Source of the DNA: Cellulomonas palmilytica
Lineage (GTDB): Bacteria > Actinomycetota > Actinomycetes > Actinomycetales > Cellulomonadaceae
Length of the DNA stretch: 64,000 bases
NCBI RefSeq assembly: GCF_021590045.1
Contig: NZ_CP062221.1
Coordinates: forward strand, 1-64,000
Direction: 5' to 3'
Shown: positions 1 through 64,000 of the stretch, piece after piece
How positions within the stretch are numbered: position 1 is the stretch's first letter
How the letters are laid out: each line of letters begins with the position of its first letter
Made by a program: the position numbers and the translations under genes
The notes under the pieces: model-generated
What the model saw: only the letters and a program-made list of their open reading frames with translations
Told to the model about the DNA's origin: nothing
The model's database searches: none

Positions 1-255
1 ATCCGGGTGACCAACACCGGCACGACCGCGCTGAACGGCTGGACCCTGACGTTCCAGTTCGCCAACGGCCAGACCGTCCAGCAGGGCTGGTCGGCTGACT
101 GGAGCCAGTCCGGGACGACCGTGACCGCCAAGAACGCCGCGTGGAACGGTTCGCTGGCCGCCGGCCAGACGGCCGACATCGGCTTCAACGGTGCGCACAA
201 CGGCACGAACAACAAGCCGGTGAGCTTCTCGCTCAACGGCGCCACCTGCAGCTGA
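1..255 (+). CDS. C-terminal CBM2 domain of a secreted polysaccharide-degrading enzyme (5' partial)
   Basis: The frame is open from the first base, so the gene begins outside the window. The visible 84 residues are the C-terminal part of a family 2 carbohydrate-binding module: the pattern GWTLTFQF, then GWSADWSQSG, then AAWNGSLAAGQTADIGFNG, ending in a terminal Cys (ATCS) that would pair with a Cys at the start of the module. CBM2 modules bind crystalline cellulose or xylan through surface tryptophans, here those in GWSADW and AWNG. The catalytic domain is not visible, so the enzyme family is unknown. A strong hairpin follows the stop codon. Confidence 0.9.
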   Translation: MRVTNTGTTALNGWTLTFQFANGQTVQQGWSADWSQSGTTVTAKNAAWNGSLAAGQTADIGFNGAHNGTNNKPVSFSLNGATCS

Positions 256-268
256 CCTAGCAGGACGA

Positions 269-314
269 CACGGGAGAGCCCCGGGGACCGGATGGTCCTC
301 GGGGCTCTCCCGTG
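269..314. terminator. Hairpin terminator between convergent genes
   Basis: A 15-bp perfect inverted repeat (CACGGGAGAGCCCCG at 269-283 and its complement at 300-314) lies 13 bases after the CBM2 gene and before the 3' end of the convergent membrane protein gene. There is no T run, as is common in high-GC actinobacteria. It could serve both strands. Confidence 0.75.
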
Positions 315-347
315 CCCGGCGTCGGGCGGTGGTTCAGCGTGCGACGG

Positions 348-611
348 TCACCGTCGGCCGCGCATGTTGGCGGCGATCGACACCCCGATCACCGCGAGCA
401 CGATCTGGATGATGAGCTCGATCCAGTCGATGCCGTCGGTGTCCTTGACCCCGAGCAGCTCGGCGATGAGGGACCCGATGAGCGCCGCGACGATCCCGAC
501 GACGATCGTCAACCAGATCGGGATGTCCTGCTTGCCCCTGGCGAACAACCGCCCGAGCGCCCCGATGATCAGGCCGATGATGATCGCGGAGATGATCCCG
601 GAAATGGTCAT
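348..611 (-). CDS. GlsB/YeaQ/YmgE-family small membrane protein
   Basis: An 87-residue protein with three hydrophobic helices separated by short polar turns: SGIISAIIIGLIIGALGRL, then WLTIVVGIVAALIGSLIAELLG, then WIELIIQIVLAVIGVSIAA. The G-R-L-F-A-R-G-K motif after helix 1 is typical of the transglycosylase-associated / GlsB stress-response family. The length matches the family (about 80-90 residues). The ATG is preceded by GGAGG. The precise function of the family is not settled, but it is often linked to envelope or general stress. It converges with the CBM2 gene across a shared terminator. Confidence 0.88.
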   Translation of the reverse strand: MTISGIISAIIIGLIIGALGRLFARGKQDIPIWLTIVVGIVAALIGSLIAELLGVKDTDGIDWIELIIQIVLAVIGVSIAANMRGRR

Positions 612-731
612 GCCAACCTCCAGATGACGGCTGTCCTGTCGGACCGGTCATCCGGAATCTAGGTGCCCCTGGCGGGGTCTGCCCGTCGAGAGCGCGCCAC
701 CACCCGTGCGGGCGACCCGCCCCGCGGCTGG

Positions 732-1478
732 TCAGGCCGGCAGGAGGTGGGCGATCGCGGTGCGCGCCGCCGTCAGGACCGACGCCTCGTCGGCGTCCAT
801 CGCGACGGTCGTGACCCGCACGTCGCCGACGTGCGCGACGACGAGGTGCAGCTGCGCCGAGCCACCGCCGGAGCTGCCCGTCGCGACCAGGCCCGTGCTG
901 GCGTCGCCGAGGCCCGTGGCCGCGTCGACCGTCGCGGCGGTGTACTCGATCACGGAGCCCTCGGGGTCGCTGAACGTATACGCGGCGCACGGCGCGATGA
1001 ACTCCTCGAACGCGGTGAGCTCCGCGGCGTCGAGCGCGTCCACGGTCTCGAGCTGGACCGCCAGCACCGAGCCGGCCTCGTCGGCGAGCAGCACGTCTGC
1101 GTGCTCGCCGGCGCCGGACGCGAGGACCATGTACGCGTCGATCTGGGAGCTCAGCGCGTGGCACGTCTGCGGGGCGAACGAGGTGGCGTCGTCGGCCGGC
1201 AGCTCGGGCGTGAACAGGCCCTCGCCCACGGGCACGTCGACGACGCTCCAGCCGTCGCCGAGGTCGGCCGCCGTGGGCAGCGCGTCGGCGAGCGGGATCG
1301 TCGGGGCCGGCGTGGTCTCCTCCGGCTCGGGCGTCGGCTCGGGGGTGGGCTCGGCCGCGGCGGTCGTCGGCGCGCTCGTCGTGGCGGCGGCCTGCGGCGT
1401 CTCGTCCGACGAGCAGGCGGTGAGGGCCGCGGTGAGCGTGAGGGCGAGACCGAGGGCGAGGGTGGAGCGGCGACGCAT
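732..1478 (-). CDS. Secreted lipoprotein of unknown function
   Basis: A 248-residue protein with an N-terminal lipoprotein signal: an MRRRSTLALG basic start, a hydrophobic stretch and the lipobox LTAC followed by SSDE. Residues 30-60 form a low-complexity Ala/Thr/Pro/Glu tether. The rest, starting near IPLADALPTAADLGDGW, resembles the PknH sensor-like or DUF-type extracytoplasmic domains found in many actinobacterial lipoproteins, with two Cys (QTCHAL and APCAAY) that could form a disulfide. No catalytic motif is seen. The start has a good GGAT ribosome-binding site. No operon partner is evident. Confidence 0.8.
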   Translation of the reverse strand: MRRRSTLALGLALTLTAALTACSSDETPQAAATTSAPTTAAAEPTPEPTPEPEETTPAPTIPLADALPTAADLGDGWSVVDVPVGEGLFTPELPADDATSFAPQTCHALSSQIDAYMVLASGAGEHADVLLADEAGSVLAVQLETVDALDAAELTAFEEFIAPCAAYTFSDPEGSVIEYTAATVDAATGLGDASTGLVATGSSGGGSAQLHLVVAHVGDVRVTTVAMDADEASVLTAARTAIAHLLPA

Positions 1479-1566
1479 GGGGGATCCTGTCGGCGAGTGC
1501 GGAGCGGGCGCGCCATTGTCCCGCCGCGCCCGGCACCTCCTCGGCCAGGATCCCCCGTTCGCCGCG

Positions 1567-2400
1567 TCAGCCCACGTAGGCGAACGTGTCCGGGTCGGGG
1601 CCCGTGCGGTGGCCGCGGTCGAGCGCGGTCAGCGCGGCGACGTCCGTGGGCGACAGCTCGAAGTCGAAGACCGCCAGGTTCTCCTCGACCCTCGAGCGCG
1701 TGACCGACTTGGGGAACACGATGTCGCCGCGCTGCACGTGCCAGCGCAGCACCACCTGCGCGGGCGTGCGGCCCGTCTCGGCGGCGATGCGCTGCACCAC
1801 GGGGTCGCCCAGCACCTCGCCCTTGGCGATGGGTGACCACGCCTCCGTCGCGATGCCGTGCTCGGCGTCCGCCGCGCGCACCGCCTCGTTGGTGAGGTAC
1901 GGGTGCACCTCGATCTGGTTCACCGCGGGGATCACGGTCGTCTCGGCGAGCAGGCGGTTCAGGTGGTGCACCTGGAAGTTCGAGACGCCGATCGCGCGGG
2001 CGCGGCCCGAGGCGTAGATCTCCTCGAGCGTGCGCCACCGCGCGACGAAGTCGCTCACGGTCGGCAGGGGCCAGTGGATGAGGAACAGGTCGACGTGGTC
2101 GGAGCCGAGCGCCTCGAGCGTGCGGTCGAACGACGCGAGCGCGTCGTCGTGCGTGAGGTAGGAGTTGTCGAGCTTGCTCGTCACGAACACCTCGTCGCGC
2201 GCCAGCCCGCTGGCGGCGAGCGCGTCGCCGACGCCCTGCTCGTTCGCGTAGCCCTGCGCGGTGTCGATGTGGCGGTAGCCGACCTCGAGCGCCGTGAGCA
2301 CGGCGTCCTTGGTCTCGGCGGGCGGGATCTGGAACGTCCCGTAGCCGAGCTGCGGGATGGTCACGCCGTTGTTCAGGGCGATCGTGGGGACGGACGTCAT
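1567..2400 (-). CDS. Aldo/keto reductase
   Basis: A 277-residue NADPH-dependent aldo/keto reductase of the 2,5-diketo-gluconate reductase type. The motifs run in the usual order: GYRHIDTAQGYANEQGVG (catalytic Asp and Tyr), FVTSKLDN (catalytic Lys), LIHWPLP (catalytic His) and GVSNFQ, with the C-terminal FPKSVTRSRVEEN cofactor loop. The length is normal. The ATG at 2400 is chosen because the conserved N-terminus (TIALNNGVTIPQLGYGTFQ) begins there and a GAGG lies upstream, although the open frame continues for 1.6 kb antisense to the next gene. Its substrate cannot be told from sequence. Confidence 0.92.
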   Translation of the reverse strand: MTSVPTIALNNGVTIPQLGYGTFQIPPAETKDAVLTALEVGYRHIDTAQGYANEQGVGDALAASGLARDEVFVTSKLDNSYLTHDDALASFDRTLEALGSDHVDLFLIHWPLPTVSDFVARWRTLEEIYASGRARAIGVSNFQVHHLNRLLAETTVIPAVNQIEVHPYLTNEAVRAADAEHGIATEAWSPIAKGEVLGDPVVQRIAAETGRTPAQVVLRWHVQRGDIVFPKSVTRSRVEENLAVFDFELSPTDVAALTALDRGHRTGPDPDTFAYVG

Positions 2401-2492
2401 CGTGCCTCCTCGGTGGTGCGGTGCCCCCAGTCTCACCCCGGCGTGGCGGCGGGTCGCGCCGAGCACCCGGAGTCTCACCTGCAGGGACGCGA

Positions 2493-4001
2493 TCAGGCCG
2501 CCAGGCGCCTGACCTGCGGCCACAGCCGCGCCCACGGCTCGGTGGGGCCCGCGCACACGAACACCGGGTACTGCGCCTCCTCGTTGTCGACGCCCGAGTC
2601 GACCCCCGGCAGCCGCTCGCACCCGCGCAGCCACACGGGCGCCACGGGGTAGCCCGTCAGGACCACCGCACGCTCGTCGTCCGGGGGCGGTCCCCAGTCC
2701 GCGAAGCCGTTGTGGCCGCTCGCGACGCGCACGTCGTCGGGCAGCACGCGCGCGTGCTCGAGCGCTCCCGCCTCGCCGTAGTTCCCGGCGAGGACGAGGC
2801 CCGCGTCGTGCTCGTCGACGAGCGTCGCGACCCGCTGCGTGAACGCGCCCCACCCGGCCATCTCCGCCTGGTCCTCCCCCAGCGCCGCCCACGGGGAGTC
2901 CGCGAACGTGCGCTCGGGCAGCGCCGGGAGCGCGGCGGGCAGCGCGACGAGGCTCGCGAGCGCGCCGATCACCGCGAGACGGGCCGTGCGGCGCGGCTCG
3001 CGCGTCGCCGCGAGCGCGCACACGCCGGCCGCGACGAGCGCCGGGTACAGCCCCGCGAGGTAGTACGCCTTCCCGCCGGTGAGCAGGAAGAGGCCGACGA
3101 GCCCCAGGTACGCCCATGCGACGGGCCGCGCCCACGCCCACGAGCGCTCGCGCAGCAGCCGCACCAGCCCGACCACCCAGACCACCGTCACGACGGGGTT
3201 GAGCAGCACGAGCGACAGCCCGACGAACTCCAGCCGCCCGCCGAGCGTCAGGTACTCGTCGCGGATGTCCGCCGCGAGCTCGAGCTGCGGCCAGCCGTGC
3301 CGCGCCTGCCACACGAGGTTCGGCACCCACAGCGCCACGGCGACCGCCGCGCCCAGCCACGCCCACCCGCAGCGCGCGTGGTACCGCGTCTCGCGCACCA
3401 CGAGCACGCCCGCGGCCAGCGCGACCAGCAGGAACGCCACCAGGTGCTTGTTCTCCAACCCCACCCCGGCCACGAGCCCGACGACCACCCAGCCGCGCGG
3501 GTCGTCGCGCCGCAGCGTGCGCAGGGTCAGCCACACCACGAGCGCCCAGAACAGCGTGTCCGTGGTCGTCGTCGACAGCATGTGCCCGGAGATCAGGGTG
3601 ACCACGCCCGTGGCGACGAGCACCGCGGTCACCACCTGCTCGACGCGCCCGCCGCCGAGCTCGCGCGCCGTGAGCGCCGCGACCACCACCAGGAGCCCCA
3701 CCACCAGCGCAGGGACCACGTGCAGGGCCCACACGCTGCCGGGCGCGACCTCGTCGGCCAGCCGTGCGAGCAGCGGCGTCAGCGGCGGCTGGTCCGGGTA
3801 GCCCCACGCCGGCCGGTGCCCGGCGGCGACGAAGTACAGCTCGTCGCGGTGCGCCCCGTACCGGCCCGCGAGTGCGAGCAGCACGACGACGAGCCCGCCC
3901 GCGACCGCCAGCACCGCACCCCATGCCGGCGCGGGTCGCGCGCCGCGCGCCGCACCGGGTCCGCGCCCGCTCGTCGCACGCGGACCGTCCTCGCCAGCCA
4001 T
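2493..4001 (-). CDS. Glycosyltransferase family 39-like integral membrane protein
   Basis: A 502-residue polytopic membrane protein with about ten hydrophobic helices. The first external loop carries YGAHRDELYFVAAG followed by WGYPDQPPLTPLLARL, the acidic-residue signature of the ArnT/PMT_2 family that transfers sugars from polyprenyl-phosphate donors. The C-terminal soluble part contains a possible Cys pair (RGCERLP and VFVCAG). Such genes in actinobacteria modify cell-envelope glycans or proteins, but the acceptor is unknown here. The start at 4001 gives a short cytoplasmic tail before helix 1. It stands alone, 92 bases upstream of the aldo/keto reductase on the same strand. Confidence 0.85.
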   Translation of the reverse strand: MAGEDGPRATSGRGPGAARGARPAPAWGAVLAVAGGLVVVLLALAGRYGAHRDELYFVAAGHRPAWGYPDQPPLTPLLARLADEVAPGSVWALHVVPALVVGLLVVVAALTARELGGGRVEQVVTAVLVATGVVTLISGHMLSTTTTDTLFWALVVWLTLRTLRRDDPRGWVVVGLVAGVGLENKHLVAFLLVALAAGVLVVRETRYHARCGWAWLGAAVAVALWVPNLVWQARHGWPQLELAADIRDEYLTLGGRLEFVGLSLVLLNPVVTVVWVVGLVRLLRERSWAWARPVAWAYLGLVGLFLLTGGKAYYLAGLYPALVAAGVCALAATREPRRTARLAVIGALASLVALPAALPALPERTFADSPWAALGEDQAEMAGWGAFTQRVATLVDEHDAGLVLAGNYGEAGALEHARVLPDDVRVASGHNGFADWGPPPDDERAVVLTGYPVAPVWLRGCERLPGVDSGVDNEEAQYPVFVCAGPTEPWARLWPQVRRLAA

Positions 4002-4077
4002 CCACCGCCCCCTCGTCGGCGTCGAGCACCTCCGAGGAACCTAGCGGCGGCGACGCCCGCTCGGCCCGGGGCGCTCG

Positions 4078-4308
4078 TCAGGCGACGGGCGCCGCGGCCG
4101 TGCGGCGGACCCAGTCCACGACGAGCGTCAGCACACGCTCGTCGACGGGCCGGCACAGCTCCTTCTTGTAGGCGTCGAGCGACGCGCGTCCCGGCTGGTG
4201 GCGCAGGATGTGCGCCGCGTACGTCGACGCCGCAGCCGCCGCCGCGATGAGCCCCGACGACCACAAGCGCGCGTTCCTCGCGTTCGTCGCCGGGATGCTC
4301 GCCGACAT
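4078..4308 (-). CDS. Possible small hypothetical ORF or gene remnant
   Basis: An open frame of 76 codons whose last 45 residues (from AAHILRHQPGR to RRTAAAPVA) have a protein-like composition, while its first 30 residues are simply antisense to the truncated regulator at 4208-4525. I do not recognise a family. The C-terminal segment DAYKKELCRPVDERVLTLVV reads like the end of a longer protein, so this may be the 3' remnant of a gene disrupted at about 4200 in the same event that removed the N-terminus of the regulator. It could also be noncoding. Confidence 0.3.
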   Translation of the reverse strand: MSASIPATNARNARLWSSGLIAAAAAASTYAAHILRHQPGRASLDAYKKELCRPVDERVLTLVVDWVRRTAAAPVA

Positions 4309-4525
4309 GACCCGCTACCTCGACTCCGGCGACGTCGACGTCGCGCGCGACGGCGTCGGGTTCCGGCACCACGCGATGTACCTGTCCGACGACGAGCTCG
4401 CGCAGTTCGTCGCCGACCTGCGCGAGCTCGTGCTCCCGCGGCTCGCCCTGCCGCCCGACGAGACGCGCACCCGGCGGCTGTTCTCCACGGTCCTCGTCCC
4501 GCTCCGCGACGCCCCGAGCGCCTGA
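4208..4525 (+). pseudogene. ArsR-like winged-helix regulator, N-terminal DNA-binding domain missing
   Basis: The 105-residue frame matches only the C-terminal half of a common actinobacterial ArsR-like regulator: DDHKRAFLAFVAGMLADMTRYLD, then DVDVARDGVGFRHHAMYLSDDEL, then the helix that ends in RRLFSTVLVPL. Full-length members have about 90 more residues at the N-terminus with a winged helix. Here no helix-turn-helix can be found in any frame upstream, where the sequence is antisense to another ORF. The ATG at 4208 starts in junction sequence (MCAAYVDAAAAAAMS). It is therefore called a 5'-truncated remnant. A functional stand-alone sensor domain is less likely. Confidence 0.6.
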
Positions 4526-4540
4526 CTCACGCTCACGTCG

Positions 4541-5143
4541 TCACGCTCGACGCGCGGCCACCTGCTCCACGAGCCGGTACCGGCTGCTCTCGTGCTCCAC
4601 CGGCTCGAGCCCCGCCTCCGCGAGCCGCACCAGCGGCCGACGACGGTGGTGCTCACCGTGCTGCCGCCCCACCACGTCCAGCCCCCGCTGCACCACCCGC
4701 CCGAGCCACGCGGAGGACTCCACGTGGTCGGCGACCAGCACCAGCCCCTCGGGCCGGACCACGCGCCGCATCTCGGCCAGCACCGCGACCTCGTCGGGCA
4801 CGCAGCACAGCGCGAACGTGCACACCACCGAGTCGAAGTGCGCGTCCGGCCACGGCAGGCTCGCCGCGTCCGCCTGCACCGCCGTCACGGACACACCCTC
4901 CGCGGCCGCACGGTCCCGCGCCCGCACGAGCATCGGCACGCTCTGGTCGGTCACGACGAGCTCGTCGGCCCGACCCCGCAGGTGCGGCAGGTTCGCGCCC
5001 GTGCCGACCGCGACGTCGAGCGTCCGCCCGCGCACCCGCTGCGCGACCCACCGCCTGGCCGGGGCCAGCAGCCGCGGCTCGAGCCACGCCGTCGCGCGGT
5101 CGTACGTCGCCGCCTGCCCGTCCCAGTACTCCCGCCCGTCCAC
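4541..5143 (-). CDS. Class I SAM-dependent methyltransferase
   Basis: A 200-residue protein with the UbiE/Methyltransf_11 layout: YWDGQAATYD at the N-terminus, the SAM-binding motif TLDVAVGTGANLPHL, the acidic motif LVVTDQS, then ADAASLPWPDAHFDSVVCTFALCCVPD and the post-motif LAEMRRVVRPEGLVLVADH. The GTG at 5143 is preferred because GGGGGG lies just upstream and the upstream 38 codons of the open frame look non-conserved. The methyl acceptor is unknown. It converges with the regulator remnant, with 15 bases between the genes. Confidence 0.85.
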   Translation of the reverse strand: MDGREYWDGQAATYDRATAWLEPRLLAPARRWVAQRVRGRTLDVAVGTGANLPHLRGRADELVVTDQSVPMLVRARDRAAAEGVSVTAVQADAASLPWPDAHFDSVVCTFALCCVPDEVAVLAEMRRVVRPEGLVLVADHVESSAWLGRVVQRGLDVVGRQHGEHHRRRPLVRLAEAGLEPVEHESSRYRLVEQVAARRA

Positions 5144-5288
5144 CCGACCCCCCGTCGCGCGGGCCGCCACGGCCCGCCCGCCCCATCGTGCCCGTTTCCA
5201 CCCGGTCGGCACCTCGAACGCGCAACGACACGGTGACGAAGCGGTCACACCGTCCACGACCTGCGGCTTCGCCTCCTACGGTGGCGAC

Positions 5289-5861
5289 ATGACGACGAAC
5301 CGGGCCGGGGCACGGTGGCGCGCGGCAGCGGTCGTCGTGACGCTCGTCGTCGGCGCGGGGGCGACCCTCGCGACCTCCCCGGGACCCGACGACTGCCCCG
5401 ACCCGCCCGCCGACGGCGAGGTCAGCGCGTTCTACGGGCAGCAGGAGCACGACGACGCTGTGCGGCGTCCGGCCGGCTCGTGGACCCTCACCGTCGACGG
5501 CCGCGAGATCCCCGTACGGGCGGACGTCCACACCCCCGCCTGCATCTCCGCCGACGACCCGGACGCCGGCGTGCTGGTCACCCTCACGTTCGAGGGCGAG
5601 CGGATCGGAGCCGCACCCGAGGACTCGCTAAGCACGCTCACCATCAGCGACGGTCGCGGCCGTGTTTGGCACCCGGGCCGGGTCGACTCCGAGGCGTGGC
5701 GGGCGCAGGAGCACGAGCTCGACGACACCCCGGTACCGGCTCGCGCGTACCTCCACTTCGCGCTGCCCCTCGACATCGAGCCGACGGTGACCCTGCACCT
5801 CGGCGACCTCAGCGGGGACGTCGCGTCGATCCCGCTCGACGAGACGCCGGCCTCGCCGTGA
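5289..5861 (+). CDS. Secreted or membrane-anchored hypothetical protein
   Basis: A 190-residue protein with an N-terminal signal or anchor helix ([19 protein letters not shown]) and a soluble beta-rich extracytoplasmic domain with two Cys (DDCPDP and TPACIS) that could pair. No enzyme motif is recognised. The domain ([25 protein letters not shown]) resembles a small beta-sandwich. The stop codon overlaps the GTG start of the following membrane protein (GTGA), so the two are translationally coupled and may act together. Confidence 0.75.
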
Positions 5862-6559
5862 GCCTCGTGCCGGCCGGCGGGCGGGTGCGCGGCGAGCTCG
5901 TCCTGCACCCCGTCTCGCTCGCCGGCCTCGCCGTCCTGCTGGTCAACGACCACGTCCTCAAGGCCGCCGCGCCGGGGTTCGTGACGGGCAAGCTCTCCGA
6001 CGTCGCGGGAATGACGTTCTTCCCGTTCCTCCTGCTCGCCGCCCGCGACGTGCTCCTGCGACGACCGCCCACGGTTTGGTCAGCCTGGACCGCCGCGACC
6101 GTGACCGCCGTGACCTTCGCCGCGGGCAAGCTCGCCGACCCGGTGCGCGACCTGTACGCCACCGTCGTCGGCTGGCTCCGCTACCCCGCCGACGCCCTCC
6201 TCACCGGCGCCGACTCGCCGGCCCCGGTCGTCATCCACCCCGACGCGACCGACGTCCTGGCGGTCGTCGCATGCGCCGCAGTCACGGTGGTCGTCCGCCG
6301 CGTCTCGTCGACCCGCGACGTCGTCGTCAACCGAGGCGTGGCCACGGCCCACGCGCCGACCCACGTCCCGTGCACACAGGCGACAGAGCTCTGCGCTGTG
6401 GCGACACCCCCTGGAGACCAGCGGTGCGACGGTGCACCTGGGCCGACCCGAGGGAGGCCGGCCGACACGGTCGGAGGTACGCCATGGGATACGTCACCGC
6501 GCCCGACGGCGCGCAGATCTTCTACAAGGACTGGGGTGAGGGACGCCCGGTCGTCCTGA
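5858..6559 (+). CDS. Hypothetical membrane protein (3' end overlaps the next gene)
   Basis: The GTG at 5858 overlaps the preceding stop codon. The first 150 residues form three or four hydrophobic helices ([65 protein letters not shown]). The motif [18 protein letters not shown] recurs in actinobacterial membrane proteins of unknown role. After [10 protein letters not shown] the frame turns low-complexity and Arg/Pro-rich and runs 76 bases into the alpha/beta hydrolase gene. The natural stop may have been lost through a frameshift near 6330-6480, or the tail may be nonfunctional. Confidence 0.6.
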
Positions 6560-7317
6560 GCCACGGCTGGCCGCTCAGCTCGGACAGCTGGGAGGCGCAG
6601 CAGCTCTTCCTCGCGGAGCACGGGTACCGCGCGATCGCGCACGACCGGCGCGGGCACGGCCGGTCGACGCAGACGTGGCACGGCAACGAGATGGACACGT
6701 ACGCGTCCGACCTCGCCACCCTCGTCGAGACGCTCGACCTGCACGACGTCACGCTGGTCGGGTTCTCCACGGGCGGCGGCGAGGTCACCCGCTACGTGGG
6801 CACCTACGGGACGGCGCGGGTGGCCCAGCTCGTGCTCGTGTCCGCGGTTCCGCCGCTCATGGTGCGACGCGAGGACAACCCCGGCGGCGTGCCGATCGAG
6901 GTGTTCGACGGGATCCGGGCGGGCTCGGCCGCCGACCGTTCGCAGCTCTACCGGGACCTGGCGGACGGCCCGTTCTTCGGGCTCAACCGCCCGGGTGCGC
7001 AGGTGTCGGAGGGCATCCGGCGCGCGTTCTGGCTGCAGGGGATGGCGTCGGGCGCACGCAACGCGTTCGAGTGCATCAAGGCGTTCTCGGAGACGGACTT
7101 CCGCGGCGACCTGGCGAGGGTCGACGTGCCGACGCTCGTCATCCACGGCGACGACGACCAGGTGGTCCCGTTCCCGGTCGGCGGCCAGGCCTCCGCCGAG
7201 CTGGTCCGTGACGCGAAGCTGCTCGTCTACCCCGGCGCGCCGCACGGCATCACCGACACCCACAAGGAACAGCTCAACGCCGACCTGCTGGCGTTCCTCC
7301 AGGAGGTGGCGGCATGA
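6484..7317 (+). CDS. Alpha/beta hydrolase, non-haem chloroperoxidase type
   Basis: A 277-residue alpha/beta hydrolase. The order is the oxyanion loop [13 protein letters not shown], the segment HDRRGHGRS, the nucleophile elbow GFSTGGGE, the acid in [11 protein letters not shown] and the terminal His in PGAPHGIT. This is the complete Ser-Asp-His triad of the cofactor-free haloperoxidase/esterase group, at normal length. The start at 6484 fits the conserved [18 protein letters not shown] opening. It heads a three-gene unit; its stop overlaps the next ATG. The substrate is unknown and may be an ester or lactone. Confidence 0.92.
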
Positions 7318-8180
7318 CGGCGCCGACGAACGGCTCGCTGGGCCCGCGGCCGGGCGGACCGGACACGATCGTCCTGGTCCACGGCTTCTGGGTCACGCCA
7401 CGGTCGTGGGAGGACTGGAAGGCCCGGTACGAGGCGCTGGGCTACACGGTCCACACGCCCGCCTACCCCGGGTTCGAGGTCGAGGTGGAGGCGCTGCGCG
7501 CCGACCCCACGCCCGTCCGCGAGCTCACGGCGCGTGGGGTCGTCGAGCATCTGGAACGGTTCCTCGACACCCTGCCGACGACGCCGATCCTGATCGGCCA
7601 CTCCGCCGGCGGCGCGTTCGTCCAGGTGCTCCTGGACCACGGGTACGGGTGCGCGGGCGTCGTCCTGAACTCCGCGCCGCCCGAGGGGATCCGCGCGACG
7701 CCCCCGAGCCAGCTGCGGTCCGTGCTGCCGGTGCTCCGCAACCCGCTGCACCCCAAGGCGGCCATCGGCCTGAGTCCGGCCCGCTGGCAGTACGCGTTCA
7801 CCAACACGCTGGACGACGAGGAGTCGCGTCGCCTCTACGACCGGTACCACGTGCCGGCGTCGCGTCGGGTGCTCCTGGAGGCCTCCCTGGCGAACCTCCG
7901 GCCCGGTCACCAGGCCCTGTGGGTCGACTTCGCCAACCCGCGGCGGGCGCCGCTCCTGCTGCTGTCCGGCAGCGTCGACCACATCCAGCCGCCCAGCCTC
8001 CAAGCCGCGACGGCCGCCCGCTACCGCGGACCCGGCACCGTGACCGAGCACGTGGTCCTCGACGGCCGCCCGCACCTCATGGGCGGGATCGCCGGCTGGG
8101 AGGACATCGCCGACCAGGCGCTCGCCTGGGCGGTCGAGCACGCGTCGTGGCAGCCGGAGCTCAGCAGGTCGGCCCGCTGA
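7314..8180 (+). CDS. Alpha/beta hydrolase (lysophospholipase-like)
   Basis: A 288-residue alpha/beta hydrolase of a different subfamily from its neighbour. Motifs: [15 protein letters not shown], nucleophile elbow [14 protein letters not shown], acid in [11 protein letters not shown] and His in [10 protein letters not shown]. The motif order and length are intact. Its ATG overlaps the upstream stop (ATGA), and its own stop overlaps the following ATG (TGATG), so the three genes are a tightly coupled operon. Proteins of this type often sit with AraC regulators and metallo-beta-lactamase-fold proteins, as here, but no shared pathway can be assigned. Confidence 0.9.
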
Positions 8181-8956
8181 TGGCCGCCGTCACCCACGTC
8201 GGAGGGCCGACCACGCTCGTCGACGTGGGCGGCTGGCGGATCCTCACCGACCCGACGTTCGACGCCCCCGGCCGGACCTACCGGTTCGGCTGGGGGACGT
8301 CGTCGCGCAAGACCGCGGGTCCGGCGCTCCCACCCGACGAGGTGGGACCCGTCGACGTGGTGCTGGTGAGCCACGACCACCACGCCGACAACCTCGACGA
8401 CGCCGGGCGCCTCCTGCTCGTCGGCGCCACCGTGGTGACCACCGTGCCGGGTGCCGCACGCCTGGGCCACCGCGCCCGCGGCCTGCGCGCGTGGCAGACC
8501 ACCACCCTGGAGGCGCCCGGCAGACCGACGCTCACCGTGACCGCCACGCCGTGCCGGCACGGACCCGCCGGGACCCGCGCGATCGTCGGCGAGGTGATCG
8601 GGTTCCTGGTGACCTGGGAAGGGCAGCGGCACGGGTCCCTGTGGGTCTCCGGCGACACCGTGCTGCACCGCGGCGTGCGCGACGTCGCCGAACGGGCGGA
8701 CGTGAGCCTGGCGGTCCTGCACCTCGGCGGGGTGCGGTTCCCGGTGACCGGCCCGCTGCGGTACTCGATGACCGGCTCGGACGCGGTGCGGCTGTGCGCC
8801 GAACTGCGCCCGCGCACCGTCGTGCCGGTGCACTACGAGGGCTGGTCGCACTTCGCGCAGGGCCGCGCGGCGCTCGAGCGGGAGCTCGCCTCGCCGCGCA
8901 TGGTCGGGACGGTCCGGTGGCCCCGACCTGGCGCGCCGCTCGAGATCGAGGTGTGA
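8180..8956 (+). CDS. Metallo-beta-lactamase-fold hydrolase (UlaG-like)
   Basis: A 258-residue MBL-fold protein. The metal-binding motif is VLVSHDHHADNLD (HxHxxD), followed by CRHGPAG, the Asp in WVSGDTVLH and the terminal His in VVPVHYEGWSHF. This is the UlaG/RomA-like layout that usually hydrolyses phosphodiester or lactone bonds. The ATG at 8180 shares a base with the upstream TGA. It is the last gene of the operon, ending 12 bases before the convergent AraC gene. Confidence 0.9.
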   Translation: MAAVTHVGGPTTLVDVGGWRILTDPTFDAPGRTYRFGWGTSSRKTAGPALPPDEVGPVDVVLVSHDHHADNLDDAGRLLLVGATVVTTVPGAARLGHRARGLRAWQTTTLEAPGRPTLTVTATPCRHGPAGTRAIVGEVIGFLVTWEGQRHGSLWVSGDTVLHRGVRDVAERADVSLAVLHLGGVRFPVTGPLRYSMTGSDAVRLCAELRPRTVVPVHYEGWSHFAQGRAALERELASPRMVGTVRWPRPGAPLEIEV

Positions 8957-8968
8957 GGCCCGGGCCCC

Positions 8969-9937
8969 TCAGTCCGGCTGGGAGGGCCTCGTCGCGGCGT
9001 GCCACTGCCGCGGCGTCACGCCGAACGCCGCACGGAACCGCGCCGAGAAGAAGCTCGGGTTGGAGAAGCCCCACGCGCGCGCCGTCGCCGCGATCGACGA
9101 GTACCGCGGCTGCGGGGCGGCGAGGTCGTCACGCGCCCCCGACAGGCGCTCCTCGATCACCCACTGCTCGAGGTGCACACCGACGTCCGCGAGCGCCCGG
9201 TACAGCAGCCGGACCGAGACGTGGTGCGCCGAGGCGATCATCTCCGGGCTCAGGTCCGGGTCACGCAGGTGCTCACGCACGAACACCTGGACGCGCGGCA
9301 CGAGTGACGCCGCCATCGACTCGCGCGCTGTCCGATCGTCCCCGGCCGCGACGCTGAGCACGGCACGCGACAACGCGATCGTCGCCGCCGCCAGGTCCGC
9401 CCGCGCAGCACCGACCTTCGACGTCGGGTCCTCGAGCTCGGGCGCGAGCTCGGCGAGCATCGCCAGGTGCCTCGCGTACAGCCGCTGCAGCGGGCTGTCG
9501 ACGAGGGCCGGCCGCGCACGCGTCACCACCGAGGCCGGCAGACCCAACGCCTCGGCCGGGATCTTCAGAACCCAGCCCCCGGGGTTGCTCTGGCTCGACG
9601 TCCGATGCGGCCGGTGCAGCTCGACCATGTCCACGACCCCCGCACGCTGCTGCACGACGTGCCCGAACTGCTCCCGCACAGCGGCGGCGCGCGTGCCCAG
9701 CATCATCGCCAGCATCGGCGCACAGTCGTCCCGCTCGCGGTCCACCTCCAGGACGACACCCGACCGCTTCAGGTGCACCAGCTGGAGCGGACCCAGCGCG
9801 AACGAGTCCGTCGCCATGAACGCGTTCGCGGGATCCTCGAGCGTGACGCGGTTCGCGAACGCGATCTCCCGCAGGAGGGTGATGATCGCGTCGCCGCGCT
9901 CGCGCCTCGGCAGCGTGCCTGTGTCGAGCGTCTGCAT
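8969..9937 (-). CDS. AraC-family transcriptional regulator
   Basis: A 322-residue protein with an N-terminal AraC-binding-like sensor domain (to about residue 200) and a C-terminal double helix-turn-helix. The second HTH carries the family signature SIAATARAWGFSNPSFFSARFRAAFGVTPRQW, given here only as a description of that region (residues about 280-311). The first HTH is EMIASAHHVSVRLLYRAL. It converges on the hydrolase operon, so it is a candidate regulator of that operon, although the shared end of the genes is not the regulatory end. The ATG has GAGGGGG just upstream. Confidence 0.9.
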   Translation of the reverse strand: MQTLDTGTLPRRERGDAIITLLREIAFANRVTLEDPANAFMATDSFALGPLQLVHLKRSGVVLEVDRERDDCAPMLAMMLGTRAAAVREQFGHVVQQRAGVVDMVELHRPHRTSSQSNPGGWVLKIPAEALGLPASVVTRARPALVDSPLQRLYARHLAMLAELAPELEDPTSKVGAARADLAAATIALSRAVLSVAAGDDRTARESMAASLVPRVQVFVREHLRDPDLSPEMIASAHHVSVRLLYRALADVGVHLEQWVIEERLSGARDDLAAPQPRYSSIAATARAWGFSNPSFFSARFRAAFGVTPRQWHAATRPSQPD

Positions 9938-10165
9938 CAGGACCCCCTCGGGCCGCCCGCCGGTGCCACCGATGCTCCCCCCTGAGGAACGGAGCGATCA
10001 AGAGCGGCTCACACGTTGCGCGATCCGGCCCGGGCGCTCGTCGCCGGAGGCCTCAGTTCCTGCGACGCCGACGGCAGACGGCGTTGTCCACAGGCCGAAA
10101 CGCGCCCGCCTCGCCACGGGCACTAGGTTCGGCTCGGTCATCGGGCCGCCTCAGAAGGAGGGCAC
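9938..10165. other. Intergenic promoter region between divergent genes
   Basis: These 228 bases separate the AraC-family gene from the divergent 139-residue ORF. No clear -35/-10 pair, operator or terminator was found by eye. It must hold both promoters if the genes are expressed. Confidence 0.4.
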
Positions 10166-10585
10166 GTGCTCTACAAGTTCGAACCACCGGTTCTCGGGCA
10201 GCTCGTCAAGCCCACGACGTTCGACAACTCGACGTGGCCGCCGACGGTCGCGCACGTGACCTACGAGTTCGACAGCTACCGGGGCCAGGACGTCGTCGCG
10301 ACGTTTCCCGTCGTGCTCGTGCGCTCCCGACTCCGGGACGCACTCGTCGCAGCAGGGCTCACCGGGTTGTCGTTCGAGCCAGTGGCGGTCACCGCAGCCG
10401 ACCATTACGACGACCTCAGTCCGGACGTCGCCCTCCCCGTGGACTGGCTGCGCATGCACCTGGGAGCGATCGGAGACGACGCGTGGCGCGGCGAGCCCCA
10501 CGGGATCACGGTGCCGGATACGTTCGTCGAGGTCGTCCGTCAGTTCGGCATCGTGGGTTCGACGCTCACTCCCCTCCGCGGGTAA
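10166..10585 (+). CDS. Hypothetical protein
   Basis: A 139-residue soluble protein without signal peptide or membrane helix. The GTG start has AAGGAGGG eight bases upstream, a strong reason to accept it. The sequence (YKFEPPVLGQL, YEFDSYRGQDVVATFPVVLV, LSPDVALPVDWLRMHLG) has normal amino-acid composition and resembles small proteins found beside contact-dependent or immunity loci in actinobacteria, but I do not recognise a family. It stands alone; base composition is slightly lower in GC than its neighbours, which may hint at recent arrival. Confidence 0.65.
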   Translation: MLYKFEPPVLGQLVKPTTFDNSTWPPTVAHVTYEFDSYRGQDVVATFPVVLVRSRLRDALVAAGLTGLSFEPVAVTAADHYDDLSPDVALPVDWLRMHLGAIGDDAWRGEPHGITVPDTFVEVVRQFGIVGSTLTPLRG

Positions 10586-10794
10586 CGCCCGCGTCAACCG
10601 CGCCGCCTTGCCGCTTCCTACCTACCCGACCCACGACGTCGTCGCCCCCCTTGCACTCATGCGAGCCTGGCGGACCGGTCCGGGTGCGACCCGACGTCGC
10701 GTGCGTGCCCGCAACGACGACCATCGGTCGTCGATCGCGGTACGTGTGACCTTGAGACCGACTCGCCGGTCAAGGTTGAGTAACACCAGGTCAG

Positions 10795-10867
10795 TGGGCC
10801 CCGTGGGGATCGAACCCACAACCCGCGGATTAAAAGTCCGCTGCTCTGCCAGTTGAGCTAGAGGCCC
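10795..10867 (-). tRNA. tRNA-Lys (anticodon TTT)
   Basis: The reverse strand folds into a full cloverleaf: acceptor GGGCCTC with GGGGCCC, D-arm AGCTCAACTGGCAGAGC, anticodon arm GCGGACTTTTAATCCGC (anticodon TTT), T-arm GTGGGTTCGATCCCCAC and discriminator A. CCA is not encoded. Length is 73 bases. Confidence 0.96.
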
Positions 10868-10951
10868 GGGACCGGCACTCCGAGTGCCACCCGAGAACGC
10901 TCGGGTGGCCCGGTCGTCGGCCGTCCGCGGTACAGGTTACGGGGGCGCCCG

Positions 10952-11428
10952 TCAGGACGGGCGCGACTCCAGGTACCGGCGGATCGTCTCCGCGGAGACC
11001 GCGTGGTCGACGACGTCCGGCTCGCCCGACGTGGTCAGGGTTCCGACGACCTCGCCGGCGACGCGCAGCGGCACCGATCCGCCGTGCGCCTTGAAGCGGT
11101 CGTGGTCGACGTCGGGACGCTGGTCGAAGGGCGTGCCTGCGGCCTCGTGGCGTCGGCGGACCAGCAGCGACGCCTCGCCGAAGCGGTGCACGACCTGCGC
11201 CTTGCCCTCGAGCCACGGCAGGTTGTCCGCGCCGGTCGAGCCGGTCAGGGCCTGGAGGACCGTCTCGCCGTGCAGCTCGACGCGCACGGCGAGGTTCGCG
11301 CCGCGCTCGCGGATGACGGCGACGGCCAGCAGACCGAGGTCCACGGCGTCGTCCTGCGTGAACGCCGGCAGGTCGAGCACGGGCTGGGCCTCGAGGTCGG
11401 CGACGGTGAAGGTGGGGAGGTCGGTCAC
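10952..11428 (-). CDS. UPF0303 / haem-degrading-domain family protein
   Basis: A 158-residue protein of the DUF336/UPF0303 family, with DAVDLGLLAVAVIRERGANLAV, LHGETVLQALTGSTGADNLPWL, the FGEASLLVRRR segment and the C-terminal AHGGSVPLRV AGEVVGTLTTSGE region (GSVPLR and GTLTTSG are characteristic). Related domains bind haem or small ligands in HbpS and GlcG. The GTG at 11428 is preferred, with GGAT eight bases upstream; the frame remains open to 11467. It stands between the tRNA-Lys and the haemolysin-III gene on the same strand. Confidence 0.82.
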   Translation of the reverse strand: MTDLPTFTVADLEAQPVLDLPAFTQDDAVDLGLLAVAVIRERGANLAVRVELHGETVLQALTGSTGADNLPWLEGKAQVVHRFGEASLLVRRRHEAAGTPFDQRPDVDHDRFKAHGGSVPLRVAGEVVGTLTTSGEPDVVDHAVSAETIRRYLESRPS

Positions 11429-11476
11429 GGGACCATCCTGCGGCATGCCCGCGGGCGACGGCTGCACGGAGGGCGG

Positions 11477-12196
11477 TCAGGCCGGGAGCACGTACCGGTA
11501 CATCAGCAGGTAGTGCAGCACGGCGGCGAGCACGACGAGGATGTGCCAGATCTCGTGGAAGCCGAACACGCCGGGCACGGGGTTGGGCCGCTCGATCACG
11601 AAGATGACGAACCCGACGCAGTAGACCAGCCCACCGGCAGCCAGCAGCACGTACGCACCCACCGGCAGGGAGACACCGGAGCCGACGAGCAGCACGGGCA
11701 TCCAGCCCATCGTGATGTACAGCGTGTTCGTCACGTACTTGGGCATGTCGCGCAGCGACGACCGCAGCGCGATGCCGACAGCGGCGACCGCCCAGACGGC
11801 TCCCAGCACGGCCCAGCCGTACGGGTTGCGGAAAAGCACCAGCACCATCGGGGTCGTCGTCCCGGCGATGAGGACGAACACCGACGCGTAGTCGAGCGTG
11901 CGCAGCACCCGGTTGACGCGCGGGCCCCCGTCGATGCCGTGGTGCAGCGTGCTCGCGACGAACAGCAGGAGCACGGACGCGGCGTAGACGCTGAGCCCGA
12001 CGATCGTCCAGAGGTCACCGTCGGCGACCGCCTGGGTGACGAGCACCGCGCCGCCGACGAGCGCGAAGCAGCTCGCCGCGAGGTGGGAGATGGTGTTGAT
12101 CCGCTCGTCGGTGACGTGCACGCTGCCGTCGCGGCTGAGCTGCGGCAGGGGCGTCGCCCCAGGCGCCGACGTGGTGTCTGCGGACGTGCTCTGCAC
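11477..12196 (-). CDS. Haemolysin III / PAQR-family membrane protein
   Basis: A 239-residue protein with seven predicted transmembrane helices. The family residues are present: ERINTISHL near the N-terminus, LLLFVASTLHHG, LDYASVFVLIAGTTTP and the C-terminal GFHEIWHILVVLAAVLHY, whose His residues with the earlier His form the metal site of PAQR hydrolases. The GTG start is preceded by AGGAGG. In bacteria these are usually annotated YqfA-like, with roles in membrane homeostasis rather than haemolysis. Confidence 0.93.
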   Translation of the reverse strand: MQSTSADTTSAPGATPLPQLSRDGSVHVTDERINTISHLAASCFALVGGAVLVTQAVADGDLWTIVGLSVYAASVLLLFVASTLHHGIDGGPRVNRVLRTLDYASVFVLIAGTTTPMVLVLFRNPYGWAVLGAVWAVAAVGIALRSSLRDMPKYVTNTLYITMGWMPVLLVGSGVSLPVGAYVLLAAGGLVYCVGFVIFVIERPNPVPGVFGFHEIWHILVVLAAVLHYLLMYRYVLPA

Positions 12197-12267
12197 GGTT
12201 CGTTCCTCCTGGTGAGCCGTCCCGGCTCGCCCGGGAGCCTACCCGCGCTCTCGACCGACCGTGCCGA

Positions 12268-12723
12268 TCACCCGTGGTCGTCGCGGTCGACGGTGCGCCG
12301 CAGGGCCTCGATCTGGGCGCTGAGGTCGTCGAGGCGCGCCATGATCTGGGCGGTCGTCGCGTCGGTCACGCCCGCCTGCATGCGCTCGTGCCGGGCGCGT
12401 TCGACGAAGCTGGAGGTGATGGCGGCGGTGACGATCGCGATGAACGCGATGGCCTCGAGCATGAAGATCGCACCGAGCACCTTGCCGATCCCGTTGGACG
12501 GGACGACGTCGCCGTAACCGACGGTCGTCACGGTCTGCAGCGCCCACCACATGGCGGTGCCGAGGTCGGCGAAGTCCTCGGGCGCGAGGGCGCGGACCAG
12601 GATGCCGCCGAGGACGACGCTGACGGCGGTCGCGGTGACGATGACGGCCATGGCGGCGCGTATCGACAGCGGCGTCCGCAGGAAGATGGCGAACCGGCGT
12701 TCGACGAGATGCATCCGCGACAT
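12268..12723 (-). CDS. Two-helix potassium channel
   Basis: A 151-residue ion channel subunit. Helix 1 is AAMAVIVTATAVSVVLGGILV, the pore helix and filter are WWALQTVTTVGYGDVVP with the canonical TVGYGD selectivity motif, and helix 2 is LGAIFMLEAIAFIAIVTAAIT. A short C-terminal coiled coil (QIMARLDDLSAQIEALRR) probably aids tetramerisation. The ATG at 12723 precedes the conserved part; the frame is open to 12837, so an extra 38 residues are possible. No RCK or cyclic-nucleotide domain is present. Confidence 0.9.
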   Translation of the reverse strand: MSRMHLVERRFAIFLRTPLSIRAAMAVIVTATAVSVVLGGILVRALAPEDFADLGTAMWWALQTVTTVGYGDVVPSNGIGKVLGAIFMLEAIAFIAIVTAAITSSFVERARHERMQAGVTDATTAQIMARLDDLSAQIEALRRTVDRDDHG

Positions 12724-12929
12724 GTCGGCACTCTTCGCCGCGCAGGGGTCGCGCGCACCGCCCGCTGCGGGTACCTGTCCATCCGTCCGCCGCGACGTGG
12801 AGGTCCGCGAGGTGGCCGACTCGGTCACGGGCGCCACGGCATGATCCGCAGGAGGGGTGGGAGCGCCTCGGTCCGGCCCGACCGCGCAATGCCCTTGCCG
12901 CGCCCGTGCGCGTTCCGGAGACTGCGTCG

Positions 12930-13358
12930 ATGCCCGACACCACGCTCGTCCGCGCCGCGCGCCCCGACGACGCCGACCAGATCTGGCCGCTCGCCCGCGA
13001 CTTCGCGACGTCCTTCACCCCGCAGCGCGACGCGTTCGACGCGACCTGGCGGGACCTGCGCGAGACGCCCGGCGCGCTCGTCGCCGTCGCCGAGTCCGCC
13101 GGCCGGGTCGTCGGTTACCTGCTCGCCCACCGCCACCTGACGTTCCTCGCCAACGGCCCGGTCGCCTGGGTGGAGGAGGTGATGGTCGCCGAGACCCACC
13201 GCAGGTCGGGCGTCGGCGGCGAGCTCATGCGGTTCGCCGAGCGCTGGGCGCAGCAGCACGGCGCCGCCTACGTCGCGCTCGCGAGCCGCCGAGCCGGTCC
13301 GTTCTACACCGCGCTCGGCTACGACGACTCGGCGACCTTCTTCAAGAAGTCCCTCTGA
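12930..13358 (+). CDS. GNAT-family N-acetyltransferase
   Basis: A 142-residue single-domain GNAT. Motif A is WVEEVMVAETHRRSGVGGELMRFAE (acetyl-CoA pyrophosphate loop RRSGVG), and the C-terminal motif B is SRRAGPFYTALGYDD. The ATG at 12930 matches the conserved MPDTTLVRAARPDDADQIW opening and has GGAG upstream. The substrate is unknown. It is divergent from the channel gene and followed by a separate lipoprotein gene. Confidence 0.9.
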   Translation: MPDTTLVRAARPDDADQIWPLARDFATSFTPQRDAFDATWRDLRETPGALVAVAESAGRVVGYLLAHRHLTFLANGPVAWVEEVMVAETHRRSGVGGELMRFAERWAQQHGAAYVALASRRAGPFYTALGYDDSATFFKKSL

Positions 13359-13446
13359 CCGACGCCGAGAGCGCGGGTGGGGCGCGACGGTGCACATGTC
13401 GGTCTCGTACTCCGCCGCCTGAGGCGCGCGTGCCATAGTCCCGCAC

Positions 13447-14712
13447 GTGAACCACCACAAACAGGGCATCCTCGTCCTCGCGCTCGTCCTGGCCGCCGCA
13501 GCGTGCTCCGCATCACCGGACGCGTCCGCACCCGCCACCACGCTCACGCCGGCGCGCGCGACGGCGACGCCGACGCCTGACCCGCTCACGCTGCGCACGT
13601 TCGACTCCCCGACCCGCTTCGAGGGCGACCCCGTCCCCGTCACTCTTCCCGCGCTCGAGGCGAACGTGGCGGGCGACTTCGCGAGCGGCTTCCTGCTGTC
13701 CGGACCGACCGCGTTCGGCGTGACCGCGACGAGCATCGGCGCGGTCGACCTGGCGACCGGCGGCACGACGTGGGAGACGCGCTTCCCGCACGCCCCCGAC
13801 GACGCGCCCGTCGACGTGTTCTACGCCGCCCAGCGGCCGGGCGCCCCGGTGCCGAGCGACGACGGCGCGACGCTCTACGCCGTCCTGCCCGTGCACGTCC
13901 CGGGCTCGGGAACGGCCGCCGGTCGGGACGCGTTCGAGGTCGTCGCCGTCGCCGCGGCCACCGGCGAGCCGGTGTGGGACGCCCAGGTCGACGACGAGGA
14001 CACCGTGCTCGCCGAGTCCGGGCCGGTCCGGGTGGAGGCGGTCGACGACGTGCGCGTGGTCGTGAGCGCGGCGGGCCAGTCGGCGGCGCTGTCCGCCGTG
14101 GACGGGGCGGTGCTGTGGTCCCGCCCGGGCACGGTGCAGGCGGTGACGGCCGACGCGGTGCTCGTCGTCGCGGAGGTCCCCGAGGGCGGCGACGGTCCGG
14201 GATACCCGCAGCTCCTCGGTCTCGACCCGACGACCGGCGACGTCCTGTGGAGCGGCGGCGACGAGGTGGCGACGGCGGTCTCGTCGGCCGCGGCGCTGGC
14301 GACCGACGAGGGCCTCGTCGTGACCGCCGGCCCGTACACGGGCGCGGACCCGTGGACCGCCGTGATCGACCCCCGCACGGGAGAGGTCGTGCGGGACCTG
14401 GACGTCACGCTCGAGCGGCCGGTGCGGGACGGCGACCTGCTGTACGACGTCGGCGGCGGGCTGCGCGCGCTCGACCCCCGCACGCTCGAGCCGCTGTGGA
14501 CCCTGCCGACCGACGGGCGCGTCGCGGTCGAGCGCCCCGTGGTCTTCGGCGGTCACGTGTACGGGCGCGTGCCCGGCGCGAGCGTCGTGCTCGACGGGCG
14601 CACCGGCGAGGACGTGACCGTCGACGTGCCGGGCTCGTTCGTCGCCGTGAACGAGTACGGGGCCCTCATGTACCGCGACAAGGCGGTTGTCTTCGTCCCG
14701 GCGACCGCCTGA
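13447..14712 (+). CDS. PQQ-like beta-propeller lipoprotein
   Basis: A 421-residue lipoprotein: hydrophobic signal ILVLALVLAAAAC with the lipobox ending in AAAC at about residue 20, a Ala/Thr/Pro tether, and a beta-propeller of WD-like blades recognised from repeated GTTWETRFP, GEPVWDAQVD, GAVLWSRPG, GDVLWSGGD and EPLWTLPTD segments. These are PQQ-binding-like repeats used as scaffolds, and no PQQ enzyme residues are evident. A GTG start is used. The gene converges with the GH62 gene across a shared terminator. Confidence 0.87.
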   Translation: MNHHKQGILVLALVLAAAACSASPDASAPATTLTPARATATPTPDPLTLRTFDSPTRFEGDPVPVTLPALEANVAGDFASGFLLSGPTAFGVTATSIGAVDLATGGTTWETRFPHAPDDAPVDVFYAAQRPGAPVPSDDGATLYAVLPVHVPGSGTAAGRDAFEVVAVAAATGEPVWDAQVDDEDTVLAESGPVRVEAVDDVRVVVSAAGQSAALSAVDGAVLWSRPGTVQAVTADAVLVVAEVPEGGDGPGYPQLLGLDPTTGDVLWSGGDEVATAVSSAAALATDEGLVVTAGPYTGADPWTAVIDPRTGEVVRDLDVTLERPVRDGDLLYDVGGGLRALDPRTLEPLWTLPTDGRVAVERPVVFGGHVYGRVPGASVVLDGRTGEDVTVDVPGSFVAVNEYGALMYRDKAVVFVPATA

Positions 14713-14729
14713 CCGGTCCCCCGACGGGC

Positions 14730-14790
14730 GGACCGCCCCGCACCGCGTCGACCAGGGAAGAGGTCGTGGCCGAGCGGTACGGGGCGGTCC
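14730..14790. terminator. Bidirectional terminator candidate
   Basis: An 11-bp perfect inverted repeat (GGACCGCCCCG at 14730-14740 and its complement at 14780-14790) lies between the convergent propeller and GH62 genes. The 39-base loop is long, so confidence is moderate. Confidence 0.5.
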
Positions 14791-14831
14791 AGGTGGGGCG
14801 CCGGTGAGGCGTCCGGTGCAGCGCCAGGTGG

Positions 14832-16409
14832 TCAGCGCTGGAGCGTGAGCAGACCCGGGCGGTACGGCAGGAGGCCGTAGTCGCCGCCCGAGCTCGGGCT
14901 GCGGCCCTGGTAGAGCAGGCGCAGGTTGCAGGGGTCGACCGTCATGGTCTGGTCCGCGTTGGTACGCAGCAGCTCACCGTGGCTGATGTCGTTCGTCCAC
15001 GTCGCGCCGGAGTTCGCCTTGCCCGCGAACGGGTTCGACTCGGACGCGGCCTGCGGCGTCCAGCTCCCGTCCAGGCGGTCGGCCGTGAACGAGCGGAAGT
15101 ACCGGCCCTGCGAGCCGATGGCCTCGACGATCATCAGGTACTTGTTCTGGCCCTGGAGCTTGTACACCTGCACGGCCTCGAACAGGTTGTTCGTCGAGTC
15201 CGTCATGACCGTCGTGTAGCCCGTCCCGAAGTTCCCGGGGAAGTTCCCGATCGGCATCGACGCGCGGTAGATGCGCCCGTTGTCGCCCGCGAAGAACAGG
15301 TACATGTTCTGGCTGTCGCCGATCAGCGCCTGGTCGATCGGACCGGTCCCGGAGTTGGAGATGCTGCCGGTGAACAGGTTCTGCGGCGAGGACCACGAGT
15401 TGACGTTCGTCGGGTTCGTCGACGTCCGGTAGGTGAACGCGGCCCCGCCCCACTGGTAGGCGAGCACCCAGACGTTCTTCGGCGCGAAGTAGAACAGCGA
15501 CGGCGCGACGGCGCTGAACGGCATCTGGTTCTGGCTGGCCGAGGCCATCTGCGAGTACTCGGTGAACAGCCCGAAGTTCATCGAGCCCCACGAGGTGCCG
15601 AAGTCGTGCGTCGTGGCGTAGACCAGCTGCTGGCCGTTGTACGGCGCGACCGTGAAGTCCTTCAGCGACGCCCAGCCCGAACGCGGCTGCGCGAGCACGC
15701 CGGAGGACGACCAGCGGTACGACGACGGCAGGCTGCACGTCCCGGGGTTCTGCGTGGGGTTCGTCGTCGGGTTCGTGGTGGGGTTGGTGGTCGGGTTCGT
15801 CGTGGGGTTCGTGCCGCCGCCCACGCGCACCAGCTGCCACTGCTGGTTGTTACCGCCCCAGCTGGAGTACTGGACCACGTTCGCGCCGTCGGCGGTCGAG
15901 GCGCCCTGCACCTCGACGGCCTTGCCGGAGTGCCGGCTGATGAGCGTGACGAACCCGTTCGAGGTGTCCTGCAGCCGGAACTGCTGGTTGTTCTGGTTGT
16001 AGTCGGTGTACTGGACGATCGAGCCGCCGTCGGCCGTGGACCAGTTGTAGACGTCGAGCACCTTGCCCGACAGCTTCGACTTCAGGCGGTAGTAGCCGTT
16101 GCCGGAGTCGACGAACTGCCACTGCTGCTGGGCGCCGTCGTTGCGTGACCACTGCACGATGCGCGCACCGTCGTTCGTGGCGAGGTTGTAGACGTCGAGC
16201 GCCTTGCCGCTGCCGCGGTTGAGCAGGACGTAGGACGCGTTGGTGTCGACCGTCGCGGCGGTGGCGGCGGGTGCGACGACGAGCGCGAGCACACCGGCGG
16301 ACGCGGCGGTCACGCCCGCGACGACAGCCGACACCCAGCGCAGACGGCGACGCCCTCGTTCCGATCGCCGGGCCCGGTGGGCCGGACCCTGGACGCGTGG
16401 TGATCTCAT
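14832..16409 (-). CDS. GH62 alpha-L-arabinofuranosidase with N-terminal CBM13
   Basis: A 525-residue secreted enzyme that removes arabinose from arabinoxylan. Order: signal peptide (residues 1-50, ending near APAATAAT), a ricin-B/CBM13 domain (about 55-185) with the three repeats QQQWQF, NNQQFRL and NNQQWQL, a linker of four NPTT units, then the GH62 five-bladed propeller (about 215-525). Catalytic motifs are present: SLKDFT (base Asp), [10 protein letters not shown] (Asp that tunes pKa) and LFEAVQVYK (acid Glu). The ATG at 16409 has GAAGGAGAG upstream. A LacI-type operator candidate lies about 145 bases upstream. It complements the cellulases elsewhere in the window. Confidence 0.95.
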
Positions 16410-16552
16410 GCTGCTCTCCTTCGAGTCAGGTGCGAGGTCGTCCGCGCCCCGGATCCCGGCCGGTCGCGGTGGTCGCGCAGCACCCGGTCCGTGCGCGATG
16501 TGAGCCTTAACATCGCGCGCCCACGGCCGGGAGGAAAGACACATCTACACCG

Positions 16553-16566
16553 ATGAACCGTTTCAT
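16553..16566. promoter_or_regulatory. Inverted-repeat operator candidate upstream of GH62
   Basis: ATGAACCGTTTCAT has 5-bp arms ATGAA/TTCAT around CCGT and resembles LacI-family operators, which commonly control actinobacterial glycoside hydrolase genes. It lies 144 bases upstream of the GH62 start codon. No LacI gene is in the window. Confidence 0.4.
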
Positions 16567-16680
16567 GCCCCCCGGACCCGCTCCCATCGGGCAAGCGCTC
16601 ACCCCACGTACCCCTCCCTCACCCCGACACCGCCTCCCACCCCCTCCCACCCGCGCTCCCGCGCACCCTTCCCCCAACGC

Positions 16681-16749
16681 CGAGTGCGCACGTTCTTGCG
16701 CGAGTGCGTACGCCGAGCGTGCGCACTCGCGCCGGGACGTGCGCACTCG
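16681..16749. repeat. Four-copy nested inverted repeat of GAGTGCGCAC
   Basis: Two copies point right (from 16682 and 16702) and two point left (ending about 16728 and 16748), so the whole 69-base block can fold as one hairpin: CGAGTGCGCACGT at 16681-16693 pairs exactly with 16737-16749. It lies 27 bases downstream of arsR, where it may terminate transcription. Confidence 0.7.
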
Positions 16750-16775
16750 GGGAGAGGGAGAGCGGGGGGCGGGAG

Positions 16776-17150
16776 TCAGGAGGGGGGTGCGGGGGTCAGG
16801 TGGGTGGCCAGGTGGGCGGCGAGGGCGTCGACGACGCCCGGGACGAGCGTGAAGTACGCCCACACCCCGCGCTTCTCCCGCGTCACGAGGCCCGCCTCGG
16901 CGAGGACCTTGAGGTGGTGGGAGACGGTCGGCTGCGCGAGGCCGACGGGCTCGGTCAGGTCGCACGCGCACGCCTCGCCGCCTTCGTGCGACGCCAGGAT
17001 CGACAGCAGCCGCAGGCGGACGGGGTCCGCGAGCGCCTTGAGGGTGCGAGCGGTGCGCTCGGCGTCCTCGGCGCTGATGACCGGGCCGCTCGCGGGGGTG
17101 CAGCAGGCGGTCGTCGACGCGGCGGTCACGGGAAGCAGCTCGAGGGGCAC
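16776..17150 (-). CDS. arsR: ArsR-family arsenic-responsive repressor
   Basis: A 124-residue ArsR/SmtB winged-helix repressor. The recognition helix region is GLAQPTVSHHLKVLAEAGLVTREKRGVWAYFTL. Cys residues that can bind arsenite are an N-terminal pair (STTACCTPAS) and the pair in GGEACACDLTEP just before the recognition helix. This layout fits an As(III) sensor. The GTG at 17150 is the only in-frame start near the divergent promoter. It is divergent from arsM across a palindromic operator and should repress both. Confidence 0.88.
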   Translation of the reverse strand: MPLELLPVTAASTTACCTPASGPVISAEDAERTARTLKALADPVRLRLLSILASHEGGEACACDLTEPVGLAQPTVSHHLKVLAEAGLVTREKRGVWAYFTLVPGVVDALAAHLATHLTPAPPS

Positions 17151-17165
17151 GCGCCCATCATGCCT

Positions 17166-17207
17166 CAGATATCGACGGAGATCTATATTGACACTTGTCG
17201 ATATCTG
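17166..17207. promoter_or_regulatory. ArsR operator and arsM promoter
   Basis: A perfect dyad, CAGATATCGAC (17166-17176) with GTCGATATCTG (17197-17207), brackets a second imperfect dyad ATATTGA-N6-TCGATAT. A TTGACA -35 hexamer for arsM (17188-17193) lies inside it, so ArsR binding would block transcription. It sits 16 bases from the arsR start. Confidence 0.75.
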
Positions 17208-17252
17208 ATCCAGGCTCACTCCATCGACATCGATCAATGTCTGGAGGCAGTC

Positions 17253-18020
17253 ATGACGCAGGACATCCGTGAGCAGGTCCGGGCCCGGTACGCGCTGGCA
17301 GCGGTGCAGAGCACCACGCAGGGCACGGCGGACGCCGGCTGTTGCGGCGGCGGGTGCGGCACGGGCGAGCTCGTCGTCGACGAGAGGTTCGGGGCCGGCC
17401 TGTACGGCGCCGACGACGCCGCGGCCGTACCCGCCGAGGCGCTCGCCGCGTCGCTCGGCTGCGGCAACCCGCTGCTGGTCGCCGAGCTGCGCGAGGGCGA
17501 GCGCGTGCTCGACCTGGGCTCGGGCGGTGGCATCGACGTGCTGCTCTCCGCGCGTCGCGTCGGCCCCACGGGCTTCGCGTACGGCGTCGACATGACCGAC
17601 GAGATGCTCGACCTCGCGCGCACCAACGCCGCCACGGCGGGCGCGACGAACGTCGAGTTCCGCAAGGGCGTCATCGAGGACCTGCCGCTGGAGGACGGAT
17701 GCGTCGACGTCGTCATCTCCAACTGCGTGGTCAACCTGTCCCCCGACAAGCCTGCGGTCCTCGCCGAGGCGTTCCGCGTGCTCGCGCCCGGCGGCCGCCT
17801 CGGGATCTCCGACGTGGTCGCCGAGGACCGCCTCACGCCCGACGAGCGCGCCGAGCGCGGCTCGTACGTCGGCTGCATCGCCGGGGCGCTCTCGCGCACC
17901 GAGTACCTCGAGGGCCTCGCAGCGGCGGGCTTCGTCGACGCCGAGGTCCGGTTCACCCACGCCGTCGCGGACGGCATGCACGGCGCGGTCGTCCGCGCCA
18001 CCAAGCCGAAGGAGCAGTGA
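17253..18020 (+). CDS. arsM: Arsenite methyltransferase
   Basis: A 255-residue SAM-dependent As(III) methyltransferase. The N-terminal GCCGGGCG Cys cluster, the SAM motif VLDLGSGGGIDVLL, and the conserved Cys in VISNCVVNLSPDK and SYVGCIAGALS give the arsenic-binding cysteines expected of ArsM. The length is typical of the bacterial enzyme. The ATG has GGAGG upstream. The product volatilises or methylates arsenic; trivalent methylarsenicals are also bactericidal, so this can be defence or attack. It is transcribed from the ArsR-controlled promoter and its stop overlaps the next ATG. Confidence 0.95.
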   Translation: MTQDIREQVRARYALAAVQSTTQGTADAGCCGGGCGTGELVVDERFGAGLYGADDAAAVPAEALAASLGCGNPLLVAELREGERVLDLGSGGGIDVLLSARRVGPTGFAYGVDMTDEMLDLARTNAATAGATNVEFRKGVIEDLPLEDGCVDVVISNCVVNLSPDKPAVLAEAFRVLAPGGRLGISDVVAEDRLTPDERAERGSYVGCIAGALSRTEYLEGLAAAGFVDAEVRFTHAVADGMHGAVVRATKPKEQ

Positions 18021-18256
18021 TGCACCCCGACCTGTACCTCGTCGTGCACGCCGAGCGCGAGCGCGACCTCGAGCACGAGCTCACCCGGCGCCGGCTCGCG
18101 CGCACGGACCCGGACCGGTTCGTCCCGGCCGGCACCCCGGCACGCCTGACCGCCCTCCTGGCGAGGTCACTGACCTCGCTCCGGGCAACCGCGCGCGTGC
18201 GCTCGACCGCGCCCGCCCGCCGCGCTGCGGAGACGGCGTGCGCGTGCCCCGCATGA
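18020..18256 (+). CDS. Small hypothetical protein translationally coupled to arsM
   Basis: A 78-residue, strongly basic protein whose ATG shares a base with the arsM stop (TGATG) and has AAGGAG upstream. It starts MHPDLYLVVHAERERDLEHEL, a helical opening seen in short actinobacterial hypotheticals, and ends in ETACACPA with two Cys in a CxC arrangement. The CxC could bind metal or arsenite, but this is speculative. The coupling suggests co-expression with arsM. Confidence 0.6.
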   Translation: MHPDLYLVVHAERERDLEHELTRRRLARTDPDRFVPAGTPARLTALLARSLTSLRATARVRSTAPARRAAETACACPA

Positions 18257-18279
18257 CGTGAGCGAACGGGTGGGGCCGG

Positions 18280-19182
18280 TCAGCCGACCGGCTCCACCCC
18301 GAGCTCGCGCAGCAGGGCCGCGACGCGTCCGCGGATCTCGTCGCGGATCGGCCGGACAGCCTCGATCCCCTGGCCCGCGGGGTCGTCGAGCGCCCAGTCC
18401 TCGTACCGCGTGCCCGGGACGTACGGGCAGGCGTCGCCGCAGCCCATCGTGACGACGACGTCGGACGCCCGGACGGCCTGCGTCGTGAGGACCTTCGGCT
18501 GCTCGTCGCGCAGGTCGACCCCCACCTCGAGCATCGCCTCGACCGCGACCGGGTTGATCCGCTCGGCGGGCATCGACCCGGCGGAGCGCACCTCGACGGC
18601 GCCCCCCGACAGCGCGCGCACGAACCCCGCCGCCATCTGCGAGCGCCCGGCGTTGTGCACGCACACGAACAGCACCGACGGGCGCGGGGCGTCGAGCACG
18701 CGGGTGTAGCGGCGGCAGGGCACGGTCACGACGAGCGCCTCGTCGACCGTGACCTCGTGCGTGTACGCACCGCCGTCGGCCCACCCCTGACGCTCGTAGA
18801 ACCGCCGCGCCCGCGCGTTGCCCGGCACGACGGCCAGCCAGGCCTCGGCGTGGCCGGCCCGTGCCACGGCCTGCTCCCCCGCGCGGAGCAGCGCCCCGGC
18901 GAGGCCCGTGCCGCGCGCCGCCGCGTCGACGTAGAGCTGGTCGACCTCGTCGTCGACGACCGTCACGAACCCGACGACCTCCCCGCCGACGACCGCGACG
19001 TGCGTCCTCGGCACGATCCCGGGCGCACGCGCGGCGAACGACTCCGGCGTGCGGTGCTCCACGAGCGTGTCCGGCACGTTGCCGTCGTGCGCGTCGTGCC
19101 AGCCGGCGCGCCAGATCTCGGCGATCCGCCGCGCGTCGTCGGGGTGCGCGGCACGGATGCCCGTCGTGTGCTCGTCGTCCAC
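18280..19182 (-). CDS. Fusion of GNAT acetyltransferase and LMW-phosphatase-type arsenate reductase
   Basis: A 300-residue two-domain protein. Residues 1-165 are a GNAT domain (motif A: VDQLYVDAAARGTGLAGALL; motif B: ARRFYERQGW). Residues about 170-300 are a thioredoxin-type ArsC: the P-loop VCVHNAGRSQMAAGF (CX5R), then the Cys in TMGCGDACPYVPG and the Asp in EDWALDDPAGQ. ArsC reduces arsenate to arsenite, which fits arsR/arsM next door. Some GNATs of ars clusters (ArsN) acetylate organoarsenicals such as arsinothricin; whether this one does is inference. Both domains look complete. It converges with the arsM operon. Confidence 0.9.
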   Translation of the reverse strand: MDDEHTTGIRAAHPDDARRIAEIWRAGWHDAHDGNVPDTLVEHRTPESFAARAPGIVPRTHVAVVGGEVVGFVTVVDDEVDQLYVDAAARGTGLAGALLRAGEQAVARAGHAEAWLAVVPGNARARRFYERQGWADGGAYTHEVTVDEALVVTVPCRRYTRVLDAPRPSVLFVCVHNAGRSQMAAGFVRALSGGAVEVRSAGSMPAERINPVAVEAMLEVGVDLRDEQPKVLTTQAVRASDVVVTMGCGDACPYVPGTRYEDWALDDPAGQGIEAVRPIRDEIRGRVAALLRELGVEPVG

Positions 19183-19317
19183 GGGTCCGACCCTCTCACC
19201 CCGGGCACGGGGCCGAGAACCCGACGGATCGGCGGTTCACCCAGTGACCCACCCGTGTTGTCACCGGCACCACGCGGGCGTAGACCGAGGTCGTCGCTCA
19301 CGAGGGCCGTAGGGGTC

Positions 19318-19731
19318 ATGCGCGCACGTGCGAGGGTCGTCGGGTCGCTCGGGGCGGCCGTGCTGCTGATCGGGACGGGGATGCTGCCCGCGGAGGCCGG
19401 CGGGCGGCACCCGGGGCCGGACCACGCGGGCGGCACGACGCTCGTGTGGTCCAGGTTGACGGCGGACCGCGACGCGGCGCAGGTGGTGCGCTCCGACGAC
19501 GGCGGGCGCACGGTCCGTGCGGTCACCGCGGCCGTGCCGGGCGTCTACGACATGGACCCGCAGCTCTCGCCCGACGGGCGCACGGTGCTGTTCGAGCGGG
19601 ACCTGCCCGGGCGCCCCCGGGACCGTCGTCGAGATCACCCGGTCGGTCCGTCCCGGCTCGTCCCGGTTCGTCCGCCGGCTCGCGGACGTCCGCTCCCCGC
19701 GCCCCTTCGATCGGTCCCGGCACCGGGTTAG
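19318..19731 (+). pseudogene. TolB/WD40-like secreted protein, truncated and frameshifted
   Basis: The ATG at 19318 opens a signal peptide (VVGSLGAAVLLIGTGMLPAEA) followed by the first blade of a TolB-like propeller (GGTTLVWSRL, DMDPQLSPDGRTVLFERDLPG). Directly after DLPG the protein-like sequence moves to another frame (APGTVVEITRSVRPG) while the open frame turns into Arg/Pro-rich nonsense. Normal proteins of this type have 250 or more residues. This looks like a frameshifted 5' fragment. A sequencing error at about 19612 cannot be excluded, but even then most of the propeller is missing. Confidence 0.6.
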
Positions 19732-19790
19732 CCTCGCCGGACGGCGCACCGCGGGACGACGAGCGCGCGCCGGGACGACGAGGAGACGCG

Positions 19791-21086
19791 ATGCCCGCCA
19801 CCACGCACGCCCGACGCCGGGCCGCGCGCCCCACGCCCGCCGGGCGGCGCACCGCGGGTCGCCTGCTCGCTGCCGGCACGGCCGCCGCCGCGCTCGTCGG
19901 CGCCCTCGTCGTGCTCCCGACGGCCGCGACCGCCGCGACGCCCGACCCGTACTACGGCGTCCGCTCGAAGGTGATCGCGAAGGCCACCTCGGGCGCCCGC
20001 ACGATGTACGTCGCGACGAACGGCTCCGACACGTACACCTACACGACCTCCTGGGGTGAGAAGACCGTCGACCGGCACGTGTGCCTGCGCAAGAACTCGC
20101 GCGACCAGGCCACGTGCCCCGCGGCGACGAGGTCGCGCCCGCTGCGCACGATCACGGCCGCGATCCGTGCGGGCCGTCCGGGCGACGTGATCGTCGTGCG
20201 CGGCGGCACGTACCGCGAGGCGGCGGGCTACGGCGCGGCCAAGGGCACGGCGACCAAGCCGATCGAGCTGCAGAGCCACCCCGGCGAGCGCGTCGAGCTC
20301 AACGGCACGCTCCAGCTCAAGAACGCCAGCCACTGGACGGTCCGCGGCATCCACTTCACGTACAACCGCAGCATCCAGGGCCGGGGCCAGGGCGTCGTGC
20401 ACCTCCAGGGCGGCACGGGCTGGGTGTTCACGAACAACGAGGTCAGCGGCTCGCGCGAGACCTCGAACCTCATGGTCACGCCGGGGGCGCGCGGCGCGTC
20501 GGCGGCGACGCAGCGGGCCGCCGGGCCGAACGACTACACCATCGCGTACAACTGCATCCGCACGAACAACGGGACGCACGCGCACGGCATGGACCACAAC
20601 ATCTACCTGATGGCGGGCATCTACTCGAGCGGCGGCATGATCGAGCGCAACCTGCTGGCGACCGCGCCCAACGGCGCGCAGATCAAGGTCGCGGCGTCCA
20701 CGTGGGACACGTGGCAGGACAGCCCGCGGCACGTGACGGTCCGCTACAACACGATGCTCGGCGGCGCCGCGGGCGTGACGGTCGGGGTGGCGGCGCAGGA
20801 CGTCTCGCTGTGGCGCAACCTCATCGCCAACCAGCCGACGACGCGCACGCAGTACGACGCGGCCGTCAAGACGTGGGAGCTCGAGCGCCACGACCTCGTC
20901 TCGGTCAAGCGCAACCTGTTCGCGGGCTACGCGAAGTCCTACCACGAGGCCCCGGGCAAGTCGCTGGTCAAGCAGCGCAACGCGGTGGTGAGCGGCCGCA
21001 TCGGCTACACCGGGTCGGTCACGGGCTGCACCGCGAAGCCGGCGAACGCCGCGTACCTGACGGCGTACGGCCAGTACGCGAGGTGA
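19791..21086 (+). CDS. Secreted right-handed beta-helix protein (polysaccharide lyase-like)
   Basis: A 431-residue secreted protein: twin-Arg-containing basic N-terminus, hydrophobic helix (AGTAAAALVGALVVLP) and an AXA cleavage region ending ATAAT. The mature part opens with TMYVATNGSDT and SRPLRTITAAIRAGRPGDVIVVRGGTYRE, the DUF1565/parallel beta-helix entrance found in pectate-lyase-like and alginate-lyase-like proteins. Coil repeats follow (HWTVRGIHFTYN, GWVFTNNEVSGS, YTIAYNCIRTNNG, GMIERNLLA, VTVRYNTML). The catalytic residues cannot be assigned by eye, so the substrate is open. The ATG has GAGGAG upstream. Confidence 0.85.
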   Translation: MPATTHARRRAARPTPAGRRTAGRLLAAGTAAAALVGALVVLPTAATAATPDPYYGVRSKVIAKATSGARTMYVATNGSDTYTYTTSWGEKTVDRHVCLRKNSRDQATCPAATRSRPLRTITAAIRAGRPGDVIVVRGGTYREAAGYGAAKGTATKPIELQSHPGERVELNGTLQLKNASHWTVRGIHFTYNRSIQGRGQGVVHLQGGTGWVFTNNEVSGSRETSNLMVTPGARGASAATQRAAGPNDYTIAYNCIRTNNGTHAHGMDHNIYLMAGIYSSGGMIERNLLATAPNGAQIKVAASTWDTWQDSPRHVTVRYNTMLGGAAGVTVGVAAQDVSLWRNLIANQPTTRTQYDAAVKTWELERHDLVSVKRNLFAGYAKSYHEAPGKSLVKQRNAVVSGRIGYTGSVTGCTAKPANAAYLTAYGQYAR

Positions 21087-21097
21087 CCGCGCCGGGC

Positions 21098-21121
21098 GAC
21101 GGGCCGACAGGCCGGCCCGTC
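21098..21121. terminator. Bidirectional hairpin terminator
   Basis: GACGGGCCG (21098-21106) and its perfect complement (21113-21121) with a 6-base loop lie between the convergent beta-helix and M23 peptidase genes and touch the latter's stop codon. Confidence 0.65.
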
Positions 21122-22223
21122 AGCCCAGGCCCGAGCCGATCGATGTGCGCGGCACCCAGCCCGTGGTGCCCTTGATGACCACCTTGCGCCACCCGCCCGA
21201 CGCCTCCTTGAGCGACACGGGCGTGCCCTTCTTGCCGAGGAACAGCGCCTTGGCCTGGGCGTTCGGGTTGGCGCGCACGGTCGCGTCGACCTTGAGGTGG
21301 TAGGTCTTGACCTGCGAGATGTAGTCGGTGTGCACCCAGCCGCGCAGGCGCTTGCCGTCGAGCGCGACGGTCACGGGGATGAACCCGTTCCGCTTGACGC
21401 CCGGCGTGTTGAGCATCTTCGTGTTCGGCTTGAGCGTGGTGAGGATCGTGTTGCTCGTCGACGGGGCCGCGCGCAGGTTGAGCTTCGTCGTCGAGTAGTA
21501 GTAGCACCGCGTGGGCGCGGGCTGCGTGCGGTCCGCCGTGGCGCGGTCCACGACCGGCAGCGTGAAGTCGGTGAGCCACTTCTTCGGGTCGACGGACGTG
21601 CCGGACCCGTAGAACGCGTTCTTCCACACCTCGAGGTGCAGGTGCGGGCCCGTCGCCGGCCCCGACGCGCCGACCTCGGCGATGCGGTTGCCGACCTTGA
21701 CCTTGTCGCCGACCTTCACGTACTTGCCCGGGTCCCAGGGGTGCACGTACGCGATCCACGTCGGCACGCCCTCGATGACGGACTTCACGGTCAGGTAGCC
21801 CGCGGCACCGTTCTTGGGCGGCACCACGTGCGTGACGACGCCGCTCGCGACGGCGTAGATCGGCTTCTTGTCGCCCGTGCCCATGTCGAGCCCGTAGTGG
21901 AACGTGGACGCGCCCTTCACGGGGATGCACCGCGCGCCCCACGCGGAGGTCAGCGCGTACGACTCGTCCACGAGCGGCAGCGCGAGCACCCGGCCGCTCT
22001 TCGTGGTCCGCGTCGTGAGGTCCTTCGGCACGGCAGCGGCGGCGTCGAGCCGCTTCTCGGTCGCCGCGTCGCTCGTCGTCGCCGCGCGCTGCGCTGCGCG
22101 CGTGGTCGACGGCGGGGGCTCGGTCGTGGCGGTCGCGGGTGCGGCACCGAGGACCGCTGCCACGACGACCGCGGCGGCGGCGCCGAGGGCGCCGAGGCTC
22201 GACGGACGCGTCCGGAAGCGCAT
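21120..22223 (-). CDS. Secreted M23-family metallopeptidase with SH3-like repeats
   Basis: A 367-residue secreted protein: signal peptide (residues 1-33), Ala/Thr-rich stretch, then an M23/LytM domain (about 85-205) with the Zn ligands in FHYGLDMG (HxxxD) and GPHLHLEVW (HxH). Two bacterial SH3-like segments follow (LNLRAAPSTSNTILTTLKPN and ATVRANPNAQAKALFLGKKG, ending GTTGWVPRTS). It should cut peptidoglycan crosslinks during growth or remodelling. The ATG has GGAG upstream. It stands alone. Confidence 0.93.
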   Translation of the reverse strand: MRFRTRPSSLGALGAAAAVVVAAVLGAAPATATTEPPPSTTRAAQRAATTSDAATEKRLDAAAAVPKDLTTRTTKSGRVLALPLVDESYALTSAWGARCIPVKGASTFHYGLDMGTGDKKPIYAVASGVVTHVVPPKNGAAGYLTVKSVIEGVPTWIAYVHPWDPGKYVKVGDKVKVGNRIAEVGASGPATGPHLHLEVWKNAFYGSGTSVDPKKWLTDFTLPVVDRATADRTQPAPTRCYYYSTTKLNLRAAPSTSNTILTTLKPNTKMLNTPGVKRNGFIPVTVALDGKRLRGWVHTDYISQVKTYHLKVDATVRANPNAQAKALFLGKKGTPVSLKEASGGWRKVVIKGTTGWVPRTSIGSGLG

Positions 22224-22382
22224 GGGAGGGTCTCCTCGCGAGTGGGTTCACGTCGTTGTTCGGCACACGCGCGCACGTTCTGGAGGGTTTGTCGTCACCC
22301 GACCGTGTGACGACCACCATGTCCCGTCCGGTCCGGGACGGCGACCCGAGAGGCCGCTGAGGCGCTGTCGTGCGGCGGTGCG

Positions 22383-23483
22383 TCAGCGCTCGACCGTGAG
22401 CTCCAGCCACCGCGCGAGGTCCGTGACCTGTGCGTCGACCGCGTCGCGCACCTCGTCGTCCCACGGCTCGCCGTCGAGCGGGTCCTCGTGCAGCGCGTGC
22501 ACGACGAGCCGCCCGCGCCGCACGTCCGCGGTCGCGTCGAGCTTGCCGACGAGCCGGTCGCCGTGCAGCACCGGAAGGGCGTAGTAGCCCCAACGCCGCT
22601 GCGCCGCCGGCTTGTACATCTCCAGGGCGTACTCGAACTCGAACAGCTCCACCAGGCGCTTGCGGTCGTGCAGCAGCCGGTCGAACGGCGACAGCAACGC
22701 GGTGCGCGGCTCGAACGGACCCCCCACCCGGGCGAGCAGCGCGGGGTCGGCGCGCCAGCGCCCGCGGACGCCCTCGACCTGCACGACCTCGCCGACGAGG
22801 TCGTCGGGGTACCCCTCGAGCACGCGGTCCCGCACGAGGCCGAGCGAGGCGAGCCGCCGCTCGTCGCGGATCCGCCGCGCGTCGGGCGCGGGGACGGGCT
22901 CGTCGGGCGGGTACACGCGCTCGGCGAGGTCCCACAGCTTCTCGCGCCCGCGCCGCCCGGCGACCGCGACGTCGCCGGTCTGCACGAGCAACCCGAGCAG
23001 CATCGTGACGTTCTTGTGGTTGTTCCAGCCCGACGACCGCCACGGCCGCGCGCACGTGTCCGGCAGCTCGCCGGCCGTGAGCGGGCCGTCCATGCGCAGC
23101 GCGTCGAGCACGTCGCGGCGGGCCCCGCGGTTGTCGTCGAGCCAGCGCGCGTTCCCGAGCAGCCACGCGGGGGCGTCCGGGCCGGGCCACGCGGCCATGT
23201 CGGCGGTGAGCAGCCGCACGTCGCGCGCGTCGCGCAGCAGGCCGTCGATCTCGACGACGCGCTGCTGCGCGACGAGGTCGGTCAGCTCGTCGGGGTCGTA
23301 CGACGAGCCGAGCCGGCTGAACAGGACCAGGTCGACGCTCGGCGCGACGGCGGCGATCGGGTCGTGCTGCAGGACGACCAGGCGCCGGATCGTGTCCAGC
23401 ACGCCGTCCGGGCGCCGGGCGGTGAGCACCTGGGCCCGTACGGCGAGGCGCCGCGCGTCGCGTCGGCTCAGGACGTCGACCAC
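22383..23483 (-). CDS. Winged-helix protein of the YcaQ/AlkX (HTH_42) family
   Basis: A 366-residue protein of PF06224. The N-terminal signature SRRDARRLAVRAQVL and LVVLQHDPIAAVAPSVDLVLFSRLG, the central winged-helix region WWNNHKNVTM-like (SSGWNNHKNVTMLLGLLVQTG) and the C-terminal LLSPFDRLLHDRKRLVELFEFEYALEMY plus RWGYYALPVLHGDRLVGKLD match the YcaQ crosslink-repair glycosylase group. E. coli YcaQ unhooks interstrand DNA crosslinks; the QHD motif resembles its catalytic QxD. A GTG start with GGAGGAG upstream is used. It lies 45 bases downstream of a distant paralogue on the same strand. Confidence 0.88.
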   Translation of the reverse strand: MVDVLSRRDARRLAVRAQVLTARRPDGVLDTIRRLVVLQHDPIAAVAPSVDLVLFSRLGSSYDPDELTDLVAQQRVVEIDGLLRDARDVRLLTADMAAWPGPDAPAWLLGNARWLDDNRGARRDVLDALRMDGPLTAGELPDTCARPWRSSGWNNHKNVTMLLGLLVQTGDVAVAGRRGREKLWDLAERVYPPDEPVPAPDARRIRDERRLASLGLVRDRVLEGYPDDLVGEVVQVEGVRGRWRADPALLARVGGPFEPRTALLSPFDRLLHDRKRLVELFEFEYALEMYKPAAQRRWGYYALPVLHGDRLVGKLDATADVRRGRLVVHALHEDPLDGEPWDDEVRDAVDAQVTDLARWLELTVER

Positions 23484-23528
23484 GGCTCCTCCTACGCGTC
23501 CCGGTCCGCCGTCACGCCCGCTCCACCG

Positions 23529-24752
23529 TCACGCCCGGCCCACGGCGGGCTCGTCGCGGTGCCGGCGTCCGCCGAACAGCGGCGACGGGAACGTGGGCGG
23601 CACCTTGCCGCCCGCGAGCCACGCGGTGAGCCGCTCGGCCTCGGCGTCGATCGCGGCCCGCGCACGTGCGGGCACGTCCTCGAGCAGCGCCACCTCGAGC
23701 GTCCCGCTGCTCGCGGCCCACGCCCCGACGACGCGCCCGTCGACCCAGACGGTCGGCCCGGCGTTCCCGACCGCGTCGACCACCTGCTTCGCGTGCGGCC
23801 CGAGGTACCAGTCGCGCTCGGCCCAGCCCATGGTGGTCGGGTCGAGCGCCGGCAGGAGCGCGGCCCACGGCCCGGCACGCTCGACCGGGTCGAGGTCGTC
23901 GGGCAGCAGCCACCCCACGGAGTCGGTCCCCTCGAGCCCGACGGGGACCGCCCCGACCTCGACGAGCGAGCGGCGCACCGCGGTGAGCGTCGAGCCGAGC
24001 CACCACTGCAGGTCCCGCTCGGTCCCGGGGCCGAACGCGCGCAGCCACCGCGCGACGATCGCGGTGTGCGCCGCGGCGTCGTCGGGCAGCGCGAGCGGAC
24101 CGCCGAGCCACGTCTCGGTGAGCGTCCACGCGGGGCGGGACGTGGTCCACCCGCCGCGGTTCTCGCCGCGCACGACGAGCCCGTCCGCCGAGAGCATCGT
24201 CAGCAGCCGCGGCATGATCGCCATCTCCTGCGCCCACCGGGTCCCGCCCGCGGCCTGGAACACCCCGCTCGCGTCGGGCACCTCGGCGCGCAGCTCCGCG
24301 GCGGTGCGGCACCGCCCGTCCGCGAGCGCCGCGAGCACGCCGGCCTCGGCGCGCGCGAGCGTCCCGGCCGGGTCCGGGTAGCGGCCGTCCTGCCCGAGCT
24401 CCTTGAGCAGGCGTCGGCGCTCGACTCCCGCGACCCGCGCGCCGGGCGACGCGACGAGCGCGGGCAGCAGGTCGGTGCCCGTGACCCACAGCGTGCGTCG
24501 CATCGCGAGCTGCCGGACGACGGTGCGGTCCCGGTACAGCGCGTCGTCGAGGTCGCTCGTCGCGAACCCCGGCACGCGCGCCCACGCCGCCAGGTACGGG
24601 CCGGACGCGTCGGTGCCGTGCAGCACGACGAGCGCGCGCACGGCGGCGTGCAGGTCGGGCAGCGGGTCGACGAGGCCGTGCCGCCGGGCGAGGCGCGCGC
24701 GCCGCTGCGCGGTGTCGACGACACCGGCGACGGGCGGGCGCTCGCGAGCCAT
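23529..24752 (-). CDS. Winged-helix DNA-binding domain protein (HTH_42 family)
   Basis: A 407-residue member of PF06224, a second subfamily from its downstream neighbour. Recognisable parts: AARRHGL-type N-terminus, AVRALVVLHGTDASGPYLAAWAR, DLDDALYRDRTVVRQLAMRRTLWV, WLRAFGPGTERDLQWWLG (winged helix) and the LLPALDPTTMGWAERDWYLG block with GPTVWVDGRVVGAW near the end. This subfamily has AlkZ-like relatives that excise alkylated bases, often in antibiotic self-resistance, but no biosynthetic cluster is here. The two genes probably form an operon. Confidence 0.87.
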   Translation of the reverse strand: MARERPPVAGVVDTAQRRARLARRHGLVDPLPDLHAAVRALVVLHGTDASGPYLAAWARVPGFATSDLDDALYRDRTVVRQLAMRRTLWVTGTDLLPALVASPGARVAGVERRRLLKELGQDGRYPDPAGTLARAEAGVLAALADGRCRTAAELRAEVPDASGVFQAAGGTRWAQEMAIMPRLLTMLSADGLVVRGENRGGWTTSRPAWTLTETWLGGPLALPDDAAAHTAIVARWLRAFGPGTERDLQWWLGSTLTAVRRSLVEVGAVPVGLEGTDSVGWLLPDDLDPVERAGPWAALLPALDPTTMGWAERDWYLGPHAKQVVDAVGNAGPTVWVDGRVVGAWAASSGTLEVALLEDVPARARAAIDAEAERLTAWLAGGKVPPTFPSPLFGGRRHRDEPAVGRA

Positions 24753-25023
24753 GCCACGATCATGGCGACGGCCACCGACATCCGCGCAGCCGTACGTGGC
24801 GTCGTCCGCGTGGCCGGCCTCGAGGGCCGACCCGCACCGTCCGGTTCGTCACACTCGCCGCTTCTCGGCGCCCCGACGCAACCCGAATCGATCAGATCCC
24901 AACACCGCAGGTTCACCCATCCGTGGCATCTGCCGCGACCCGCTCGTGCGATCACGTCGCTTCCTGTTCGATTCTGAGCGAAACGGCTTCCCGTGAGGTC
25001 CGCCAGCGGGCTACCCTCGACGC

Positions 25024-25983
25024 ATGACGTGGTTGGTGACCGGCGGGGCGGGGTACATCGGCGCGCACGTGGTGCGCGCGTTCACGAAGGTCGGGCTGGA
25101 GCCGGTCGTCCTCGACGACCTGTCCAGCGGCCACGAGGAGTTCGTCCCGAAGGACGTGCCGTTCGTGCGCGGCTCGGTCGACGACGCCGACGTCGTCGCC
25201 GACACGCTCGCCCGGCACGGCGTCGAGGGGGTCGTGCACCTCGCGGGCTTCAAGTACGCGGGCGTCTCGGTGGACCGCCCGCTGCACACCTACCGGCAGA
25301 ACGTCGCCGGCACGCTCACGCTCCTCGAGGTGATGGCCGAGCAGGGCGTCGACGCGATCGTCTACTCGTCGTCCGCGGCCGTCTTCGGCACGCCCGACGT
25401 CGACCTCGTCACCGAGGAGACTCCGACGACGCCCGAGTCGCCGTACGGCGAGTCCAAGCTCGTCGGCGAGTGGCTGCTGCGCGACCAGGGCCGCGCGACG
25501 GGCCTCAAGCACACGAGCCTGCGCTACTTCAACGTCGTCGGCTCCGGTACCCCCGAGGTGTACGACACGAGCCCGCACAACCTGTTCCCGCTGGTGTTCG
25601 AGGCCCTGCTCGCGGGCCGCACGCCGCAGATCCGCGGCGACGACTACCCGACGCCCGACGGCACGTGCGTGCGCGACTACATCCACGTCGCGGACCTCGC
25701 GGACGCGCACGTCGCGGCCGCCCGCACGCTCGCCGAGGGCGGCACGCTCGAGCGCGTCTACAACCTGGGCTCGGGCGACGGGCTGTCGGTGCGCCAGATC
25801 ATGACCGCGGTCGCGCAGGTCACGGGCATCGACTTCACGCCGGACATCACCGAGCGGCGTGCGGGTGACCCGGCGCGCATCGTCGCCTCGGGCGAGCTCG
25901 CCGCGCGCGACCTGGGCTGGCGCATGACGCACACCATCGACGACATGGTCCGCAGCGCGTGGGAGGCCCGCACCGCCCACTGA
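25024..25983 (+). CDS. galE: UDP-glucose 4-epimerase
   Basis: A 319-residue extended short-chain dehydrogenase. NAD-binding motif GGAGYIGAHVVRAF at the N-terminus, HLAGFKYAGVSVDRPLHTYRQN, catalytic SSSAAVFG Ser and the YGESK Tyr/Lys pair, then SLRYFNVVGSG and the substrate loop DYPTPDGTCVRDYIHVADLADAH, all typical of GalE. It interconverts UDP-glucose and UDP-galactose in the Leloir pathway and for envelope glycans. The preceding 271 bases are comparatively AT-rich and presumably hold the promoter. Confidence 0.96.
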   Translation: MTWLVTGGAGYIGAHVVRAFTKVGLEPVVLDDLSSGHEEFVPKDVPFVRGSVDDADVVADTLARHGVEGVVHLAGFKYAGVSVDRPLHTYRQNVAGTLTLLEVMAEQGVDAIVYSSSAAVFGTPDVDLVTEETPTTPESPYGESKLVGEWLLRDQGRATGLKHTSLRYFNVVGSGTPEVYDTSPHNLFPLVFEALLAGRTPQIRGDDYPTPDGTCVRDYIHVADLADAHVAAARTLAEGGTLERVYNLGSGDGLSVRQIMTAVAQVTGIDFTPDITERRAGDPARIVASGELAARDLGWRMTHTIDDMVRSAWEARTAH

Positions 25984-25989
25984 CGCGCG

Positions 25990-26892
25990 TCACGCGAGCG
26001 TCGCGGCGAAGTCCTCCAGCGTGCGCTCGGACCCGGCGTAGATGCCCTCCGCGCGCGGCCAGTGGACCACCACGTCCGTGAACCCGAGCGCCGCCGCGCG
26101 CTCGACGCCCTCGGCCGCGAGCTGCGCGGACGTCAGCGAGTACACGGGCGCGCCGTCGAGGCTCAGGTACCGGCGCAGCGGCACGTCGCCGGGCCGGTGC
26201 GCGCGCTCGATCTCGTCGAACGCGGCCACCTGCTGCTCGAGCGCCGCCCACCACCGCTCCTGGGCGAGCGCCGGCCGGTCCTCCACGTCCTCGGTGGCGT
26301 ACGCGGCACCGTAGGTGACCCAGCCCTGCCCGTACCGCGCGGCGAGCGTCATGGTCCGCGGACCGGCCGCGGCGACGACGAACGGCGTGCGCGGCCGCGC
26401 GATCGTGCCGGGCACCATGCGCGCGTCGTGCGCGGTGTAGAACTCGCCCGCGTGCTCGGTGACCGGCTGCGTCAGCAGCGTGTCGAGCAGCCCGACGAAC
26501 TCCTCGAACCGTCGCGTGCGCTCGCCGCGGCTCGGCGCCGGCCCGGTCACCGACGCGTCGAAGCCCTCACCCCCGGCCCCCACCCCGAGCAGGAACCGCC
26601 CGCCCGAGACGTCGTCGAGCCCCATGACGTCCTTGGCGAACGGCACGGGGTGCCGGAAGTTCGGGGACGCGACGAACGTGCCGAGCCCGATCCGGTCGGT
26701 CGCCTCGGCCGCGGCCGCGAGCAGCGGCACGGTGGCGAACCACGGCTCGGCGGCCAGGCTGCGCCACGCGAGGTGGTCGTACGTCCACGCGTGCGCGAAG
26801 CCCATGTCCTGCGCGCGGCGCCATCTGTCGCGCTGCGTCGCCCACCGCTCCTGCGGCAGGATCACGATCCCGACCTGCACCTGCGCTCCCAT
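25990..26892 (-). CDS. LLM-class flavin or F420-dependent oxidoreductase
   Basis: A 300-residue TIM-barrel luciferase-like oxidoreductase: VGIVILPQERW start, FAHAWTYDHLAW, IGLGTFVASPNFRHPVPFAKDVMGLDDVSGGRFLLGVGAG, and FVVAAAGPRTMTLAARYGQGW. The cofactor may be F420 or FMN; the sequence alone does not decide. It is not part of the sulfur cluster further right. It converges with galE with 6 bases between, and is followed by a metallopeptidase gene on the same strand. Confidence 0.88.
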   Translation of the reverse strand: MGAQVQVGIVILPQERWATQRDRWRRAQDMGFAHAWTYDHLAWRSLAAEPWFATVPLLAAAAEATDRIGLGTFVASPNFRHPVPFAKDVMGLDDVSGGRFLLGVGAGGEGFDASVTGPAPSRGERTRRFEEFVGLLDTLLTQPVTEHAGEFYTAHDARMVPGTIARPRTPFVVAAAGPRTMTLAARYGQGWVTYGAAYATEDVEDRPALAQERWWAALEQQVAAFDEIERAHRPGDVPLRRYLSLDGAPVYSLTSAQLAAEGVERAAALGFTDVVVHWPRAEGIYAGSERTLEDFAATLA

Positions 26893-26928
26893 GCGCCCGA
26901 CCCTACGGCCCGCCGGGCCGGCCCGGCG

Positions 26929-27273
26929 TCAGGCCCAGCCGAGCTCGTGCAGCCGGTCGTCGTCGATGCCGAAGTGGTGGGCGATCTCGTGCACCACGGT
27001 GATCGCGACCTCCTCGACGACGTCGTCGCGCGTCTCGCAGATCTCGAGCGTCGGGTTGCGGAAGATCGTGATGCGGTCCGGCAGCGACCCCGCGGACCAC
27101 TGGTGCGTGCGCTCGGTGAGCGGCACGCCCTCGTACAGCCCCAGCAGGTCCTCGTCCCCGGGCGGGGGCTCGTCCTCGACGAGCACGACGACGTTGTCCA
27201 TCACCGCGGCGAGCTCCGGCGGGATCTCGTCGAGCGCGTCCCGGACGGCGTCCTCGAACTCCTCGCGCGACAT
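26929..27273 (-). CDS. Zincin-like metallopeptidase (DUF1025 family)
   Basis: A 114-residue protein with the zinc motif VVHEIAHHFGIDDDRL (HExxHxxG...D) near the C-terminus and the family opening EEFEDAVRDALDEIPPELAAVMDNVVVLVEDEP. The segment PDRITIFRNPTLEICETRDDVVEEV is also characteristic. It is cytoplasmic with no signal peptide. Function is not established. The ATG at 27273 fits the usual MSREEFE opening. Confidence 0.9.
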   Translation of the reverse strand: MSREEFEDAVRDALDEIPPELAAVMDNVVVLVEDEPPPGDEDLLGLYEGVPLTERTHQWSAGSLPDRITIFRNPTLEICETRDDVVEEVAITVVHEIAHHFGIDDDRLHELGWA

Positions 27274-27422
27274 CTCGACCACGCCCCCATCCTGCCCCCT
27301 GCGCAGGTGGGAGCCGCTACGCGCGGGTGTGACCAAGGCCGCGCGCGAACCGGTTTGGGGATCAGGCCAGGAACCCCGTATGCTCATCCACGGTCAACCG
27401 ACGCCTCGACGTCAGGGGCGAC

Positions 27423-27495
27423 GCCCTCATCGTCTAGCGGCCTAGGACCCCGCCCTTTCACGGCGGTAGCACGGGTTCGAATCCCGTTGGGGGTA
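27423..27495 (+). tRNA. tRNA-Glu (anticodon TTC)
   Basis: Cloverleaf of 73 bases: acceptor GCCCTCA with TGGGGGT, anticodon arm CCGCCCTTTCACGGCGG (anticodon TTC), T-arm ACGGGTTCGAATCCCGT and discriminator A. First of three tRNA genes in tandem. Confidence 0.96.
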
Positions 27496-27537
27496 CGAGC
27501 AGGTGCTAAGTGAAGAGCAGTACAGGTCTCACCACGA

Positions 27538-27611
27538 GGCCCCGTAGCGCAGTTGGTTAGCGCGCCGCCCTGTCACGGCGGAGGTCGCGGGTTCAAGTCC
27601 CGTCGGGGTCG
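27538..27611 (+). tRNA. tRNA-Asp (anticodon GTC)
   Basis: Cloverleaf of 74 bases: acceptor GGCCCCG with CGGGGTC, D-arm GCGCAGTTGGTTAGCGC, anticodon arm CCGCCCTGTCACGGCGG (anticodon GTC), T-arm GCGGGTTCAAGTCCCGT and discriminator G. Confidence 0.96.
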
Positions 27612-27619
27612 CTCGACAC

Positions 27620-27643
27620 ATGCCGGTCACTCGTGACCGGCAT
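27620..27643 (+). terminator. Hairpin after tRNA-Asp
   Basis: ATGCCGGTCAC and its complement (11 bp, 2-base apparent loop) follow tRNA-Asp by 8 bases and precede CGTCGTT. It probably ends the Glu-Asp transcript. Confidence 0.65.
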
Positions 27644-27672
27644 CGTCGTTGGGGGGGTAGTCTCCCCACCAC

Positions 27673-27745
27673 GGCTCTGTAGCTCAGTTGGTAGAGCGTT
27701 CGACTGAAAATCGAAAGGTCACCGGATCGACGCCGGTCGGAGCCA
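27673..27745 (+). tRNA. tRNA-Phe (anticodon GAA)
   Basis: Cloverleaf of 73 bases: acceptor GGCTCTG with CGGAGCC (G-U at one pair), anticodon arm TCGACTGAAAATCGA (anticodon GAA), T-arm ACCGGATCGACGCCGGT and discriminator A. The T-loop begins with A rather than T at position 54, which is unusual but leaves TCGA intact. Confidence 0.93.
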
Positions 27746-27751
27746 CCGCAC

Positions 27752-27783
27752 GAAGCCCGCCAGGGAGCAGCCTGGCGGGCTTC
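27752..27783 (+). terminator. Strong hairpin terminator after tRNA-Phe
   Basis: GAAGCCCGCCAGG and its perfect 13-bp complement with a 6-base loop, ending in TTCGTCGTTC, begin 6 bases after tRNA-Phe. Confidence 0.85.
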
Positions 27784-27896
27784 GTCGTTCTCTGCGTCGA
27801 TCTCGGGTCCACCTGCGACGACGCGCGCGTGTCCCGGCCCGCGAGCCCTCGCGCTGGCTAGGCTGGCGGCACACCGCGCCCCGCGAGGAGGAGCCC

Positions 27897-28334
27897 GTGA
27901 CCAGCGAACCCGGTCCCGAACGCCGCCGGCTGCTCGACCGTCTGACCGAACCGATCGCCGAGCGCGCCCGCGAGAAGATCGGCCAGGCCGAGGACCGCGT
28001 GCGCGCGTCGATCCAGGCCGAGATCGACGCCGTCAGCGCGAGCGTCCGCACGCGCGCCGTGCAGGTCCGCCCGTCCGCGATCGCGTTCGCGGCGGCCGCC
28101 GTCCTCACGTTCCTGGGTCTCGCGCTGCTCGCGACCGCCGCGGTGATCGGCCTCGCGCACGTCGTCGAGCCGTGGCTGTCGGCGCTCCTCGTCGGGGTCG
28201 CGCTCATCCTCCTCGCCGCCGGCTTCGCGGCGTGGGGCCGCAGCCACCTCCCGCGCGCCCCGATGGTCGACCTCACGCAGATCCGCGAGCCCACCCACCC
28301 GGCAGGCGAGCAGGTCCACCCCTGGGCCGACTGA
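27897..28334 (+). CDS. Hypothetical two-helix membrane protein
   Basis: A 145-residue protein: an N-terminal amphipathic region (PIAERAREKIGQAEDRVRASIQAEIDAVSAS) and two transmembrane helices (AIAFAAAAVLTFLGLALLATAA and LSALLVGVALILLAAGFAA). It starts at a GTG with GAGGAGG upstream. It heads a three-gene unit with holin-X and DUF3618 proteins, a grouping common in actinobacteria and linked by inference to envelope homeostasis. No own family name is recognised. Confidence 0.75.
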   Translation: MTSEPGPERRRLLDRLTEPIAERAREKIGQAEDRVRASIQAEIDAVSASVRTRAVQVRPSAIAFAAAAVLTFLGLALLATAAVIGLAHVVEPWLSALLVGVALILLAAGFAAWGRSHLPRAPMVDLTQIREPTHPAGEQVHPWAD

Positions 28335-28458
28335 CGGCGCGGCCGCGGGCCGCTCGCCTCGCGGCACGGCCAGGCCGCCACCAGACTGGTGGGCCTGACG
28401 GCAAGGCCCGCACCGCCACACGGGCGGGACGGGCGGGCACGACGACGAGAGGCAGACC

Positions 28459-28863
28459 ATGACGACGCACGCGGATCCCCCGGGGCAGCGTTCGCTCGGT
28501 CAGCTGGTGAGCGACCTGAGCGAGCAGACCTCGCGGCTGGTGCGCGCCGAGATCCAGCTCGCCAAGACGGAGATCGCCGAGCGCGCGAAGCTGCTCGGCG
28601 CCGGTGCGGGGCTCCTCGTCGCCGCCGGCGTCCTCGCGCTGTACCTGCTGGCGGCCGTCCTCGTGACGCTCGTGATCGTGCTCGACCTCTGGATGCCGCT
28701 GTGGGTCGCGTCGCTCGTCGTGACGGTCCTGCTGCTCGTCGTCGTCGCCGTCCTCGCGCTCGTCGGCGTCAAGGCCCTCAAGAAGGGCTCGCCGCCGAGC
28801 CCGCAGGCCGCGATCGCGAGCGTGCAGGCGGACGTCGAGGCCCTCAAGAGCGCCGCGTCGTGA
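28459..28863 (+). CDS. Actinobacterial holin-X-like membrane protein (Phage_holin_3_6 family)
   Basis: A 134-residue protein with the family opening SLGQLVSDLSEQTSRLVRAEIQLAKTEIAERA, a Gly-rich turn (LLGAGAGLLVAAGVLALYLL) and two transmembrane helices, ending in a basic tail. Despite the family name there is no phage context; it is part of the chromosomal operon with the following DUF3618 gene, 31 bases downstream. Confidence 0.88.
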   Translation: MTTHADPPGQRSLGQLVSDLSEQTSRLVRAEIQLAKTEIAERAKLLGAGAGLLVAAGVLALYLLAAVLVTLVIVLDLWMPLWVASLVVTVLLLVVVAVLALVGVKALKKGSPPSPQAAIASVQADVEALKSAAS

Positions 28864-28894
28864 GCGCGCCCGTGCCCCTGGAAGGAGACGCCCG

Positions 28895-29194
28895 ATGAGC
28901 GACGACAAGGCCACGCCGGAGCGCTTCACGACGCCCGCGATGCTGGCGGTCGAGGCGGAGATCGCCGCGACGCGCCATCAGCTCGCGACGACTGTCGACG
29001 AGCTCACGGCCCGCCTCGCCCCCCGCGCCCAGGCGGAGGCCGCCGTGGCCACCGCGCGGCGGCTGGCGTCCGACGCGACGAGCCCGGACGCGGACCCGGA
29101 GGACCGCGCGCGCGCCCGGAGGGTGCTGGTCGGCGTCGGGGCGGGGGTCGCGTTCGTCACCGCGATCGTGGTGCTGCGGATCGCCCGGCGCTGA
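28895..29194 (+). CDS. DUF3618 membrane protein
   Basis: A 99-residue protein with the DUF3618 hallmark EIAATRHQLATTVDELTARLAPRAQ near the N-terminus and one C-terminal transmembrane helix (VLVGVGAGVAFVTAIVVLRIA). GGAGA lies upstream of the ATG. It closes the three-gene unit and is followed by a very strong terminator. Function is unknown. Confidence 0.9.
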   Translation: MSDDKATPERFTTPAMLAVEAEIAATRHQLATTVDELTARLAPRAQAEAAVATARRLASDATSPDADPEDRARARRVLVGVGAGVAFVTAIVVLRIARR

Positions 29195-29240
29195 CCGCGC
29201 GAGCACGCAGCGCGCGCACGCGCTCGCACAGCAGACGCAC

Positions 29241-29276
29241 GAGGGCCCCGGACGCGACCACGCGTCCGGGGCCCTC
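29241..29276. terminator. Perfect 16-bp hairpin terminator
   Basis: GAGGGCCCCGGACGCG (29241-29256) pairs exactly with 29261-29276 across a 4-base loop. It lies between the DUF3618 gene and the convergent bldC gene and can serve both. Confidence 0.9.
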
Positions 29277-29316
29277 GTCGTGCAGCGGGTGCTCGACCTG
29301 CCGTGTCGCGACGAGG

Positions 29317-29520
29317 TCAGGAGACCCGCTGCTGCGGGATCCCCTCGAGCAGCGCCTGGACCTCGGACTCGAGGTACCGGCGGTGCCCACCGAGCGTGCG
29401 GATCGACGACAGCTTGCCGGCCTTGGCCCAGCGGGTCACGGTCTTCGGGTCGACGCGGAACAGGGTCGCGACCTCGGACGGGGTGAGCAGGTTCTCGGAC
29501 GTTGCGGGCTTGGCGGTCAT
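29317..29520 (-). CDS. bldC: BldC, MerR-like developmental regulator
   Basis: A 67-residue winged-helix protein, nearly the same length as Streptomyces BldC. The sequence LLTPSEVATLFRVDPKTVT then RWAKAGKLSSIRTLGGHRRY is the conserved HTH and wing. BldC binds DNA cooperatively at direct repeats and controls developmental timing in streptomycetes; in non-sporulating actinobacteria it is a conserved global regulator. The ATG at 29520 has a perfect AGGAGG upstream, which decides it against the longer frame. Confidence 0.96.
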   Translation of the reverse strand: MTAKPATSENLLTPSEVATLFRVDPKTVTRWAKAGKLSSIRTLGGHRRYLESEVQALLEGIPQQRVS

Positions 29521-30049
29521 GCGGCTGCCTCCTGGCGTACGGGTGGCCGGGCGGGACTCCCCTCCCACCCACGCCACCGGTGTGGTGGCTGGTGCGTCAG
29601 CACGGACCTGGATGCCGTTAGGACGACGTCCGCTCGGCCCGCACCATCTAGCATGTGCGAGCCCGGCATGCGGTGCATTCCGGGCTACGATTTAGTTACG
29701 AAATGGTACATCTCGACCTGTCGATTCGACGACTCGGCAGGTCCGGGCGCCCGATACCCACCCTAAACCGGACGATTCGACCATGCGAGACGAACGAGTC
29801 TCGACTCCGCCGACGGCGTGCACGCCCCGGGTCGTCGGTGCGACTGCCGCGGGAGCGCGCCGAGGCCGCAGGAGGCACCGTGACGGACTCGTGCGCCCTG
29901 AGTGAACGTGACGCGAGTCGCGGTCCTGTGAGTGGCCGGAACAACTGAGTTCCATGTAGCGTTACGGCACGAACAGACGATTCAGCACCCCGGGGCCGCA
30001 CGTGTGAGCACGGTGCCGCCCCGCTTCCACGTTAGAGGGGGTCGATGCC
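29521..30049. other. Long divergent regulatory region between bldC and the DUF3073 gene
   Basis: A 529-base stretch without a credible gene. It holds a patch of lower GC (29690-29712) and an ECF-type promoter candidate at 29938-29964. bldC regions are often long and regulated, so leader RNAs are possible, but I cannot define one. Confidence 0.5.
29938..29964 (+). promoter_or_regulatory. ECF-sigma-type promoter candidate
   Basis: GGAAC at 29938-29942, 17 bases, then CGTTA at 29960-29964. This matches the GGAAC...CGTT pattern of SigE/SigH-class promoters in actinobacteria and points at the DUF3073 gene 86 bases downstream. Confidence 0.45.
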
Positions 30050-30253
30050 ATGGGGCGCGGCCGTCAGAAGGCTAAGCAGACGAAGGTGGCCCGGGAGCTG
30101 AAGTACTTCAGCCCGGAGACCAACTACCGAGCCCTCGAGCAGGAGCTGGCGTCTCGCAACCACGATCCCGTGGACCGTCGCGGCCTGGCCGCGCTGGACA
30201 CCGAGGACGAGCCGCAGGACGACTACCGCCGCTGGCTCGACGACGAGCGCTGA
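30050..30253 (+). CDS. DUF3073 protein
   Basis: A 67-residue basic protein with the DUF3073 signature MGRGRQKAKQTKVARELKYFSPETNY at the N-terminus (described by position 1-26) and an acidic C-terminus (DEPQDDYRRWLDDER). It is highly conserved in actinobacteria next to purM and bldC, exactly as here. The function is unknown; charge pattern suggests nucleic-acid or ribosome contact (inference). It converges with purM. Confidence 0.95.
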   Translation: MGRGRQKAKQTKVARELKYFSPETNYRALEQELASRNHDPVDRRGLAALDTEDEPQDDYRRWLDDER

Positions 30254-30348
30254 GCGCTCTCGACGATCCCCGCTGACGCGCCTCGGCGTCGCCCGCCGCT
30301 CGCGGGCGCGCCTCGTCGTCCGTCCGTAGCGGCGCGCCCGTCGCCCTG

Positions 30349-31482
30349 CTAGTGCGTGCGGTACTCGCCGGTCAGGTTCACGGCGCCGCCCTCGACACCC
30401 TTGGTGCCCGTCACGAACCCGGGTGCGCCGACGACGTCGCGCTCCCCCAGGTCCCGCACCGACCCCAGCTCCCACGCCGGCAGCCCGAGCTCGGCGGCGT
30501 GCGCGAGCACCCCGTCGACCGCGTCCGCCGCGACGACGGCGACCATCCCGACGCCGAGGTTGAGCGTCCCCTCCAGGTCCGTCCACGGCACCTGGCCGAG
30601 GCTCTGCACCATCGAGAACACCGGCGGCACCACCCAGCCGGCGCGGTCGACGTCGGCGACCAGCCCGGCGGGCAGGATGCGCGCGACGTTCGCGGCGAGC
30701 CCGCCGCCCGTGACGTGGCTGAACGCGTGCACGCCCGCGGTCCCCGCTCGGCGTGCGATCGCGAGGCAGTCGGACGCGTAGACGCGGGTCGGCTCGAGGA
30801 GCTCCTCACCGAGCGTGCGGCCGAGCTCGTCGACGTGCCGCTCCAGGCCCCAGCCCGCCTGCCGCACGACTGCGCGCACGAGCGAGTAGCCGTTGGAGTG
30901 CAGGCCCGACGACGCGAACGCCACGAGCACGTCACCGGCGCGCACGCGCTCGGGGCCGAGCAGCTCGTCGGCCTCGACGACGCCCGTCGCGGCGCCCGCC
31001 ACGTCGTACTCGTCGGGAGCGAGCAAGCCGGGGTGCTCGGCGGTCTCGCCGCCGACGAGCGCGGTGCCCGCGACCCGGCACGCGTCCGCGATGCCGCGCA
31101 CGACGTCCGCGATGCGCTCCGGGACCACGCGGCCCGTGGCGATGTAGTCCGTCATGAACAGCGGCTCGGCGCCCACCACGACGATGTCGTCGACGACCAT
31201 GCCGACCAGGTCGAAGCCGATGGTGTGGTGCACGTCGAGGGCCTGCGCGATCGCGACCTTGGTGCCCACGCCGTCGGTCGACGTCGCGAGCAGGGGCTTG
31301 CGGTAGCGCGTGAGGAAGCTCGCGTCGTACAGGCCGGCGAAGCCTCCGACGCCGCCGAGCACGCGCGGGCCGTGCGTCGCGCGCACGGCGTCCTTCATGA
31401 GCTCGACGGCCTTGTCGCCCGCCTCGGTGTCGACGCCCGCCGCGGCGTACGTGAGCGGGGCGTTCTCGTCGGGCAGGGTCAC
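30349..31482 (-). CDS. purM: Phosphoribosylformylglycinamidine cyclo-ligase (AIR synthetase)
   Basis: A 377-residue PurM, which makes aminoimidazole ribotide in purine synthesis. Conserved blocks: LTYAAAGVDTEAGD, the DGVGTKV nucleotide-binding motif, GMVVDDIVVVGAEPLF, GGETAEHPG, SSGLHSNGYSLVR and HVTGGGLAANVAR. A GTG start with GGAG upstream is used. The family is usually around 350 residues. It lies 70 bases downstream of purF on the same strand and should be co-transcribed. Confidence 0.97.
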   Translation of the reverse strand: MTLPDENAPLTYAAAGVDTEAGDKAVELMKDAVRATHGPRVLGGVGGFAGLYDASFLTRYRKPLLATSTDGVGTKVAIAQALDVHHTIGFDLVGMVVDDIVVVGAEPLFMTDYIATGRVVPERIADVVRGIADACRVAGTALVGGETAEHPGLLAPDEYDVAGAATGVVEADELLGPERVRAGDVLVAFASSGLHSNGYSLVRAVVRQAGWGLERHVDELGRTLGEELLEPTRVYASDCLAIARRAGTAGVHAFSHVTGGGLAANVARILPAGLVADVDRAGWVVPPVFSMVQSLGQVPWTDLEGTLNLGVGMVAVVAADAVDGVLAHAAELGLPAWELGSVRDLGERDVVGAPGFVTGTKGVEGGAVNLTGEYRTH

Positions 31483-31552
31483 GGGTGCTCCAGGGTGGTC
31501 GGGTCCGCCGCCGACCCGTGCGGGCGGGTGCGGCGGCCGGGGCTCAGCGGGG

Positions 31553-33100
31553 TCAGGGGTGGTCGAGCGCGGTCGCGCCGCCCGCCCCGGGGATGATCGC
31601 GACGAGGCCGTCCTCGGGTGCGCCCAGCGGCAGCTCGTTCTGCTCGAGCAGGTGCTTGCCGAGCTGGTCGGCCGACGGCAGCTCGATCGGGTACCGGCCC
31701 GAGAAGCACGCGGTGCACAGCTGGCTCGCGGGCTGCTCGGTCGCCTCGATGAGCGACGTCTCGGAGATGTAGCCGAGCGAGTCCGCCCCGAGCGACGCCC
31801 CGATCTCGTCGGGCGTCAGGCCGTTGGCGATGAGCTCGGCGCGGCTCGCGAAGTCGATGCCGTAGAAGCACGGCCACTTCACGGGCGGCGACGAGATGCG
31901 CACGTGCACCTCGGCCGCGCCGGCCTCCCGGAGCATGCGGATCAGCGCGCGCTGGGTGTTGCCGCGCACGATCGAGTCGTCGACGACGACGAGGCGCTTG
32001 CCGCGGATGATCTCGCGCAGCGGGTTGAGCTTGAGCCGGATACCGAGCTGGCGCAGCGTCTGCGACGGCTGGATGAACGTGCGGCCCACGTACGCGTTCT
32101 TCGTCAGGCCCTGCCCGAACGGGATGCCGGACTGCTGCGCGTAGCCGACCGCGGCGGGCGTGCCCGACTCCGGCACAGGGATGACGAGGTCCGCCTCGAC
32201 GGGGTGCTCGATCGCGAGGCGGCGGCCCATCTCGACGCGCGCCGCGTGCACCGAACGGCCCGCGATCGTCGTGTCCGGACGCGCGAGGTACACGTACTCG
32301 AAGACGCAGCCGGCGCGCTCGGGCGTCGCGAACTTCGTCGACCGCAGGCCGTCGGAGTCGATCGCGATGAACTCGCCCGGCTCGACCTCGCGCACGAAGC
32401 TCGCGCCGACGATGTCGAGCGCCGGGGTCTCCGAGGCGACGACCCACCCGCGCTCGAGCCGGCCGAGCACGAGCGGGCGCACACCCTGCGGGTCACGCGC
32501 CGCGTACAGCGTGCGCTCGTCCATGAAGACCAGCGAGAACGCACCGCGCAGGCGCGGCAGGACCTCGAGCGCCGTGGCCTCGAGCGTGTGGTCCGGGTCC
32601 CCCGCGAGCAGCGCCGTGATCAGCGCCGTGTCCGTGGTGTTGCCGCGGGCGAGCTCGCCGCGCCGCTGGCTGCCGTACCGCTCCGCGACGAGCTCGACGA
32701 GCTCCGCGGTGTTCGTCAGGTTGCCGTTGTGGCCGAGGGCCACGGTGCCGGCGGCCGTGGGGCCGAGCGTCGGCTGGGCGTTCTCCCAGTTGCTCGCGCC
32801 CGTCGTCGAGTACCGCGCGTGCCCGATCGCGATGTGCCCCTGCAGGGCGTTCAGCGCGGTCTCGTCGAACACCTGCGAGACCAGACCCATGTCCTTGTAG
32901 ACCAGGAGCTGGCTGCCGTTGCTCGTCGCGATGCCCGCGGACTCCTGGCCGCGGTGCTGCAGCGCGTAGAGCCCGAAGTAGGTGAGCTTGGCGACCTCCT
33001 CGCCAGGAGCCCAGACACCGAAGACACCGCAGGCGTCCTGGGGGCCTTTCTCGTCCGGGAGGAGGTCGTGGTTCAGTCGTCCGTCAGCGCGGGGGGCCAC
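31553..33100 (-). CDS. purF: Amidophosphoribosyltransferase
   Basis: A 515-residue PurF, first committed enzyme of purine synthesis. The catalytic Cys is in DACGVFG about 24 residues from the start, so a short propeptide is removed, as usual in this class. Glutaminase motifs include LQHRGQESAGIA and ARYSTTG; the PRPP motif is VVVDDSIVRGNT. The Cys ligands of a Fe-S cluster typical of the Bacillus-type enzyme are suggested by CVFEYVY, CFYGIDFAS and QLCTACFSGRYP. A GTG at 33100 (APRADGRLNHDLLP opening) is preferred over the open frame to 33133. Confidence 0.97.
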   Translation of the reverse strand: MAPRADGRLNHDLLPDEKGPQDACGVFGVWAPGEEVAKLTYFGLYALQHRGQESAGIATSNGSQLLVYKDMGLVSQVFDETALNALQGHIAIGHARYSTTGASNWENAQPTLGPTAAGTVALGHNGNLTNTAELVELVAERYGSQRRGELARGNTTDTALITALLAGDPDHTLEATALEVLPRLRGAFSLVFMDERTLYAARDPQGVRPLVLGRLERGWVVASETPALDIVGASFVREVEPGEFIAIDSDGLRSTKFATPERAGCVFEYVYLARPDTTIAGRSVHAARVEMGRRLAIEHPVEADLVIPVPESGTPAAVGYAQQSGIPFGQGLTKNAYVGRTFIQPSQTLRQLGIRLKLNPLREIIRGKRLVVVDDSIVRGNTQRALIRMLREAGAAEVHVRISSPPVKWPCFYGIDFASRAELIANGLTPDEIGASLGADSLGYISETSLIEATEQPASQLCTACFSGRYPIELPSADQLGKHLLEQNELPLGAPEDGLVAIIPGAGGATALDHP

Positions 33101-33171
33101 GCGTCCATGGTCGCACACCGACCGCGGACGCATGGCCCCCCGTTCACCTGGTGTCAGGGCGTCTCAGCCCG

Positions 33172-34542
33172 TCACCACTTGGCGTTGCGCGCGAGCTCCA
33201 GGGCGATCTCCTGCCACCACTGGCCGGCGGCCGGGCCGCCGTTGCAGGAGCCGTCGGACTCGCCCGGCAGCTTGACCCACAGCAGGGCGTCGAGGCCCGT
33301 CGAGTCGTTCACGAGACGCGGCTTGTCGCCCAGCGCACGGCCGCGCGGGTTGCACCACTCGCCGTTGCTGCCGTTGCCGTTGCGCGACGTGTCGATGACG
33401 TAGCCCTTGCCGCCGAGGCGCTGCGAGATCTGCTCGCCGTACTGCTGCGACGCGGACGTCGTCTGGTAGTTCGACGTGTTGAGCGCGAAGCCCACCGCGT
33501 ACTCGAAGCCGATCTGGTTGAGGCGGTTCACCGCGGTGTCGACCGACAGCCAGCCCGAGTGGCCCGCGTCGATGTACACGCGGCCGCCGGCCTGCGTGAG
33601 CGACTTGGCGGCGTACTTCAGGAAGCCGACCCGGTCGCCCTGACCGTTGCAGTCACCCAGCTGGGCGAGGGCGTCGGGCTCGAGGATGACGATCGGACGG
33701 CCCACGATGCCGCGCGCGACCGTGTCGACCCACTGCGCGTACTCGCTCTCGCCGACGCCGCCGCCCGAGTGCGAGCCGCAGTCACGGCCCGGGATGGCGT
33801 AGATGACGACCGAGACCGTCTTGCCGGCCTGCGACGCGCGGCTCGTCGCGTCACGCATCTGCTGCTGCGAGACGGACGGGCTGTTCCAGTTGCCGATCCA
33901 CACCGACTGGGGCGTCAGCGCGATCTTCGCCAGGAGGTCCTTGGTGCTGCCGGACGCGGCCTGCCAGGCGGCGTACGACTGGTTCTCGACGTCGACGTAC
34001 AGGTCGCCGGACGGCTGCGGGTCCTGCGTGGGCTCCTGCGTCGGCTCCTCAGTGGGCTCCTGCGTCGGCTCCTGCGTCGGCTCCTGCGTGGGCTCCTGGG
34101 TGGGCTCCTGCGTCGGCTCCTGGGTCGGGACGGTGCCGGTGCACGCGACACCGTTGACCGTGAACGACGACGGGACGGGGTTGCTGCCGGAGTACTCGCC
34201 GATGAAGCCGAACTGCGCGCTCGCGCCGGTGCCGAGCGAACCGTTCCAGCCCACGCTCGACGCGGAGATGCGCGAGCCGCTCGACGTGACGTTCGCGTTC
34301 CAGGCCTGCTGCACCTTCTGGCTCCCCGACGGGAACGTCCAGGCGACCGTCCACGACGACAGCGGCGACCCCAGGTTGGTGATCTTCACGTCACCCTGGA
34401 AGCCGGTGTTCCACTGGCTCTGGACGGTGTAGTCGACACGGCAGCCTTCGGCGGCGGACGCGGTGCTCGCGACGGCCGTGAGGCCTGCGACGGACAGCGC
34501 CGCGACGGACAGCAGCGCGGACACGGTTCTGCGGGCGGACAT
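33172..34542 (-). CDS. cenA: Secreted GH6 endoglucanase with N-terminal CBM2 (CenA-like)
   Basis: A 456-residue cellulase, close in layout and sequence to Cellulomonas fimi CenA as I remember it. Signal peptide 1-30; CBM2 about 31-138 (CRVDYTVQSQWNTGFQG...VNGVAC, Cys at both ends); a linker of about 38 residues built of nine TQEP-like units; GH6 domain about 178-456. GH6 acids are intact: AIPGRDCGSHS, VILEPDALAQ (proton donor), YIDAGHSGW and KLPGESDGSC. Both disulfides (RDC with GDC, EWC with GSC) are present. It cleaves internal beta-1,4 bonds of cellulose. The ATG has GGGAG upstream. Confidence 0.97.
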   Translation of the reverse strand: MSARRTVSALLSVAALSVAGLTAVASTASAAEGCRVDYTVQSQWNTGFQGDVKITNLGSPLSSWTVAWTFPSGSQKVQQAWNANVTSSGSRISASSVGWNGSLGTGASAQFGFIGEYSGSNPVPSSFTVNGVACTGTVPTQEPTQEPTQEPTQEPTQEPTQEPTEEPTQEPTQDPQPSGDLYVDVENQSYAAWQAASGSTKDLLAKIALTPQSVWIGNWNSPSVSQQQMRDATSRASQAGKTVSVVIYAIPGRDCGSHSGGGVGESEYAQWVDTVARGIVGRPIVILEPDALAQLGDCNGQGDRVGFLKYAAKSLTQAGGRVYIDAGHSGWLSVDTAVNRLNQIGFEYAVGFALNTSNYQTTSASQQYGEQISQRLGGKGYVIDTSRNGNGSNGEWCNPRGRALGDKPRLVNDSTGLDALLWVKLPGESDGSCNGGPAAGQWWQEIALELARNAKW

Positions 34543-34813
34543 GGATGCTCCCTGGGGGCTGACGGACACGGGCACCGGACCCAGGGCACGCGTCCCGGCG
34601 GACACGCTGCGGCACGTGCGCTGCCGCGGCGCGTCGACGACGACGTCGAAGCGCGAGCACGTCCCTGGGCCGGTCAGCGACCAGGCAACCGGACGCGCAC
34701 CCGCTGCGGCCACACCACGAGGGTGTTCACATCGTTTAAGCGCAGGTCAGCGCAGCCCGGCCGGCACGGGACGCACCCAGGCGCGCTCACGCGGGACGGG
34801 ACCGGTCCCGGGG

Positions 34814-35248
34814 TCAGCGCAGGGGGTCGCGGCTGCGCCGGTCCGCGCGGACGGCGAGCGCACCGCCCACGAACCCGCCGACGATCGCACCCGCGGTGCC
34901 CATGACCGCGCGGATCGCCCCCTGCCCGTCGAGGAACGAGATGAACCCCGTGCCCGAGGCGACGTCGGACGCGCCCGAGTCGTCCGCGCCCGCGCCCAGG
35001 AACAGCGTGAGCAGCAGGCCGACGACGACGCCGACGACCGCTCCCGCGACGATGAACACCCCGAACTTCGGGGCGCGGCGCACCCGCGCGGGCACCGCGA
35101 CGCGCGCGAGCTCGTCCTCCGCGGGGACGGGCTCGACGCCCGGGGACGCCTGCACCCCGTCCGGGGCGGCGGGTCCCGTCGGGTCCGGCGACGTGCCCGG
35201 GGTCACCGGCTCGTCGGGGCGCTGCGGGTTCTGGGGGTCGTGCGACAC
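34814..35248 (-). CDS. Hypothetical membrane protein
   Basis: A 144-residue protein: a Pro/Asp/Gly-rich disordered N-terminal half (residues 1-55), then two transmembrane helices (FGVFIVAGAVVGVVVGLLLTLFLG and AVMGTAGAIVGGFVGGALAV) and a basic tail. Similar proteins sit next to sterol-carrier-domain and purF genes in related actinobacteria. No function is recognised. Confidence 0.75.
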   Translation of the reverse strand: MSHDPQNPQRPDEPVTPGTSPDPTGPAAPDGVQASPGVEPVPAEDELARVAVPARVRRAPKFGVFIVAGAVVGVVVGLLLTLFLGAGADDSGASDVASGTGFISFLDGQGAIRAVMGTAGAIVGGFVGGALAVRADRRSRDPLR

Positions 35249-35271
35249 CCCGCGATCCTAGGCCAGCGCGC

Positions 35272-35643
35272 TCAGCGCACGCGGGTCGCCTGCAGCGGCA
35301 GCCAGGCCGCGAGGTCCGCGCGCTCGCCCGAGGCCCGCACGCGCGCGTCCCGCACCGCGTCGTCCCACGCGAGCGCGCCCGTCGCGAGCTCGAGCCACGT
35401 CTGCGGGTCGGTCTCGACGACGTTCGGCGGCGTGCCGCGCGTGTGCCGTGGACCGGCGACGGCCTGCACCGCACCGTCCGGCGGCACGCGCACCTCGACC
35501 GTGTGCCCCGGCGCGACGTCCGCGAGCTCCTCGAGCGTGAAGCGGACCGCGGTGCGCCGGTCCGCGGCGGACGTCGGGTCCGCGCGCCACGCGGCGAGCG
35601 CCGCGCGTCCCGCCACGGGATCGGTACGACGACGAGGGGGCAC
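35272..35643 (-). CDS. Sterol-carrier-like (SCP2/MDMPI-type) small protein
   Basis: A 123-residue protein recognised from PRRRTDPVAGRAALAAW at the start, RFTLEELADVAPGHTVEVRVPPDGAVQAV in the middle and the C-terminal PNVVETDPQTWLELATGALAWDDAV, the WLELATG pattern being the SCP2-like core. The GTG at 35643 has GGGGG immediately upstream. It is cytoplasmic; lipid or small-hydrophobe binding is inferred from the fold only. It lies 23 bases from the membrane protein gene on the same strand. Confidence 0.82.
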   Translation of the reverse strand: MPPRRRTDPVAGRAALAAWRADPTSAADRRTAVRFTLEELADVAPGHTVEVRVPPDGAVQAVAGPRHTRGTPPNVVETDPQTWLELATGALAWDDAVRDARVRASGERADLAAWLPLQATRVR

Positions 35644-35687
35644 CCCCCGATTCTCCCCCACGGTCGGCCGAGGGCCCAGGGCGGGAC

Positions 35688-36524
35688 TCAGCCCCGGGCG
35701 TTCAGGACGAGCTCGAGGGCGACCTCGTGCCACCACTCGCCAGCGGCCGGGCCGCCGTTGCCCGTGCCGTCGGACTCGCCCGGCGGCTTGACCCACAGCA
35801 GCGCGTCGCACGCGGTCCCGTCGTGGACGAGCCGCGGCAGGTCGCCGACCGCGCGGCCGCGCGCGTTGCACCACTCGCCGTTCGAGCCGTTGCCGTTGCG
35901 CGAGGTGTCCACGACGAACCGCAGGTCCAGCTCGGCGCAGATCGCCTCGCCGTACGCGCGCTCGTCGGCGGTCGGCTGGTAGTTCGAGGTGTTGAGCGCG
36001 ATACCCGTCAGGTGGCGCGTCCCCACGAGCTCGACGCGCCGCACCACCTCGCGCGGCGTGAGCCACGCCGAGTGACCCGCGTCGAGGTACACGCGCGCAC
36101 CCGCGTCGTGCAGCACCTGCGCCGCGTCCGCGAGGTACGCGACGCGGTCGCCCTGGTGGTCGCCGGCCCCGAGCTGCGGCAGGGCGTCGGGCTCGAGCAC
36201 GACGATCGGCGCGCCGCAGATCCCCGCGGCGACCTCGCGCACCCAGTGCCCGTACCGGTCCGCCGGTGCGCCGCCTGCGGAGTACTGCCCGCAGTCGCGA
36301 CCGGGGATCGCGTAGACCGCGAGGACCGCGGTGCTGCCCTCGTCGTGCGCGGCCGCGGTGAGCGCCCGGACCTCCTCGCGCGTCGCGTCCGGGTCGGACG
36401 GGTCGTCCAGCCACGTGGCCTGCGGCGTGGTCGCGAGCAGCTCGAGCGCGGCGCGCTCCGCGCCGACCGCCGCCCGCCAGGCCGCGTACGCCTTCGTCCG
36501 GGTGCTGAGGTAGAGGCCGGTCAC
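35688..36524 (-). CDS. GH6 cellulase-like protein without export signal
   Basis: A 278-residue bare GH6 domain. All catalytic acids are kept (AIPGRDCGQYS, VVLEPDALPQ, YLDAGHSAW, KPPGESDG). There is no signal peptide or lipobox: the frame upstream of the GTG at 36524 is Arg/Pro-rich antisense sequence. One Cys of each conserved GH6 disulfide is lost (GDC becomes GAGD; ESDGSC becomes ESDGTG) while the partners RDC and EWC remain, as expected if the protein lives in the reducing cytoplasm. It may act on short cello-oligosaccharides taken up by the cell. Its region carries a CelR-type operator. Confidence 0.87.
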   Translation of the reverse strand: MTGLYLSTRTKAYAAWRAAVGAERAALELLATTPQATWLDDPSDPDATREEVRALTAAAHDEGSTAVLAVYAIPGRDCGQYSAGGAPADRYGHWVREVAAGICGAPIVVLEPDALPQLGAGDHQGDRVAYLADAAQVLHDAGARVYLDAGHSAWLTPREVVRRVELVGTRHLTGIALNTSNYQPTADERAYGEAICAELDLRFVVDTSRNGNGSNGEWCNARGRAVGDLPRLVHDGTACDALLWVKPPGESDGTGNGGPAAGEWWHEVALELVLNARG

Positions 36525-36587
36525 CGCTCGTCCTGTCGTCGTGCCAGTCGGTCCGGTCGGGACGTCCGCACCCCCGGGTCGAGCCGG

Positions 36588-36601
36588 TGGGAGCGCTCCG
36601 A
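36588..36601. promoter_or_regulatory. CelR-type (LacI-family) operator
   Basis: TGGGAGCGCTCCGA matches the 14-bp palindrome TGGGAGCGCTCCCA, the cellobiose-responsive CelR site described in cellulolytic actinobacteria, at 13 of 14 positions. It is 64 bases upstream of the start of the cytosolic GH6 gene. Confidence 0.75.
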
Positions 36602-36709
36602 CACGGCAGCAGCCTGGTCGACCGCAGGTGGCACCCCCGTAGGCCCAAGGTCCGTCGCCCGTTCGCCGGCGGGCGCCCGCGCAGCGACCGCGCTCGGCAT
36701 CGGGTGCGT

Positions 36710-36767
36710 GGCAGGTGGTGGTGGCAGTGGTGGTGGCAGGTCGTGGTGGCAGGTGGTGATGGTGGAA
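36710..36767. repeat. TGG-rich simple repeat
   Basis: Imperfect repeats of GGCAGGTGGTGGT fill the stretch between rsgA and the cytosolic GH6 gene. Purine-rich on one strand, it may be slippage-prone. No gene is evident. Confidence 0.6.
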
Positions 36768-36784
36768 GGTCGCCCGCGGGGGTC

Positions 36785-37843
36785 CTAGCCGCGGGGCACC
36801 GGGCGGTGGCCTCGGCGGTGCTCCGCCGTGATCTTCTTCCACCGGGCTCGCTCGGCCGCCGCGAGCCGCGCGTCGGCGCGTCGCTCCTGGTAGGCCGCCT
36901 CGCGCTCGAGCCGGCGCCAGCTGTCGAACCGCCGCTCGTCGAGCTCGCCCGCGTCCAGCGCGGCGCGCACCGCGCATCCCGGCTCGGTCCGGTGCGCGCA
37001 GTCGGCGAACCGGCACCGGGCGGCGAGCTCGGCCACGTCCGCGAACGTGTGCTCGAGCGCCTCGGCGTCCGCCACCAGGCCGACGGCCCGCAGCCCCGGC
37101 GTGTCGATCAGGACCGCACCACCCGCGAGCGGCACGAGCTCGCGGTGCGTCGTCGTGTGCCGGCCGCGGCCGTCCGCGCGCCGCTCACCGGTCGCCATCG
37201 CCTCGCGGCCCGCGAGCGCGTTGACGAGCGTCGACTTCCCGGCGCCCGAGGGTCCGACCACGACGACAGTGGTCCCCGGCGCCAGCAGCGCCCGCACCGG
37301 CCCGAGCCCCTCGTCGGCCGGCACCGACACCACGTGCACGTCGACGCCGATCGCGACGCGCTCGACGTCGTGCCCCATCCCCCGCGGGTCGGGGACCAGG
37401 TCCGCCTTGGTCAGCACGACGACGGGCGTCGCGCCCGAGCGCCACGCGAGCGTGAGGAGCCGCTCGACCCGCCCGAGGTCGGGGTCCGGGTCGAGGTGCT
37501 CGACGACGAGCACGACGTCCACGTTGGCCGCGAGCACCTGGGTCAGCGACGTGCGGTTCGCGGTGTCACGCACGAGCGCGGACGAGCGCGGGAGCACGCG
37601 GGCGACGCCGCCCTCGTCGTCGAGCAGGACGTAGTCGCCGACCGCGGGCACCACGCGGCCCTCGTCGGACTCCGCGAGCCCGTCGCGCGCGAGCACCGCG
37701 CGCAGCGGTTCGACGTGCTCATGCTCGTGCTCGGGCTCGTGCTCGTGCTCAGCGAGGGCCGCTGCGGGTACGCCGACGTCGGGTACGACGAGGATCGCAC
37801 CCTTGTCGGCGCGCACCACGCGCCATCGCTGCGACGAGGACAT
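36785..37843 (-). CDS. rsgA: Ribosome small-subunit-dependent GTPase
   Basis: A 352-residue RsgA, a late 30S assembly factor. Circularly permuted GTPase motifs in order: TKADLV (G4), VSVPADEG (G5), GPSGAGKSTLVN (G1), TTTHRE (G2) and DTPG (G3), after an N-terminal OB domain, and a C-terminal zinc motif CRFADCAHRTEPGC. An unusual insert of alternating His/Glu (AEHEHEPEHEHEHVEP) lies in the OB domain at residues about 30-45; it is encoded by a CTCGTG-type repeat at 37713-37752. The ATG is at 37843. The gene sits between two GH6 genes on the same strand. Confidence 0.95.
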   Translation of the reverse strand: MSSSQRWRVVRADKGAILVVPDVGVPAAALAEHEHEPEHEHEHVEPLRAVLARDGLAESDEGRVVPAVGDYVLLDDEGGVARVLPRSSALVRDTANRTSLTQVLAANVDVVLVVEHLDPDPDLGRVERLLTLAWRSGATPVVVLTKADLVPDPRGMGHDVERVAIGVDVHVVSVPADEGLGPVRALLAPGTTVVVVGPSGAGKSTLVNALAGREAMATGERRADGRGRHTTTHRELVPLAGGAVLIDTPGLRAVGLVADAEALEHTFADVAELAARCRFADCAHRTEPGCAVRAALDAGELDERRFDSWRRLEREAAYQERRADARLAAAERARWKKITAEHRRGHRPVPRG

Positions 37844-37893
37844 ACCGCCGACGGTAGGACGGCGACCCCCGGCCCGTCCGCCGGATTTCCGCG

Positions 37894-38970
37894 TCAGCGC
37901 GCGTTGCGCGCGAGCTCCAGGGCGATCTCCTGCCACCACTGCCCGGCCGCGGGACCGCCGTTGCACGTGCCGTCGGACTCGCCGGGCGACTTGACCCACA
38001 GCAGCGCGTCGAGCGCCGTGCCGTCGTCGACCAGCCGCGGTGCGTCGCCCAACGCGCGACCGCGCGGGTTGCACCACTCGCCGTTCGAGCCGTTGCCGTT
38101 GCGCGAGGTGTCGACGACGAACCCGAGGCCCTCGAGCTGAGCCGCGATCGCCTCACCGTACGCGCGCTCGTCGGCCGTGGCCTGGTAGTTCGACGTGTTG
38201 AGCGCGAACCCGGCGAGGTGCGCGGTGCCGACCGCGCGGATCCGCGAGACGACCTCGCCCGCGGGGAGCCAGCCGGAGTGGCCGGCGTCGAGGTAGACCC
38301 GCGCGCCGGCCTCGTCGAGCGTGCGCGCGGCCCCCGCGAGGAGCGCGCCGCGGTCGCCCTGCCCGTCGCACGCGCCGAGCTGGGGCAGCGCATCCGGCTC
38401 CAGCACGACGACCGGACGGCCGACGATCCCGTCCGCGACGGTCGCGACCCAGGCCGCGTACGCGTCGGCCGCGACACCGCCCGCGGAGTGCAGCCCGCAG
38501 TCCCGGCCCGGGATCGCGTACACGACGAGCACCGCCGTGGTGCCCGAGTCGGCCGCGGCGGACGTCAGCCGCGCGACCTGGTCGCGGGCCTCGTCCGCGC
38601 CGACCCAGTCGCCCACCCACAGCGCCTGCGGGGTCTGCGCGATCGTCGCGAGCAGGTCCTTGTCCTCGCCCGTGGCCTGGCTCCAGGCGACCGCCGCCTG
38701 CGAGTCGGTCCGCACCAGGAGCCCGCCCGTGCCTGGGGGCTGCGCCGAGGTCGTCGCAGTGGAGGTCGGCGATACGGAGGTCGGCGACCCGGTCGGCGAA
38801 GCGGTTGTCGGCGAGGACGTCACGGACGGCGTGCCGTCCGCCGGAGCGGCGACGGCCGGCGTGGCGACCGAGCCGGTCGCGGAGCCGTCGCACGCGGCGA
38901 GGAGCGCGAGGACCGAGAGCACGGCACCGGTCGCGACGACGCGGCGCAGGGACGTGCGGTGCTCACCCAT
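37894..38970 (-). CDS. GH6 cellulase-like predicted lipoprotein
   Basis: A 358-residue protein with a lipoprotein signal (VVATGAVLSVLALLAAC, lipobox LAAC at about residue 27), a 55-residue Thr/Ser/Pro tether (SPTTASPTGSPTSVSPTST) and a complete GH6 domain. Catalytic acids AIPGRDCGLHS, VVLEPDALPQ, YLDAGHSGW, KSPGESDGTC are intact, and both extracytoplasmic disulfides are preserved (RDC with GAC; EWC with GTC). It would be anchored to the outside of the membrane. The ATG at 38970 is used; a GTG two codons earlier is possible. It is the first gene of a GH6-rsgA-GH6 run. Confidence 0.9.
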   Translation of the reverse strand: MGEHRTSLRRVVATGAVLSVLALLAACDGSATGSVATPAVAAPADGTPSVTSSPTTASPTGSPTSVSPTSTATTSAQPPGTGGLLVRTDSQAAVAWSQATGEDKDLLATIAQTPQALWVGDWVGADEARDQVARLTSAAADSGTTAVLVVYAIPGRDCGLHSAGGVAADAYAAWVATVADGIVGRPVVVLEPDALPQLGACDGQGDRGALLAGAARTLDEAGARVYLDAGHSGWLPAGEVVSRIRAVGTAHLAGFALNTSNYQATADERAYGEAIAAQLEGLGFVVDTSRNGNGSNGEWCNPRGRALGDAPRLVDDGTALDALLWVKSPGESDGTCNGGPAAGQWWQEIALELARNAR

Positions 38971-39034
38971 GAGCACGACAGCGGCCGCCCAGGACGCGTG
39001 CTGCAGCCGGGGCGGCGGGTTTCACCCGTTCGCG

Positions 39035-39076
39035 GCGACGCCCCGGTCGCCTCGCGTGAGGCGGCCGGGGCGTCGC
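39035..39076. terminator. Long hairpin terminator after gdhA
   Basis: GCGACGCCCCGG pairs with CCGGGGCGTCGC, and inside it CGCCTC pairs with GAGGCG around GCGT, giving an 18-bp stem with one mismatch. It begins 29 bases downstream of the gdhA stop. Confidence 0.85.
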
Positions 39077-39104
39077 GTCCAGCAGCGAGCCGGAGCCGCC
39101 GTCC

Positions 39105-40565
<1,461 letters not shown>

Positions 40566-40627
40566 TCACCCGGTCGAGGGGCGGCCACCTGCTAGGTGGG
40601 CAGCGGTCGCGACGGCGGGGAGCAGCC

Positions 40628-41380
40628 ATGCGCACGACGACGAGCGGGGCGGCCACGAGGGCGCTCGGGGGTACTCCGGAGACGGTGCGCGCACGCGCCC
40701 GGTGGCTCGCCGTCGCGTGCGCCGCGGCGGTCGCGCTCCTGCTCGTCGTGCTGGGCTGCGCGGGGCCTCCTGACCAGGTGGGACCGCAGGTCGGCACCGC
40801 GACGGCGTCCGCGTCGGGCACCTCCTCGACGGGCGGGACGACGGGCGGGACGACGACGACGCGCGGCGGCGAGCCGACGCAGGACCCGCCCGACGACGTC
40901 GTCGTGATCGTGACCGCGGCGCCGCTCGTCGGGCAGCTCGACTTCGACGGCGAGGCGTCCTGCGGGCTGCTCGTGTGGCAGGCGGAGCCGCTCGCCGAGG
41001 GCATGGAGTTCGTGGTGGATCTCACGTTCGACGCGACGTGGCGCGAGAGCGTCCGACCGTGCCCGGGGCTCGACGCGCCGCGGTGCTCGGCGGGTCCGCT
41101 CGCGGGTGGGTCGCCGAGCTGCCTCGTCGTGCTGGAGCCCGTCGACCCGGCGGCCGTGGACGTGACCGCGCACCTGTCGGCGTCCGGTGCGCTGCGCTGC
41201 ACGCCCGCCGTCGGCGAGGAGGCGTGCCGCTCGGCCGCGGCGGCGATGGCCGAGGCGGCACCCGCGGGGCCCGTGCCGGTCGTCCCGGACGACGACCGCC
41301 CCGTCGAGACCCCGACCTCGTTCGCGGTCGACCCGCCGACCGGGCCGACACCCACCGTGGAGCCGGAGGCCGTGCCGTGA
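40628..41380 (+). CDS. Predicted lipoprotein of unknown function
   Basis: A 250-residue protein with an N-terminal hydrophobic helix and lipobox (AAAVALLLVVLGC), a Thr/Gly/Ser-rich tether (STGGTTGGTTTTRGG) and a beta-rich domain with several Cys (ASCGLLVW, RPCPGL, PRCSAG, PSCLVV, LRCTPA, EEACRS) that may form three disulfides. The C-terminus is Pro/Thr-rich. No family is recognised. The GTG of the next gene overlaps its stop, so the pair is coupled. Confidence 0.75.
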   Translation: MRTTTSGAATRALGGTPETVRARARWLAVACAAAVALLLVVLGCAGPPDQVGPQVGTATASASGTSSTGGTTGGTTTTRGGEPTQDPPDDVVVIVTAAPLVGQLDFDGEASCGLLVWQAEPLAEGMEFVVDLTFDATWRESVRPCPGLDAPRCSAGPLAGGSPSCLVVLEPVDPAAVDVTAHLSASGALRCTPAVGEEACRSAAAAMAEAAPAGPVPVVPDDDRPVETPTSFAVDPPTGPTPTVEPEAVP

Positions 41381-42318
41381 CGTCGCCGGCGTCCTCAGCG
41401 TCGTCCGACACCCCGCCGCGCCGGGGGCTCCCGCCGTGGGCCACGCTCGTCACGCAGCTCGTCGCGCCCGTGACGCTCGTGTCCGGCTTCCTCTTCTACT
41501 ACGGCTACGTGTTCACGCGCTCCGAGCTCTGGTACTTCGGGCTCGACGTGGACACCGTGGGGCTCTCGCCGCGCGAGATCGTCATGCGCTCGCCGCGCTC
41601 GCTCGCGGTGCCGCTCGTGGTGCTGACCACCGCGTTCGTCGGCGTCGCGTCGCTGAACGCGCGCGTGGACGCGCGAGCGCGGGCGCTGCGGGCGACGACC
41701 GCCGGGGCCGAGCGCGTGGCGCGGGGTGCGCGGCTCGCGGTCGGCGCGGGGGCCGCGGTGCTCACGGGCGGTGTGGTGCTGCTGCTCGCGTACGCGTGGT
41801 TGCAGGACTGGGTGTGGCTGCAGGTGATCGCGGCGTCGGTGATCGCAGTGGGAGCCGCGCTGACGGCCGGTGCGCTGCGGCACGTGCCGTCGCGCCCGGT
41901 GGGCGTCGCTGCGGGGCTGTGGGCGCTCGTCGTCGCGGCCGTGCTGTGGGTCGTGTCGGTGACGGCCGGGTGGGCGGGCATCGGGTTCGCGCAGCGGACC
42001 GCGCGGGACCTCGACGAGCTGCCGCTGGTCGTGCTGGACACCACGACGCCGCTGCGCCTGACGAACCCGGCGGTCGGGGTGGAGGACCTGTGCGCCCGCG
42101 ACGACCCCGGTGCGGGCCCGGTCGTCGACGAGGAGTGCGCCGGCTCGGGTGCCCCGCGGTGGCGGCACCGCGGGCTGCGGCTGCTGGTGCAGGGACCCGA
42201 CGCGATGTTCCTGGTGCCGTCGACGTGGGACGCGGGCGCGACGACCGTGATGGTCCCGCGCGACCGGCCCGCGCAGTGGCAGTTCCAGTTCGTCAACCTG
42301 CCGCCCGGGCCGGCCTGA
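41377..42318 (+). CDS. Hypothetical multi-pass membrane protein
   Basis: A 313-residue protein starting at a GTG inside the upstream stop (GTGA). It has about five transmembrane helices: VTLVSGFLFYYGYVF, AVPLVVLTTAFVGVASL, AAVLTGGVVLLLAYAW, IAASVIAVGAALTAG and ALVVAAVLWVVSVTAG. The motif RSELWYFGLDVDTVGLSPREIVMRS after helix 1 recurs in actinobacterial membrane proteins of unknown role. A C-terminal extracytoplasmic domain with two Cys (DLCARD and EECAGS) may contact the lipoprotein encoded upstream. Confidence 0.75.
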   Translation: MTSPASSASSDTPPRRGLPPWATLVTQLVAPVTLVSGFLFYYGYVFTRSELWYFGLDVDTVGLSPREIVMRSPRSLAVPLVVLTTAFVGVASLNARVDARARALRATTAGAERVARGARLAVGAGAAVLTGGVVLLLAYAWLQDWVWLQVIAASVIAVGAALTAGALRHVPSRPVGVAAGLWALVVAAVLWVVSVTAGWAGIGFAQRTARDLDELPLVVLDTTTPLRLTNPAVGVEDLCARDDPGAGPVVDEECAGSGAPRWRHRGLRLLVQGPDAMFLVPSTWDAGATTVMVPRDRPAQWQFQFVNLPPGPA

Positions 42319-42337
42319 CGGCCTGTCCGGCGTCCAT

Positions 42338-42365
42338 CTGACGAGATTTCCGACTGATCCAGTAT
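42338..42365 (+). promoter_or_regulatory. Possible promoter for the flavin reductase operon
   Basis: CTGACG at 42338, 16 bases, then CAGTAT at 42360-42365. Both are partial matches to the -35 and -10 consensus and sit at a suitable distance before the riboswitch. Tentative. Confidence 0.3.
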
Positions 42366-42397
42366 CCATTTCTGCGAGCGCTGCTATACCCCTCCCC

Positions 42398-42502
42398 AGG
42401 TCACGAGAACCAGCGCCAAGCCCCGGCTCGCTGGTCGGCAACCCCGGTCACGCGCGGGGTGCTCCGGGGGACGACCTGGTCGGCCCACGGGCCGGCAAAC
42501 GT
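42398..42502 (+). ncRNA. SAM-IV-type riboswitch
   Basis: The leader shows the conserved SAM-IV blocks in order: AGGTCACGAG, an ACCAGCG/CGCTGGT stem enclosing CAAGCCCCGGCT, CGGCAACCC, a CGCGGGGTG segment, the closing GACCT that pairs with AGGTC, and a short GGCCC/GGGCC hairpin before GGCAAACG (pseudoknot partner). It is directly upstream of the FMN reductase gene. SAM binding is expected to repress the operon when sulfur is plentiful. Confidence 0.88.
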
Positions 42503-42524
42503 GACGGAACGATTGCGAGGGACC

Positions 42525-43118
42525 ATGAGCACCGACGCACCAGCATCCCGCCCCGAGCCCACCGTCGTGGTGGTCGCGGGCAACCCGCGCGAGGGATCGC
42601 GCACCCTGCAGGCCGCCCGGACCGCGGCCCAGGCCGTCGCCGCCCACGTCGGCGGGACGGTCACCACCACGGTCGACCTGGCCGCCGTCGCCGGCGAGCT
42701 GTTCGCCGGGCAGCGACCCCGGGTCGACGCCGCGCTCGGCGCGCTGGCGGACTCCGACGTCGCGGTGATCGCGACGCCGGTCTACAAGGCCTCCTACACG
42801 GGCCTCCTGAAGTCCTTCCTCGACCTGTACGGGCCCGACGGGCTCGCGGGCGTCGTCGTCGTGCCGCTCGTCGTGTCCGGCAACCCGGCGCACGCGCTCG
42901 TCGGCGAGGTGCACCTGCGGCCGGTACTCGTCGAGCTCGGCGCGGTCGTCCCGACCCGCGCCCTCACGGTCACCGAGGCCGACCTGGCCGACCCGGCCGG
43001 CCTCGACCGCGCCGTGGACGCGTGGCTCGCGCGCGGCGGTGACGCGCTGCGCCGCGCGGTCGGGCAGCCGGTCGGGCAGTCGGCCGCGGACCTCGACCTC
43101 GCGGAGGCAGCCCGATGA
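42525..43118 (+). CDS. NADPH-dependent FMN reductase
   Basis: A 197-residue flavodoxin-like reductase of the SsuE/MsuE group: VVVVAGNPREGSRT (FMN phosphate loop), VAVIATPVYKASYTGLLKSFLDL (the conserved PVYK...LK segment) and VVVPLVVSGNPAH. It makes reduced FMN, which LLM-class monooxygenases use to break C-S bonds. The ATG at 42525 has GAGGGA upstream. It follows the SAM-IV element by 22 bases and overlaps the next gene (ATGA). The monooxygenases it probably serves are on the other strand to its right. Confidence 0.92.
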   Translation: MSTDAPASRPEPTVVVVAGNPREGSRTLQAARTAAQAVAAHVGGTVTTTVDLAAVAGELFAGQRPRVDAALGALADSDVAVIATPVYKASYTGLLKSFLDLYGPDGLAGVVVVPLVVSGNPAHALVGEVHLRPVLVELGAVVPTRALTVTEADLADPAGLDRAVDAWLARGGDALRRAVGQPVGQSAADLDLAEAAR

Positions 43119-43687
43119 CTGCCGAGCCCATCGCCCGCCCCCGCACCGGGGCCGCGCCGGAGACGCGCCTGTCGCCCGACGAGTACAAGGCCGTGTTCCG
43201 CGGGCACCCCGCGGGCGTCGTCGTCGTGACGCTGCGCGACCCCGACGGCCGACCTGTCGGGTTCACCGCGACGTCCGTGATCTCGGTGTCCGCCGAGCCG
43301 CCGCTGCTCGCGTTCTCGCTCGCGTCGTCGTCGTCCTCGTGGCCCGCGGTCTCGCGCGCGACCACGCTCGCGCTCAGCTTCCTCGCCGACCACCAGGACG
43401 ACGTGTCCGCCCGGTTCGCGACGAGCGGCATCGACCGGTTCGCGGCCGGCGGCTGGACCGCGCTCGAGACGGGTGAGCCCGTGATCGACGGCGCGCTGTC
43501 CTGGGTGCGCGGGCGCGTCGTGCAGCGCACGCCGGTCGGGTCGAGCTACCTCGTCTCGGTCGAGGCGATCTCGTCGTCCGCGCGGGTCGAGCCCGAGACG
43601 GCGCACCGCACCGGGCTCGAGGCCTCGTCGCCGCTCGTCTACCACGACCGGACCTACCACCGGATCGGCGAGCACTCCGCGATCTGA
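43115..43687 (+). CDS. Flavin reductase (flavin_reduct / HpaC-like family)
   Basis: A 190-residue FMN-binding split-barrel reductase: YKAVFRGHPAGVVVVTLRD, GFTATSVISVSAEPPLLAFSLA (FMN-binding core with FTATS) and SFLADHQDDVSARFA. It is distinct in fold from the SsuE-like enzyme before it, so the operon encodes two unrelated flavin reductases. The ATG overlaps the upstream stop. Reduced flavin from either could feed the six LLM monooxygenases nearby. Confidence 0.92.
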   Translation: MTAEPIARPRTGAAPETRLSPDEYKAVFRGHPAGVVVVTLRDPDGRPVGFTATSVISVSAEPPLLAFSLASSSSSWPAVSRATTLALSFLADHQDDVSARFATSGIDRFAAGGWTALETGEPVIDGALSWVRGRVVQRTPVGSSYLVSVEAISSSARVEPETAHRTGLEASSPLVYHDRTYHRIGEHSAI

Positions 43688-43717
43688 CGTCGGCCACCCA
43701 CCTGGCCACACGCACGG

Positions 43718-43748
43718 GGACCCCCGGCCCGCACCGGTCCGGGGGTCC
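43718..43748. terminator. Bidirectional terminator between the flavin reductase operon and the toxin gene
   Basis: GGACCCCCGG (43718-43727) pairs exactly with 43739-43748 around an 11-base loop, with further CACGC/GCGTG pairing outside. It ends the convergent transcription units. Confidence 0.75.
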
Positions 43749-43790
43749 ACGCGTGCGTCAGGGCAGGCCGGGTCTGCTGCGAGAGGGCCG

Positions 43791-44303
43791 TCACGCGAGG
43801 CCGAGGGAGGCCTTCGCGTCCGGGACGAGCAGGTACATCCGCGTGGACCCGACGATGGACGAGAAGCCGTACCTTGCGTAGAAGTTCGCCGCGCGGTCGT
43901 CGACCGGATCGACCACGACGATACGGCCACCCACGAGGTCGGATGCCTCGCAGATGTGCTCGAGCGCGTCGACCAGGAGGTCCCGGCCGAGGCCACGGCC
44001 CTGGACCTCGGCCGAGATCGCCAGCTTCGCGAGCATGAACCCCGGCACTCGCGACGAGGCCGCCCGCACCTTCGACGAGAGCGCGAGCTCCTCACGCAGC
44101 ACCTCCGTCGGGCATACGGCGTAGTAGCCGACGAGCTGGCCCGCATCGCAGCTCCGCAGGAGCCGGACCCTGACCGTACCGGCCTTCTGCGCACGCCTCG
44201 CGGTCTCGTGCAGCCACACGTCGAGAGCGGGGGTACCGCACGTGAACGAGTCGAGATCGTCCCACTCGCCCAGGTCGGTGACCAGGTAGTCCGGCGCGCT
44301 CAC
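43791..44303 (-). CDS. GNAT-fold toxin (TacT/AtaT-like) of a type II module
   Basis: A 170-residue GNAT of the toxin type: opening FTCGTPALDVWLHETARRAQKAGTVRVRLL, then GYYAVCPTEV, AKLAISAEVQGRGLGRDLLVDALEH (acetyl-CoA loop QGRGLG) and FYARYGFSSI. This family acetylates the amino group of charged tRNAs and stops translation. The start overlaps the stop of the upstream DUF1778 antitoxin gene (ATGA). Length and motifs look intact. Confidence 0.92.
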   Translation of the reverse strand: MSAPDYLVTDLGEWDDLDSFTCGTPALDVWLHETARRAQKAGTVRVRLLRSCDAGQLVGYYAVCPTEVLREELALSSKVRAASSRVPGFMLAKLAISAEVQGRGLGRDLLVDALEHICEASDLVGGRIVVVDPVDDRAANFYARYGFSSIVGSTRMYLLVPDAKASLGLA

Positions 44304-44572
44304 TCGTGCTTGAACCGGCGCGCGCGTGCGGCGGCCTCAGCGAGGGCCGGGACGCGGCGAGGCTCCTCGTCGAGCGCCGCGAGCATCCGGTCGAACTGCT
44401 CAGCGGGCATCATCGTCAGATCGCTGCGGGCCAGCACCCGGGCCGCCTCCTCGCGCGCGGACCGGACGACGAATGCCGACACGGTCTCGTGCGTCACCGC
44501 GGCGGCCTTCGACAGCAGGACCTCGGTGCCCTCGTCGACGCGTTGCTCCATGCGCCGGGTCTTGGTGGCCAT
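44300..44572 (-). CDS. DUF1778-family antitoxin
   Basis: A 90-residue ribbon-helix-helix protein: RRMEQRVDEGTEVLLSKAAAVTHETVSAFVVRSAREEAARVL at the N-terminus is the DNA-binding domain, followed by a tail (FDRMLAALDEEP) that wraps the toxin. It should neutralise the GNAT toxin and, with it, bind the dyad just upstream. The ATG at 44572 is chosen by family length; the open frame upstream is antisense-like. Confidence 0.92.
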   Translation of the reverse strand: MATKTRRMEQRVDEGTEVLLSKAAAVTHETVSAFVVRSAREEAARVLARSDLTMMPAEQFDRMLAALDEEPRRVPALAEAAARARRFKHE

Positions 44573-44580
44573 GGGCAGGA

Positions 44581-44603
44581 CTGTACGGCGGTTGTCCGTA
44601 CAG
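44581..44603. promoter_or_regulatory. Autoregulatory operator of the toxin-antitoxin module
   Basis: CTGTACGG and CCGTACAG form a perfect 8-bp dyad around CGGTTGT, 8 bases before the antitoxin ATG, a usual place for DUF1778 autorepression. Confidence 0.75.
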
Positions 44604-44628
44604 CGCCAGTGGTATTGCGTGCGAGATG

Positions 44629-45801
44629 TCAGCGCACAGCGTCCGGCTCGGGCACACCCCCAGCTCGGACCGGGGTCGTGATGCCGCGGGCGTCGAGGAG
44701 GGGGCGGAGACCCTCGGCGAACCAGTACGCCTCCTCCACGTGCGGGTAGCCGGACAGGACGAGCTCGTCGAAGCCGGCGGCGTGGTACTCCGCGATCAGG
44801 TCCGCGACCTCCTCGTGGCTCCCGACGAGCGCCGTGCCGGCGCCGCCGCGGACCAGGCCGACGCCCGCCCACAGCCCCGGATGGATCTCCAGGGCGCGCG
44901 CGTCGCCGCTCGTCGCGAGCGCGCCGTTGCCGTGCAGCGCGACCATCCGCTGCTGCCCCACCGACCCGGATGCGCCGAGCCCCCGCTGCGCGGCGGCGAT
45001 CTGCTCGGGGCTCAGCTCGTCGAGCCAGCGCTGCGCGAGGTCCCACGCGTCCGACGAGCGGTCGCGCGTCACCACGTGCAGGCGCACACCGAACCGCGGG
45101 CTGCGGCCCTGCTCGGCCGCGAGCGCGCGCACCCGGTCGATCTTCTCCTTGGCCTGCGCGGGCGGCTCGCCCCAGGTGAGGTACACGTCGGCGTGCGCGG
45201 CCGCGACGGGCAGGGCCGCGGACGACGAGCCGCCGAAGTAGATCTCGGGGCGCGGGTCCGGGGGCGCGGGGACCTGGGCGCCCTCCACGCGGTAGTGCGC
45301 GCCGTCGTAGGAGAACGGCGAGGAGTCCCACACCCCGCGCACCACGTCGAGGAACTCGTGGCAGCGCGCGTACCGCTCGTCGTGGTCGAGCCAGTCGCCG
45401 AACCGCTGCATCTCGATCTCGTCGCCGCCCGTGACCACGTTGAGCAGCAGCCGACCGCCCGAGATGCGCTGGAACGTCGCGGCGGTCTGCGCCGCGAGCG
45501 TGGGCGACAGCAGCCCGGGGCGGAACGCGACGAGGAACCTCAGGCGCCGCGTCACGGCCGCGAGCGCCGCCGTGACCACCCACGCGTCCTCGCACCACGT
45601 GCCCGTGGGCGTGAGCACGGCGTCGTAGCCGAGGGTGTCCGCGGCCTGCGCGACCTGCGTGAGGTAGTCCAGCGTGGGCGCGCGGTAGCCCGCGGCGTGC
45701 GCGCGGGAGTCCTTGGCGTGGAAGCCGCCGAGGATCCCGCGCGCGTCGCCGGACGTCGGCAGGAACCAGTGCACGCCCGTGAGCGGGCTGCGCGCGGTCA
45801 C
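44629..45801 (-). CDS. ssuD: Alkanesulfonate monooxygenase-type LLM protein
   Basis: A 390-residue TIM-barrel FMNH2-dependent monooxygenase with the SsuD pattern: VHWFLPTSGDARG, LTPTGTWCEDAWV, FLVAFRPGLLSPTLAAQTAATFQRISGGRLLLNVVTGGD, DHDERYARCHEFL and FGGSSSAALPVAA. SsuD releases sulfite from alkanesulfonates. The GTG at 45801 overlaps the upstream stop (GTGA). It is the last gene of the long sulfur operon, and its flavin partner is probably made by the convergent reductase operon. Confidence 0.92.
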   Translation of the reverse strand: MTARSPLTGVHWFLPTSGDARGILGGFHAKDSRAHAAGYRAPTLDYLTQVAQAADTLGYDAVLTPTGTWCEDAWVVTAALAAVTRRLRFLVAFRPGLLSPTLAAQTAATFQRISGGRLLLNVVTGGDEIEMQRFGDWLDHDERYARCHEFLDVVRGVWDSSPFSYDGAHYRVEGAQVPAPPDPRPEIYFGGSSSAALPVAAAHADVYLTWGEPPAQAKEKIDRVRALAAEQGRSPRFGVRLHVVTRDRSSDAWDLAQRWLDELSPEQIAAAQRGLGASGSVGQQRMVALHGNGALATSGDARALEIHPGLWAGVGLVRGGAGTALVGSHEEVADLIAEYHAAGFDELVLSGYPHVEEAYWFAEGLRPLLDARGITTPVRAGGVPEPDAVR

Positions 45802-46895
45802 TTCGCGGTGAACCCGGCCGCGCGCCGCTCGTCGGACTCGCTCCACAGGCTCGTCGAGACCTCGGCCTTGACCGCCGGGATGACCTCCTCGGCGAACCGG
45901 CGCAGCACGTCCGCCTGCTGCTCGAGCGGCAGGAGGTGGTTGACCGACACGGACTGCAGGTCGTGACCGTAGGACGCGTGGTAGTCGAGGATCTTCTCGA
46001 CGACGCGCTCGGGCGAGCCGACGAGCGCCGGGCCGCGCTCGACCGCGTCCTCCACGGTCTGGAAGCTGTTCCCCACCCCCACGTGCTCGGGCCCGTACCC
46101 GCGCCGGCGCTGCGCGGCGATCTGCCCTTCGAAGATGGGGCGGAACTGCTCGATCGCCTGCTCCGTCGTGTCGGCCAGGTAGAGCCCGCCCGAGCCCGAG
46201 CCGACGAACGCGTACGCCGGGTCGTGGCCGTGGGCCTCGTACTGCTCGCGGTACCGGTCGATGAGCACCTGGTAGTTCTCGCGCGGCTGCAGCGCGTTCG
46301 CGCTGACGATCGGGTCGCCGTAGCGCGCGGCCAGGTCGACCGCGAACTGCGACGTCGCCGAGCCGTGCCAGATCCGGAACGGGCCCGAGAACGGGCGCGG
46401 CAGCGTCGTGGCGTTCTCCAGGCGGTGGCGGTGCACGCCCTCCCACGTCACGTCCTCCTCGCTGAGCAGCAGCCGCAGGAGCTCGTAGTTCTCCTGCAGG
46501 TACTCGTACTGCTTGGCGATGTCGAGGCCGAGCAGCGGGTACTGCAGCACCTCGTTGCCCTTGCCGATGACGATCTCGAGGCGCCCGCGCGACAGCTGGT
46601 CGACCGTCGCGAGGTCCTCCGCGACGCGGATCGGGTCGAGCAGCGACAGGACCGTGACGCCCGTGGAGAGCAGGATGCGCTCGGTGCGCGCCGCGACCGC
46701 CCCGAGGATCACGGTCGGGGCGGACGAGAGCACCTCGCCGGCGTGCCGCTCCCCCACCGCGAACGAGTCGAAGCCGAGCGCCTCGGCGAGCACCGCGGTC
46801 TCCACGACCCGGTTGAGCCGGTCGGACGGCGGGACGGCCTCGCCCGTGACCGGGTGCGGCGGGTTGAAGACGATGTCGAGGACCTGGAAGCGCAC
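45798..46895 (-). CDS. LLM-class flavin-dependent monooxygenase
   Basis: A 365-residue LLM protein: MRFQVLDIVFNP opening, FDSFAVGERHAGEVLSSAPTVILGAVAARTERILLSTGVTVLSLLDPIRVAEDLATVDQLSRGRLEIVIGKGN (the barrel core, described by residues 42-112) and VGSPERVVEKILDYH near the end. It belongs to the bacterial-luciferase-like group with many uncharacterised organosulfur enzymes. A GTG start with AGGAGA upstream is used. It is coupled to ssuD downstream and 28 bases from the next LLM gene upstream. Confidence 0.88.
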   Translation of the reverse strand: MRFQVLDIVFNPPHPVTGEAVPPSDRLNRVVETAVLAEALGFDSFAVGERHAGEVLSSAPTVILGAVAARTERILLSTGVTVLSLLDPIRVAEDLATVDQLSRGRLEIVIGKGNEVLQYPLLGLDIAKQYEYLQENYELLRLLLSEEDVTWEGVHRHRLENATTLPRPFSGPFRIWHGSATSQFAVDLAARYGDPIVSANALQPRENYQVLIDRYREQYEAHGHDPAYAFVGSGSGGLYLADTTEQAIEQFRPIFEGQIAAQRRRGYGPEHVGVGNSFQTVEDAVERGPALVGSPERVVEKILDYHASYGHDLQSVSVNHLLPLEQQADVLRRFAEEVIPAVKAEVSTSLWSESDERRAAGFTAK

Positions 46896-46923
46896 GGGGA
46901 TCTCCTGCGGGGTTCGGTGGGGG

Positions 46924-48048
46924 TCAGGCGGCCGACGACGCGGCCTGCGCGGCGGCGCGCGCGTCGCGCTCGGCGACGCCCTCGCGCACGAGCGGGATGA
47001 CGTAGCGGCCGAAGTCGATCGCGTCGTCGAGCAGGTCGTAGCCGCGCGCGGAGATCACGCGGACGCCGAGGTCGTAGTAGGCGAGCAGCGCGTTCGCGAC
47101 CTCCTCGGGCGTCCCGACGAGCGCGTTGGAGTTACCCGCACCGCCCGTCGCGCGAGCCGTGGCCGTCCACAGCACGTCGTCGTACCGCTCGCCCGCCGCG
47201 GCGATCTCCAGCAGGCGCTGCGAGCCCGCGTTCTGCGGCGAGTCGATCGGGTGCCGGCGGCTGAGCACGCCGCCCGCGGCGGCCTTGCGCGCCTCGATGC
47301 GGTCGAGCACGCGGTGCGCCTTCTCCCACGCGAGCTCGGTGGTCGGCGCGACGATCGGGCGGAACGCCGCGTGGATGCGCGGCGGCTCGACCCGGCCCAC
47401 CGCGGCGGCCTCGGCGTGCACGCGCTCGATCTGCTCACGCGTGCGGTCCAGCGGCTCGCCCCACACCGCGTAGATGTCGGCCTCCGCCGCACCGACCGTG
47501 TACGCGGCGTCCGACGAGCCGCCGAACGAGATCGTCGGCGTGCGGCCCTCGAACGGCTTGGTGTCCAGCACGAAGTCCTCGAACTCGTAGAACTCGCCGT
47601 GGTGGTCGAACGGCTCGCTGCTCGACCACGCCCGCTTGACGATCTGGATGTACTCGCGGGTCCGCGCGTAGCGCTCGTCCTTGGTCAGCCGGTCGCCCTC
47701 GCGGCCCTGCTCGTGGTCGTTGCCGCCCGTGATGAAGTGCACCGACAGCCGCCCGCCCGAGAGCTGGTCGAGCGTCGCGAACGTCTTCGCCGCGTACGTC
47801 GGGTACGACACGTTGGGCCGGTGCGCGAGCAGCAGCTCGATGCCCGGCACGCGCGCCGCGACGTGCGCCGCGAGCGCCGCGGGCTCGGGGCCCGACGAGC
47901 CGTACGCGAACAGCACGCGCGTCCAGCCGTTGTCGGCGTGCGCGCGCACGATGCGCTCGAGGTAGCCGAGGTCGAACGGCCGCGTCGTGCGGGCGGTGGT
48001 CTCGGACTGGTCGTTGGTCGTGGCGATGCCGAGGAACTCGACGGGCAT
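46924..48048 (-). CDS. SsuD-like FMNH2-dependent monooxygenase
   Basis: A 374-residue LLM protein of the alkanesulfonate-monooxygenase-like group. Motifs: VEFLGIATTNDQSET, VLFAYGSSGPEP, LLAHRPNVSYPTYAAKTFATLDQLSGGRLSVHFITGGND, TKDERYARTREYIQIVKRAW and ISFGGSSDAAYTVGAAEADIYAVWGEP. The GGSSDAA and ITGGND segments are phosphate-binding parts of SsuD-type barrels. The ATG at 48048 has GGAGG upstream. It is a paralogue of ssuD, so a different sulfonate or sulfone range is likely (inference). Confidence 0.9.
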   Translation of the reverse strand: MPVEFLGIATTNDQSETTARTTRPFDLGYLERIVRAHADNGWTRVLFAYGSSGPEPAALAAHVAARVPGIELLLAHRPNVSYPTYAAKTFATLDQLSGGRLSVHFITGGNDHEQGREGDRLTKDERYARTREYIQIVKRAWSSSEPFDHHGEFYEFEDFVLDTKPFEGRTPTISFGGSSDAAYTVGAAEADIYAVWGEPLDRTREQIERVHAEAAAVGRVEPPRIHAAFRPIVAPTTELAWEKAHRVLDRIEARKAAAGGVLSRRHPIDSPQNAGSQRLLEIAAAGERYDDVLWTATARATGGAGNSNALVGTPEEVANALLAYYDLGVRVISARGYDLLDDAIDFGRYVIPLVREGVAERDARAAAQAASSAA

Positions 48049-48087
48049 GGTGGCCTCCGGGGTGTGACGTCGGGGTGCGATCAGGGG

Positions 48088-49305
48088 TCAGGCGGTGGTG
48101 GACGCGAGCGCCAGGTCGGCGGCGCCCGCGGTCGACGGGGCGAGCCAGTGCTCCGCGAGCAGCTCGAACGAGCGGCGCGCGTCGGCCGGGTCGTGCGCCT
48201 CGGTCGTGACGAGCAGCTCGTCGGCGCCCGTCACGCGCTGCAGCGTCTCCAGGCGCTCGACGACGGCCGACGGGCCGCCGACGACCCGCGTGTCCACCCG
48301 GTCGGCCACGAGCACGCGCTCGTCGGGCGTGCGCTCGTCCCACGACGGCGCGCGCGCCGGGTCGGGGTACGCGATCGCGCCGTCGCTGCCGCCGCGGATC
48401 GAGCGCACCCAGTCGGCGAACGGGCGCGCGAGCTCCTCGGCCCGCTCGTCGGTCTCGGCGACCAGCACGTCCGCGGACACCACGACGTACGGCGCGTCGA
48501 GCACGCCGGGCCGGAACGCCTCGCGGTACGCCGCGACCGTCTCGAGGGTGGTCGCCGGGCTCACGTGGAAGTTCGCGGCGATCGGCAGGCCGAGCTCGCC
48601 CGCGACGCGCGCGGACTCCCCCGCGCTGGACGCGAGCACCCACAGGTCGAACGCCGCCCGGTCGACGGGCGGGCTCGTGTACGGGTGCCCGGCCTCGTCG
48701 CGGTACGTGCCCGCCTGCAGGCCGAGGACCAGCTCGAGCTCCGCGCGGAACGACGCGGGCGTGCGTGACGCGCCGACGACGCGCTTCTGCGCGAGCAGGC
48801 GCTCGCGCAGCGCGGAGTCGGAGAAGTCGACCGGCGGCGGGCCGGGGACGTACAGGCCGTCCACGACACGCGGGCCGGCCGTGGGGCGCGGCTTCGACAC
48901 GCTCGCCGCGGCGAGCTCGGCGGCGGGGGCGTCCGCGGGCGGCGGCGTGAACGCGCGCCCGACGCCCAGGTCCACACGGCCCGGGTGCAGCGCCGCGATC
49001 GTGCCGAACTGCTCCGCGCCGACGAGCGGGCTCGTCGTGCTCAGCAGCACCGCACCCGACCCGACGCGGATGCGGCTCGTGCGCGCCGCGACCGCCGCGG
49101 CCAGCACCGCGGGCGACGCCGACGCGACGCCCGCCGCCAGGTGGTGCTCGGCGTACCAGACACGGCGGTACCCGAGCTCCTCGAGGCGCACGGCGAGGTC
49201 GACCGCGGTGCGCACCGCGGCGGCGCCCGTGCCGCCCTCGGGGACGATCGCGAGGTCGAGGACGGACAGGGGGACGCGCGAGCCGGTCGGGCGGGCGTCG
49301 GTCAT
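48088..49305 (-). CDS. LLM-class oxidoreductase (MsnO8-like)
   Basis: A 405-residue LLM protein whose pattern VPLSVLDLAIVPEG, YRRVWYAEHH, IRVGSGAVLLSTTSPLVGAEQFGTIAALHPGRVDLGVGRA and FDLWVLASSAGESARVAGELGLPIAANFH (described by position) matches the MsnO8/YhbW-type subfamily. The ATG has AAGGAG upstream. It follows the flavin oxidase gene in the operon by 54 bases. Substrate unknown. Confidence 0.88.
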   Translation of the reverse strand: MTDARPTGSRVPLSVLDLAIVPEGGTGAAAVRTAVDLAVRLEELGYRRVWYAEHHLAAGVASASPAVLAAAVAARTSRIRVGSGAVLLSTTSPLVGAEQFGTIAALHPGRVDLGVGRAFTPPPADAPAAELAAASVSKPRPTAGPRVVDGLYVPGPPPVDFSDSALRERLLAQKRVVGASRTPASFRAELELVLGLQAGTYRDEAGHPYTSPPVDRAAFDLWVLASSAGESARVAGELGLPIAANFHVSPATTLETVAAYREAFRPGVLDAPYVVVSADVLVAETDERAEELARPFADWVRSIRGGSDGAIAYPDPARAPSWDERTPDERVLVADRVDTRVVGGPSAVVERLETLQRVTGADELLVTTEAHDPADARRSFELLAEHWLAPSTAGAADLALASTTA

Positions 49306-49359
49306 GGGGCTGCTCCTTGCGGGGGACGAACGGCGGGTCGGGTGCCGACGGTCGGACGG

Positions 49360-50553
49360 TCAGGGGACGGGGACGGTGGCGAACCGCGCGAGCGCGAAGC
49401 GCGCGAGGTCCGGGCGGACGGAGGCCGACGACGCGGCGGTGCCGCCGAGCGCCTCGTCGGCCAGGTCGGCGAGCACGCGGCCCACGGCGGGTGCGAACTT
49501 GAACCCGTGGCCCGAGAAGCCCGCCGCGACCACGACGGGGCCGCGGCGGTCGAGCACGAAGTCGTGGTCCGGGGTCGTGGTGTACGTGCAGCTCACGGGC
49601 ACCAGGTCGTCGGGGTCCGCACCGGGGACCCAGCGGCGCACGTAGTCGCGCAGCGCCTCCAGCTGCGTCGGCTCGGGGGTGCGGTCGCGGTGGTCCGGGT
49701 CGACGCGCGGGCCGACCGCGTGGAAGCCGACCTTCACGCCGTCGGGCGACGCGAGCCCGTACACGCCGCTCGGGTAGCCCGCGTCGGGCCCGGGGTCGTG
49801 CGTGAAGCTCGGCCACGGCAGCGTCGGGTCGAGCGGCGCGAAGTGCGCGGGCTGCTCCTGCGTCACGACGAGCGGGAGCGTGGGGCTGCCGGCAGGGTCG
49901 TCGCGCGCGTCGAGCAGCGGGGCGACGAGCCCCGCGCTCCACGCGCCGACCGCGACCACGACGCTGCGCGCGACGAGCTCGCCGTGCTGCGTCACGACCC
50001 GCACGCCGTCGCCCTCGCGCTCCAGGTGCCGCACGGGCGTCTCGTACCGGACGTCCGCGCCGTGCGCCGTGGCCCGTCGCTGCAGCGCGGCGACCGCGCG
50101 GTCGGCGTGCACGCGGCCCGCGGTCGTCGTCTCGTGCAGCACGCGGCCCTCGAACCGCAGGCCCGGCCAGCGGCGCGCCGCCTCGACGGCGTCGAGCCAC
50201 TCGAACGGGATGCCCCGCGCGGCGAACGCCGAGGCGACCGCCTCGGTGCGCCGCGCGGACGGCTGGTCCGGGCGCGCGTGGCTCACGCCGCCCGTGGCCT
50301 CCAGCAGCGGCTCCCCCGCGTCCGCCTCCAGCAGGCGCCACAGGACGAACGCCTCCTGCGCGAGGTCGAGGTACGTCGGCTCGGGGTACGTGGTGCGGTA
50401 GATGCGCGACGAGCCGTGCGACGCACCGTGGTCGTGCCCCGGCGCGAACCGCTCGAGCAGCACCACCTCACGGCCGCGGCGTGCGAGCTGCCACGCCGCG
50501 GCCGACCCCATGACCCCGCCGCCGACGACGACGTGGTCCACGTGCTCGGTCAT
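49360..50553 (-). CDS. FAD-dependent amine oxidase (sarcosine / N-methyltryptophan oxidase-like)
   Basis: A 397-residue member of the MSOX/SolA group: HVVVGGGVMGSAAAWQLARRG (FAD dinucleotide fold), LLERFAPGHDHGASHGSSRIYRTTY (the HGxSRIxR flavin loop), and the C-terminal CTYTTTPDHDFVLDR with AAGFSGHGFKFAPAVGR. The Cys in VSCTYT is the expected site of covalent FAD attachment. It oxidises a secondary amino acid to release an aldehyde. Its place after an amino-acid-type binding protein suggests that imported N-alkyl amino acids or thioether amines are handled. Confidence 0.92.
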   Translation of the reverse strand: MTEHVDHVVVGGGVMGSAAAWQLARRGREVVLLERFAPGHDHGASHGSSRIYRTTYPEPTYLDLAQEAFVLWRLLEADAGEPLLEATGGVSHARPDQPSARRTEAVASAFAARGIPFEWLDAVEAARRWPGLRFEGRVLHETTTAGRVHADRAVAALQRRATAHGADVRYETPVRHLEREGDGVRVVTQHGELVARSVVVAVGAWSAGLVAPLLDARDDPAGSPTLPLVVTQEQPAHFAPLDPTLPWPSFTHDPGPDAGYPSGVYGLASPDGVKVGFHAVGPRVDPDHRDRTPEPTQLEALRDYVRRWVPGADPDDLVPVSCTYTTTPDHDFVLDRRGPVVVAAGFSGHGFKFAPAVGRVLADLADEALGGTAASSASVRPDLARFALARFATVPVP

Positions 50554-50555
50554 CG

Positions 50556-51563
50556 TCACTCCGTCTTGGGCAGGCCGGGCGGGTTCGACTCGGACTTCTC
50601 GATCGCCTCGTTCTCGAGGCCCCAGCGCTGCAGCACCTGCAGGTAGGTGCCGTCGTCGATCGCGTGGTTGATCGCCGCGGTCACGGCGTCGACCGCGCCC
50701 GCGCCCTTCTTCGTCGCGACCGCGATCTGCGCGGTGTCGGGCCAGCCGCCGTTGAGCGTGCCGACCACCTGGAAGTCCTGCGGCGAGATCTTCGCCTGGT
50801 ACGCGAGCGACGCGTTCGGGCCCACGTACGTCTCGACGCGCCCGGACTGCAGCGCGAGCAGCACGTCCGTGAACTGCTCGTAGTACTCGGGGCCCTTGAT
50901 CGGCTCGAGGCCGTCCGCCTGGTTGAGGCGGTCCCACCCGAGGACGATCTTCTCCTGGTTGGTGCCGGAGCCGACCGCGACGACCTTGCCCGCGATGTCC
51001 TCGCGCTTGGTGATCGACGTGAGGTCCGAGCCCTTCTTGACGAGCCAGCCGAGCTCGTCGTTGCGGTAGCTGGAGAAGTCGATCGTCTCCTTGCGCTCCT
51101 CGGTCACCGTGACGTTGGAGATGACCGCGTCGACGTCGCCCGACTGCAACGCGAGCGGCCAGTCCGCCCACGCCTTGACCTCCAGGCGCAGGTCCTTGCC
51201 GAGCGCGTCGGCGACGAGCTGCGCGATGTCGGTCTCGTTGCCGATGGGGGTCGCGTCGTCGTCGGCCAGGAAGCCCAGCGGCGGGGCGGCGCCCGCGCTG
51301 ATGGCCACGACGACCTCGTCCTTGTCCTTCCAGGAGTCCGGCAGCAGCGCCACGGCCTCGTCGGAGACGGTCGTGCGGATGCGGTCCTGGTCGGGGCTCG
51401 TGCTGACCTCGAGGCCCGCGGCCTCCGGGTCGGCCGTGACGCCCGCGGCGGGCGTCTCGTCCGCGGGCTTCGCGGTGCTCACGCTCGAGCACGCGGTGAG
51501 GACGAGCAGGGACGCGCTGGCGAGGGCGGCGAGCGTCGCGCGATGGCGCGTGGTCGTCGTCAT
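50556..51563 (-). CDS. Amino-acid-type ABC transporter substrate-binding lipoprotein
   Basis: A 335-residue lipoprotein (signal LAALASASLLVLTAC, lipobox LTAC) with a SBP_bac_3 fold: PPLGFLADDDATPIGNETDIAQLVADALG, WPLALQSGDVDAVISNVTVTEERKETIDFS and VAVGSGTNQEKIVLGWDRLN. The family carries polar amino acids such as cystine or related sulfur amino acids. It ends 2 bases before the amine oxidase gene and lies 88 bases downstream of its ATPase gene. Confidence 0.92.
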   Translation of the reverse strand: MTTTTRHRATLAALASASLLVLTACSSVSTAKPADETPAAGVTADPEAAGLEVSTSPDQDRIRTTVSDEAVALLPDSWKDKDEVVVAISAGAAPPLGFLADDDATPIGNETDIAQLVADALGKDLRLEVKAWADWPLALQSGDVDAVISNVTVTEERKETIDFSSYRNDELGWLVKKGSDLTSITKREDIAGKVVAVGSGTNQEKIVLGWDRLNQADGLEPIKGPEYYEQFTDVLLALQSGRVETYVGPNASLAYQAKISPQDFQVVGTLNGGWPDTAQIAVATKKGAGAVDAVTAAINHAIDDGTYLQVLQRWGLENEAIEKSESNPPGLPKTE

Positions 51564-51651
51564 GGGGGTGCCTCTCAGTCGTGCGGCGCGGTGCCGCGTG
51601 GGGTCGGCCGGATGGCCACTGCTCGTGGGGGACGGGGCCTGCGTCGGGTCG

Positions 51652-52422
51652 TCAGAGGACCTTCTGCAGGAAGGACCGGGTGCGCTCGTGCTGCGGGTCG
51701 TCGAGCACCTCGCAGGGCGGGCCCTGCTCGACGACCACGCCGTCGTCCATGAACACGACGGTGTCCGCGACCTCGCGCGCGAAGCCGATCTCGTGCGTGA
51801 CGACGACGAGGGTCGTGCCCGAGCGGGCGACGTCCTTGATGACGTCGAGCACCTCGCCTACGAGCTCGGGGTCGAGCGCGGACGTCGGCTCGTCGAACAG
51901 CAGCACCTTGGGGCGCAGCGCCAGCGCCCGAGCGATCGCGACGCGCTGCTGCTGCCCGCCCGAGAGCTGGCGTGGCCGCACGTCGGCCTTGTCGGCGAGG
52001 CCGACGCGGGCGAGCAGCTCGCGGGCCTCCGGCTCGACCTCGGCCCGCGGGCGGCCCTGCGCCGAGACGGGCGCCTCGACGACGTTCTCGAGCGCCGTCA
52101 GGTGCGGGAACAGGTTGAAGCTCTGGAACACGAACCCGATCTGCGTGCGCTGACGCAGGATCTCGCGCTCCTTGAGCTCGCGCAGCGTGCTGCCGCGACG
52201 CACGTAGCCGACCAGGTCGCCGTCGATCGAGATGAAGCCCTTGTCGACCTTCTCCAGGTGGTTGATCGCGCGCAGCAGCGTGGACTTGCCCGAGCCCGAC
52301 GGGCCGAGCACGACCGTCACCGAGCCGGGGCGCACCGTGAGCGACACGTCCCGCAGCACCTCGAGCGTGCCGTACGACTTGTGCACGCCGTGCACCTCGA
52401 CGAGCCCGACCGGCGCGCTCAT
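51652..52422 (-). CDS. Amino-acid-type ABC transporter ATP-binding protein
   Basis: A 256-residue ATPase of the GlnQ/TcyN type. Walker A GPSGSGKST, Q-loop FVFQSFNLFPHLT, signature LSGGQQQRVAIARALAL, Walker B VLLFDEPTSALDPE and switch His VVTHEIG are all intact. The ATG overlaps the upstream permease stop (ATGA). It energises the permease encoded just upstream and pairs with the downstream binding protein. Confidence 0.95.
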   Translation of the reverse strand: MSAPVGLVEVHGVHKSYGTLEVLRDVSLTVRPGSVTVVLGPSGSGKSTLLRAINHLEKVDKGFISIDGDLVGYVRRGSTLRELKEREILRQRTQIGFVFQSFNLFPHLTALENVVEAPVSAQGRPRAEVEPEARELLARVGLADKADVRPRQLSGGQQQRVAIARALALRPKVLLFDEPTSALDPELVGEVLDVIKDVARSGTTLVVVTHEIGFAREVADTVVFMDDGVVVEQGPPCEVLDDPQHERTRSFLQKVL

Positions 52423-53501
52423 GCCAGCCCTCCGATGTCCGAGCGACGCGTGCGCGTCAGCACCCCGACGTGCGCGCGGGCGGCGTAGCCGGGCGGGACG
52501 CTCGCGGGCACCGGGCGACCCGTGAGCCGGGCCGACGCGACGAGCACCGACCAGCGGGCGCGCTGCAGCGGCGTGGGCGGCAGCGTGCGCACCGCGCCCT
52601 TCGCGTAGTGCCGCTCGACGTAGTACTGCACGACCGTGATGAGCGTCGTCAGCAGGAGGTACCAGATCGCCGCGACGAGCAGCAGCGGCACGATCCGGCC
52701 GTTGCGGCCCATGATCACGCTGACGATGTAGAACAGCTCGCCGTACGCCAGCACGTAGACGATCGACGTGCCCTTGAGCAGGCCGATGACCTCGTTGACC
52801 GCGGTCGGCACGATCGAGCGCATGGCCTGCGGCAGGATGATGCGGGTCACCTGCCGGCGCCGCGGGATGCCGAGCGACGCGGCCGCCTCCTGCTGCCCCT
52901 GGTCGACCGACAGGATCCCGGCGCGCACGATCTCCGCGGAGTACGCCGCCTGCGACAGGCCCAGGCCGAGGATCGCTGCCCAGAACTTGTCGACGAGCGA
53001 GAGCGTGTCGACCCACGCGAACTCCGGGCCGAACGGGATCCCGAGGCTCAGGTGCGGGTACAGGTAGGCGAGGTTGTACCAGAGCAGCAGCTGCAGCAGC
53101 AGCGGCACCGAGCGGAACACCCACGTGTACGTCCACGACACGGCCTGCAGCAGCGGCGACCGGGACAGGCGCATGAGCGCGAGCACCGTGCCGAGCGTGA
53201 ACCCGACGACCGACGCGAGCGCGGTCAGGCGCACGGTCCCCCACACGCCCTCGAGCACGGACGGCCACGTCAGGTACCTCGCGACGAGGTCCCACTCCCA
53301 GCGCGCGTTCGTCACCAACGAGGACACGACCATCGCGAGCAGCACGAGCACGCCCGCGGTCGCGACCCAGCGGCCCGGGTGGCGTGCCGGCACGATGCGC
53401 AGGTCCTCCAGGCGCGTGCCGTCGGCCGCGTCGAGCACCGGCGGGGCCGTGGGCGGCACGACGAGGCGCGACTCGTCCTGCGCGAGCGACGGCGCGGTCA
53501 T
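52419..53501 (-). CDS. Amino-acid-type ABC transporter permease
   Basis: A 360-residue permease of the HisM/GlnP type with the EAA loop SVDQGQQEAAASLGIPRRRQVTRIILPQA (residues about 228-256) and five or six helices including TVRLTALASVVGFTLGTVLALM and FRSVPLLLQLLLWYNLAYLY. A single permease may form a homodimer. The ATG at 53501 overlaps the preceding GNAT stop; the extra 16 codons of the open frame are ignored. Confidence 0.93.
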   Translation of the reverse strand: MTAPSLAQDESRLVVPPTAPPVLDAADGTRLEDLRIVPARHPGRWVATAGVLVLLAMVVSSLVTNARWEWDLVARYLTWPSVLEGVWGTVRLTALASVVGFTLGTVLALMRLSRSPLLQAVSWTYTWVFRSVPLLLQLLLWYNLAYLYPHLSLGIPFGPEFAWVDTLSLVDKFWAAILGLGLSQAAYSAEIVRAGILSVDQGQQEAAASLGIPRRRQVTRIILPQAMRSIVPTAVNEVIGLLKGTSIVYVLAYGELFYIVSVIMGRNGRIVPLLLVAAIWYLLLTTLITVVQYYVERHYAKGAVRTLPPTPLQRARWSVLVASARLTGRPVPASVPPGYAARAHVGVLTRTRRSDIGGLA

Positions 53502-54094
53502 CGCGCACCACCCGTCGACGCACCAGTCACTACGAGCGCGTCGAGCCACTTCTCGAACGGCAGGGGGCCGGTCTGCGGGCGGTTCGCCGGGTCGAACAGC
53601 GGCGTGTAGCCCGTCGCGAGGTAGAGCTCGGCGGCCTCCGGCTGGCGCGGCCCGGTCGTGAGGTAGATGCGCCGGTAGCCGCGGGCGCGGGCGCGCTCCT
53701 CGAGCTCGACGAGCACGCGGCGGGCCAGCCCCCGGCGCCGGTGCGCCGAGTGCGTCCAGATGCGCTTGAGCTCGGCCGTCGGCAGCGCGGGCGAGCCGTC
53801 CGCGGTGCGCGCCCGGGGCCGCGCGAGCCGGGCCGGGTCGCCGGCCTCGGGCTCGACGCGACGCCGGAACGCGCCGCCCGCGACCGGGCGACCGCCCTCG
53901 AGCAGCAGCAGCAGGTCACCGTCCGGGGCCGCGAACTCGTGCGCCGGGTACTGCTCGAGCTCGGCGCGCAGCTGCTCGGCCGTCAGGACGCGCTGGTAGC
54001 GGGTCCAGTACTCGTGCGCGAGCTCGTCGAGCAGCGGCCTGACGAGCGGGTCGTGCATCGCGACCGAGCGCACCTCGAGCGTGGTCGTGCTCAT
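53498..54094 (-). CDS. GNAT-family N-acetyltransferase of the sulfur operon
   Basis: A 198-residue GNAT: VRPLLDELAHEYWTRYQ, GGRPVAGGAFRR, LKRIWTHSAHRRRGLARRVLVELEERARARGYRRIYLTTG (described by position about 118-157; acetyl-CoA loop RRRGLA) and AAELYLATGYTPL. It is coupled on both sides (ATGA overlaps with DUF1684 and permease genes). GNATs in comparable Bacillus operons (yxe, ytm) N-acetylate S-(2-succino)cysteine before an LLM monooxygenase acts. The same role here is a reasonable inference, not shown. Confidence 0.88.
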   Translation of the reverse strand: MSTTTLEVRSVAMHDPLVRPLLDELAHEYWTRYQRVLTAEQLRAELEQYPAHEFAAPDGDLLLLLEGGRPVAGGAFRRRVEPEAGDPARLARPRARTADGSPALPTAELKRIWTHSAHRRRGLARRVLVELEERARARGYRRIYLTTGPRQPEAAELYLATGYTPLFDPANRPQTGPLPFEKWLDALVVTGASTGGAR

Positions 54095-54879
54095 CGTGGT
54101 GCCCGCTCCCCCGCCGCGACGGCGAACGGCACGTGGTTGCCCTCGAGCGGCGCGGGGCACGTGCCGAAGTCGCTGAACGCGTACGGCAGGTTCAGCGCCC
54201 GGTTGAGGTCGAGCCGCACGGTGCTGCGGTCCGCCGACGGCTCGGGGAACACGATCCGCCACGGGGCCAGGCCGGGCGCCTCGTCGGTGAACAGCAGCGC
54301 CGGCGCGCCGCCCTTGCCGCCCGTCAGCCGCAGCGTCACGGTCCGGCCGTCGCGCTCCAGGTCGACCTCGCCGACGACGCTCACGTGGTGCACGAGCCCG
54401 GGTCGCGCCGCGCCGACGACGGCCGCGCGCGGCTCGTCGTACCAGCGCACGGGCACGTCCAGCACCCACGACGCGTCGTACGGGAACGTCGGCACGCCGT
54501 CGAAGTCGCGCAGCGCGGCCGCGCGCGGGTCCCGCAGGCGGATCGCGTAGCGGCCCGTGCGGCGGACCAGCTCGACCGCGACGTCCGCGTCCGCACCCGT
54601 GCGGCCCTGCGGCGTGTACGTCTGCACGACCTGCGAGCCCGCCTCGGCGACGACGTGCGTCGTCGCGCCGGAGAGGTCCGCGGTGCGCGCGTGGTGAGCG
54701 CCGTCCTCGTCGGCCCACCACAGGCCGGGCACGTCCGCGAGCGCGGTCGGCGTCGACGGCAGGTCCAGGTAGGCCACGAGCGTGAGCCAGCCGTGCGGCG
54801 TCGCGAGGTCGCGCTCGCGCGCCTCGTGCCACGTCGCCCAGTCGGCCTGCTCCTGCGTGCGGGTGTCCAGCGTGGTCAT
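54091..54879 (-). CDS. DUF1684 protein
   Basis: A 262-residue protein with the DUF1684 pattern: WHEARERDLATPHGWLTLVAYLDL at the N-terminus and the C-terminal RIVFPEPSADRSTVRLDLNRALNLPYAFSDFGTCPAPLEGNHVPFAVAAGE (described by position 208-258), with the N-R-A-x-N-P-x-C-A-F-type core seen here as NRALNLPYAFSDFGTCP. The function is unknown; its coupling with transport and LLM genes suggests a role with the organosulfur substrate. No signal peptide. Confidence 0.9.
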   Translation of the reverse strand: MTTLDTRTQEQADWATWHEARERDLATPHGWLTLVAYLDLPSTPTALADVPGLWWADEDGAHHARTADLSGATTHVVAEAGSQVVQTYTPQGRTGADADVAVELVRRTGRYAIRLRDPRAAALRDFDGVPTFPYDASWVLDVPVRWYDEPRAAVVGAARPGLVHHVSVVGEVDLERDGRTVTLRLTGGKGGAPALLFTDEAPGLAPWRIVFPEPSADRSTVRLDLNRALNLPYAFSDFGTCPAPLEGNHVPFAVAAGERAPR

Positions 54880-56612
54880 CGGTGCGCCTCTCTCGTAGCG
54901 GGTGTCGCGGCCGCCGCGCGGCCCGGGATCGCCCCGACCAGCTCGACGGTGTACGGGTCCTGCGGGTGGTCGAAGACCTGGTCGACCGGGCCGGTCTCGA
55001 CGAGGCGTCCGGCGCTCATCACGCCGACGACGTCGGCGACCTGCCGCACCACGGCCAGGTCGTGCGAGATGAACAGGTACGTCAGGGCGCGTTCGGCGCG
55101 CAGGTCCGCCAGCAGGGACAGCACGCGCGCCTGCACCGAGACGTCGAGCGCGCTCGTCGGCTCGTCGAGCACCAGCAGGTCCGGGTCGAGCGCGAGGGCC
55201 CGCGCGATCGCGACGCGCTGGCGCTGCCCGCCCGACAGCTCGCCCGGGCGCCGGCGCGCGGCGTCCGCGGGCAGTCGCACCAGGTCGAGCAGCTCGGCGA
55301 CGCGCGCGCGGCGCTCGGCGGGCGTGCCCACGCGGTGCGCGCGCAGCGGCTCGTCGACCACCTGCGCGACCGTGAACCGCGGGTCGAGCGACGCGTACGG
55401 GTTCTGGTGGACCAGCTGCGTGCGGCGGCGCAGCGTCCGCAGCGCCTCGCCGCGGGCCCCCGCGACCTCGGCTCCGTCGAACCGGACCGACCCGCCGTCC
55501 GCGCGCTCGAGGTCGAGCACGAGCCGCGCGGTCGTGGACTTGCCCGAGCCGGACTCCCCGACGAGCACGAACGCCGAGCCGCGGGGCGCCGAGAACGACA
55601 CGTCGTCGACCGCGCGCACGTCGACGCCCGAGCGCCGACCGCCGACGTGGAACGTCTTGCGCAGGTGCTCGACGACGAGCAGGTCGTCGGTCGCCGCGTC
55701 CGCGGCCGCCTGGCGCGGGCTCGTCGTGACCGGGACGCGCGCCGCCTCGTCGGGAGCACGCAGGCCGGGAGCGGCCGCGAGGAGCTCGCGCGTGTACGGG
55801 TGCTGCGGGTCACCGAGCACCTGGGCCGTCGGGCCGGACTCGACGACCTCGCCGTCCTTCATCACGACGACGCGCTCGGCCCGGTCCGCCGCGACCGCGA
55901 GGTCGTGCGTGATGAGCAGCACCGCGGTGCCGGCGCGCGCGGTGAGGTCCGCGAGCAGGTCGAGCACGCGGCGCTGCACGGTGACGTCGAGCGCGCTCGT
56001 CGGCTCGTCGGCCACGACGAGCTCGGGCTCGCACGCGAGCGCGATACCGATGAGCACGCGCTGGCGCATGCCGCCCGACAGCTCGTGCGGGTGCTGACGC
56101 GCCCGTGCCCGCGGCTCGTCGATGCCCACGGACGCCAGCACCTCCACGGCACGCTCGCGCGCGTCGCGGCGCCCGGCGCGGCCGTGGATGCGCAGCACCT
56201 CGGCCACCTGGTCGCCGATCCGCTGCACGGGGTTGAGCGCGACGCCCGGGTCCTGCGGGACCAGGCCGATGCGCGCGCCGCGCACCCGCGGCCACGCGCG
56301 GGCCGGGAGCGTCGCGAGGTCGAGCGACGTGCGCTCGTCGGCGCCGAGCTCGACCGACCCGGCCGTCACGCGCCCGGTCTCGGGGAGCAGCCCGACGACC
56401 GCGTGCGCCGTGGTGGACTTGCCCGAGCCGGACTCGCCGACGAGCGCGACGACCTCGCCCGGCAGGACGTGCAGGTCCACGCCGCGCACCGCGTCGACGT
56501 CGCCCGCCGAGCCCTCGTACGTCACGCGCAGGCCGCGCACGTCGAGCACCGGACGGGTGGTCGGACGGGGGCCGTCCGCGACCGTCGTCGTCGCCAGGGT
56601 CTGCGTGCTCAT
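54876..56612 (-). CDS. Fused dual ABC ATPase of a peptide-type importer (DppD-DppF-like)
   Basis: A 578-residue protein with two complete ATPase domains in one chain. Domain 1 (about 20-265): Walker A GESGSGKST, signature LSGGMRQRVLIGIAL, Walker B ADEPTSALD. Domain 2 (about 310-565): Walker A GESGSGKST, Q-loop LVHQNPYASLDP, signature LSGGQRQRVAIARAL, Walker B LDEPTSALD and ISHDLAVVR. This replaces the usual separate DppD and DppF. It overlaps both neighbours by 4 bases and powers the two permeases encoded upstream. Confidence 0.95.
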   Translation of the reverse strand: MSTQTLATTTVADGPRPTTRPVLDVRGLRVTYEGSAGDVDAVRGVDLHVLPGEVVALVGESGSGKSTTAHAVVGLLPETGRVTAGSVELGADERTSLDLATLPARAWPRVRGARIGLVPQDPGVALNPVQRIGDQVAEVLRIHGRAGRRDARERAVEVLASVGIDEPRARARQHPHELSGGMRQRVLIGIALACEPELVVADEPTSALDVTVQRRVLDLLADLTARAGTAVLLITHDLAVAADRAERVVVMKDGEVVESGPTAQVLGDPQHPYTRELLAAAPGLRAPDEAARVPVTTSPRQAAADAATDDLLVVEHLRKTFHVGGRRSGVDVRAVDDVSFSAPRGSAFVLVGESGSGKSTTARLVLDLERADGGSVRFDGAEVAGARGEALRTLRRRTQLVHQNPYASLDPRFTVAQVVDEPLRAHRVGTPAERRARVAELLDLVRLPADAARRRPGELSGGQRQRVAIARALALDPDLLVLDEPTSALDVSVQARVLSLLADLRAERALTYLFISHDLAVVRQVADVVGVMSAGRLVETGPVDQVFDHPQDPYTVELVGAIPGRAAAATPATREAHR

Positions 56613-57553
56613 CGCGCCGCCCTCCCGCCGCGCTCGAGCGCGCGGCCCAGGCGGCCCGCCGCCAGCACCACGACGGCGATGACCACGCCGGGCAGCGTCG
56701 GGTACCACCACGCGGTCGCGAGGTAGTTGCGGCCCTCCGCGACCAGCGAGCCCCACTCGGGTGTCGGCGGCACCGCCCCGAAGCCCAGGAAGCTCAGCGC
56801 CGAGACCGCGAGGACCACCGAGCCCAGCTCGATCGTCGCGAGCGCCAGGACCGGGCCCGTCGAGTTCGGCACCACGTGCCGGCCCAGGACCGCGCCGCGG
56901 CGGGCGCCCGCGAGCCGCGCCGCCTCGACGTACGTCGCGCCCCGCACCCGCAGGACCTCGGCGCGCATGACGCGCGCGAACGTCGCGACCGACGCGACGC
57001 CCACGGCCACCGCGACCTTGAGCGTCCCGAACCCGAGGACCGTCACGACCGCGAGCGACAGGAGCAGCCCCGGGATCGCGAGCAGCACGTCCGCGAACCG
57101 CATGAGCGCGTCGTCCACCCGCCCGCCGACGAAGCCCGCGACCAGACCCAGCGCCGAGCCGGCGCCCAGCGCGATCGCGATCGCGACCACCGCCGCCTGC
57201 AGCGACAGTCCCGTGCCGTGCACCGTGCGCGCGAACAGGTCGCGGCCCAGGTGGTCCGTCCCGAACCAGTGCTGCGCGCTCGGGCCCAGCAGGTTGTCCG
57301 CCGGGACGCCCGTGATCGGGTCGTAGGACGTGAACGCCGTGGGCACGAGCGCCCACGCGACGACGACCGCGACCACCAGGAGCGAGACGACCGCTCCGGG
57401 CCGCGCGAGCGGGTGGCGCCGCACGCGGGCGAGCCGCGCGCGCTGTGTCGTCGTGCCGGTCGTGCTCCCGACCGGTGCCGGGACGCTCGTCGTGCCGGTC
57501 GCACGCACCGACGCGACGCGCACGTCCGCGACGCGGGTACCCAGGACGCTCAT
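56609..57553 (-). CDS. Peptide-type ABC permease (DppC-like)
   Basis: A 314-residue permease: an N-terminal tail, one helix (AVVSLLVVAVVVAWALVPTAF), the periplasmic GTDHLGRDLFARTVHG motif that is diagnostic of DppC/OppC, then the EAA loop region YVEAARLAGARRGAVLGRHVVPN. The C-terminal SALSFLGFGAVPPTPEWGSLVAEGR is also typical. The ATG overlaps the DppB-like stop. Confidence 0.94.
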   Translation of the reverse strand: MSVLGTRVADVRVASVRATGTTSVPAPVGSTTGTTTQRARLARVRRHPLARPGAVVSLLVVAVVVAWALVPTAFTSYDPITGVPADNLLGPSAQHWFGTDHLGRDLFARTVHGTGLSLQAAVVAIAIALGAGSALGLVAGFVGGRVDDALMRFADVLLAIPGLLLSLAVVTVLGFGTLKVAVAVGVASVATFARVMRAEVLRVRGATYVEAARLAGARRGAVLGRHVVPNSTGPVLALATIELGSVVLAVSALSFLGFGAVPPTPEWGSLVAEGRNYLATAWWYPTLPGVVIAVVVLAAGRLGRALERGGRAAR

Positions 57554-58503
57554 GCCGCCTTCCTTGCCAGGTGGGGACCCGTGCGCGGGTCCAGCAGCGG
57601 GTAGGCCAGGTCGACCAGCAGGTTCACGACGACGAACACGAGCGCCGCGACCAGCACGAGGCCGAGCACCACGGGGATGTCCTGCGACGTCACGGCGGAC
57701 TGCACGAGGCGTCCGAAGCCCTGGCGGGAGAACACCGTCTCCACCACCACGGCCCCGGCGAGCAGGTTCCCGACGATCACGCCGAGCAGCGTCAGGGCCG
57801 GCAGCGCCGCATTGCGGGTCACGTGCCGCAGCTGCACACGCGTACGCGTCGCACCCTTCGCGAGCGCCGTCTCCACGTACGGCGCGGCCCATGCGGCCCG
57901 CATGCCCTGCGCGAGCACCTGCGCGATCGTCGCCGACAAGGGGATCGCCAGGGTGACCGCCGGCAGGACGAGGCTCGCGAAGCCCTGGTTGCCGACGGCC
58001 GGGAACACCGGCAGGCGGAACGACAGCAGCTGCAGCAGCACCAGCCCCACCCAGAACGTCGGCACCGCGACGCCCAGCGGCGGCAGCGCGAGCAGCAGGC
58101 CACGCAGCCGCGACGAGCGCGTCCACGACGCCGACGACGCGAGCCCCAGCCCGCCGACCACCGCGAGCAGCAGCGCGAACCCCGTGAGCCGCGCGGTCTC
58201 CGGCAGCGCCTGCCCGATGAGCGTCGCCACCGGCGCACCCGACGCGAAAGACGTCCCGAGGTCGCCCGTCGCCGCGTTCCCGAGCGCCTGCAGGTACTGC
58301 TGGAACGGGCTCTGGTCGAGCCCCAGGCGGTCGCGCAGCGCCTCCGCCTGCGCCGGGTCGACGCCCCCGCCGCCGGTGCCCGCGTCGAGCATGATGCTCG
58401 CCGGGTCGCTCGGCAGCAGGTAGAGGACCACGAAGGTGACCGTGAACGCCGCGAGGAGCACGACGAGGGCCGCGGCGACCCGGCGCAGGACGTAGGTGGT
58501 CAT
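57550..58503 (-). CDS. Peptide-type ABC permease (DppB-like)
   Basis: A 317-residue permease: N-terminal helix, then the DppB/OppB signature LGLDQSPFQQYLQALGNAATGDLGTSF, six helices in all, the EAA loop YVETALAKGATRTRVQLRHVTRNA and the terminal DLAYPLLDPRT. It is coupled (ATGA) to the binding-protein gene upstream and to dppC-like downstream. Confidence 0.94.
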   Translation of the reverse strand: MTTYVLRRVAAALVVLLAAFTVTFVVLYLLPSDPASIMLDAGTGGGGVDPAQAEALRDRLGLDQSPFQQYLQALGNAATGDLGTSFASGAPVATLIGQALPETARLTGFALLLAVVGGLGLASSASWTRSSRLRGLLLALPPLGVAVPTFWVGLVLLQLLSFRLPVFPAVGNQGFASLVLPAVTLAIPLSATIAQVLAQGMRAAWAAPYVETALAKGATRTRVQLRHVTRNAALPALTLLGVIVGNLLAGAVVVETVFSRQGFGRLVQSAVTSQDIPVVLGLVLVAALVFVVVNLLVDLAYPLLDPRTGPHLARKAA

Positions 58504-60158
58504 CAGTCCTGCTCGATCCAGGCGTCGTGGAACAGCAGGCGGGAGGACGCGTCGAACGTCACGCCGTGCACGTCACCGGCCACGCCGATGGACTGCGCGA
58601 GCTCGAACAGCGGGATCGCGAGCGCCTGGTCGACGATCTCCTGCTGCGCCTGCGCGACCAGGTCCGCACGCTTCGCCGGGTCGGCCGCGGCGAGCTGGTC
58701 CGCGAGCAGCGGGTCGAGCACGTCGTCGGCCTCGCGGTGGTTGATGTTGCGGCCCGTCGAGGCGAACTGCGGGCGCAGGATGTCCGCGTCGGCGCGCGTG
58801 ACGTTGTAGTAGTACGTGTCGTAGTCGCCCGAGTCGAGCAGCGCCTGCTGGTCGGCGGGCGTGACCTGCCGCAGCACCAGGTCGATCCCGACCGCGCGCA
58901 GCTGCTGCTGCACGAGCTCGAGCACCGCCTGCGAGCCCGTGAACAGCGGCGCGTACACCACGTCGATGCTGAGCTTCTCGCCGTCCTTCGCGCGGATGCC
59001 GTCGGCGCCCGCGACCCAGCCCGCGTCGTCGAGGAGTGACGCCGCCGCGGCCGCGTCGAGCGCGAGGTCGTCGGACAGGTCCGTGTACCCCGGCGTGGTG
59101 GACGCGAGCACGCTCGTCGCCGGCTCGAACGCGTCCGACAGGACCGTGTCGACCAGCTGCTGCCGGTCGATCGCGAGGTTCAGCGCCTGGCGCACCGCGA
59201 CGTCGTCGAGCGGCGCGGCCGAGACGTTCGGCTGCAGGACGAACGTGACGCCCGGGTTGGTGCGCGTGAGCACCGAGCCGCCCGCGCCCTCGACCTGCGC
59301 GACGTCCTGCGGAAGCACGTCCCCGACCGCGTCGAACTGGTCGGACGCGAGCCCGCCGGCCCGCACGCCCGACTCCGGGACGACCGTGAACTGGATCTTG
59401 TCCAGGTACGCCTCGCCGTCGTTCTCACCGAGTCCCGACGGCCACGCGTACCCGTCGCGGCGGGTCACGACCGCGCCCTGGTCCTGCGTGTAGCTCTCGA
59501 GCACGAACGGCCCCGAGCCGACGACCTTGCCCTGCAGGCGCTCGTTCGGGTCGACCGCCGCCGTGGCGTCGGACAGGATCGCGAGCGACACCGTGGACGT
59601 GGCCTGCAGGAACTGCGCGTTCGGCGCGTCGAAAGCGACGGTCGCGGTGTGCTCGTCGACGACCGTCGTGCCGGCGTACCCGGCGAGGTAGCTCGCGGCG
59701 AGCGGCGCGGTCGCGCCGAGCTCGCCCGTGAGCGCGTCGAAGTTCGCCTTGACCGTGGTGGCGGTCAGCGGCGTGCCGTCGGAGAACGTCACGTCGTCGC
59801 GCAGGTGGAACGTGAACGTCGTGAGGTCGTCGCTCACCTCCCAGGACTCCGCGAGCCACGGGACGATCTCGCCCGTCGTCAGGTCCTGGTCCGTGAGCGA
59901 GTCCGCGAGCTGGCGCGCGATGTAGATGCTGACGTTCGAGCCGACCTGCTGCGGGTCGACGCCCGACGGGGAGGCGCCGAGCGCGAAGCGCAGCGTGCCG
60001 CCCGGCGTCGCGTCGGCGGTGTCGGCGGTCGTGGTCGCGGCGGCGCTCGTCCCGGACGTCGTGCCGCCCGACGAGCAGGCGGCGAGCAGCAGGGCCGGGA
60101 CGACGAGCGTCGCGGCGAGCGCGCGGGCACGGGCGGGGATCCGCGGGGTGCGGGTCAT
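58503..60158 (-). CDS. Peptide-type ABC transporter substrate-binding lipoprotein
   Basis: A 551-residue SBP_bac_5 lipoprotein: basic N-terminus, hydrophobic segment and lipobox (LVVPALLLAAC), then GGTLRFALGASPSGVDPQQVGSNVSIYIARQLADSL, AESWEVSDDLTTFTFHLRDDVTFSDGTPLTA (family signature) and the C-terminal lobe ending LFHDAWIEQD. Such proteins near LLM clusters carry organosulfur or aromatic compounds more often than peptides (inference). It stands 65 bases after the NtaA-type monooxygenase gene. Confidence 0.93.
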   Translation of the reverse strand: MTRTPRIPARARALAATLVVPALLLAACSSGGTTSGTSAAATTTADTADATPGGTLRFALGASPSGVDPQQVGSNVSIYIARQLADSLTDQDLTTGEIVPWLAESWEVSDDLTTFTFHLRDDVTFSDGTPLTATTVKANFDALTGELGATAPLAASYLAGYAGTTVVDEHTATVAFDAPNAQFLQATSTVSLAILSDATAAVDPNERLQGKVVGSGPFVLESYTQDQGAVVTRRDGYAWPSGLGENDGEAYLDKIQFTVVPESGVRAGGLASDQFDAVGDVLPQDVAQVEGAGGSVLTRTNPGVTFVLQPNVSAAPLDDVAVRQALNLAIDRQQLVDTVLSDAFEPATSVLASTTPGYTDLSDDLALDAAAAASLLDDAGWVAGADGIRAKDGEKLSIDVVYAPLFTGSQAVLELVQQQLRAVGIDLVLRQVTPADQQALLDSGDYDTYYYNVTRADADILRPQFASTGRNINHREADDVLDPLLADQLAAADPAKRADLVAQAQQEIVDQALAIPLFELAQSIGVAGDVHGVTFDASSRLLFHDAWIEQD

Positions 60159-60223
60159 GGTGTCCTCTCAGGGGGAACGGGGGACGAACGGGGGGTCGTG
60201 GGTCGTGCGGGTCGCAGGCCGGG

Positions 60224-61594
60224 TCAGCCCGCGAGCTCGGTCGCCTGGTCGGCCACCTCGGGGCGGCCCAGCCCCAGGTGGTCGCGCAGCGTCGGGCCGG
60301 AGTACTCGGTGCGGAACACGCCGCGCTCCTGCAGCAGGGGGACCACCTGGTCGAGCACGTCGTCCAGGCCGTGCGGCGTCAGGTGCGGGACGAGGATGAA
60401 GCCGTCGGAGGCGTCCTCCTGGACGTGCCGGTCCAGGTCCTCGGCCACCTGCTGCGCCGTCCCGACGAAGCTGCCGCGCGTCGTCGTGTGGATCACGAGG
60501 TCACGGATGGACCAGCGGTTCGCCTCGGCCTGCTCGCGCCACGCCGCGACGATCGCGAGCGGGTCGCGCGCGTGCCGCACGCGGCCGCGCGTGATCGAGA
60601 TGTTCTCCACGTCGGGGTCGACGTCCGGCAGCGGGCCGTCCGGGTCGTACGCCTCCAGGTCGCGGCCCCACACCTGCTCGAGGAACGCGATCGCGGTCGG
60701 GCCCGAGACCTGCTGGCGGCGGATGTGCGCCGCGCGCTCGGCGGCCTCCTCGGCGGTGTCGCCCAGCACGACCGTCGTCGCCGGCAGGATCTTGAGGTCG
60801 CCGCGCGAGCGCCCGGCCGCGACGAGCCGCGCCTGCACGTCGTCGTAGAACGCGCGCCCCGCCTCGAACGACGAGTGCATCGAGAAGATGACGTCCGCGG
60901 TGCGCGCCGCGAAGTCACGGCCCTCCGCGGAGTCGCCCGCCTGGAACAGCACCGGGTGGCCCTGCGGTCCGCGCGGCGTGGTGAACGTCCCGACGACGTC
61001 CGCGTACCGGCCGTGGTGCTCGACCGGACGCACCGCGCCGGGGCGCAGGAACCGGCCGCCCTCGGCGTCGGCGAGCACCGCGTCGTCGTCCCACGAGTCC
61101 CACAGCGTGCGGGCGACCTCGACGACCTCCGCCGCCCGCTCGTACCGCTCCGCGTACGGCAGGTACCCGCCGCGCCGGAAGTTCTCTCCCGTGAACGCGT
61201 CCGGGCTGGTCACCAGGTTCCACGCCGCGCGCCCGCCCGAGAGGACGTCGAGCGTCGCGAACTGCCGCGCGAGCTCCCACGGCTCGTTGAACGTCGTGTT
61301 GATCGTCCCCGCGAGCCCGATGCGCTCGGTCACCGCCGACAGCGCCGCGAGCACCGGGAGCGTGTCCGGCCGGCCCACGACGTCGAGGTCGTGGATGCGG
61401 CCCTTGTGCTCGCGCAGCCGCAGCCCTTCCGCGAGGAAGAAGAAGTCGAGCTTCGCGGCCTCGGCGCGCGTCGCGAGGTGCTCGAACGAGGCGAAGTCGA
61501 TCTGGCTGCCCGACTCCGGGTCGCTCCAGACCGTCGTGCTGTTGACCCCCGGGAAGTGCACGCCCAGATGGATCTGCTTGCGTCGCGTGGTCAT
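60224..61594 (-). CDS. NtaA/SnaA/DszA-type FMN-dependent monooxygenase
   Basis: A 456-residue enzyme of the nitrilotriacetate/dibenzothiophene-sulfone monooxygenase group: LGVHFPGVNSTTVWSDPESGSQIDF, DFFFLAEGLRLREHKGRIHDLDVVGRPDTLPVLAALSAVTERIGLAGTINTTFNEPWELARQFATLDVLSGGRAAWNLVTSPD (described by position), VLFQAGDSAEGRDFAARTADVIFS and TPHGLDDVLDQVVPLLQERGVFR. The Bacillus relatives YxeK and YtnJ act on N-acetylated S-(2-succino)cysteine. The ATG has a GGGGGG upstream, 12 bases after the first operon gene. Confidence 0.93.
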   Translation of the reverse strand: MTTRRKQIHLGVHFPGVNSTTVWSDPESGSQIDFASFEHLATRAEAAKLDFFFLAEGLRLREHKGRIHDLDVVGRPDTLPVLAALSAVTERIGLAGTINTTFNEPWELARQFATLDVLSGGRAAWNLVTSPDAFTGENFRRGGYLPYAERYERAAEVVEVARTLWDSWDDDAVLADAEGGRFLRPGAVRPVEHHGRYADVVGTFTTPRGPQGHPVLFQAGDSAEGRDFAARTADVIFSMHSSFEAGRAFYDDVQARLVAAGRSRGDLKILPATTVVLGDTAEEAAERAAHIRRQQVSGPTAIAFLEQVWGRDLEAYDPDGPLPDVDPDVENISITRGRVRHARDPLAIVAAWREQAEANRWSIRDLVIHTTTRGSFVGTAQQVAEDLDRHVQEDASDGFILVPHLTPHGLDDVLDQVVPLLQERGVFRTEYSGPTLRDHLGLGRPEVADQATELAG

Positions 61595-61606
61595 GTCCCC
61601 CCGCCC

Positions 61607-62779
61607 TCAGGCCGTCGCGGCGAACACGTTGGCGGGGCGCGCGAGCCCGAGCGTGTCGCGCAGCGTGCGGCCCGGGTACGCGGTGCGGAACAGGCCCGCG
61701 GACTGCAGCGTCGGCACGACCTTGTCGACCAGCGCGTCCAGGTCCGTCGACAGCGACGACGGCCGCACGACGAACCCGTCCGCGGCACCCGCGGCGACCC
61801 ACGCGTCGATCGCCGCGACGAGCGCGTCGGGCGTGCCCACGTGCTCGAACGTCGTCGACGCACCCGCGCGCGGCTCGAGGTCGTCGAGCAGCTCGAGGCG
61901 CGCCCGCGCGCTCGCCTCGTCGTCCGCGAGCACCACGAACGCGTCGACGAGCACGCGCAGCTGGTCCGCGTCGCGCCCCGCGTCGGCGGCCCGCGTGCGC
62001 AGCAGCTCGCGCTGCGCGACGGCCTCGTCGAGCGAGGTGGCCTGCAGGCGGACGACGTCCGCGTGCCGCGCGGCGAGCGTGAGCGCCGCGTCGCTCGTCG
62101 CGCGCACGACGACCGGCGGTCGGCCCTGCGGCGGGCGCGGCGTGATCGACGGGCCCTTCACCCGGAACCTGATGCCCTCGTAGTCGACGTAGTGCAGCTT
62201 CTCCCGGTCGACGAACCGACCCGTCGCGACGTCGCGGATCTCCGCGTCGTCCTCCCACGAGTCCCACAGCCGGCCGACGACGTCGATCACGTCGCCCGCC
62301 TCGTCGACCGCGTCCGCCTCGTCCTGCACGCCCTTGCGACCGAACGCGCGGGCGGCCTCCGGCGTCGTCGACCAGCCCACGCCCCACGCCGCGCGGCCGC
62401 GGCTCACGTGGTCGATCGTCGCGACGGCCTTCGACACGTGGAACGGCTCGGTGTGCGTCGTGTCGATCGTCGGGACGAGGCCGATCCCCGCGCTGCGCGG
62501 CGCGAGGCGGGACGCGACGAGCGCCGCGTCGAGCCGGCCCTGCGCGCCGTGGCGCTGCACGGGCTGCAGCGAGAACGCGTCGTCGAGCACGACGAGGTCG
62601 AGCAGGCCGCGCTGCGCGGTCGCGACGAGGGACGCGAGGCGCTGCGCGTCGAACAGCCGCTGCGCCTGCGAGCCCAGGTCACGCCAGGCGGCGGGGTGCG
62701 CGCCGGCGTCGGTGAGGTCGACGCCCAGGTGCACCGAGGGTGCGCTCAGGTCGGTCCGGTGGCGGTGGTGCTGCGACAT
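61607..62779 (-). CDS. LLM-class flavin-dependent monooxygenase, first gene of the sulfur operon
   Basis: A 390-residue LLM protein: SVHLGVDLTDAGAHPAAWR, LLDLVVLDDAF, GLVPTIDTTHTEPFHVSKAVATIDHVSRGRAAWGVGWSTTPEAARAFGRKGVQDEADAVDEAGDVIDVVGRLWDSWEDDAE (described by position) and SLSTDLDALVDKVVPTLQSAGLFRTAYPGRTLRD at the end. The architecture is close to the NtaA group. The ATG at 62779 has GGAG upstream. Its mRNA leader carries the Cys-rich ORF and the SAM-IV element. Confidence 0.9.
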   Translation of the reverse strand: MSQHHRHRTDLSAPSVHLGVDLTDAGAHPAAWRDLGSQAQRLFDAQRLASLVATAQRGLLDLVVLDDAFSLQPVQRHGAQGRLDAALVASRLAPRSAGIGLVPTIDTTHTEPFHVSKAVATIDHVSRGRAAWGVGWSTTPEAARAFGRKGVQDEADAVDEAGDVIDVVGRLWDSWEDDAEIRDVATGRFVDREKLHYVDYEGIRFRVKGPSITPRPPQGRPPVVVRATSDAALTLAARHADVVRLQATSLDEAVAQRELLRTRAADAGRDADQLRVLVDAFVVLADDEASARARLELLDDLEPRAGASTTFEHVGTPDALVAAIDAWVAAGAADGFVVRPSSLSTDLDALVDKVVPTLQSAGLFRTAYPGRTLRDTLGLARPANVFAATA

Positions 62780-63062
62780 CGGGTGCTCCAGCTCGGTCAG
62801 GTGCGGTTCGGTCGGGTCGGGTGGGGCGCGGGTCGGCGCCGTGACGTCGCCGCACGCCCGGACGGGTCGTCCGGGTACGGCGATGCCGGGCGCGCGGGTG
62901 TCGCGCGGTGGGTCCGGGCGTCGTCGACGCTCGGACCCTGCCTGCGGCGTGCGGGGACGCGCGGTCGTCGTCGGACGTGTGCGCGTCCGTGGACCGTCAG
63001 GTCAGGTGGCCCGGCCGGTGGCCGGTGGGCGGATCAGCGTCCGCCGTGCCCGTGAGGCGTCG
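62780..63062 (-). promoter_or_regulatory. Structured spacer between the Cys-rich leader ORF and the operon
   Basis: A 283-base GC-rich spacer with no coding pattern. It holds at least two hairpins in the transcript: GGCGGA/TCCGCC at 63029-63046, just after the leader stop, and CCCGGACG/CGTCCGGG at 62857-62875. Either could take part in attenuation. Confidence 0.5.
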
Positions 63063-63152
63063 TCAGCGACAGCTCTCGTCGGTGCACATGGAGCGACAGC
63101 ACATGTCGAGGCGCGTGGCGCGGGTGTCCCCGTCGGTGCTCCTCATGCTCAT
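63063..63152 (-). CDS. Cys-rich leader peptide (attenuator uORF)
   Basis: A 29-codon ORF starting at ATG 63152 with GGGAG about 10 bases upstream; an internal ATG at 63146 would give 27 codons. The C-terminal half is DMCCRSMCTDESCR, with four Cys in eleven residues, matching the Cys-rich leader peptides known upstream of sulfur genes in actinobacteria (for example the Ms4527A/Ms5788A type). Ribosome stalling at Cys codons when cysteine is short is the established mechanism in mycobacteria. Here it lies between a SAM-IV element and the operon. Confidence 0.88.
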   Translation of the reverse strand: MSMRSTDGDTRATRLDMCCRSMCTDESCR

Positions 63153-63173
63153 GGGCTCGTCTCCCTCGGTCCG

Positions 63174-63290
63174 CTGCGTTGCCGGACGGCGGGGTTTCGC
63201 CGTCCGACCAGGTCCTCACCCGGGGCACCCCGCCGCGCGGGAGGGTTGCCGTCCGACCAGCCGGGGCTACGCGTCGGAGCTCATGACCTT
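63174..63290 (-). ncRNA. SAM-IV-type riboswitch
   Basis: Read on the minus strand the leader has AAGGTCATGAG, a TCCGAC/GTCGGA stem enclosing AGCCCCGGCT, CGGCAACCCTCC, GCGGCGGGGTGCCCCGGGTGA, the closing GGACCT, a 9-bp hairpin (63183-63206) and GGCAACGC as pseudoknot partner. This is the SAM-IV order and sequence, an even closer match than the copy at 42398. It ends 22 bases before the Cys-rich leader ORF. Confidence 0.92.
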
Positions 63291-63330
63291 CGTGCTGCAG
63301 ACCGGAAAATTCGGACTGCATTGGTCAGGA

Positions 63331-63359
63331 AAACTAGGCCCACCCCGTCGAGGTGTCAA
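63331..63359 (-). promoter_or_regulatory. Promoter of the organosulfur operon
   Basis: On the minus strand a perfect TTGACA -35 (63354-63359) is followed after 17 bases by TAGTTT (63331-63336) as -10. The predicted start at about 63323 is 33 bases upstream of the SAM-IV element. Confidence 0.65.
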
Positions 63360-63456
63360 CGACGCCCCACCCCTGTCCCACAATCCGGACCAACACACTC
63401 CCCTTTTGCGACCGGCCCCCGCCCACCGCCTCCGGTCCACCCCGAGACGAGACCGG

Positions 63457-63494
63457 GGTTGCTCCGGCGTCGACCGGTCAGAGCCGGAGCAACC
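63457..63494. terminator. Hairpin upstream of the sulfur operon promoter
   Basis: GGTTGCTCCGG (63457-63467) pairs exactly with 63484-63494. It may isolate the sulfur operon from purL read-through. A related half repeat, GCTCCGG, recurs at about 63533. Confidence 0.5.
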
Positions 63495-63599
63495 GCGGGG
63501 TCGGCGGAGGAGACATCGCCGAGACCGTCGTCGCTCCGGCTCTGGGGTCACGGAACCGGAGGAAGCGCGGGGTCGACGGCGGGTCGTCGGGACGACGAC

Positions 63600-63631
63600 G
63601 AGGCCCCCGCGCCGGTGGGTGCGGGGGCCTC
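63600..63631 (-). terminator. purL terminator hairpin
   Basis: GAGGCCCCCGC (63600-63610) pairs with 63621-63631 around a 10-base loop, about 50 bases after the purL stop on the minus strand. Confidence 0.7.
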
Positions 63632-63679
63632 GGGGTCGTGCGGGGCCTCGGTTCGTGCGGGGCCTCGGGTCGTGCGGGG
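63624..63679. repeat. Three 17-18-base direct repeats next to purL
   Basis: Units of the form GGGGCCTCGGGTCGTGC start at 63624, 63642 and 63659, followed by a partial unit that ends at the purL stop codon. Confidence 0.75.
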
Positions 63680-64000
63680 TCAGGCGAAGTGGCGCGGGAG
63701 GGTGGCCTCGAAGACCTCGCGGGCCTCGGCCAGCGGGATCGAGAACAGGCCCTCGACCTCGACAGCCGGACCCGCCTCGTCGTCGTCCGTCGCGACGTCC
63801 GCCGTCTGGCCCAGCTTGAGGGCCGGGACGCCGCGCGCGACGCACAGGTCCGCGAACCGCACCTCCTCCGAGCGCGGCACCGCGACGAGCGCTCGGGCCG
63901 TGGACTCGGAGAACAGCGCCTCGAACGGCGTCACGCCGTCGCGCTCGCACAGCGCGTCGAGCGACACCCGCGCACCCACGCCGAACCGCAGCGAGGACTC
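63680..64000 (-). CDS. purL: Phosphoribosylformylglycinamidine synthase II, C-terminal end (partial)
   Basis: The frame is open at the right edge of the window, so only the last 106 residues are seen. ARVSLDALCERDGVTPFEALFSESTARALVAV is the FSES signature of the PurL C-terminal domain, followed by FADLCVARGVPALKLGQTA and the terminal EAREVFEATLPRHF. PurL makes the amidine used by PurM. In many actinobacteria purL lies close to purF and purM on the same strand; here they are on the same strand but about 30 kb apart. Confidence 0.93.
   Translation of the reverse strand, partial: ESSLRFGVGARVSLDALCERDGVTPFEALFSESTARALVAVPRSEEVRFADLCVARGVPALKLGQTADVATDDDEAGPAVEVEGLFSIPLAEAREVFEATLPRHFA

Follow-up and report, generated by a model that had tools for sequence, protein, structure and literature searches.

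Organization of the leader and the downstream operon

Analysis of the window, i.e., the whole stretch of 64,000 nucleotides of Cellulomonas palmilytica, showed the presence on the reverse strand of a leader with a SAM-IV riboswitch aptamer and a short cysteine-rich ORF (uORF), located ahead of monooxygenase and ABC transporter genes. In the direction of transcription, the following features were identified:

63331–63359 (−): promoter TTGACA-17-TAGTTT, 42 nt 5' of the aptamer, with TTGACA at 63359–63354 and TAGTTT at 63336–63331 (direct reading)
63173–63288 (−): SAM-IV riboswitch aptamer (RF00634, 86.5 bits, E 4.3e-14, model positions 1–116 of 116)
63153–63172 (−): 20-nt spacer between aptamer and uORF, with the Shine–Dalgarno-like (SD-like) stretch GAGGGAG at 63167–63161 (direct reading)
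63063–63152 (−): Cys-rich leader uORF of 29 codons, MSMRSTDGDTRATRLDMCCRSMCTDESCR (ORF listing, codon reading and comparative tests)
62780–63062 (−): leader interval of 283 nt from the uORF stop to the first gene, with more C than G and an SD-like GGAG at 62789–62786
61607–62779 (−): first operon gene, NtaA/DmoA-family FMN-dependent (LLM) monooxygenase (TIGR03860, 287.5 bits, cut-off 279.7)
60224–61594 (−): second NtaA/DmoA-family FMN-dependent monooxygenase (TIGR03860, 426.1 bits)
58503–60158 (−): ABC transporter substrate-binding protein of the oligopeptide/nickel type (best match TIGR04028, 355.1 bits, below the cut-off of 468.5)
54876–58503 (−): ABC permeases (57550–58503 and within 56609–58126; PF00528) and two ATPase domains (within 54876–57356; PF00005)

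The preliminary description had proposed a SAM-IV-like aptamer, a 29-codon Cys-rich leader ORF starting 22 bases after it, and a monooxygenase/transport operon downstream. The aptamer is a full-length match well above the RF00634 gathering score of 38; the ORF was found in the ORF listing, and the operon carries FMN-dependent monooxygenase and ABC transporter genes as described. The gap requires correction: from the Rfam 3' boundary to the ATG, it measures 20 nt. Only one Rfam match at the gathering threshold was found in the leader, with no second aptamer, so the leader is not a tandem riboswitch.

According to the ORF listing, the C-terminal part of the uORF peptide is ...DMCCRSMCTDESCR, ending in MCCRSMCTDESCR. 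Its Cys codons are, in order, TGC, TGT, TGC and TGT, and the ORF terminates with TGT-CGC-TGA. All four Cys residues lie within the last 12 codons, which corresponds to the Cys-attenuator pattern, with Cys codons near the stop. No NCBIfam match was obtained for the peptide, NF042934 included.

Recurrence of the arrangement

The comparison was based on 243 SAM-IV loci; the genus contributed 114, other members of the family 63 and other members of the order 66. These were chosen by hand among the score-ranked matches listed, with low-scoring loci of the genus and family favored and many listed matches left out, so that the fractions of loci given here are not population estimates. Removal of two loci with short sequence and 14 near-duplicates left 227 dereplicated loci.

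At 32 of the 227 loci (genus, 21/101; other family, 9/60; other order, 2/66), an ORF containing three or more Cys, with a Cys content of 10% or higher, starts no more than 60 nt from the aptamer; at one of these, L111, the ORF lies within a gene and seems to have arisen by chance. Under the same definition, dinucleotide shuffles gave a mean of 1.2 (maximum 3, 20 runs), and the reverse strand gave 0. With a looser cut (at least 2 Cys and at least 8%), 43 ORFs were observed; shuffles gave a mean of 5.8 (maximum 10, 40 runs), the reverse strand gave 4, sequence offset by +600 nt gave 1/225, and sequence upstream of the aptamer gave 3/129. GC-rich sequence is rich in short ORFs, and chance would account for about one of the 32 strict hits; a chance ORF behind an ordinary SAM-IV riboswitch is nevertheless contradicted by the shuffle, reverse-strand, offset and upstream controls, by the TGT bias and by the ortholog counts described below, and is extremely improbable as an explanation of the arrangement.

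For further analysis, a curated list of 49 Cys-uORF loci (34 genus, 11 family, 4 order) was compiled, picked by eye for Cys content. It omits locus L082, which has such a uORF, as well as L080 and L091, in which the sequence ends before the gene start.

The closest relative found was Cellulomonas gelida (L083/L244), with a 29-codon uORF that aligns to the window uORF without gaps. The preliminary description had made its reading depend on conservation of the Cys codons in close relatives; C. gelida, which keeps Cys 19, 23 and 28 but not Cys 18, passes this test. In this single pair, 22/29 first, 19/29 second and 27/29 third codon positions match.

The preliminary description had also suggested a search for the same arrangement in related genomes, and the combination of SAM-IV and Cys uORF does recur in several genera, including Cellulomonas, Cellulosimicrobium and Oerskovia (L276) and, further out, Geodermatophilus ruber and a Pseudonocardiales MAG. 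The peptides of the latter two end in ...VDLLRTDSALCR and ...AIDLCRSASALCR, respectively. One locus, L247 (QAPD01000042.1), is titled Sphaerisporangium cinnabarinum, and both the locus and its uORF are much like those of Cellulosimicrobium, which suggests a mislabelled genome.

Some SAM-IV loci of the same class were also noted. A six-codon ORF without Cys, VSKRMR-stop, is conserved after SAM-IV at L324, L325, L326, L331, L334 (as VSQRMR), L338 and L339, and ORFs of this type resemble the VRMCCCR-type uORFs of L154, L156, L056 and L152. At L333 (G579, same class), SAM-IV is followed by MMCIHQAHSRRFVCRR and then by a MetY-like gene, possibly representing a further case outside the order.

The TTGACA promoter of the preliminary description can be read directly, with a 17-nt spacer, but fails a strict sigma-70 scan because its −10 element, TAGTTT, matches at only 3/6 positions. 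The pattern TTGACn-15..19-TAnnnT, counted no more than 150 nt 5' of the aptamer, is present at 24 of the 34 curated Cys-uORF loci having 150 nt of upstream sequence (loci not dereplicated), with a spacer of 17 nt in 22 of these 24. Mononucleotide shuffles gave a mean of 0.1 (maximum 2), and the pattern was found at 14/108 other SAM-IV loci.

Cysteine codons of the leader ORFs

In the 38 dereplicated uORFs (of 49), 117 of 1,023 codons are Cys codons, compared with 32 of 14,983 in the downstream genes, a contrast that is partly circular because the curated uORFs were chosen by eye for Cys. Two lines of evidence are free of this circularity, namely the chance tests with the strict and looser cuts and the choice between the two Cys codons. 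The TGT:TGC ratio is 86:31 in the uORFs and 1:31 in the downstream genes (p 1e-13); in the window, it is 2:2 in the uORF and 0:11 in 14 genes. Other twofold codons of the uORFs end in C (T:C of 0:21 for Asp, 0:23 for His, 0:37 for Ser AGY and 1:10 for Asn). Of the 117 Cys codons in the 38 uORFs, 49 lie at the three peak positions, 2, 3 and 4 codons ahead of the uORF stop. In our reading, the TGT bias together with the terminal clustering would reflect selection for slow decoding of Cys near the end of the ORF.

The TGT preference extends to leaders of the NF042934 type in Pseudonocardia, Actinomycetospora and Geodermatophilus, with 9/9 Cys codons being TGT (seven loci). In the leader of the Pseudonocardiales MAG, TGC and TGT each occur once.

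The codon data bear on two further explanations. One is that the conserved unit is an RNA element, a CUGUCGCUGAC-like string at the end of the ORF, rather than translated Cys codons. This would fit the identical TGT-CGC-TGA terminus found in 15 of the 38 dereplicated uORFs across different uORF groups, but the string is lost and the Cys codons are kept in, e.g., L146, L175, L225 and L231, and distant versions match a known leader-peptide protein family; we regard this explanation as very improbable. The other, also very improbable, is that the ORF is not a regulatory leader but a gene for a small functional peptide rich in Cys, which would bind metal or undergo modification. Both properties occur among short Cys-rich peptides, and the ORF is Cys-rich and keeps its position; on the other hand, the sequences differ between uORF groups except for the Cys near the C-terminus, the peptide has drifted in the single pair of window and C. 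gelida although three Cys codons are retained, and for a peptide product, a preference for TGT would make no obvious sense.

Gene classes and orthologous operons

Gene classes across the 243 loci were assigned by simple motifs. A curated Cys uORF is located ahead of 36 of the 39 monooxygenase loci, the three misses including L082, which does have a Cys uORF, and ahead of 6/6 SDF-family symporters, one of which was tested (PF00375, 327.7 bits). Cystine transporters are among the members of the SDF family. Curated Cys uORFs were also found ahead of 2/2 MetN-like genes, 2/24 MetY-like genes and 3/79 other genes, and ahead of none of the 24 FMN reductases, the 9 ABC permeases and the 60 genes of the group including a SufS-like gene.

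At many uORF loci (e.g., L053, L085, L035), ahead of genes of different families, odd recurring strings, GAACGGA or GATCGGAG, were observed at the ribosome-binding site of the main gene.

Orthologous operons were collected with a scan using the monooxygenase alignment, and the best 80 of 473 relatives were all run through Rfam. Among these best 80, an upstream aptamer on the strand of the gene was SAM-IV in 27 cases and S-box in 3, while 50 had no scored aptamer. A Cys leader ORF no more than 560 nt upstream, taken as either a Cys-rich ORF or a leader-peptide-like pattern, was found in 25/27 operons with SAM-IV, 3/3 with S-box and 13/50 with neither (Fisher p 2e-9 for the association between aptamer and Cys leader ORF). 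Both SAM-IV orthologs missing it belong to Luteimicrobium and have a uORF with one Cys only. Among the 13 aptamer-less operons with such an ORF, some look like chance, e.g., L280 and L309; two have sub-threshold S-box matches (L287, L289), and four from Oerskovia have a Cys uORF (L253, L256, L257, L275), with no aptamer found at these four even at E 0.5.

Of five uORFs of distant taxa, three pass the cut-off of 27 bits of the NCBIfam model NF042934, 'putative leader peptide', namely L284 (31.1 bits), L286 (33.3 bits) and L348 (27.1 bits), while L278 (20.1 bits) and L283 (26.2 bits) score below it. Among these five, the leader of the Pseudonocardiales MAG passes, and that of Geodermatophilus ruber scores 20.1 bits. 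Four other uORFs from the bacterial family of the window had no match to this model. The scores indicate that the ORF following the aptamer in distant taxa belongs to, or resembles, a known family of Cys leader peptides.

In Pseudonocardia and Actinomycetospora, an S-box (SAM-I) followed by an NF042934-like leader was observed before monooxygenase orthologs at L283, L286 and L288 and, with sub-threshold S-box scores, at L287 and L289. A general association of S-boxes with Cys uORFs was rejected: in the 30 best-scoring S-box loci at the class level, with genes taken without a family search, a start codon lies close 3' of the aptamer, and a short ORF with 1–2 Cys was found within 60 nt in 3/30. 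S-boxes before this monooxygenase family do have a Cys uORF (3 above threshold, 2 below).

Position of the leader start codon relative to the aptamer

The preliminary description had supposed that the aptamer gates the start codon of the leader peptide. The distance from aptamer to start has a median of 30 nt for the curated uORFs (n = 49) and 34 nt for genes placed directly after SAM-IV (n = 131), a likeness that is partly built in because the search for direct gene starts extended no further than 62 nt. The similar distances indicate that the uORF occupies the place of the regulated ORF relative to the aptamer. In the SAM-IV structure, the 3' end is formed by the second strand of PK-2 (PMC6890682, as far as the part consulted goes), which would bring a folded aptamer up against the ribosome-binding site of the uORF.

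Secondary-structure calculations lent the gating no support. With P1 forced, the SD of the uORF is not hidden: it is more open by over 0.1 in 22/46 loci, with the opposite in 1/46. In the controls, more open versus less open cases numbered 19 vs 1 of 46 for swapped tails and 20 vs 8 of 131 for direct genes. Since swapped tails behave alike and direct genes weakly so, this test of SAM-dependent SD occlusion by P1 tells little about gating. Control of the leader start codon by the aptamer is plausible from its position, and the P1 folds do not add to it.

These data bear on an explanation with two independent sensors side by side, in which SAM-IV would affect transcription, the stability of the RNA or translation further downstream, the Cys ORF would be a separate attenuator, and the two effects would simply add up. 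The occurrence of a Cys uORF with no scored aptamer in 13/50 orthologous operons makes the modules look separable, and the structural tests give gating no support. Against this, the uORF stands where the controlled ORF is expected and has an SD-like stretch of its own, and any local effect of SAM-IV on ribosome loading meets the uORF first. Independence of the two sensors is rather unlikely, though deserving consideration.

Output step

No terminator-like site was found at 62400–63700 of the window, and TTTT is absent from all 49 curated intervals between the uORF and the gene, that of the window included. C exceeds G in 49/49 of these intervals, with a mean skew of 0.24, compared with 0.09 in CDS and −0.06 upstream of the aptamer. 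The C excess and the absence of TTTT fit Rho-dependent rather than intrinsic termination. The intervals are somewhat more folded than shuffles (mean z −1.26 for 48 loci, −3.18 for the window), and this extra folding does not favor Rho loading.

The other candidate output is release of the SD of the main gene. In the window, both the MFE and the centroid folds pair GCUCCA of the uORF (63094–63089) with UGGAGC (62790–62785) at the main SD. With a ribosome simulated as stalled at each of the four Cys codons, the predicted openness of the main SD is 0.36, 0.35, 0.51 and 0.26, compared with 0.22 for a ribosome positioned at the stop and 0.25 for no ribosome; some stalls at nearby non-Cys codons open it equally. 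Across 45 loci, the stall simulation gave no effect (p 0.34). Pairing between the Cys region of the uORF and the ribosome-binding site of the main gene was rejected as a general rule, matched pairs having −18.0 kcal/mol and mismatched pairs −18.35 kcal/mol (49 loci). In complementarity to the ribosome-binding site, control windows taken from these leaders did equally well, and 0/49 beat shuffles at p 0.05. Complementarities found by hand, such as CUGUU with AACGG at several monooxygenase loci, were dropped because matched pairs were no better than mismatched ones. Since the stall effect is absent across loci and matched complementarity is no better, Rho rather than SD release is weakly favored as the general output.

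Other SAM-IV elements in the window and the genome

The whole genome contains five SAM-IV matches. The top-scoring one (L001) is located 5' of a gene whose best NCBIfam match, below the cut-off, is a SufS-family cysteine desulfurase. A second SAM-IV aptamer in the window has no uORF and serves as the comparison case for direct control:

42399–42507 (+): second SAM-IV aptamer (RF00634, 79.3 bits)
42525–43118 (+): FMN reductase gene, SsuE/MsuE-like (PF03358; TIGR03567, 90.8 bits, below the cut-off of 164)

The start codon of the FMN reductase, read from the sequence, lies 17 nt 3' of this aptamer. The region 42399–43687 comprises the second SAM-IV, the FMN reductase and a flavin-reductase-like gene, on the strand opposite to the monooxygenase operon. 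The window thus has a pair of SAM-IV elements, one with and one without a uORF, ahead of what look like partner enzymes.

Divergent back-to-back SAM-IV pairs, 203–229 nt apart, were observed at L086/L088, L073/L108, L082/L096 and L098/L102 (G049, G030, G055, G012). In each pair, one member has a Cys uORF and the other has none.

Proposed mechanism

On the basis of the anatomy, the recurrence, the enrichment of Cys codons, the UGU bias and the gene-class specificity described above, we consider it likely that the leader acts as a sulfur sensor with two inputs and controls an organosulfur-type FMN-monooxygenase/ABC transporter operon; SAM-IV would gate the leader ORF, and shortage of Cys-tRNA would stall the ribosome within it. 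The steps of ligand binding, gating, translation, stalling and output are inferred as follows. RNA polymerase would start at the TTGACA promoter, making the SAM-IV aptamer first and the short ORF next. With SAM bound, SAM-IV would prevent ribosomes from loading on the leader ORF, which takes the usual place of a SAM-IV-controlled gene. At low SAM, the ORF would be translated, and shortage of Cys-tRNA would stall the ribosome at the Cys codons near its end, often the rare and presumably slow UGU. The stalled ribosome would maintain expression of the operon in one of two ways: it would protect the C-rich stretch just after the stop from Rho, or it would make the ribosome-binding site of the main gene accessible. 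High SAM or plentiful cysteine would turn expression off, and the operon would be on only when SAM and cysteine are both short.

The integration of SAM and cysteine signals, put forward in the preliminary description, is well supported comparatively by the retention of Cys in C. gelida and the recurrence in several genera. In this soil bacterium and, repeatedly, in related actinobacteria, two sulfur signals are probably read by a single leader before genes for sulfur scavenging are expressed.

A broader proposal, for and against which we see the case as evenly balanced, is an actinobacterial class of leaders, each with a SAM riboswitch (SAM-IV, occasionally S-box) that regulates a cysteine-attenuator peptide. 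SAM would decide whether the attenuator is read, and the UGU-tuned attenuator would decide the operon; such leaders would have evolved on more than one occasion, and their use would be selective for operons of sulfur scavenging and uptake.

A leader is usually regarded as having either a riboswitch or a leader-peptide attenuator; here, the two are stacked, the riboswitch adjoining the start codon of the attenuator, and the stacking spans many species and several kinds of sulfur-related operon. If the gating is real, RNA and a single short ORF would together form a compact two-input gate, available in dozens of natural variants, and short Cys-rich ORFs after SAM-IV would gain a role. The UGU bias offers a simple handle on the tuning of stalling.

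Comparison with known systems

By its Rfam score, the aptamer of the leader is a full-length member of the SAM-IV riboswitches (RF00634), but the first ORF is a Cys-rich leader rather than a metabolic gene. Polycysteine uORFs were reportedly described by Canestrari in 2020 as leaderless, judging by the title. Unlike these, the window ORF is located 3' of a riboswitch and has its own SD-like stretch. The PK-2 strand placed at the 3' end of SAM-IV in the part of PMC6890682 consulted stands just before the ORF here.

In the accessible part of the 2005 study by Seliverstov (PMC1262725), and as represented by Ms4527A/Ms5788A and NF042934, actinobacterial Cys leaders have runs of Cys near the stop of a short ORF, ahead of sulfur genes; conserved terminator hairpins were absent, and Rho was suggested as a weak prediction. 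The window leader shares with them Cys near the stop, the sulfur-gene context and the lack of terminator hairpins.

In Streptomyces lividans, the 'metL' leader MSTTSDRTPATEATTTPGARCMCRRMCAF before metNIQ is reported as leaderless and methionine-dependent in the portion of PMC8079986 available. Like the uORFs described here, it is a Cys-rich short ORF with a similar end before a sulfur amino acid transporter; unlike here, no riboswitch is named with the leader in that portion. As metL has three Cys near its end (ARCMCRRMCAF), it may instead be a cysteine leader.

The uORFC-8-2 before cysS of Rhodobacterales (PMC8632094, accessible part) is likewise a uORF; its Cys codons are in tandem, and it was interpreted as a cysteine attenuator, but it has an intrinsic terminator, occurs in alphaproteobacteria and is presented in that part with no mention of a riboswitch. 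In the Sinorhizobium metA SAM-II leader with AUG1/AUG2 (PMC9373788, in the sections consulted), the start codon nearest to the riboswitch is also not that of the gene, and termination occurs further on; the riboswitch is of another class, and there is no amino-acid-sensing leader peptide in those sections.

For the combination of SAM-IV with a Cys uORF, no description was found in the openly licensed literature, which is weak evidence of absence. The nearest parallel in the integration of signals is the SAM-I riboswitch of Xanthomonas sensing uncharged initiator tRNA, in which, according to the part of PMC7270179 consulted, one leader also answers both SAM and tRNA charging; unlike here, the tRNA binds the RNA directly, with no leader ORF. 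SAM-IV riboswitches and Cys leader peptides are each known; what appears to be new is their stacking, with a testable candidate dependency between the two sensors.
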